IMG/VR virus record: IMGVR_UViG_3300017782_000201
Coordinates: 1 to 25,050 of that record
Reading direction: 5' to 3' (one strand)
Source: a virus
Length of the DNA stretch: 25,050 nucleotides
Each line of letters opens with the position of its first letter. Position 1 is the stretch's first letter. Positions 1 through 25,050 of the stretch are shown here, one piece after another. Position numbers and translations under genes: made by a program. A model generated the notes under the pieces. It did not search any database, was not told the origin of the DNA, and worked only from the letters and a program-made list of their open reading frames with translations.

Positions 1-56
1 GCAAGCGTTAATCCCTCAGTGTTGTTAAATTCAAAGTCTATTTGTTCGTTCATCAT
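1..56 (-). CDS. Hypothetical protein, N-terminal part only (cut by window edge)
   Basis: On the minus strand an open frame starts at an ATG at 54-56 and runs off the left edge. It reads MMNEQIDFEFNNTEGLTL. A Shine-Dalgarno AGGAG (plus-strand 66-70) lies 9 bases before the first ATG and 12 before the second, so either Met could be used. It is the last visible gene of the leftward series of small genes. Too little is present to assign a family. The start and reading frame are clear, the function is unknown. Confidence 0.5.
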   Translation of the reverse strand, partial: MMNEQIDFEFNNTEGLTL

Positions 57-77
57 CTTTTACTACTCCTTTTGTGT

Positions 78-136
78 TTACATTTTAATGCGCCAAAAAT
101 GGTTTATAGTTAGCACTTTCATGCGCTTTTCATCAT
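78..136 (-). other. Two mini-ORFs behind a strong ribosome binding site (doubtful coding)
   Basis: The end of the upstream leftward gene contains GGGAGGTGGC followed by ATGATG, an excellent initiation site whose first ATG overlaps the upstream stop as ATGA. The frame opened here stops after five codons (MMKSA). That stop again overlaps an ATG as ATGA, opening a 14-codon frame (MKVLTINHFWRIKM) ending at 78. The initiation context closely resembles the real start at 661. This may be the remnant of a decayed small gene or a translated leader peptide pair; the sequence alone cannot decide. Confidence 0.25.
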
Positions 137-474
137 GCCACCTCCCTATTAAATAATACACCGTTGTATTCGTTAAATAATACATCAACGCAACACCTAG
201 CGTACTCAGACAAGGCCATATACTGCCCCGCTTGTATCATCTTGTGATAGTCATTTACTCCCTCACAAATACCTTCTTCCAGTGCTTCCTCTACATACTT
301 CCAGTGCTTTACTGCCCATACTCTCAAGTCGAGATGATAGAGATCTATATGGGAATCTATGATTTCGTGTAGTTTTCCCGAGTAGTCTAGTAGATCATAT
401 AAAACGTCACTGCAATCCATTTTTTCATCGCCTACGAGTGTCTCTTTCATTAAATCTAATATCTCATTTTCCAT
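133..474 (-). CDS. Small acidic hypothetical protein
   Basis: Unknown function; I do not recognise the family. The start is placed at the ATG giving MENEILDL (113 residues) because GAGG lies 9 bases upstream. An in-frame ATG five codons earlier (position 489) is itself part of that ribosome binding sequence and is less likely. The protein is acidic in its N-terminal half, appears mostly helical, and has no membrane segment or obvious catalytic motif. It contains four cysteines, two adjacent (CC) near residue 94. Its start overlaps the end of the preceding leftward gene by 11 bases, so it belongs to the same leftward operon. The position beside a putative origin suggests an early-expressed accessory gene, but that is inference from location only. 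Confidence 0.6.
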   Translation of the reverse strand: MENEILDLMKETLVGDEKMDCSDVLYDLLDYSGKLHEIIDSHIDLYHLDLRVWAVKHWKYVEEALEEGICEGVNDYHKMIQAGQYMALSEYARCCVDVLFNEYNGVLFNREVA

Positions 475-661
475 GGTGTCGTACCTCATTCATCATTTCA
501 ACGTGTCTATGGTGCATATATCGCCCCATGCTAATTAGTGCCTTTGCATCATCTACATCCAGTCCATGATGTTCAGCTATTTTTTCAACTGTCAGGTAGT
601 TATTGAACCAATCAAGATAAAAATCTATTACCTGTACGCTCATTAATGTTCGCCTATTCAT
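464..661 (-). CDS. Small protein with a possible helix-turn-helix
   Basis: A 65-residue protein starting at an ATG with AGGAGG 7 bases upstream. The ATG overlaps the TGA of the preceding gene (ATGA), a typical translationally coupled junction. Residues 23-47 (TVEKIAEHHGLDVDDAKALISMG) have the spacing of a helix-turn-helix: a helix, a GLD turn, then a second helix. The C-terminal end is rich in His and Met. Small phage proteins with this type of region are common and may bind DNA, but I cannot name a family. A second Met at residue 7 is a possible start but has a weaker upstream sequence. It sits in the leftward small-gene operon beside the putative origin. Confidence 0.6.
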   Translation of the reverse strand: MNRRTLMSVQVIDFYLDWFNNYLTVEKIAEHHGLDVDDAKALISMGRYMHHRHVEMMNEVRHHGK

Positions 662-891
662 GCTGCCACCTCCTTAATGCTTTTTAAGGTTACTCTGTTA
701 TAATGGTCACCAATCCTTGCGACTACCTTTTTATTGAGATAATTATGTATAGAATAACCTAACAAAGAATCGATAGGCGTGTAGACTTTTAAGTCGTTAA
801 TCATAAATGAATAGCGAGGGTTGCCATAGTAGCTAGTATCTACGCGCCTAATGTCTTTAATGGCTCCGCTGTGTATTTCAATGTTTTTCAT
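658..891 (-). CDS. Small basic hypothetical protein, first gene of leftward operon
   Basis: A 77-residue basic protein starting MKNIEIHSGAIKDI. AGAGG lies about 9 bases before the ATG, and a GGTG/CACC pair around this site could fold over it. The sequence alternates hydrophobic and charged residues, consistent with a small beta-rich fold. No membrane segment or catalytic motif is visible. It is the gene closest to the gene-free control region and the first of at least three overlapping leftward genes, so its transcript probably begins within 892-1130, though I found no convincing leftward promoter there. Function unknown. Confidence 0.6.
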   Translation of the reverse strand: MKNIEIHSGAIKDIRRVDTSYYGNPRYSFMINDLKVYTPIDSLLGYSIHNYLNKKVVARIGDHYNRVTLKSIKEVAA

Positions 892-1040
892 GGTGTTGCA
901 CCTCTTTGTGTTTGTTTAGTTAATCTAAACATATTACCCAAAAGCTGCACCAGTTTACAATGCTTTATATTCATACTTAAAATGAAAGTTTATGTCTTTT
1001 TGTTATGTCTTCTTCCCTCCTTTTATACACTAATGATTTC

Positions 1041-1084
1041 CTATTGTTTGACTATTGGTTATCCAGTGTTGGACTATTGGGTAC
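1041..1084 (+). repeat. Four degenerate 11-bp tandem repeats (CTATTG family)
   Basis: The stretch divides into CTATTGTTTGA, CTATTGGTTAT, CCAGTGTTGGA and CTATTGGGTAC. Units 1, 2 and 4 share CTATTG at exact 11-bp steps (1041, 1052, 1074), and unit 3 keeps the phase in diverged form. The 9-mer GACTATTGG occurs at 1050 and 1072. A DnaA-like TTATCCAGT overlaps units 2 and 3. The phase of about one helical turn suggests binding sites for a protein stacking on one face of the DNA, as in plasmid iterons or an operator. Confidence 0.6.
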
Positions 1085-1131
1085 TACATAGGCACTCACA
1101 TGTCAACCATTAGTTCTACAAATGTCTGCCC

Positions 1132-1217
1132 CATGTATAACCTGTGGATAACTTGACACCATTTGGTCTGACCAATGTATAACCAATGTATAACTTATGT
1201 ATAACCTGTGGATAACT
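1132..1217 (-). repeat. Phased DnaA-box array (two perfect, four related boxes)
   Basis: Two perfect TGTGGATAA (reverse of TTATCCACA) lie at 1143-1151 and 1207-1215. Related boxes of the form NATGTATAA lie at 1132, 1174, 1185 and 1196; the one at 1196 matches 8 of 9 positions of TGTGNATAA. The boxes at 1174, 1185, 1196 and 1207 are exactly 11 bp apart, as are those at 1132 and 1143. Two exact 22-bp copies (1133-1154 and 1197-1218) are part of the array. Each box is followed by C and a pyrimidine, giving an 11-bp unit. This is what a DnaA-dependent origin looks like; a repressor operator is the alternative. Confidence 0.75.
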
Positions 1218-1292
1218 TATGCCCCCGAGGGGGACTGGCGGCTATAGATTACTTGTAGTACCCACCCGTATACAAAAAAAAGACAAATGGGA

Positions 1293-1466
1293 ACTTAGGT
1301 AGTTATTTTACATACAATAATAACAATAATGGTGTATTTAGTAAGACAAAGCCAAGGGATACTTAAGTCTTTGAATTACTTAGGAATTACTTTGTAGATT
1401 GTTTATAGGTATTTATACAATTTACTACATAAAAAATTACTTAGGTTTAACTAAAGAATACTTAGG
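1293..1466 (+). repeat. Cluster of ACTTAGG motifs
   Basis: ACTTAGG occurs at 1293, 1378, 1439 and 1460, with the variant ACTTAAG at 1361 and again near 1675. The last two of the four are TACTTAGG. The same 8-mer forms the left arm of the hairpin at 2467-2486 before the terL gene. A seven-base word this dense within 180 bases is unlikely by chance. It may mark binding sites for a phage protein, for example a terminase or a late regulator; no function can be assigned. Confidence 0.45.
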
Positions 1467-1537
1467 GGTGTCTTTAGTATAAGACAGTCCCTAGAGTAAC
1501 TAAATGTAACTTTTTTGTAAAATAGTTAAAATAGTTC

Positions 1538-1566
1538 TTGACATTTAAGAAAAAGTATGCTACACT
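1538..1566 (+). promoter_or_regulatory. Sigma70-like promoter for the terminase genes
   Basis: TTGACA at 1538-1543, a 17-base spacer, and TACACT at 1561-1566, with TG one base before the -10 (extended -10). An AT-rich run with repeated AAAATAGTT lies just upstream and could act as an UP element. It shares 23 of 29 positions with the promoter at 6786-6814. Transcription would start near 1573, leaving a leader of about 115 bases before the first late gene. Confidence 0.65.
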
Positions 1567-1688
1567 AAATAAGTAATCTAAGGAACACCAAGATAAAGAT
1601 TTCTGAATAAACAAAAAACATATTCTTAATGTGAAATCTACAGGGTAGCCCCTAGGCAATTTACACAAGGCAAACTTAAGTTATACTT

Positions 1689-2090
1689 ATGACTACTGAT
1701 GAAGCTCCAAAGAGGAAGCGTGGGCGGCCTAAAAAGACTGAAATGGTGTCTCGAAAGAGAGGTGCTACTGGTTTATCCAGAGGTAGGCCCAAAGGTGATG
1801 CCGCGATTATCAATGAATATAAAGGGAGGATGCTGTCTTCCCCTAAGTCTAAGCTAGTATTAGAGTCTATATTCAATGCAGCACTTAATGATGAACATAA
1901 ACATCAAGCAGCAGCTTGGAAGCTAGTAGTTGATAGGATAATGCCCCTAAGTTACTTTGAGAAAGATAAGGTAGCAGGGGGTAAAAGTGCTATCAATATC
2001 TCCATTACTGGTGTAGGTGGAGAACAAACCACAATATCTTCAGGTTCCACAACAGATGATATAGACGGTGAAGCACAGTATATAGAATAA
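1689..2090 (+). CDS. terS: Putative small terminase subunit, AT-hook protein
   Basis: A 133-residue protein at the head of the packaging genes. Its basic N-terminus carries two AT-hook cores, RGRPKK at residues 11-16 and RGRPKG at 31-36, which bind the minor groove of AT-rich DNA. The middle (residues 70-95, with HQAAAWKLVVDRIMP) looks helical, and the tail is Ser/Thr/Asp-rich and acidic. Small terminases recognise phage DNA and hand it to the large subunit; position upstream of the peptidase and large terminase supports this role, while sequence alone shows only a DNA-binding protein. No Shine-Dalgarno sequence is visible before the ATG (preceded by AAGTTATACTT), so translation may be weak. 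The next in-frame Met (residue 19) would remove one AT-hook, so the first is preferred. Confidence 0.6.
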   Translation: MTTDEAPKRKRGRPKKTEMVSRKRGATGLSRGRPKGDAAIINEYKGRMLSSPKSKLVLESIFNAALNDEHKHQAAAWKLVVDRIMPLSYFEKDKVAGGKSAINISITGVGGEQTTISSGSTTDDIDGEAQYIE

Positions 2091-2099
2091 GAGTACACT

Positions 2100-2462
2100 A
2101 TGTCTAACTTTAAATATTTTACAAAGGATGAGTTTGCTTGTCAGTACACAGGTAACAACCTCATTGAAGATTCTTTAATACATAAACTTGATTTACTTAG
2201 GGAGGCGTGTGATTTTCCATTTATTATCTCTAGTGGCTATAGAGATCCAACCCATCCAATCGAAGCTAAGAAAACTAAAGCGGGTACTCACAGTAAAGGT
2301 ATTGCGGCAGACATTAAGGTTCAGAACGGTATGCAACGATATTCTATTGTACAACACGCAATATCACTTGGGTTCAACGGGATTGGAGTTGCTCGTAATT
2401 TCATTCATGTTGATATCAGGAATAGTGACTCTGGCCCCACTCCTGTAATGTGGTGTTACTAG
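2100..2462 (+). CDS. M15-family zinc peptidase, probable endolysin
   Basis: A 120-residue single-domain protein with the hallmarks of the phage peptidase M15 group (D-Ala-D-Ala carboxypeptidase or endopeptidase fold). SGYR is at residues 45-48; GTHSKGIAAD at 62-71 supplies zinc ligands His64 and Asp71; FIHVD at 101-105 supplies His103. Such enzymes cut peptide stems of peptidoglycan and serve as endolysins or help DNA entry. There is no signal peptide, so it would need a holin; a holin-like gene lies at 9275. It starts 9 bases after the terS stop with only a weak AAGAG upstream, and is followed at once by a terminator-like hairpin. Placement between the two terminase genes is unusual for a lysis gene. 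Family assignment is confident; whether it lyses cells or is a virion component is open. Confidence 0.85.
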   Translation: MSNFKYFTKDEFACQYTGNNLIEDSLIHKLDLLREACDFPFIISSGYRDPTHPIEAKKTKAGTHSKGIAADIKVQNGMQRYSIVQHAISLGFNGIGVARNFIHVDIRNSDSGPTPVMWCY

Positions 2463-2466
2463 AGTG

Positions 2467-2492
2467 TACTTAGGCATACCTAAGTATTTTTT
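2467..2492 (+). terminator. Terminator-like hairpin immediately before terL
   Basis: TACTTAGG (2467-2474), loop CATA, CCTAAGTA (2479-2486), then six T (2487-2492). The perfect 8-bp stem with T run has the form of a Rho-independent terminator, though the stem is AT-rich. It begins four bases after the upstream stop codon and ends eight bases before the terL ATG, so it also occupies the place of the ribosome binding site. It could attenuate transcription or control terL translation. Confidence 0.5.
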
Positions 2493-2500
2493 AGTAAGTC

Positions 2501-3754
2501 ATGGCTGATCTAAACGTAGAACTGCTACCTTGGCAACAAGAAGTCTTTGGAGACTACTCAAGATTTAAGGTTATAGCAGCAGGCAGACGTACAGGTAAAT
2601 CTAGGCTAGCCGCTTGGCTTTTGATAATAAATGGTCTTAGTGAAACTAAAGGACAGGTGTTCTATGTAGCACCAACACAAGGACAAGCTAGGGACATTAT
2701 GTGGTCTTTGTTGTTGGAACTGGGGCATACTGTAATAGCTAGTTCCCACGTAAACAACCTACAAATAAAACTAATAAATGGGACTACGATAGCTTTAAAG
2801 GGTTCAGACAGGCCAGAAACCATGAGGGGTGTGTCTTTAAAGTTCCTTGTCATGGATGAATATGCAGATATGAAGCCAGAGGTTTGGGAACAGATATTAA
2901 GACCTGCCTTGGCTGACCAGAAAGGAAGTGCATTATTCATTGGAACACCAATGGGACGTAACCACTTCTATGAATTGTATAATTATTCAAAGTTATCTGA
3001 AGATGTAGATTTTAAAGGGTGGCACTTTACCAGTTATGATAACCCTTTACTTGATCCAAAGGAAATCAAGTCAGCAGAAAAATCAATGTCTAGGTACTCT
3101 TTTAGGCAAGAGTTTTTAGCTTCCTTTGAGGCACAAGGTTCAGAACTGTTTAAGGAAGAAGATGTTACTTTCTTAGATGAAGAACCAGATGAAGGTGATT
3201 TCTATGTAGCTTGTGATTTAGCAGGTTTTATTGACGTTAACAAAGTAAAAACAAAAACAAGACACTTAGATGAAACAGCCATAGCTATAGTTAAAGTTAG
3301 TCAAGAAGGGTGGTGGGTTGCAAACATAGCTCACGGAAGATGGGGTGTAGAAGAAACAGCAAGAAAAATCTTTGAGGTTGTAAGAGAATACCGCCCTATA
3401 TCCGTAGGAATAGAAAAGGGCGCACTAAAGAATGCAGTCCTTCCTTATATTAGTGACTTAATGAAGAAAAGTCAAGTATTCTTTAGGATTGAAGAACTAA
3501 CACATGGTAACAAAAAGAAAACAGACAGGATTGTCTGGGCCTTACAGGGTCGTTTTGAACATGGGAATTTAAAATTAAATAAAGGCTCTTGGAATACACA
3601 GTTTTTAGACCAACTGTTTCAGTTTCCAAACCCTTTGGTACATGACGATTTAATTGATGCTTTAGCCTACATAGATCAATTAGCGGATACAGCTTACGAT
3701 ATTGACTTAGACACTGAAGATTATCAGTTTACTGACGTTTACGCAGGGTATTAA
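2501..3754 (+). CDS. terL: Terminase large subunit
   Basis: A 417-residue packaging motor with both expected domains. ATPase: Walker A AAGRRTGKS at residues 26-34, Walker B LKFLVMDE at 113-120 with catalytic Glu120, and the coupling motif FIGTP at 146-150. RNase H-like nuclease: Asp239 in ACDLA, Glu305 in GIEKG, and the HDDLIDA motif at 381-387 with Asp382/Asp383 and Asp386 as metal ligands. It pumps DNA through the portal into the prohead and cuts the concatemer. Length is normal for a compact terminase. The next gene begins one base after its stop, so terL and portal are translated together. No Shine-Dalgarno precedes the ATG; instead the hairpin at 2467-2492 ends eight bases upstream. Confidence 0.95.
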   Translation: MADLNVELLPWQQEVFGDYSRFKVIAAGRRTGKSRLAAWLLIINGLSETKGQVFYVAPTQGQARDIMWSLLLELGHTVIASSHVNNLQIKLINGTTIALKGSDRPETMRGVSLKFLVMDEYADMKPEVWEQILRPALADQKGSALFIGTPMGRNHFYELYNYSKLSEDVDFKGWHFTSYDNPLLDPKEIKSAEKSMSRYSFRQEFLASFEAQGSELFKEEDVTFLDEEPDEGDFYVACDLAGFIDVNKVKTKTRHLDETAIAIVKVSQEGWWVANIAHGRWGVEETARKIFEVVREYRPISVGIEKGALKNAVLPYISDLMKKSQVFFRIEELTHGNKKKTDRIVWALQGRFEHGNLKLNKGSWNTQFLDQLFQFPNPLVHDDLIDALAYIDQLADTAYDIDLDTEDYQFTDVYAGY

Positions 3755-3755
3755 T

Positions 3756-5795
3756 ATGAAGAACTATGATAAAGAAATGTTTGTTGATGAAAGTTTACAA
3801 GGTTGGGTCATTGATAAGTGTAACGAATGGCGTGAGAACTTTGAAACTAACTATCAAGAAATATTTGATGAATATTATAGACTATTTAGGGGTACTTGGT
3901 CGCCTGAAGATAAAACAAGAAGCTCAGAACGCTCTAGGATTATATCTCCTGCACTTCAGCAAGCAGTAGAGTCCACAGTAGCGGAGATTGAGGAAGCTAC
4001 GTTTGGTAGAGGACGTTGGTTTGATATTAAGGATGATATTAGAGATCAAAACCAACAGGACATAGCTTACTTACGAGAGAAATTATACGAAGATTTTTCT
4101 AAAAATAAGACTAGAAAGGCAATCGCAGAGTGTGTCTTAAACTCAGCTATCTTTGGAACGGGCATTGGAGAAATAACTTTATCCGAAGAAAAAGAAATGA
4201 TACCTGCAACTGAGCCTGTTATGGGTGGAGACTTAACTGCTGTAGGTGTAAATATTCAGGAACGCACAGTATGTAAATTACGCCCTATTCTTCCCCAAAA
4301 CTTTCTTATAGACCCAGTAGCTACCTCCATTGAAGATGCTTTAGGTGTTGCTATTGATGAATATGTGCCAAAACACGCCATAGAAATACTACAGGAAGAA
4401 GGGGTTTATCGTCAAATTGACCTTGAAAGTGCTTATGTAGATACAGACATTGAAGCAGATAGGAACCTTAGTAACGTCTATGAAGAAAACAAAACAAGAA
4501 AAACAACTTACTACGGTTTAGTACCTAGACATCTTTTAAAAAAAGCTCAGAATGAAGGTTTGTTTGATGTAGATGAAGACGGAAATCAAGTAGAAGTAGA
4601 AATTATAGAACCTTTGCTTGAAGACGGTGAAGGTTCTACATCAGAAAGCAACAGCTACTACGTTGAGGCTATTGTTGTTATTGCCAATGAAGGTGTACTT
4701 CTTAAAGCGGAAGAAAACCCGTACATGATGAAGGATAGGCCAGTAATTGCTTTTCCTTTTGATGTCGTTCCTAGCCGCTTTTGGGGTCGAGGGGTATGCG
4801 AGAAAGGGTATAACTCACAAAAAGCCTTAGACGCAGAACTACGAGCTAGAATTGATGCTCTTGCACTAACTGTCCATCCTATGTTGGCTATGGATGCCAC
4901 TAGAATGCCCAGAGGGTCAAGACCAGAGGTTAGATCAGGAAAAGTACTACTAACTAACGGCAACCCTTCGGAAATCCTACAGCCTTTTAATTTTGGTCAA
5001 GTTAGTCAAATTACTTTTTCTCAAGCAGATGCTTTGCAAAGAATGGTACAGGCCGCTACTGGTGCTGTAGACCCTTCTGGGACTACCGCAGGTTCAGACA
5101 CTAGGTCAGCCGCAGGGTTTTCTATGGGATTGGGAACCATAATCAAAAGGCATAAGAGAACATTAATTAACTTCCAAGAGTCTTTCCTAATACCTTTTGT
5201 TACTAAAGTAGCTCACAGGTATATGCAGTTTGAACCTGAACAATATCCTGTCTCTGACTATAAGTTTGTTGCTAGTAGTTCTTTAGGTATTGTAGCTAGA
5301 GAATACGAAATAGCACAACTAACGCAACTGTTGCAAACCATGGGAGATTCCCCAGTTAAGAATCAACTTATTGAGTCCGTTATTGACAATATGAGTTTAA
5401 GCAACAGAGAACAAATTATTGCCTTCATGCGTCAGGCTAATCAACCAGACCCACAGGCCGCTCAAGCAGCTCAAGCAGCACAACAGATTCAGCTACAGTT
5501 CCAACAGTCTCAGTCTAATGCTTTAAATGGTCAAGCACAAGAGTCAGCAGCTAGGGCCGCTAAACTATCAATGGAAACTCAAGTTATACCGCAGGAGATA
5601 GAGATTGATAGGATTAAGGCAGTTACAACAAACCTAAGAGCAGGAACAGAAGACGATAAAGAGTTTGAAAGAAGAATTAAAATGTCCGAACAGCTACTAA
5701 GGGAGCGTGAGGTTGCAGTTAAGGAACAAACCAAAGCTCCCGAACCTTCTCCTACAGAACAAACAGTTTTAAGAGCAATCGGAGGACAACCTTAG
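3756..5795 (+). CDS. Portal (head-tail connector) protein
   Basis: A 679-residue protein directly after terL, the standard portal position. Portals form the twelve-subunit ring at one capsid vertex through which DNA passes. The N-terminus (FRGTWSPEDKTRS, then SRIISPALQQAVEST near 64-78 and ATFGRGRWFDI) and the middle segment with VVPSRFWGRGVCEKGYNSQKALD resemble portal proteins of podoviruses. The C-terminal part from about residue 565 is a long Gln/Ala-rich helical or coiled-coil tail with QAAQAAQAAQQ, ending in a Pro/Glu-rich stretch, comparable to the barrel or crown helices of large podoviral portals. Its stop overlaps the GTG start of the next gene by one base. Assignment rests on size, position and sequence resemblance. 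Confidence 0.88.
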   Translation: MKNYDKEMFVDESLQGWVIDKCNEWRENFETNYQEIFDEYYRLFRGTWSPEDKTRSSERSRIISPALQQAVESTVAEIEEATFGRGRWFDIKDDIRDQNQQDIAYLREKLYEDFSKNKTRKAIAECVLNSAIFGTGIGEITLSEEKEMIPATEPVMGGDLTAVGVNIQERTVCKLRPILPQNFLIDPVATSIEDALGVAIDEYVPKHAIEILQEEGVYRQIDLESAYVDTDIEADRNLSNVYEENKTRKTTYYGLVPRHLLKKAQNEGLFDVDEDGNQVEVEIIEPLLEDGEGSTSESNSYYVEAIVVIANEGVLLKAEENPYMMKDRPVIAFPFDVVPSRFWGRGVCEKGYNSQKALDAELRARIDALALTVHPMLAMDATRMPRGSRPEVRSGKVLLTNGNPSEILQPFNFGQVSQITFSQADALQRMVQAATGAVDPSGTTAGSDTRSAAGFSMGLGTIIKRHKRTLINFQESFLIPFVTKVAHRYMQFEPEQYPVSDYKFVASSSLGIVAREYEIAQLTQLLQTMGDSPVKNQLIESVIDNMSLSNREQIIAFMRQANQPDPQAAQAAQAAQQIQLQFQQSQSNALNGQAQESAARAAKLSMETQVIPQEIEIDRIKAVTTNLRAGTEDDKEFERRIKMSEQLLREREVAVKEQTKAPEPSPTEQTVLRAIGGQP

Positions 5796-6061
5796 TGGCT
5801 AAAGAAAAAGACTCTAAGTTAAAAAATGCAGGTGTGTCTGCTTACAACAAACCAAAAAGAACGCCAAGCCATCCCACTAAAAAGTTTGTTGTTGTAGCAA
5901 AACAGGGAGATCAGACTAAAACAATACGTTTTGGGGATCAGAACATGACAATAAAGAAAGACCAACCTGCTAGGAAGAAAAGTTTTAGGGCTAGGCATAA
6001 GTGTGACACTAGCCCTCCCAGTAAACTTACGGCTAGATATTGGTCATGTAAGAATTGGTAA
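5795..6061 (+). CDS. Small basic conserved-type phage protein with FGD and ARYWSCK motifs
   Basis: An 88-residue lysine-rich protein starting at GTG, with GGAGG 9 bases upstream and a one-base overlap (TAGTG) with the portal stop. A short beta-like segment FVVVAKQGDQTKTIRFGD spans residues 31-48, followed by KKSFRARHKCD at 61-71 and ARYWSCK at 80-86, with Cys70 and Cys85 possibly a metal pair. I have the impression that this signature recurs in small proteins of many marine and other phages (possibly a DUF6321-like family), but I cannot verify the name. Function is unknown. The position between portal and scaffold would fit a head-assembly, nucleic-acid-binding or minor virion role. Confidence 0.7.
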   Translation: MAKEKDSKLKNAGVSAYNKPKRTPSHPTKKFVVVAKQGDQTKTIRFGDQNMTIKKDQPARKKSFRARHKCDTSPPSKLTARYWSCKNW

Positions 6062-6090
6062 GTGGTCATACAAGTAGATAGGAGGATATT

Positions 6091-6264
6091 ATGAAGGGAG
6101 TTAATCATTATAAGAAGGATGGTACTTTACACAAAGGCAATACACATAAAATGCCTGATGGTTCTTTACACAGCAACAAAACACATACTAAAACAAGTGT
6201 AAAGCTGTTTCATTTTAAAGAGTTATCGGATAAAGCTAAGTTAAAAGCTAAAGGTAAAAAGTAA
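6091..6264 (+). CDS. Very small Lys/His-rich protein (57 residues)
   Basis: Starts at ATG 6091 behind AGGAGG with a 4-6 base gap, a strong initiation site, and ends in TAATG shared with the next gene. The protein MKGVNHYKKDGTLHKGNTHK... contains a doubled motif: KKDGTLHKGNTHK at residues 8-20 and KMPDGSLHSNKTHTK at 20-34, both of the form DG(T/S)LHxxxTH. The rest is Lys-rich. The repeated DG-LH-TH unit could form a small beta hairpin repeat or bind metal through its histidines. The family is not recognised. Coding is supported by the ribosome site and the coupled junctions on both sides. Confidence 0.6.
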   Translation: MKGVNHYKKDGTLHKGNTHKMPDGSLHSNKTHTKTSVKLFHFKELSDKAKLKAKGKK

Positions 6265-6413
6265 TGGCTGAAAATAAACCAACAAACCCAACCTTGTATT
6301 CCAGAGTAAAATCTGAAGCAAAGAAGAAATTTGATGTTTATCCTTCTGCTTATGCAAATGCTTGGTTAGTTAGGGAGTACAAAAAACGTGGCGGCAAGTA
6401 CAAAAAAGTCTAA
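6264..6413 (+). CDS. Very small conserved-type phage protein (49 residues)
   Basis: Starts at an ATG overlapping the previous stop by one base (TAATG) and ends at 6413. Its sequence, with LYSRVKSEAKKKF at residues 11-23, YPSAYANAWLVREYKKRGGKY at 26-46 and a basic end, is a helix pair rich in Lys, Tyr and Ala. I recall near-identical short proteins in many marine phages, without known function, so I consider it a true gene. The last 26 bases overlap the GTG start of the following gene in another frame. Likely nucleic-acid associated given its charge; that is inference. Confidence 0.65.
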   Translation: MAENKPTNPTLYSRVKSEAKKKFDVYPSAYANAWLVREYKKRGGKYKKV

Positions 6414-6654
6414 AACAGGATTAACCCGTTGGTTTGCTGAAGATTGGGTTGATGTTAAGACTGGGAAAAAGTGTGGCAGAAAGAAGAAAGAAACAGGTAG
6501 ACCTTATCCTGCCTGTCGCCCTTCAAAACGTGTTTCAGCTAAAACACCAAAAACTACCAAGGAAATGACTGCTAAAGAGACAGAAAAGTTTAAGAAGGAA
6601 AAAACAGGCCCAAAAAAAATTTCATATCAACATAAACGTAAAAAAAGGAAATAG
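6388..6654 (+). CDS. Small basic phage protein, TRWFAEDWVDVKTGKKCGRKK type
   Basis: An 88-residue, very Lys-rich protein starting at GTG with GGGAG about 10 bases upstream, overlapping the previous gene by 26 bases. Residues 12-31 hold LTRWFAEDWVDVKTGKKCGR, and CRPSKRVS follows at 43-50; Cys29 and Cys43 may form a pair. The C-terminal half is a charged tail ending HKRKKRK. This resembles a widespread family of small viral proteins (DUF5872-like in my recollection, not verified). The function is unknown; strong positive charge suggests binding to nucleic acid, possibly inside the virion. Confidence 0.65.
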   Translation: MAASTKKSKTGLTRWFAEDWVDVKTGKKCGRKKKETGRPYPACRPSKRVSAKTPKTTKEMTAKETEKFKKEKTGPKKISYQHKRKKRK

Positions 6655-6656
6655 TT

Positions 6657-6767
6657 ATGGCAATGGGATACGGAACATACGGAACTAAAGTAAGCAAACC
6701 AACCAAAAAGAAAATGAAAAACAAGCCTAAGACAACAATGGGCAAGCCTAAGAAAAAAAGAATGTAA
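6657..6767 (+). CDS. Tiny Gly/Lys-rich protein (36 residues)
   Basis: An ATG three bases after the previous stop, with AAGGA about 8 bases upstream, opens a frame of 36 codons: a glycine-tyrosine N-terminus (MAMGYGTYGTKVSK) followed by a Lys/Met/Pro tail with two KPK repeats and ending KKKRM. It closes the cluster of five tiny basic proteins and is followed by a strong promoter. Composition like a short protamine or DNA-binding tail. No family can be named from so short a sequence. Coding is likely given context and ribosome site, but not certain. Confidence 0.5.
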   Translation: MAMGYGTYGTKVSKPTKKKMKNKPKTTMGKPKKKRM

Positions 6768-6785
6768 AATAATTAAAAAAAACAC

Positions 6786-6814
6786 TTGACATTTGTAAAA
6801 AAGTATGTTATAAT
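6786..6814 (+). promoter_or_regulatory. Consensus sigma70 promoter with extended -10 for the capsid genes
   Basis: TTGACA at 6786-6791, 17-base spacer, TATAAT at 6809-6814, and TG one base before the -10. All twelve core bases match the consensus. It lies in the 85-base gap before the gene at 6853; transcription would start near 6821. It shares 23 of 29 positions with the promoter at 1538-1566, including the spacer end AGTATG. It would give strong, host-polymerase-driven expression of scaffold and capsid, ending at the hairpin 9223-9254. Confidence 0.85.
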
Positions 6815-6852
6815 GAAATCTCTATAAAGACTGTCCTAATGAGGAGAAACAG

Positions 6853-7110
6853 ATGGTAGATGAAGAACAAGTAAAACTAGAGAAGTATTATGACTCTTAT
6901 CGTGAAATGTTTAATACAGAAGGTTGGAAAACTTTATTAAACGACTTACGAAACAATGCGTTAAACATTAATTCAGTGGAGGCTACTAAAGACGAAACTG
7001 ATTTACATTTTAGAAAAGGACAATTAGTAGTTATAGCTTCAATGCTTAATTTGGAAACTCAAATAAAAGCAGTTCAGGAAGAACAAGCTAGTACGGAAGA
7101 ACCTTTTTAA
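6853..7110 (+). CDS. Small acidic hypothetical protein of the capsid operon
   Basis: An 85-residue acidic, helical protein, starting at ATG behind GAGGAG with a 7-base gap. Key stretch: YYDSYREMFNTEGWKTLLNDL at residues 12-32, then NALNINSVEATKDETDLHFRKGQL. Similar short proteins with the EMFNTEGW and ALNINS signatures occur, to my memory, just ahead of scaffold genes in marine podoviruses, with no known function. The stop overlaps the next ATG by one base (TAATG). As first gene after the strong promoter it should be highly expressed; a head-assembly role is plausible but unproved. Confidence 0.65.
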   Translation: MVDEEQVKLEKYYDSYREMFNTEGWKTLLNDLRNNALNINSVEATKDETDLHFRKGQLVVIASMLNLETQIKAVQEEQASTEEPF

Positions 7111-7346
7111 TGGGCGTTCTTCTTTATGATTTTAAATGTGATAACGGCCATATTCACGAAGCACTAATAGATTCCTCTAAGAGTTTCAAAAAGTGTGATG
7201 TTTGTGAATCTACTGCACATAGAATTATCTCAAGTGTAAACTTTTCTCTTGATCCCATTTCTGGCGATTTTCCAGATGCCACAAGGAAATGGGCTAAACA
7301 CAGAGAAATGACCATAAAACAAGAAAGAAAACAGGAAAACTCTTAG
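7110..7346 (+). CDS. Zinc-ribbon protein, FmdB-like N-terminus
   Basis: A 78-residue protein coupled to the previous gene by TAATG. The beginning has the look of the FmdB-type zinc ribbon: a short strand LLYDFKC, then Cys10 with His14, and a second knuckle C-D-V-C at Cys29 and Cys32. The usual first C-x2-C is replaced here by Cys-x3-His, so the metal would be held by three Cys and one His. The tail is basic and helical (KWAKHREMTIKQERKQ). FmdB-like ribbons are often found in phage structural modules, where their role is unknown. The zinc site is inferred from residue spacing. Confidence 0.7.
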   Translation: MGVLLYDFKCDNGHIHEALIDSSKSFKKCDVCESTAHRIISSVNFSLDPISGDFPDATRKWAKHREMTIKQERKQENS

Positions 7347-7394
7347 AGTCCTGATAATACCCTTTTTCCACAATCGTTAACGGACGGATAAATA

Positions 7395-8189
7395 ATGGGC
7401 CAATTAGTTGAGCGTCAACCAGAGAATGTAGAAACAACGGATGAACAATTATCATCTACTGAAGATTTCGGATCTTCTTCATCTGAACAACCAGTAACAG
7501 AAGCAGTAGTCCCTGAGAAATATCAAGGCAAAACAACTGCTGAAATTATCCAGATGCACCAAGAAGCTGAAAAGCTATTGGGTAGACAAAGTTCTGAAGT
7601 TGGTGAACTAAGGAAAGTTGTAGATACTTACATTCAAGGCCAGACACAACTCACAAAAGAGCAGGGAAATACGACATCTGCACAAGAAGAAGAAATTGAT
7701 TTCTTTTCGGAGCCAGAGAAGGCTATTCAGCAACAGATTAGTAAACACCCTAAAATATTAGAAGCGGAACAAATTAGTCAACAGTACAAGCAGGAAACTG
7801 CTAAAGCTCAGTTACAGAAACTTCATCCAGATATGGCTGAAATTGTAGCTGACAAAAAGTTTCAAGACTGGGTGACTGCCTCTAAAGTTCGACAAAAGTT
7901 ATTCCAACAGGCTGATAAGATGTATGATTATGAGACTGCCGATGAACTTTTTAACCTTTGGAAAGATCGTGTTCAAGCTGTACAGCAAACTGCTAACAGT
8001 GAAAAGCAAGAACGAAAACAAGCGGTTAAAAATGCTTCAGTAGGCACTACTCAAGGTTCTACAACTCCATCCTCAAGGAAAATCTACCGTCGATCTGACA
8101 TTATGGATCTTATGAAAACTAACCCTAGTCGGTATTTAGCCCTTTCAGATGAAATACTACAGGCTTATGCTGAGAAAAGGGTACGTTAA
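7395..8189 (+). CDS. Scaffolding protein
   Basis: A 264-residue, highly charged, Gln/Glu-rich protein immediately before the major capsid gene. The first 40 residues are acidic and disordered (TEDFGSSSSEQ), the middle is helical coiled-coil (HQEAEKLLGRQSSEVGELRKVVDTY; AEQISQQYKQETAKAQLQKL), and the C-terminus is basic and helical (YRRSDIMDLMKTNPSRYLALSDEILQAYAEKRV at about 230-262), as expected for the part that binds capsid protein. Scaffolds line the inside of the prohead and are lost on maturation. Start at ATG 7395; upstream GGACGG is a weak ribosome site. Position, composition and size all agree with the role. Confidence 0.85.
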   Translation: MGQLVERQPENVETTDEQLSSTEDFGSSSSEQPVTEAVVPEKYQGKTTAEIIQMHQEAEKLLGRQSSEVGELRKVVDTYIQGQTQLTKEQGNTTSAQEEEIDFFSEPEKAIQQQISKHPKILEAEQISQQYKQETAKAQLQKLHPDMAEIVADKKFQDWVTASKVRQKLFQQADKMYDYETADELFNLWKDRVQAVQQTANSEKQERKQAVKNASVGTTQGSTTPSSRKIYRRSDIMDLMKTNPSRYLALSDEILQAYAEKRVR

Positions 8190-8221
8190 CTACTCAAATT
8201 TAAAGCAAAAGGAAAATTATC

Positions 8222-9211
8222 ATGGCTACACAACCCGCATATGTATCGTCCACATCAGGGGCGTTTGGAACAGCTGCTAAAGCTATTAGCGCAACGGAAG
8301 CTGCAACTTTTATCCCCGAAATTTGGTCGGATGAGATTGTTGCTTCATACGAAAAGAACCTAGTCTTAGCTAATCTTGTCAAGAAAATGACCATGCAAGG
8401 AAAGAAGGGTGACACTATTCACATTCCTTCGCCTGATCGTGGTGCCGCCAGTTCTAAAACTGAAGGTACTTTGGTCAACATTCTTCATGGTACATCTACT
8501 GAAGTACAAGTATCAATTAACCAACACTACGAGTATTCTCGACTTATTGACGATATTGCAGATGTACAAGCTCTTGCGTCACTACGTCAGTTTTATACCG
8601 AAGATGCGGGTTATGCTCTTGCTTTGCAAGTAGATACTGCTTTACATGATTTAGCGAAAAACTTTGGAGATCAGGGTAACGCAAGTGCTACTGATTATGT
8701 TCACAGTAATTCATTCTTTATTGATGCCTCTAATGGTCTTACAGCTTATGCTGTTGATACTGTTGTTGGCGGTACTGATGTATTTACTGATGCAGGTTTC
8801 CGAGCTTTGATTCAAAAGCAGGACGAAGCAAACACTCCAATGGATAATCGTTTCTTGGTTCTTCCTCCTTCAGCCCGTAACTCAATTATGGGTATTGATC
8901 GTTATGTATCGTCTGACTTTGTATCTGGTCAGCCTGTCGTTAATGGTCTTATTGGTAATCTGTACGGTATTGACATTTATGTATCTAATAACTGTCAAAC
9001 TGTAGAGGCATCAGGAGATAACTCTGCTTCTTCTATCGATGTGAAAGCAGGTATCTTTGGACACAGAGACACTATGGTTCTTGTTGAGCAATTAGGTGTT
9101 CGTACACAAACAACTTATAAGCAAGAGTACCTAGCTACTCTGATGACTGCTGATCGGTTGTACGGTGTTGAGCCTCTACGTTCTGAAACAGGATTTGTAG
9201 TTGTTCTTTAA
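8222..9211 (+). CDS. Major capsid protein
   Basis: A 329-residue protein after the scaffold, with AAAGGA 8-10 bases before the ATG. The beginning (TFIPEIWSDEIVASYEKNLVLANLVKKM at about 31-58, then GDTIHIPSPDRG) and the stretch VSINQHYEYSRLIDDIADVQAL are typical of the phage capsid group in which an N-terminal arm and spine helix lead into an HK97 fold. Later blocks NRFLVLPPSARNSIMGIDRYVSSDF and NLYGIDIYVSNN are also typical. Codon choice looks more GC-friendly than that of neighbours, as often for highly expressed genes. A strong hairpin follows. Confidence is high on order and resemblance. Confidence 0.93.
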   Translation: MATQPAYVSSTSGAFGTAAKAISATEAATFIPEIWSDEIVASYEKNLVLANLVKKMTMQGKKGDTIHIPSPDRGAASSKTEGTLVNILHGTSTEVQVSINQHYEYSRLIDDIADVQALASLRQFYTEDAGYALALQVDTALHDLAKNFGDQGNASATDYVHSNSFFIDASNGLTAYAVDTVVGGTDVFTDAGFRALIQKQDEANTPMDNRFLVLPPSARNSIMGIDRYVSSDFVSGQPVVNGLIGNLYGIDIYVSNNCQTVEASGDNSASSIDVKAGIFGHRDTMVLVEQLGVRTQTTYKQEYLATLMTADRLYGVEPLRSETGFVVVL

Positions 9212-9222
9212 TCCTTAAAAAT

Positions 9223-9254
9223 AGGGGAGCCTTTGTTAACCCAAGGGTTCCCCT
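9223..9254 (+). terminator. Hairpin terminator after the capsid gene
   Basis: Twelve base pairs between 9223-9234 and 9243-9254 (ten Watson-Crick, two G-U), loop of eight (GTTAACCC), starting 12 bases after the capsid stop. The following GCTCTTTCT is only a loose T-run, so termination may be partial, letting some transcription pass into the downstream genes. With the promoter at 6786 it bounds a capsid transcription unit. Confidence 0.75.
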
Positions 9255-9274
9255 GCTCTTTCTAGGTTATAAAA

Positions 9275-9625
9275 ATGAACTTCCTTTCTTTATTAGTTTC
9301 TCCTGTAGCTAATATTGTCACTACTCACCTTAAAAATAAAGCCGAAGAAAAACAAGCTGTACATCAAAGAAAACTAAACGTAATACAAAATGATGCTTCT
9401 TGGGAACAACAACAAGCGTCTGCTTCTGCAAGCTCTTGGAAAGACGAATGGTTTGTAGTTTTACTCAGTATCCCCCTTATTGGTGCTTTCATACCAGAAG
9501 CAAGACCTTTTATAGAAGATGGTTTTATTTGTCTTGATGCTATGCCTGTATATTATAAAGGTTTTTTAGCTTCGGCTATCGCAGCATCCTTTGGAATTAA
9601 ATCTTTAGCTAACTGGAAGAAGTAA
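9275..9625 (+). CDS. Holin-like membrane protein
   Basis: A 116-residue protein with an amphipathic N-terminus (residues 1-18), a charged helical region (about 20-58, ending WKDEWF), a hydrophobic segment at 59-74 and a second at about 95-112 (FLASAIAASFGIKSL). This arrangement, with a WKDEW motif ahead of the membrane helix, is seen in phage holin-like proteins placed after capsid genes and in the three-segment holins of gene transfer agents. Holins open the inner membrane for the endolysin; the M15 peptidase at 2100 would be the partner. The ribosome site is weak (CTAGG). Membrane location is well supported, holin function is inferred. Confidence 0.6.
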   Translation: MNFLSLLVSPVANIVTTHLKNKAEEKQAVHQRKLNVIQNDASWEQQQASASASSWKDEWFVVLLSIPLIGAFIPEARPFIEDGFICLDAMPVYYKGFLASAIAASFGIKSLANWKK

Positions 9626-9630
9626 CTACA

Positions 9631-11568
9631 GTGACCCAAGAAGAATTAATAAAATTATTACGCGATCAAGGGTATACGCCTCAAGACCTTATGAAAGCGG
9701 GTGTTGGTGAAGATGGGTATACTAGAGGTGTTGGGGTTTTACAAAACGGTGTAGATATCTTTGACGTTAATCAAGATGGTAAGGTTGATTCTAGGGATTC
9801 TTTAGATTATGCTAGAGCGCCTATTCAAGAAATTCAAGAACCAAGTTCTTTAGCCAACCCTATGACTGCTACCGCAGAAGATCCTTTTAGTCTTGAAGAC
9901 TTAAATAAAGATGGTATTGTTACTCAAGAAGAACTAGATGAATCAGGAAGATTAGAAGAAGAAGATTTCTATAATTCTCCTTCATATGAAAATATGATGT
10001 TTAATAAATATTTTGATCCTGCAACAGGAGAAATACAATATAATCAAGTATACTCAGATTTAATTAAAGGGGACGAATATAGAGAAAATGACGGCAGTTT
10101 TAATCTTATAGATGCATGGAAAAACTGGTCAGGTAGCGAAGAAAGAGAAAGAATTGAACAAGAAGCATATAATGTTTATGACAGAGTTGTAGATGAGGCT
10201 ACTATGTACGGCGAAGAAGCCTACTTTAACGGTCATATTGCCCGACAAGTTTATCAGGGGGAAGGGGGTTTTGGAAGCTCAAACACTTATGGTGTTGGTG
10301 GAGGTTCTTATGGCAGACTGTTTACTGATAGACAAACATTTAATTCTTTAGTAGCGGCTGAGGGTATAGAAACAAAAAAAGATTTTGACCCAACACCATA
10401 TTTTGACGGGGTTACGCTTCCAGAGGGAACAGAAATTCGCCAAGGCGTAGGACTAAAAGGCCCAAAAGCGTCTAATTATTCCGCAGGAAGATTTGGAGTA
10501 AATAATGGAACTATTTATAGATTAGATACTAATCCAGATGCTCCTGTAGGTTCTTATACTATGGTTGAAGTGTTTGTTCCTGATCCTCCAGACCCTAGTC
10601 CAACAGACGCTGTTACTTCTTTTTTAGATATGGCTTCTATTTTAGCCCCACCTTTAAAAGTAATAAGCACTGCAATAAAACTAATAGATGGTCAAGACTT
10701 ATCTACAGGTGATATTGTAGGCACAGTAATGACAGGCTTAGACATGGCAGGACTTGTTACATCACCTTCAGGAGTTGATGTAGATGGTGTGGGGCCGCCC
10801 AATATAGGCCAAGGTTTCGGCGGTTTAAGTTATCAACAGACACAAGGTTTAATAACATCAGCAATAGATGGAGATCCTACTGCCTTTATTACCTCTACTG
10901 TTGTTCCTACTTTATTAGATAATACTCTTGATTCACTTCCTGAAGATTCAAGAATAGGTGGTATTTTTCAATCAGATGATTTAAAGGAAGGTTTAACTAC
11001 GGTTGTTTCTGAAGTAGCTAGTGGTGCAGACTTTAACGATGCTTTAGCTAGTGGTTTAGGAACTTATGTTGAAGAAGGTGGTGGTTTAAACATTGAAGGT
11101 GTTGATGTTGATCTTGGGCCTTTAGAAGATGTAGTAAAAGCTGTTGTTGAGCCTATAGTGGATATTGTTTCAGACATAGGAAGTTCTATAGATGATACTG
11201 TACTACAACCAATTAAAGATTCTCTACCATTAGATGAAATAGCAGAAGCAGGTAGAGTTGTAGATGATACGGTATTACAACCAGTAAAAGATACGGTAGA
11301 AACTTTAGGTAGTACCATAGATGATACCATATTACAGCCAGTAAAAGAAACAATAGAAGAACTTGCAGACATAGATTTACCAGAGGTAGACATAGATTTA
11401 CCAGAGGTAGACATAGATTTACCAGAGGTAGACATAGATTTACCAAGAATAGGACTTCTTGCTAACAGAACAACTGAAGGTTTATTTGGTTCAGAGCTTA
11501 GTAAATTTAAAGAACCTGATTTTAGTTACGATGAAATACAAGACTATATAAGAAAAAGGTATGCTTAA
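9631..11568 (+). CDS. Large virion-module protein with two EF-hand loops and PEVDIDL repeats
   Basis: A 645-residue protein starting at GTG five bases after the holin-like gene. Two calcium loops are visible: D-V-N-Q-D-G-K-V-D-S-R-D at 45-56 (dockerin-like) and D-L-N-K-D-G-I-V-T-Q-E-E at 90-101 (canonical EF-hand with Glu12). The middle is Gly-rich and unassigned. Near 320-480 there are Pro/Ala/Leu/Gly-rich segments, including SFLDMASILAPPLKVISTAIKLI. The C-terminal part has three DDT(V/I)LQP(I/V)K units starting at 521, 545 and 564, then three exact DIDLPEV repeats plus a partial one at 580-604. The end is SYDEIQDYIRKRYA. The stop overlaps the adaptor gene by one base, so it is built with the tail connector. 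It could be a tail or internal virion protein; I do not recognise a family. Confidence 0.7.
   Translation: MTQEELIKLLRDQGYTPQDLMKAGVGEDGYTRGVGVLQNGVDIFDVNQDGKVDSRDSLDYARAPIQEIQEPSSLANPMTATAEDPFSLEDLNKDGIVTQEELDESGRLEEEDFYNSPSYENMMFNKYFDPATGEIQYNQVYSDLIKGDEYRENDGSFNLIDAWKNWSGSEERERIEQEAYNVYDRVVDEATMYGEEAYFNGHIARQVYQGEGGFGSSNTYGVGGGSYGRLFTDRQTFNSLVAAEGIETKKDFDPTPYFDGVTLPEGTEIRQGVGLKGPKASNYSAGRFGVNNGTIYRLDTNPDAPVGSYTMVEVFVPDPPDPSPTDAVTSFLDMASILAPPLKVISTAIKLIDGQDLSTGDIVGTVMTGLDMAGLVTSPSGVDVDGVGPPNIGQGFGGLSYQQTQGLITSAIDGDPTAFITSTVVPTLLDNTLDSLPEDSRIGGIFQSDDLKEGLTTVVSEVASGADFNDALASGLGTYVEEGGGLNIEGVDVDLGPLEDVVKAVVEPIVDIVSDIGSSIDDTVLQPIKDSLPLDEIAEAGRVVDDTVLQPVKDTVETLGSTIDDTILQPVKETIEELADIDLPEVDIDLPEVDIDLPEVDIDLPRIGLLANRTTEGLFGSELSKFKEPDFSYDEIQDYIRKRYA
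11368..11445 (+). repeat. 21-bp tandem repeat, three full and one partial copy
   Basis: Units at 11368-11388, 11389-11409 and 11410-11430 are identical, followed by 15 matching bases to 11445. The period is a multiple of three and encodes DIDLPEV in frame. Identity at synonymous positions indicates recent expansion by slippage or strong homogenisation; copy number is likely to differ between related phages. Confidence 0.95.
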
Positions 11569-12215
11569 TGACTTATTTACAATTAGTAAACAGCGTCCTA
11601 CGAAGATTAAGAGAAAATGAAGTATCTTCCGTATCCGAAAACTCTTACTCTCTTTTGATTGGAGAGTTAGTTAATGATGCTAAAAAGACAGTAGAAAACG
11701 CATGGGATTGGAGTGCTTTAAGAACAGATATAACTTTTAACACAAGTGCTTCTGATTTTACTTACTCATTGACTGGTGCTAAAGACAACTCTAAAGTGTT
11801 GGATGCTTTAAATGATACAGCTAACACTAGAGTACAATATGAAACACCTGCACAGTTTAGGACATTTAGAAAACTAGGTTCTGCATCTTCAGGCGCACCT
11901 TTTTACTTTACCTTTAATGGTTTTGATTCTAACAGCGATACTCAAATAGACGTTTATCCTACACCTGATGGTGTGTATAGTTTAATTTTTACTGTAGTTT
12001 TAAGGCCCGACTCTTTATCTAATGACTCCGATGTTTTATCTGTTCCTAGTTCCCCTGTTGTCTTAGGTGCTGCCGCTAGAGCCGCCAGAGAAAGAGGAGA
12101 AACAGGAGGACAAAGTGCCGCTGAATACTTCAATTTAGCACAAGTTTCTTTGTCGGATGCAATAGCTTTTGATGCCGCAAAGAATCCAGAAGAACTTGTT
12201 TTTAGGGTAGTCTAA
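11568..12215 (+). CDS. Head-to-tail adaptor protein (tail accessory, gp4-like)
   Basis: A 215-residue protein between the EF-hand protein and the nozzle protein, joined to both by TAATG overlaps. The N-terminus, with YLQLVNSVLRRLRE and then AKKTVENAWDWSALRTDITFNT at about 38-60, is characteristic of the adaptor that binds under the portal ring in podoviruses (P22 gp4-like or T7 gp11-like). The helical start, a beta-rich centre with DVYPTPDG, and a helical C-terminus with LGAAARAARERGETGGQSAAEYF agree with that fold. It would close the connector after packaging and hold the tail nozzle. Assignment is by order and recognisable sequence, not by search. Confidence 0.8.
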   Translation: MTYLQLVNSVLRRLRENEVSSVSENSYSLLIGELVNDAKKTVENAWDWSALRTDITFNTSASDFTYSLTGAKDNSKVLDALNDTANTRVQYETPAQFRTFRKLGSASSGAPFYFTFNGFDSNSDTQIDVYPTPDGVYSLIFTVVLRPDSLSNDSDVLSVPSSPVVLGAAARAARERGETGGQSAAEYFNLAQVSLSDAIAFDAAKNPEELVFRVV

Positions 12216-13759
12216 TGGCCCAACAGCTTCAAAACTTAACACTTTCTGCACCTGCATTCTTTGGTATAAATACTCAAGATTCTCCTATTGATCTTGATCC
12301 AAACTTTGCATCTATTGCAGATAACTGTGTTATAGATACCTACGGTAGAATAGGTGCTAGAAAAGGATTTTCTTATGTTACTACTAATGGTTCTGAAGTA
12401 TTAGGAACTAGCAGAGGCATTGAAAGCATCTTTGAGTACATAGACCAAAGTGGTAATGTTAGGATACTATCGGCAGGTAACAATAAAATATTTAGTGGTA
12501 CAACAACACTAACGGACATAACGCCAAGCGGTTATACTCCAACAGCTAATAACTGGAAGTGGGCTAATTTAAACAATCATGCCTTTGGTTTTCAAGCAGG
12601 ACATGAATCTCTTATTTATACAGACGCAGGTGGTTCTGCTGTTTTAACAACCTTTAGTGGCTTTAGTGGAGAAACAGGTACAGCTCCACAAGCTAACGAA
12701 GTTATATCTGCTTTTGGTAGGCTTTGGGCTGCTGATGTGTCCTCAAACAAACACACAGTATTTTTTAGTCATTTATCCACAGGCTACCAATGGACAGGGG
12801 GTTCTTCAGGTTCTTTAGATATAACCAGTGTGCTTCCTAACGGTGCTGATGATATTACAGCACTAGCAGCACATAACGGTAAACTTATAATATTCTGTAA
12901 GAATACTATACTTATTTACTCAGGGCCAACTAATCCTGCTACAATGGTATTAGAAGATACTATTATAGGTATAGGCTGTATTGCTAGAGATACCGTAGTA
13001 AATACAGGTACAGACTTATTATTTTTATCTTCTTCTGGGGTTAGGTCTTTAGGAAGAACAATACAGGAAAAATCTGCTTCTATTAGTGATGTTAGTAGGA
13101 ACATTAGGAATGATTTATTAACATTGCTTCCTATTCAAAATCTTGATATAAAAGCAGTATATAGCCCAGAAGAATCTTTTTATCTTTTAACTTTGCCAAC
13201 AAGTGAAATAGTTTATGTTTTTGATACTAGAAGACCACTACAGGATAATTCCTATAGAGTAACAACATGGTCAAGTATTGCACCTTTAAGTTTTCACAGG
13301 CTATCTACAAGTAAGCTGTACATAGGTAAACCACTAGGTATTGCAGAATACACAGGATATCTTGATAATGATGCTACTTATAAACTAAGTTACTTTAGCA
13401 ACCCTCTTGCTTTTGGAAATGCTTCTAATTTAAAGTTTCTTAAAAAGTTTAACTTAACAATTATAGGTGGTTCAGGAACAGCAATAACTTTAAACTGGGG
13501 ATATAACTATTCAGAATCTTACACTAAACAAGCTCTTGAGTTTTCAGGTACATCTTTAGGTAGGTCTGTTGCTGAGTATGGGGTTTCTGAATATGACAAC
13601 AATGCAGAATATACTGCTTCTGTTTTTGTAAACACACCTACAGTAAATGCTACAGGTAGCGGTTCTGTAGTAACCATTGGTTTAGACGCACAAATAGAAT
13701 CAGTACCTTTCTCTATTCAAAAAATTGATATTCACGTATTAGCAGGACGATTAATATGA
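12215..13759 (+). CDS. Tail nozzle / stabilisation protein (P22 gp10-like)
   Basis: A 514-residue, beta-rich protein following the adaptor by a one-base overlap (TAATG). The N-terminus (FFGINTQDSPIDLDPNFASIADNCVIDTYGRIGARKGF at about 15-52) is the typical opening of phage stabilisation or nozzle proteins, and later blocks such as TALAAHNGKLIIFCKNTILIYSG and DLLFLSSSGVRSLGR have the regular strand pattern of a propeller. In P22 the protein plugs the portal channel; T7 gp12 does the same job. The last four bases overlap the fibre gene (ATGA). No catalytic motif is seen. Confidence 0.82.
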   Translation: MAQQLQNLTLSAPAFFGINTQDSPIDLDPNFASIADNCVIDTYGRIGARKGFSYVTTNGSEVLGTSRGIESIFEYIDQSGNVRILSAGNNKIFSGTTTLTDITPSGYTPTANNWKWANLNNHAFGFQAGHESLIYTDAGGSAVLTTFSGFSGETGTAPQANEVISAFGRLWAADVSSNKHTVFFSHLSTGYQWTGGSSGSLDITSVLPNGADDITALAAHNGKLIIFCKNTILIYSGPTNPATMVLEDTIIGIGCIARDTVVNTGTDLLFLSSSGVRSLGRTIQEKSASISDVSRNIRNDLLTLLPIQNLDIKAVYSPEESFYLLTLPTSEIVYVFDTRRPLQDNSYRVTTWSSIAPLSFHRLSTSKLYIGKPLGIAEYTGYLDNDATYKLSYFSNPLAFGNASNLKFLKKFNLTIIGGSGTAITLNWGYNYSESYTKQALEFSGTSLGRSVAEYGVSEYDNNAEYTASVFVNTPTVNATGSGSVVTIGLDAQIESVPFSIQKIDIHVLAGRLI

Positions 13760-16700
13760 CAGATTATACTAAGACTACTAACTTTGCTACTAAAGATGCT
13801 TTACCTTCAGGAAATGCAAATAAAATTGTTAAAGGTACAGAAATAAATACAGAGTTTGATAATATTGCAACTGCTGTGGCAACTAAATCAAACACAGCAA
13901 GCCCTACGTTTACTGGGGTAGTTTCTTTTCCTGATGGTTCAGCTAGTGATCCTAGTATTACAAACACTGGTGATACTAATGTTGGTCTTTTCTTTAGTGC
14001 AGGAGATACCCTAGCATTTACCGCAGGAGGAACAAGTCAGTTTACAATGGCTAATGGTGTCATTGCTCCTGTAACTGATTCAGATGTAGACTTAGGAACT
14101 TCTAGTTTATATTTTAAAAATGCTTACATTGATAGTGTGACTACTACAGGTAATATAACGATAGGCGGTAATTTAGATGTTGATGGCACTCTTGAGTTTG
14201 ATTCTTTGTCTGGAACAGGAACAACAGCAGTTACGGACATTTTAGATCAAGATGATATGTCAGGCAATAGTGCCACCGCCCTTGCAACTCAACAGTCCAT
14301 TAAAGCCTATGTTGACGCACAACAAGATACTGTAGATACACTTTCAGAAATTTTAGCACTTAGTAATACTACAGGTGGTACAGATATTGCTGTATCGGAT
14401 GACGATAAAGTCCAGTTCCGTGATTCAGCTATTTATATTAACTCTAGTGTTGACGGACAGTTAGACATAGTTGCTGACACAGAGATTCAAATAGCGGCTA
14501 CAACGATTGACATTAACGGTGCAATCAATGCAAGCGGCGATATTGTGGTTGGCGGCACAGTCGATGGCCGTGATGTAGCTACAGATGGTACAAAGCTAGA
14601 CGGTATTGAAGCCTCCGCAACCGCAGATCAATCAAACGCAGAGATCAGAGCCGCTGTAGAAGCCGCTACAGATTCTAATGTCTTTACAGACGCAGATCAC
14701 AGCAAACTAAATGCTATTGAAGCCTCCGCAGACGTAACGGACACAGCTAACGTCACAGCCGCAGGAGCTTTGATGGATTCAGAGCTTACTGGTATTGCAA
14801 GCGTTAAGGCTTTAAATCAAGGTGTTGCAACAGGTGATAGTCCTACGTTTGTAGATGTTACTGCCACATCTCTGGACATATCTGGCGACATTGATGTTGA
14901 CGGGACTACAAATCTTGATGCTGTTGATATTGATGGTGCTACCCAAATTGACGCTACTGTGTCCGTAGGTGTGAACGATACTGGGTATGACGTTAAGTTC
15001 TTTGGAGATACTGCTTCTGCTTTTATGGAATGGGATGCTTCTGCTGATGATCTTATCTTAGGTGGTGCAGGAGGACTTATTGTACCTGAAGGCCAGTTTA
15101 CACTAGGATCAACAGCAGTTACAAGTACAGCCGCAGAACTAAATATTTTAGATGGTGCAACAGTAGTTGTAGGTGAGATAAACGCCTTAGACTTAGGTGA
15201 TACCGCAGTAGGCACAGCTATAGCTAGTAAAGCTGTAATATTAGACTCTAATAAAGACTATACAGGTATAAGAAACCTAACTATTTCTGGAGAGCTAGAT
15301 GCAGCAACCTTAGATATTTCAGGTAACGCAGACATTGATGGTACATTAGAAGCGGATGCAATTACTGTAAATGGTACTGCACTTAATACTGTTATTGCAG
15401 GAGTTACAGTAACTAATGCTTCTACAGCCGCAGTAGCAACTACAGTTACAATCACTGATAATGAAAGTACAAATGAAAGTAATGCTCTTATATTTACCGC
15501 AGGTGGCGATGTAGATGGTGGTGATCTTGGGTTAGAATCTGATGGTACTCTAACGTATAACCCAAGCACAGGTGTGGTTACTGCTACAGGTTTTGCAGGG
15601 GCTTTAACGGGCAATGTTACGGGTAATGTATCTGGAACAGCAGCTACAGTCACAGGAGCAGCCCAAGGTAACATAACAAGTCTTGGAACACTTACATCTT
15701 TGGACATCTCAGGAGATGCAACTGTAGGCGACGATCTATCTTTAGACTCAGATGCCGCAGTTTTAAACTTTGGTGCTAATTCAGAAATCAAAGTAATACA
15801 TGCCCATGATTCTGGTCTTAACTTTAAGCACACTGCTACAGCCGACGATAAACCCTTTACTCTGACTTTACAAACTGGTGAGACAGACATAGCGGCTGAT
15901 GATGTTCTAGGTGTAATTAACTTCCAAGCCCCAGATGAAGCTACAGGCACAGACGCTATATTAGTTGCCGCAGGTATCGCCGCTGTATCTGAAGGTGACT
16001 TCAGTGCCTCTAGTAACGCCACAAAGTTGAGCTTTAGAACTGGTGCTTCTGAGACTGCTACGGAGAAAATGAGTTTATCTTCTGGTGGTAATCTAAGTTT
16101 TCCTGACGATGGTAAGGTTATCTTTGGTGCAGGTAATGATCTACAGATTTATCATGATGGCAATAATAGTTATATCCACGATAACGGAACAGGTAACTTA
16201 ATTGTTAGAGCAGACCAATTTGACGTTAAGAGCGCAGATGCTGCTGAGTATAAAATAAGGGCTATCACTAACGGTGCTGTTTCGTTATACCACGACAACT
16301 CAGTAAAACTAGCCACAACCTCTACAGGCATCGACGTTACTGGTGTTATTACCACAGACGGTATGACTACTTCTGCAGATATTAACTTTGGTGATAACGA
16401 CAAGGCTATCTTTGGTGCTGGCAGCGACCTACAGATTTATCATGATGGAAGTAATAGTTATATAGCAGAGCTAGGAACTGGAAGTTTAATCATACAAGCG
16501 TCAGACAACATTAAATTACAAGCGCATACAGGTGAATTTTATTTCCAAGGCATTAGAGATGGCGCAGCAAAACTTTATTACGACAATGCAGAAAAATTAC
16601 TCACAACATCCACAGGCATAGACGTTACTGGCACAGCCACGATGGATGGGCTTACTGTAGCTAATACTGGTTTTGCAAGAATTACACTGCAAGATTCAGA

Positions 16701-17535
16701 TGCGACTAATCAAAAAGGATTTATTGATAGTAGTGCCGGAGATTTAAATCTAACAAGTCAAAATGGAACAAGCCACGGTGATATATTTTTAAAGCGATAC
16801 AACGGCACTAGCACTGCTTTATCAGCACAATTTGCCTCCAACGGAGACATCAGCTTCTACGAAGACACAGGCTCAACGGCTAAGTTCTTCTGGGATAGTT
16901 CTGCGGAGTCTTTGGGTATTGGTACTACTAGTCCTGCTAGAGATTTACATATTGTTCAAAACGACGATTGGGCGCAAATACGACTAGAGGGTAATTCTTC
17001 TGGCGGCGCTGAAATTATGATGGGCGACTCGACAACTGAGTCTAAAGGACGCATCCAATACGTCAATGCTAGTAACTACATGCGTTTTGATACTAATGCC
17101 ACAGAACGCATGCGCATAGACTCATCAGGGAATATTTTAGCAGGCACAGACGATGCACAAGACATAGGAAGTGGAAGTAAGCGTTTTGATGATATTCACG
17201 CCACCAACGGCACTATTCAGACTTCTGATCGCAACGAGAAGCAGGACATTGCAGAACTATCTGATGCAGAACAACGTGTCGCTGTAGCCGCTAAAGGTTT
17301 ACTACGGAAGTTCCGATGGAAATCAGCGGTTGTAGAAAAGGGTGATAATGCAAGAACACACTTTGGGATTGTTGCACAAGACTTACATGCTGCGTTTACT
17401 GCTGAAGGTTTAGATGCAGGGGACTACGGAATGTTTATTAGTAGCACTTGGACTGACGAAGAAACTAACGAAGAAAAAACTAGGATGGGTGTTCGCTACA
17501 GTGAACTACTCGCTTTTATAATTTCAGCAATCTAA
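13756..17535 (+). CDS. Tail fibre with self-cleaving S74 chaperone domain
   Basis: A 1259-residue fibre. The N-terminus, with TTNFATKDALPSGNANKI then TEFDNIATAVATKS, is an attachment domain common in marine phages. The shaft is repetitive: several LDISG units, and two similar modules with FGAG-DLQIYHDG-NSYI at about 791-807 and 887-903, 96 residues apart. The last 103 residues are an intramolecular chaperone of peptidase family S74: S-D-R-N-E-K with Ser1157 and Lys1162 (five apart, as in the endosialidase dyad), HFGIVAQDL and VRYSELLAFIISAI. Cleavage is expected between Thr1156 and Ser1157 after the trimer folds. A segment near 14500-14810 is visibly richer in G+C than its surroundings. The start overlaps the nozzle stop (ATGA), with AGGA upstream. 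It should determine host binding. Confidence 0.92.
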   Translation: MTDYTKTTNFATKDALPSGNANKIVKGTEINTEFDNIATAVATKSNTASPTFTGVVSFPDGSASDPSITNTGDTNVGLFFSAGDTLAFTAGGTSQFTMANGVIAPVTDSDVDLGTSSLYFKNAYIDSVTTTGNITIGGNLDVDGTLEFDSLSGTGTTAVTDILDQDDMSGNSATALATQQSIKAYVDAQQDTVDTLSEILALSNTTGGTDIAVSDDDKVQFRDSAIYINSSVDGQLDIVADTEIQIAATTIDINGAINASGDIVVGGTVDGRDVATDGTKLDGIEASATADQSNAEIRAAVEAATDSNVFTDADHSKLNAIEASADVTDTANVTAAGALMDSELTGIASVKALNQGVATGDSPTFVDVTATSLDISGDIDVDGTTNLDAVDIDGATQIDATVSVGVNDTGYDVKFFGDTASAFMEWDASADDLILGGAGGLIVPEGQFTLGSTAVTSTAAELNILDGATVVVGEINALDLGDTAVGTAIASKAVILDSNKDYTGIRNLTISGELDAATLDISGNADIDGTLEADAITVNGTALNTVIAGVTVTNASTAAVATTVTITDNESTNESNALIFTAGGDVDGGDLGLESDGTLTYNPSTGVVTATGFAGALTGNVTGNVSGTAATVTGAAQGNITSLGTLTSLDISGDATVGDDLSLDSDAAVLNFGANSEIKVIHAHDSGLNFKHTATADDKPFTLTLQTGETDIAADDVLGVINFQAPDEATGTDAILVAAGIAAVSEGDFSASSNATKLSFRTGASETATEKMSLSSGGNLSFPDDGKVIFGAGNDLQIYHDGNNSYIHDNGTGNLIVRADQFDVKSADAAEYKIRAITNGAVSLYHDNSVKLATTSTGIDVTGVITTDGMTTSADINFGDNDKAIFGAGSDLQIYHDGSNSYIAELGTGSLIIQASDNIKLQAHTGEFYFQGIRDGAAKLYYDNAEKLLTTSTGIDVTGTATMDGLTVANTGFARITLQDSDATNQKGFIDSSAGDLNLTSQNGTSHGDIFLKRYNGTSTALSAQFASNGDISFYEDTGSTAKFFWDSSAESLGIGTTSPARDLHIVQNDDWAQIRLEGNSSGGAEIMMGDSTTESKGRIQYVNASNYMRFDTNATERMRIDSSGNILAGTDDAQDIGSGSKRFDDIHATNGTIQTSDRNEKQDIAELSDAEQRVAVAAKGLLRKFRWKSAVVEKGDNARTHFGIVAQDLHAAFTAEGLDAGDYGMFISSTWTDEETNEEKTRMGVRYSELLAFIISAI

Positions 17536-17550
17536 CGAAAGGAATAAATA

Positions 17551-17841
17551 ATGAACTGGACAATTGCACAACTTGAAAGAAACACATCAGACGATGGCGT
17601 AGTAATAGCACATTGGCGTGTTAGCAAGACAGACGGTACAAACACTGTGTCTGCCTACGGCACTGAAAGTTTTACCCCAGATGCATCAGCGGCAGGCTTT
17701 GTACCCTTTGCTGATCTAACTGAAGCTGACGTTATCTCTTGGGTAACAACTGCTTTAGACACAGCAGCGATTGAAACTAGTTTAAATGCACAACTGGCTG
17801 AACTAGCCACACCCACAACTGCCGCAGGCTTGCCTTGGTAA
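17551..17841 (+). CDS. Small protein linked to the tail fibre
   Basis: A 96-residue protein 15 bases after the fibre stop with AAAGGAA 9 bases before the ATG. It begins MNWTIAQLERNTSDDGVVIAHWRVSKT, a beta-rich start, followed by SFTPDASAAGFVPFADLTEADVISWV and a helical C-terminal half ending GLPW. Short proteins with this TWTIAQLER...AHWR pattern occur, from memory, beside fibre genes in many phages and are uncharacterised. It could be a virion decoration, a fibre assembly helper or a tip protein; location is the only clue. Confidence 0.7.
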   Translation: MNWTIAQLERNTSDDGVVIAHWRVSKTDGTNTVSAYGTESFTPDASAAGFVPFADLTEADVISWVTTALDTAAIETSLNAQLAELATPTTAAGLPW

Positions 17842-17879
17842 ACTTTAAAAAACAATGTAAATTTTAAGGAACAAAAACG

Positions 17880-18161
17880 ATGAACGTAGACATCAAAACT
17901 CTTATCTCTATGTTGCCACTGGGTACTGTCATAATTGCATCTATCATTAGTTGGTCGCAGGTCACACTTTCGACTGAGCTAAATGAAGAAAATATTGCAC
18001 AGAATGAAGCTCAAATAAAAGAAAATTCTAAAAATATTCAAGACTTAGACAAAAAGGTTTCTATTGTTGAGTTAAAAATAGACAGTCTTCAGGATGATAT
18101 TAGAGGTGCTAGAGCAGACACTACGTTAATCATTAACATGCTTAGAGAGAGTAATAAATAA
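17880..18161 (+). CDS. Membrane-anchored coiled-coil protein, possible spanin or XhlA-like
   Basis: A 93-residue protein with AAGGA about 10 bases before the ATG. Residues 7-25 form one hydrophobic segment (TLISMLPLGTVIIASIISW), followed by a long charged helix (32-90) with repeated Asn, Glu, Lys and Ile/Leu in heptad spacing, including IDSLQDDIRGARADTTLIINML. An N-terminal anchor with a periplasmic coiled coil is the build of the inner-membrane spanin (Rz) and of XhlA-type lysis proteins. There is no visible outer-membrane lipoprotein partner nested in another frame. The role in lysis is inferred; the topology is well supported. Confidence 0.55.
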   Translation: MNVDIKTLISMLPLGTVIIASIISWSQVTLSTELNEENIAQNEAQIKENSKNIQDLDKKVSIVELKIDSLQDDIRGARADTTLIINMLRESNK

Positions 18162-18208
18162 ATGAGATATTTGGTAAAAGTAAAAACACAGATTAAAAGG
18201 ATATAGTT

Positions 18209-19120
18209 ATGGCAGAAGAAGATACTAACGCAGAAGGTACTAACTCAGGAGGATTACTGGGTGGTATTATTCCAGATGCTTTACTTCCTTTTTTGGATTT
18301 AGCAACAAGTTCTTATTTATCTTCAGAAAACATAGGTAATGTAGAAAACTACGGCAAACAAGCTGTAGACATGGCTAATTTGTTAACTAACCAAGCAGCA
18401 GAAAGGGGTACTTTTCAACCTTTTACTGTAACTTCTGGTTTAGCTAATGTTGGCACTACAGCGGAAGGTGGTTTTAATGTTAATCTTAGCCCAGAACAAC
18501 AAGCACTTCAGGCTGATCTACTGTCTCAAGCACAGTCTGCTTTTGGTGAAATAGGTGCAGATAGAGCAACTAGGGAACAAGAGATATATAATAACTTAGT
18601 TGCTTTAAGACAACCACAACAAGAAAGAGAGCAGTCAGAGTTAGCCCAAAGGATACAAGCTCAAGGTAGGACAGGGCTTATGACTTCTGCCTATGGTGGT
18701 ACTCCTGAACAATTAGCTATGAATAAAGCAATTCAGGAACAACGGTCTGCTGATGCTTTAATGGCAATGACCCAAGCAGGACAAGAAAGGACACAAGCCT
18801 TTCAATTAGGTCAGGGATTATTAGGTGCGTCTTATAATCCACAAAGACAAGCCTTAGATATGCTAGAGTTAGGCAGGGGTGTTGCTCAGATACCCGCAGG
18901 GCTACAACAGCAAGTATTGTCAAGTACAGCACAGTTAGGCGGTATGGGATTACAGGGTTATCTACAGGCAGCCGAATTAGCCGCAGGAGAAAGGACTGCA
19001 AGAGATCAAAATCTTGCAGGGATTCTTACAGGGACAGACTACAGTACAGCTGACATAAACGAAGAATCTGTACTAAAGTTTCTCTTAAAAGAAGCCTTTG
19101 GAGATTCCCTTTTTGGGTAA
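18209..19120 (+). CDS. Putative internal virion (ejection) protein, Gln/Ala-rich
   Basis: A 303-residue protein with AAAGGA about 9 bases before the ATG. It begins with a Gly/Ser-rich acidic region (residues 1-17) and a moderately hydrophobic stretch (GLLGGIIPDALLPFLDLA at about 15-32), followed by long helices rich in Gln, Ala and Glu (QQALQADLLSQAQSAFGEI; REQEIYNNLVALRQPQQEREQSELAQRIQAQGR). No enzyme motif is present. Its place after the fibre, ahead of a second 303-residue protein and a very large one, matches the trio of internal proteins ejected with DNA in podoviruses. Function is inferred from order and composition; no family is recognised. Confidence 0.55.
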   Translation: MAEEDTNAEGTNSGGLLGGIIPDALLPFLDLATSSYLSSENIGNVENYGKQAVDMANLLTNQAAERGTFQPFTVTSGLANVGTTAEGGFNVNLSPEQQALQADLLSQAQSAFGEIGADRATREQEIYNNLVALRQPQQEREQSELAQRIQAQGRTGLMTSAYGGTPEQLAMNKAIQEQRSADALMAMTQAGQERTQAFQLGQGLLGASYNPQRQALDMLELGRGVAQIPAGLQQQVLSSTAQLGGMGLQGYLQAAELAAGERTARDQNLAGILTGTDYSTADINEESVLKFLLKEAFGDSLFG

Positions 19121-19146
19121 AAACAAATAAATAGGAAAGTATAATT

Positions 19147-20058
19147 ATGGCACAAGTAGACATAGCAGGATTGTTAACTGGTATCCCCGCACTTCAAAGT
19201 CCAAGGATGCAAGGGCGTATTAATGCCGCTAACTTACCTTCAAGAACACCTTTGCCTTATTTAGCAGGTAAACTAGAGGAAGGTAGAGCAGCAAACCAAG
19301 CGCGTATGCGTAGAGGACTGGGCGGTCTTTTTGGAAGGGATCTCAGAACCGAAGGTGAAAAGGCAAGGGAAGCTGTTGGTCAGGCCACAAGCAACTTAGA
19401 GTTAGCACAGGCTATACAAGGTGTAGCACCAGAACAAGCGGTTGCACTTAGGAGACTTGCGGCTCAAGAGCAAGCAGCAAGGGAACAAGAGCAAGCTGAG
19501 AAAGATCAAGAAGAAAAAATAAAGCAAGCTCTCATTATTATAGCTAAGTCTCAAGATAATAATAATTTAGTGTCTTGGTTAGAAGCAGGTGGAGATTCTT
19601 CAACAGCCGCTAGTCTTTTGTTGAAGCAACCTTCTATGGCAAAACCTGAAGCATTTACTACAATGTATTCTAAAAACGGCGATGCTCTTAGAACTGCTGT
19701 TTTAGACGGTAAGCTAGTAAGAGCCACAGATACAGGATGGGAAATTATAGATGAGAAGGTTTTTGCTGAAAATCCTATTACAAAACCTGAAAAAGAACTT
19801 AAACCGTCCTCGCTATCAGCGGAAGAACTTAAAACGTATACATCTATTATTAAAAATAATCCAGACCTTAAAAATCTTATGAAAACATCAAGGTTTTTAG
19901 GAAAATTAGATGAAGACAATCTTCGACAAATTGCTGATGAAGCAGAAAGGATTGTCACAAATAATCCAAACCTTACCAAAAAACAAGCACTAGAACAAGT
20001 TTTAAAGATACAAAAATCTTCAAATGCAACGGATGACGATCCGTTTAGCGATGCTTAA
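19147..20058 (+). CDS. Putative internal virion (ejection) protein, charged helical
   Basis: A 303-residue protein with TAGGAAAG before the ATG. Residues 1-35 are Ala/Pro-rich (GLLTGIPALQSPRMQGRINAANLPSRTPLP), and 36-130 form a helical Arg/Glu/Gln/Ala-rich region with QEQAAREQEQAEKDQEEKIKQAL. The second half is a mixed fold with SWLEAGGDSSTAASLLLKQPS. The end is acidic (DDDPFSDA). It follows the Gln/Ala-rich protein and precedes the large protein, so it is probably the second of three ejection proteins. It could also chaperone the large one. No family recognised. Confidence 0.55.
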   Translation: MAQVDIAGLLTGIPALQSPRMQGRINAANLPSRTPLPYLAGKLEEGRAANQARMRRGLGGLFGRDLRTEGEKAREAVGQATSNLELAQAIQGVAPEQAVALRRLAAQEQAAREQEQAEKDQEEKIKQALIIIAKSQDNNNLVSWLEAGGDSSTAASLLLKQPSMAKPEAFTTMYSKNGDALRTAVLDGKLVRATDTGWEIIDEKVFAENPITKPEKELKPSSLSAEELKTYTSIIKNNPDLKNLMKTSRFLGKLDEDNLRQIADEAERIVTNNPNLTKKQALEQVLKIQKSSNATDDDPFSDA

Positions 20059-20071
20059 TAAAGGATAAAAA

Positions 20072-22906
20072 ATGTCTAATGTTTACACGTTAACTCTTGA
20101 TGATATATCTTCTTCTGATAATCTTAAAAACAAAGGTGCTTTAGCAGGAGACACTATTGTCAACGGTAAACTATCTCGTGTTTTTTCTACTGAAGAAGAT
20201 GCTATAAACTCTAGTTATGTTTTAACACAAAAAGATATAGATGATTCTTTTACTTTACAAAACAAAGGTGCTTTAGCAGGAGAAAGAATAATTGATGGTA
20301 AGTATGTAAGTTCTGAAAAAGAAAACATTTTTCTTCAGTTTATGTACGGTTTTGATAAAGGTGGTAATCTTATAGAAAACACGGCGGCTCTTTTAGAAGC
20401 GTATGTTCCATTAGGAGAAATAAGTGTAGATTTTAACGGCATTAATTTTGTATCCCCAGATGATTTACATGGAGAAGGTTTTAAAGAAGCATCTCCAGAA
20501 GAACGTAGGGAAATGTTGTTACGTGAAAAAGAAAGAGAATTACAAGAAGAATATGGACAGTTTTTTGAACAAGCTGAAGAATCTTTTGCTTCTGGAGCAG
20601 GAAAGTTTACTAAAGCACTGGCCGATCCTACAAGTTTAATACCATTAGGATCAGGGTATAAAACTATGGCAGCAGGAGCAGGAGCTTTAGGTTTAGGATA
20701 TAGTGTGACAGAAGATTTAGCTACTACAGGTGAGGTTGATATCAAAAAAGCCGCTATAACCACACTAGGGTCTGCTACATTAACACCTGCATTAGCAGCA
20801 GTGGGACGAACCGTAGTAAATAAAGTAGCTACTAAAAAAGCAGAAAGTATTGTTGCTACTGCCCAAAAAGAAATAAACGAAAGAATAGCTCAAGGAGCTT
20901 CTATAGACAAACCTTCGGTTATCTTACAAGAAGCAGGCATTAATCCTGCTAAAGTAGAGGCTGCTTTAAAAAATACAGGAAGGCAGTTAAGAATCCCTGC
21001 ATCAAAAACTAGAGCAGAAAAAGCTGTAGCAGAGTCAATTTCTAAAGACAGTGCAGTTTCCAGACTATATAGTCCTTCTCTTGATAGGTGGTTAGGGACT
21101 TTATCAACTAGAGTTCGTAACATAGATGTGAGTGCTTATAGTAGACTCCGTAAGTTTGAGTTTAATACTCATGTTAATACTCAAAAAGCTATAAGCCAAG
21201 CAGAGCCTTTCTTAAAAGGACTGTCAGAACTTGCTGATCCGATTAAAGAAAAAATTACTTACTACTTGTATAATGGAAATATAAAAGCCGCAGAAGGTTT
21301 AATGAAAGCTAGAGCGCCTTCTTTGCTTGAGCCTTATACAAAAAACATAAAAAGTTTAATTGAAAAAACAGGAAAAGAATTAGAACAAGCAGGACATTCT
21401 ATAGGAAAGATAGAAAATTATTTTCCTAGAGTAGTAAAAGATTATGATGGTTTAAGAGCTTCTTTAGGTAAAAAAGAACAAGGAATTATAGATAGAGCTT
21501 TAAATGATTTTGCTTCTAAAAAAGGAAAGTTAGTAACAAACTTATCTTCTGAAGACAGGGCGCAAGTAGTAGATTTAGTTTTACGTGGCTATAGAATGAC
21601 CACGGATACTGGAAAGCCGCGTTTTGTTAAACCCAGAACTATTAAAACAATACTACCAGAACAAATGAAATACTATGCTTCTCCTGAAGAATCTTTGTCT
21701 ATGTATTTAAGAGGGGCTGTAAATGATATAGAAAAAAGAAAATTTTTAGGGCGTTATGGTACTGAGGATGGTACTGGTTTAATTGATGTAGAAAAATCTA
21801 TAGGTAGTTTTGTTGAAGAAGGATTAAACAATATATCCGCTCAACAACAAACCGAATTAAAAAGTCTTTTACAAGCTAGGTTTATTGGTGGTTCTGAAAG
21901 CCCAAATAAAATTAACACCTTTTTAAGAAATACTGGGTATATGGGAACCATCGCTAATCCAATTTCTGCCCTTACTCAATTAGGAGATGTTGCAGTTTCC
22001 AGTGGTTTACAGGGGTTTAGAAATACAATATCTTCTATGTTTAATACTAAAGAAATTAAGTTAATTGATCTTGGTTTAGAAAACATTATTACTAAAGAAT
22101 TGGGTGGCGATATATCTAAATCAGGGGCAGCTTTAAGTAAAATGCTAAAAGGTGTTGGTTTTAGTGCTGTAGATAAACTAGGAAAAGAAACTTTACTTAA
22201 CGCCTCTGTAAAAAATGCAAGAAATTTAGTTAAAACTCCTAAAGGTGAAAAGATATTTAGAGGTAAACACGGAGATATTTATGGTAATGAATTAGATGCT
22301 CTAGTTTTTGATTTAAAAACAGGCAATGTTTCTGACAATGTAAAGTTATTTGCATTTAATCAACTTGCAGATGTTCAACCTATTGCTCTAAGCGAAATGC
22401 CACAAACATATCTTGAGAATCCTAATGGACGTATTCTTTATATGTTAAAATCTTTTACTTTAAAACAATATGATATTGTCCGTAGAAATGTAGTCCAAGA
22501 GTGGAGTAAAGGAAATAAAAAAGAAGCTGTTAAAAACGCAGGATTATTGGCGGGATATCTAACTGTCGCAAATACAGGCGTTGGTGCTACTAAAGACATC
22601 CTTTTAGGTAGAGAAGTCAGACCAGAAGATTTACCCGATAGATCCTTATGGGCTTTGTTGGGAGTTTTTGGAATGAATAAATATGTAAGTGAAAGATATT
22701 TAAGTAGGGGGGATATTTCAGGTGCGGTAGCAAATACTCTGATTCCCGCTACTCCTATCATTAAAGCTGTAATAAAAGGAACTTCAGAAGTTTTTGAAGA
22801 AGATCCTGATTTTGCACCTGTATTAAAAGGCGTACCTGTAGTTGGCCCTTTATTTTATAATTGGTTTGGCGGGGGTGCTGAAAAGTTTAACGAAAGATTA
22901 GATTAA
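20072..22906 (+). CDS. Large internal virion / DNA ejection protein
   Basis: A 944-residue protein, the last gene of the late block, with AAAGGA before the ATG. The N-terminus holds two copies of a unit of about 44 residues: (Y)(T/V)LT--DI----L-NKGALAG--I--GK, at about 4-35 and 49-78. A hydrophobic Gly/Ala-rich stretch follows (about 192-212, YKTMAAGAGALGLGYSV) and the C-terminus contains VPVVGPLFYNWFGGGAEKFNER. The centre is long and helical, with Lys/Arg-rich segments. Size and position correspond to the large ejected internal protein of podoviruses (T7 gp16 role), but I see no lysozyme motif. A GC-rich terminator follows directly. Confidence 0.65.
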   Translation: MSNVYTLTLDDISSSDNLKNKGALAGDTIVNGKLSRVFSTEEDAINSSYVLTQKDIDDSFTLQNKGALAGERIIDGKYVSSEKENIFLQFMYGFDKGGNLIENTAALLEAYVPLGEISVDFNGINFVSPDDLHGEGFKEASPEERREMLLREKERELQEEYGQFFEQAEESFASGAGKFTKALADPTSLIPLGSGYKTMAAGAGALGLGYSVTEDLATTGEVDIKKAAITTLGSATLTPALAAVGRTVVNKVATKKAESIVATAQKEINERIAQGASIDKPSVILQEAGINPAKVEAALKNTGRQLRIPASKTRAEKAVAESISKDSAVSRLYSPSLDRWLGTLSTRVRNIDVSAYSRLRKFEFNTHVNTQKAISQAEPFLKGLSELADPIKEKITYYLYNGNIKAAEGLMKARAPSLLEPYTKNIKSLIEKTGKELEQAGHSIGKIENYFPRVVKDYDGLRASLGKKEQGIIDRALNDFASKKGKLVTNLSSEDRAQVVDLVLRGYRMTTDTGKPRFVKPRTIKTILPEQMKYYASPEESLSMYLRGAVNDIEKRKFLGRYGTEDGTGLIDVEKSIGSFVEEGLNNISAQQQTELKSLLQARFIGGSESPNKINTFLRNTGYMGTIANPISALTQLGDVAVSSGLQGFRNTISSMFNTKEIKLIDLGLENIITKELGGDISKSGAALSKMLKGVGFSAVDKLGKETLLNASVKNARNLVKTPKGEKIFRGKHGDIYGNELDALVFDLKTGNVSDNVKLFAFNQLADVQPIALSEMPQTYLENPNGRILYMLKSFTLKQYDIVRRNVVQEWSKGNKKEAVKNAGLLAGYLTVANTGVGATKDILLGREVRPEDLPDRSLWALLGVFGMNKYVSERYLSRGDISGAVANTLIPATPIIKAVIKGTSEVFEEDPDFAPVLKGVPVVGPLFYNWFGGGAEKFNERLD
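20127..20283 (+). repeat. 25-bp direct repeat (20127-20151 and 20259-20283)
   Basis: The two 25-bp copies are identical and 132 bp apart, in frame, and each encodes the NKGALAG core of a duplicated N-terminal unit. The flanking parts of the unit are only similar. Identity at all positions of the core, including silent ones, suggests a recent duplication or gene conversion within the gene. Confidence 0.9.
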
Positions 22907-22936
22907 AAAAATGGGGGCAAAAAGCCCCCTAAGTTT
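22905..22936. terminator. Bidirectional terminator between convergent genes
   Basis: GGGGGC (22913-22918), loop AAAAA, GCCCCC (22924-22929). On the minus strand it is followed by a run of seven T (plus-strand A run 22905-22911), a textbook Rho-independent terminator for the reductase operon. On the plus strand it is followed by TAAGTTTT, a weaker tail. It lies between the stop of the large virion gene (22906) and the reductase stop (22941). Confidence 0.9.
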
Positions 22937-22940
22937 TACC

Positions 22941-24827
22941 TTAAACTATCTCACAAGCACCACCAACACATGCTAACTCTTGAGAACCAATAGTATTGTC
23001 TTCTGTCTCAAGTGCTTCTAGGTCAGCCCAGTCTACATCTTTAGGCATACTCTCTAGCATTTCTTTGTACTTCTCATGGTCTATTTCTTCATAGGGAGCC
23101 TGTTGGTAGACATGATCGCTGTAGGGCAACAAAGAAATACCTGAACATATTTCAAAGTTTTCCCAGATCCACTGGGCTACCTGTAGAAACTCATCATCAT
23201 TGTAGTAAACTGTAATGCTTGGTTTATGCTCACACCAGTGGTTTTGATAAGCCTTCCAAAGTTCTAACTGTTGCATAGCCCCTACATCCTCAACGGTAAC
23301 AGAGCCATGTGGTGCTTTTACAGGGAAAGAAAAGACCAATGAAGATGGGGACATTACATCTTGCTCAACAGGAAAACCGCTGTTAGACATGAACAGAGCA
23401 AGAGGATCTTTTGCATCCGATCTAACTCTACGAATATAATAACCAGAAAAACGGGGATGGATACCAGAAGCAGAATTAACAAGCTGAGACACAGTGCCAC
23501 TTGGCTTAACACATGTAATAGCAACACTTTGATTAATTCCCAGTTTCCTAGCCCATTCTTTATTTGTTGCAATAGATACATCTCTCATCTCCTCAAGCCA
23601 AGAAGGTAGCTCTGAAGGCTCCCCTCCTGCTAATATATGGTGATCCATTATACCAGTTAAGCTCACACCTAACAACGCTTCTTCTTCTGTGTTTCTTTTC
23701 CAACTATTCCTTAGATACCTAAAGTCAGTTAGAGTAGCCTGTAGTGTTCCAATGATTGAGGCTATTTTTACTTTCCACTTTAAGTCCTCTAAGGTGTCTT
23801 GGGATCTAACTACTACTTCACTTAGATTGCAGAACTGATTACTTCTTAGGATAATCTCACTACAAGGATTAGTTCCAAAGTCTTTATCTGCTTCTCTCCT
23901 TTCATTCCTAGAGGCTATCTTCTGTGCAGCTACTCTACTAAAGATTCCCCTTTCACCTGCTTTACTCTCATAAATGTTTTGCATTTCAGACAAAAAGGAT
24001 TCAAAGTCAGGCTTTTCAGTATAAGCTACAGAGTTATTTGCTAATGCTCTTTGTGCTTCATTCCTCCACCAATCGCCTGACTTAGCTTTAGCCATTCGTG
24101 GATCAGACAGATTAGACAAAGAGATTAAAGCACTACGTCTTACGCCACCCACTACCACTATCTCAGCGATCTTACAGACAACATCATGGCACTCTATTGA
24201 TGTTAGTTTTCTACCCGCTGCTTTCTTAAACAACTCAACACAGAAAGTAAATAAATCTATTAGCGGGTCAGGCCCACTAGCTCTACCACCAAATACTTTT
24301 AGTCTAGCTCCTGACGGCCTTACTTTAGACATATCCCATTTGGGTATCTTACCTGCATAAAGTAAACTAATTAGCTCCCTAAAGGCAGAAGCCCAACCAA
24401 TCTTACTGTCTGCTACAACTATAGTGGTATCAGTATTGTGGAAAGTCTCAGCAATATCAGGAAGTTTATTAATGAACTTTCTTTCTACACTAAAGCCTAC
24501 GCCAGTACCGCACATAAGAACATACATTAGTTCATCAAAACTTCTAGGATGGTCTATGTGTAGATAGCTACAGTTAAAACCTGCTACATTGTCTAAGTCT
24601 AACGCCTTACCTGCGGTCATTAGACATCTCATACTGGGCATAACTTCTAGGTTAAATATAGCATTAAATAACTCTAAGGCTACTTTATCATCTATCTGTC
24701 CACGGTTTTTCCAAAAGTCTACATAACGATTAACTGTTTCATGCCACGCCTCTCTACGTCCTACTTCTGGTAGCCACCTAGCATAACGACTCTTATGTAT
24801 AAACTCCTGATACTGATCCATTTCCAT
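22941..24827 (-). CDS. nrdJ: Class II (adenosylcobalamin-dependent) ribonucleotide reductase
   Basis: A 628-residue enzyme reducing ribonucleoside triphosphates to deoxy forms using coenzyme B12. The catalytic set of the monomeric Lactobacillus-type enzyme is present: Cys86 in FNCSYLH, the NPCSE motif with Cys322 and Glu324, and Cys333 in FCNLSE; the spacing of Cys322 to Cys333 is eleven, as for Cys408 to Cys419 in Lactobacillus leichmannii. The C-terminal redox pair is Cys620 and Cys625 (CVGGAC), matching the Cys731/Cys736 pair. It is about 110 residues shorter than that 739-residue enzyme, with the loss spread over N-terminus, centre and C-terminal part. GAGGAAG lies 10 bases before the ATG, which overlaps the stop of the upstream gene by one base. 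It supplies dNTPs for phage DNA synthesis. Confidence 0.95.
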   Translation of the reverse strand: MEMDQYQEFIHKSRYARWLPEVGRREAWHETVNRYVDFWKNRGQIDDKVALELFNAIFNLEVMPSMRCLMTAGKALDLDNVAGFNCSYLHIDHPRSFDELMYVLMCGTGVGFSVERKFINKLPDIAETFHNTDTTIVVADSKIGWASAFRELISLLYAGKIPKWDMSKVRPSGARLKVFGGRASGPDPLIDLFTFCVELFKKAAGRKLTSIECHDVVCKIAEIVVVGGVRRSALISLSNLSDPRMAKAKSGDWWRNEAQRALANNSVAYTEKPDFESFLSEMQNIYESKAGERGIFSRVAAQKIASRNERREADKDFGTNPCSEIILRSNQFCNLSEVVVRSQDTLEDLKWKVKIASIIGTLQATLTDFRYLRNSWKRNTEEEALLGVSLTGIMDHHILAGGEPSELPSWLEEMRDVSIATNKEWARKLGINQSVAITCVKPSGTVSQLVNSASGIHPRFSGYYIRRVRSDAKDPLALFMSNSGFPVEQDVMSPSSLVFSFPVKAPHGSVTVEDVGAMQQLELWKAYQNHWCEHKPSITVYYNDDEFLQVAQWIWENFEICSGISLLPYSDHVYQQAPYEEIDHEKYKEMLESMPKDVDWADLEALETEDNTIGSQELACVGGACEIV

Positions 24828-25050
24828 TACTGTACTTCCTCAATAAGTTTGTTTAAGTAAACCGATGCTTTCTGTAAATCCTCTAAGGGTTTCATCTTAT
24901 AGTTATATCTCCAAACATACTTCATAAGATTACCTTTACAGTATCCTTGAAACTCTAATGTAGTCATACTGGCCTTTATTGCTTCTATGCACTCAACACC
25001 ACCCATGTTATAGTGCTTGGGGCTGTTTACTGAATCACTCTTTTCTTCTA
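24827..25050 (-). CDS. DUF3310 protein, C-terminal part (5' end beyond window)
   Basis: The minus-strand frame enters from the right edge and ends at 24827; its TAA overlaps the ATG of the reductase gene by one base. The 73 visible residues carry the DUF3310 pattern: VNSPKHYN then GGVECIEAI, EFQGYCKGNLMKYVWRY and PLEDLQKASVYLNKLI. In phages such proteins are small, often placed among nucleotide and DNA metabolism genes, and sometimes called nucleotide-kinase-like without proof. Coupling to the reductase gene suggests a shared role in DNA precursor supply. Only a short piece of the N-terminus should be missing. The family call is by motif recognition. Confidence 0.85.
   Translation of the reverse strand, partial: EEKSDSVNSPKHYNMGGVECIEAIKASMTTLEFQGYCKGNLMKYVWRYNYKMKPLEDLQKASVYLNKLIEEVQ

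Follow-up and report, generated by a model that had tools for sequence, protein, structure and literature searches.

A helically phased array of DnaA-like boxes in an exchangeable segment of a podovirus-like phage control region

The DNA analyzed here (the window, 25,050 nucleotides in full) is a 25-kb linear IMG/VR virus fragment from a marine phage that is podovirus-like by gene content (ORF list and PHROGs); its close relatives are exclusively metagenome contigs. From the left, small leftward genes that include an ocr-like one are followed by a 797-bp gap and then by a rightward block encoding a basic protein resembling a terminase small subunit (TerS), endolysin, terminase large subunit (TerL), portal, capsid, and tail. 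Leftward nucleotide-metabolism genes with ribonucleotide reductase occupy the right end of the window. Features of the gap and its surroundings are collected in Table 1.

Table 1. Features in and around the control region of the window
Feature	Position	Strand	Basis
Intergenic control region separating leftward early genes (ocr-like and small) from rightward TerS-like/endolysin/TerL genes	892..1688		ORF list, PHROGs
Left frame repeat, diverged copy GTACTACATAGGCACTCAC (family consensus GTAYCCNCTNGYATACTCAC)	1081..1099	+	By-eye comparison with family; automatic scan missed the window copy
Weak DnaA-like box CATGTATAA	1132..1140	+	Relatives have CATGTATAA or perfect boxes in this register
Perfect DnaA box TGTGGATAA (= TTATCCACA on the - strand)	1143..1151	+	Box scan
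Perfect dyad TTGGTC-T-GACCAA, in the 31-bp gap separating the box groups	1163..1175		Read from sequence
Weak DnaA-like box AATGTATAA	1174..1182	+	Sequence, relatives
Weak DnaA-like box AATGTATAA	1185..1193	+	Sequence, relatives
DnaA-like box TATGTATAA, one mismatch from TTATNCACA	1196..1204	+	Box scan, relatives
Perfect DnaA box TGTGGATAA	1207..1215	+	Box scan
CCCCCGAGGGGG, window form of the conserved G-run after the array	1222..1233		Relatives
Right frame repeat GTACCCACCCGTATACAAAAAA	1258..1279	+	Relatives
Rightward sigma70-type promoter TTGACA-N17-TACACT, upstream of TerS-like gene	1538..1566	+	Conserved in relatives
Conserved basic protein, called TerS-like for its position alone; no family match	1689..2090	+	ORF list, PHROGs
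Terminase large subunit, query for relatives	2501..3754	+	PHROGs

Six same-strand boxes lie within 86 bp of the gap (1132–1215). The original prediction had been made from the letters of the window, and all of its box coordinates and 11-bp spacings were confirmed, as were the two identical 22-bp copies it had reported (ATGTATAACCTGTGGATAACTT, at 1133–1154 and 1197–1218). Start-to-start spacings are 11 bp (1132 to 1143), 31 bp, and then 11, 11, and 11 bp. As 31 bp is close to three helical turns, all six boxes lie on one face of the helix; with a 10.6-bp period, their start phases are 0.00, 0.04, 0.96, 0.00, 0.04, and 0.08. Shuffling, whether of the whole window (300 times) or of the gap (5,000 times), never gave more than two same-strand boxes per 86 bp, versus the six observed. 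Across the whole window, 31 DnaA-like 9-mers (at most one mismatch) are found and 32.6 are expected, so the total is not raised and the signal is the cluster. The four NATGTATAA boxes carry two mismatches from TTWTNCACA, except TATGTATAA with one, and hence are weak DnaA boxes when taken singly; they are counted in the array because relatives have perfect boxes in the same 11-bp register.

A TerL search returned hundreds of IMG/VR relatives, 80 of which (76%–99% identical) were taken, and a second recruitment that was independent of the boxes, a scan with the right repeat alone, added more. Counts refer to 72 nonredundant control regions, chosen by TerL or flanking motif and not by boxes. In the relatives the gap has a constant frame: the left repeat (GTAYCCNCTNGYATACTCAC) and the right repeat (GTACCCNCYNGTATACAAAAWAG) enclose a variable payload, with a G-run (e.g., GGGGGCGGGGGGG) between the payload and the right repeat. 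The two frame repeats are direct and weakly palindromic (about GTAYCC-N4-GYATAC), and flank the payload in the window and in all relatives. Further right, 150–280 bp beyond the right repeat, nearly all relatives of every payload class have a rightward TTGACA promoter. The record with the most similar TerL (99% identity) ends without upstream DNA. Loss of the boxes in close relatives was named in the original prediction as what would speak against it; the next four relatives (L003–L006, TerL 84%) all keep TGTGGATAA arrays, in the same place and orientation. Approximately one third of the wider clade is without the array and has another payload in its place.

A DnaA-box array is found in 48 of the 72 control regions. 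Perfect TGTGGATAA boxes occur 139 times on the plus strand and never on the minus strand (shuffle means, 0.3 and 0.2), with at least one perfect box in 48 regions, at least two in 41, and at least three in 25. Box-to-box distances peak at 11, 22, 31–33, 42–44, 53–55, and 64 bp, and their best period is 10.5 bp, which is unchanged if only distances above 26 bp are used; the periodicity power is 87 versus 1 expected, even for these longer distances alone. The helical phase, which was to be checked in related phages, is thus kept by the relatives. Among 99 imperfect in-register boxes, most changes are at box position 5 and some at positions 3 (often T/A) and 8, and positions 4, 6, and 7 are nearly invariant. 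The commonest imperfect boxes are TATGTATAA and CATGTATAA, the window's own weak types, indicating that in the window the NATGTATAA boxes belong to the array rather than being noise. On sequence grounds, the tolerated positions fit the DnaA site TTWTNCACA, except for the position-8 change of the NATGTATAA type, which should weaken DnaA binding. In seven contigs of 32–36 kb, boxes are nearly restricted to the array site.

The TTATCCACA sequence (R1/R4-type) belongs to the high-affinity class of boxes, bound at about 1 nM (PMC5835720). In bacteria, box spacing and the cooperative occupation of first strong and then weak sites build the orisome (PMC4451416), and in B. subtilis the helical phasing of the boxes is important (PMC6669920). 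It is highly probable, judging from the arrangement and composition of the boxes, that host DnaA binds the array as a phased assembly. High-affinity TTATCCACA boxes would nucleate host DnaA, weaker boxes in the same register would then be filled cooperatively, and the assembly would lie on one helix face, adjoining the G-run and the right repeat. Replication would start at the array with the aid of DnaA, and the phage T7-like primase-helicase and polymerase would take over; strand opening and initiation at the array are steps that we only infer. Several high-affinity boxes per genome might also make the phage a DnaA sink, many phage copies titrating DnaA and thereby blocking initiation on the host chromosome. 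Titration, however, requires no strict orientation, no helical phase across gaps, and no fixed frame, and we regard a sink as quite improbable.

The replication genes of the relatives bear on how the phage would start. Family A DNA polymerase (PolA) is found in all nine long relatives, and one relative viewed in detail has a T7-like primase-helicase, a gp2.5-like (SSB-like) protein, endonuclease I, and a Cas4-like exonuclease. A Bac_DnaA domain is detected in 0 of the 9 long relatives (control positive in 13 of 14), and a T7-type RNA polymerase in none of them (the same search is positive in Berlinvirus P483). T7 RNA polymerase primes the first origin of T7. A T7-like replisome without a T7-type RNA polymerase therefore needs another start route, and host DnaA would supply one. 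Our preferred reading, that the array is a host DnaA platform that most likely starts or helps to start phage replication, is one to which we give about even odds.

Recruitment of the host initiator, as originally predicted, is well supported by the relatives in its first part, the DnaA boxes and their helical phase. The origin role fares less well: no DnaA-trio (BUS) adjoins any box in the 72 regions, and two other features have other explanations. An AT-rich stretch at +200 to +350 (GC 0.24–0.29) is the same in regions without boxes and contains the TerS promoter, so that as a candidate DUE it is not specific to the array. GC skew was rejected as origin evidence, since its minimum lies at the switch in gene direction and its turn is not at the antipode of the array. 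A host assignment from MAG contigs was also set aside: the two matches, to Sphingobacteriales and Verrucomicrobiales bins, are contradictory and probably reflect binning noise.

What replaces the array is itself informative. In boxless regions the payload is either a GTGACY-N14-GGTCAC inverted repeat, single or in two copies, or some other sequence. The inverted repeat is 26 bp long and occurs in one or two copies ~70 bp apart in L015, L021, L026, L033, L036, and L062; further records with it in place of the array are L076, L108, L120, L121, and L139. GC-rich GTGTGCGCAGG-like repeats form the payload in L044 (209–400) and L078 (603–740). A search of the boxless regions for 11-bp repeats of another sequence gave no clear signal. 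When presence or absence of boxes is mapped on a tree of TerL from 55 records, 12 changes are required, at least nine of them on well-supported branches. Different payload classes, inverted repeat or other, are found with identical TerL sequences (L015, L019, and L021), and boxes are present or absent among near-identical ones (L039 and L045). These swaps, together with the boxless third of the clade, imply that the array is an optional module in a constant frame and is not essential for the clade. Such optionality argues against an indispensable part of an origin, and for adaptation to hosts or competitors or for frequent recombination at this place.

The exchange of payloads resembles swapped regulatory specificities, and this could favor an operator or a set of iterons for a phage protein whose binding site resembles that of DnaA; a repressor operator was the alternative offered in the original prediction. 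However, once the number of genes tested is allowed for, none within 3 kb upstream tracks the array; the box consensus is identical to that of bacteria, and the tolerated positions are those of DnaA; and the same tandem 9-mer recurs in many unrelated viral contigs. No integrase domain was found in the nine or ten records searched (controls worked). An operator is thus disfavored, and we consider it improbable. A search for a gene tracking the inverted-repeat payload gave no convincing candidate.

Two further motifs and the position of the array, between divergent gene blocks, raise the question of transcription. DnaA bound at the array might control the divergent early and late blocks, with replication starting elsewhere, as DnaA acts in this way at several bacterial promoters. 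Boxless regions often have a TTGACA motif just before the G-run, the slot that the last box occupies elsewhere, and the sigma54-like motif TGGCAY-N5-TTGC (TGGCAYGGGTATTGC), which we take to be a match to the sigma54 −24/−12 consensus, lies on the minus strand in 32 of the 48 box regions and in no boxless region. Against this, the conserved rightward promoter, at a distance of 150–280 bp, does not differ between regions with and without boxes, no canonical −10 accompanies the TTGACA motifs of the slot at 16–18 bp, and the window has no sigma54-like motif. Transcriptional control as the function of the array therefore seems unlikely. A sigma70 promoter in the slot of boxless regions was itself considered and rejected, TTGAC being present in 12 of 21 with no canonical −10 at 16–18 bp; the form TTGACA-N12-TATGCTA, with a spacing that does not suit sigma70, is seen there in, for example, L026, L036, L048, and L063. 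Minus-strand TGGCAYGGGTATTGCA, which fits the sigma54 −24/−12 consensus and occurs only in box regions, sometimes in two or three copies, lies between the left repeat and the array in relatives such as L102, L109, L112, L125, and L130.

Some box regions also carry a parS-like palindrome, TGTTCCACGTGGAACN (16 bp, at most one mismatch), which is found in seven of the 48, in none of the boxless regions, and in no shuffle; the window is without it. L003 and L006 have TGTTCCACGTGGAACC, identical to P. aeruginosa parS1 (sequence from PMC4368675). Candidate parS sites (TGTTCCACGTGGAACC or one-mismatch forms) lie within the arrays of L003 (3557–3573) and L006 (3680–3695), and more relatives have one in the array (L005, L020, L064–L066, L082, L107, L112, and L123). 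A box followed by a candidate parS within 30 bp is seen in 11 viral contigs. Since no ParB gene was found in the nine long relatives (domain search, working controls), any ParB at these sites would be the host's. A parS within some arrays, as near bacterial origins, would count in favor of the array as a DnaA platform for replication. A wider proposal, possible but in our view rather doubtful, is that in a widespread lytic phage lineage phased DnaA boxes, in some with a perfect parS, form a swappable landing pad that mimics the origin region of the host. The pad would recruit DnaA and ParB of the host, so that replication is started and positioned there, and lineages would trade it for sites of other host or phage factors within one frame.

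Phased arrays extend well beyond this clade. At least 120 viral contigs, whose G+C ranges from 0.30 to 0.67, have three perfect boxes spaced exactly 11 bp apart. Isolated phages with such boxes, in noncoding end regions, include Berlinviruses P483 and A7 as well as T5-like phages; the rarity in lytic phages that had been supposed does not hold. The nearest-primase isolates CRP-361, CRP-804, HTVC115P, and HTVC134P were found to have no arrays. Long tandem arrays (at least five boxes) outside the clade are seen in L201, L220, L234, and others, several near terminase genes. Twenty large proteins neighboring the 11-bp arrays include seven clear TerL, one replication initiator, and one ribonucleotide reductase. 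This frequent proximity to TerL in unrelated contigs, the terminal location of the T5-like and Berlinvirus arrays, and the mention of DnaA boxes in the T5 injection stop signal (PMC13250531) would suit an end or entry element, at which bound DnaA anchors the genome or makes it pause while it enters the cell, while concatemers are processed, or while DNA is packaged, as has been proposed for T5. However, the array is not a break point in any of seven long contigs and the three near-complete ones end at different genes, so that no unique nonredundant end is evident; the seven 32–36-kb contigs, possibly incomplete, show no terminal repeats. We think it unlikely that the array serves in this way. 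Contigs often start ~120–165 bp before TerL; a physical genome end there was considered, but assembly breaking off at a variable gene is the likelier cause.

Known systems share parts of what is seen here. Bacterial oriC (B. subtilis incC, E. coli oriC) has the TTATCCACA 9-mer, tandem boxes 2 bp apart, helical phase, a mix of strong and weak boxes, and parS nearby, as in some relatives here; unlike oriC, the phage array is without a DnaA-trio (BUS), stands beside a T7-like replisome, and is a replaceable payload. The injection-stop/terminal-repeat region of T5-like phages (Tequintavirus) likewise has noncoding DnaA boxes in a lytic phage, with repeats and palindromes. In T5-like Gostya9, though, the boxes are pairs near one record end, whereas the array here is longer and sits in a fixed frame upstream of TerS, with no terminal repeat seen. 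Berlinviruses (T7-like) P483 and A7 have same-strand TGTGGATAA boxes, partly 11–14 bp apart, in noncoding DNA near terminase genes, but P483 has a T7-type RNA polymerase, and the Berlinvirus array is downstream of TerL. Plasmid and phage-plasmid origins such as P1 oriR are also extrachromosomal replicons with host DnaA boxes; P1 requires its own RepA and iterons, whereas no RepA-like initiator was recognized in the phages here. A single DnaA box is sufficient at the P1 origin, according to a title cited in PMC5043065. For the virulent Pseudomonas phage PseuGes_254, DnaA boxes are described in an origin predicted by Ori-Finder (PMC11512268); unlike here, this appears to be a prediction from a single genome without comparative or phasing evidence. 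Searches of the open-access literature that combined DnaA with podoviruses or parS with phages turned up nothing, although subscription-journal reports may exist.

As DnaA boxes are already known in T5-type phages, the window exemplifies a wider trait of lytic phages that has been little studied. What is new here is that the helical phase is conserved and that the payload is exchangeable within a fixed frame, together with the link to parS. How replication starts in virulent phages that have no initiator or RNA polymerase of their own is poorly known. The phased array offers a sequence signature by which phage origins may be found and tested, and the payload swaps between near-identical phages are natural experiments. 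If the array is indeed a host DnaA platform for replication, many phages would depend on the host initiator and on its cell-cycle state.
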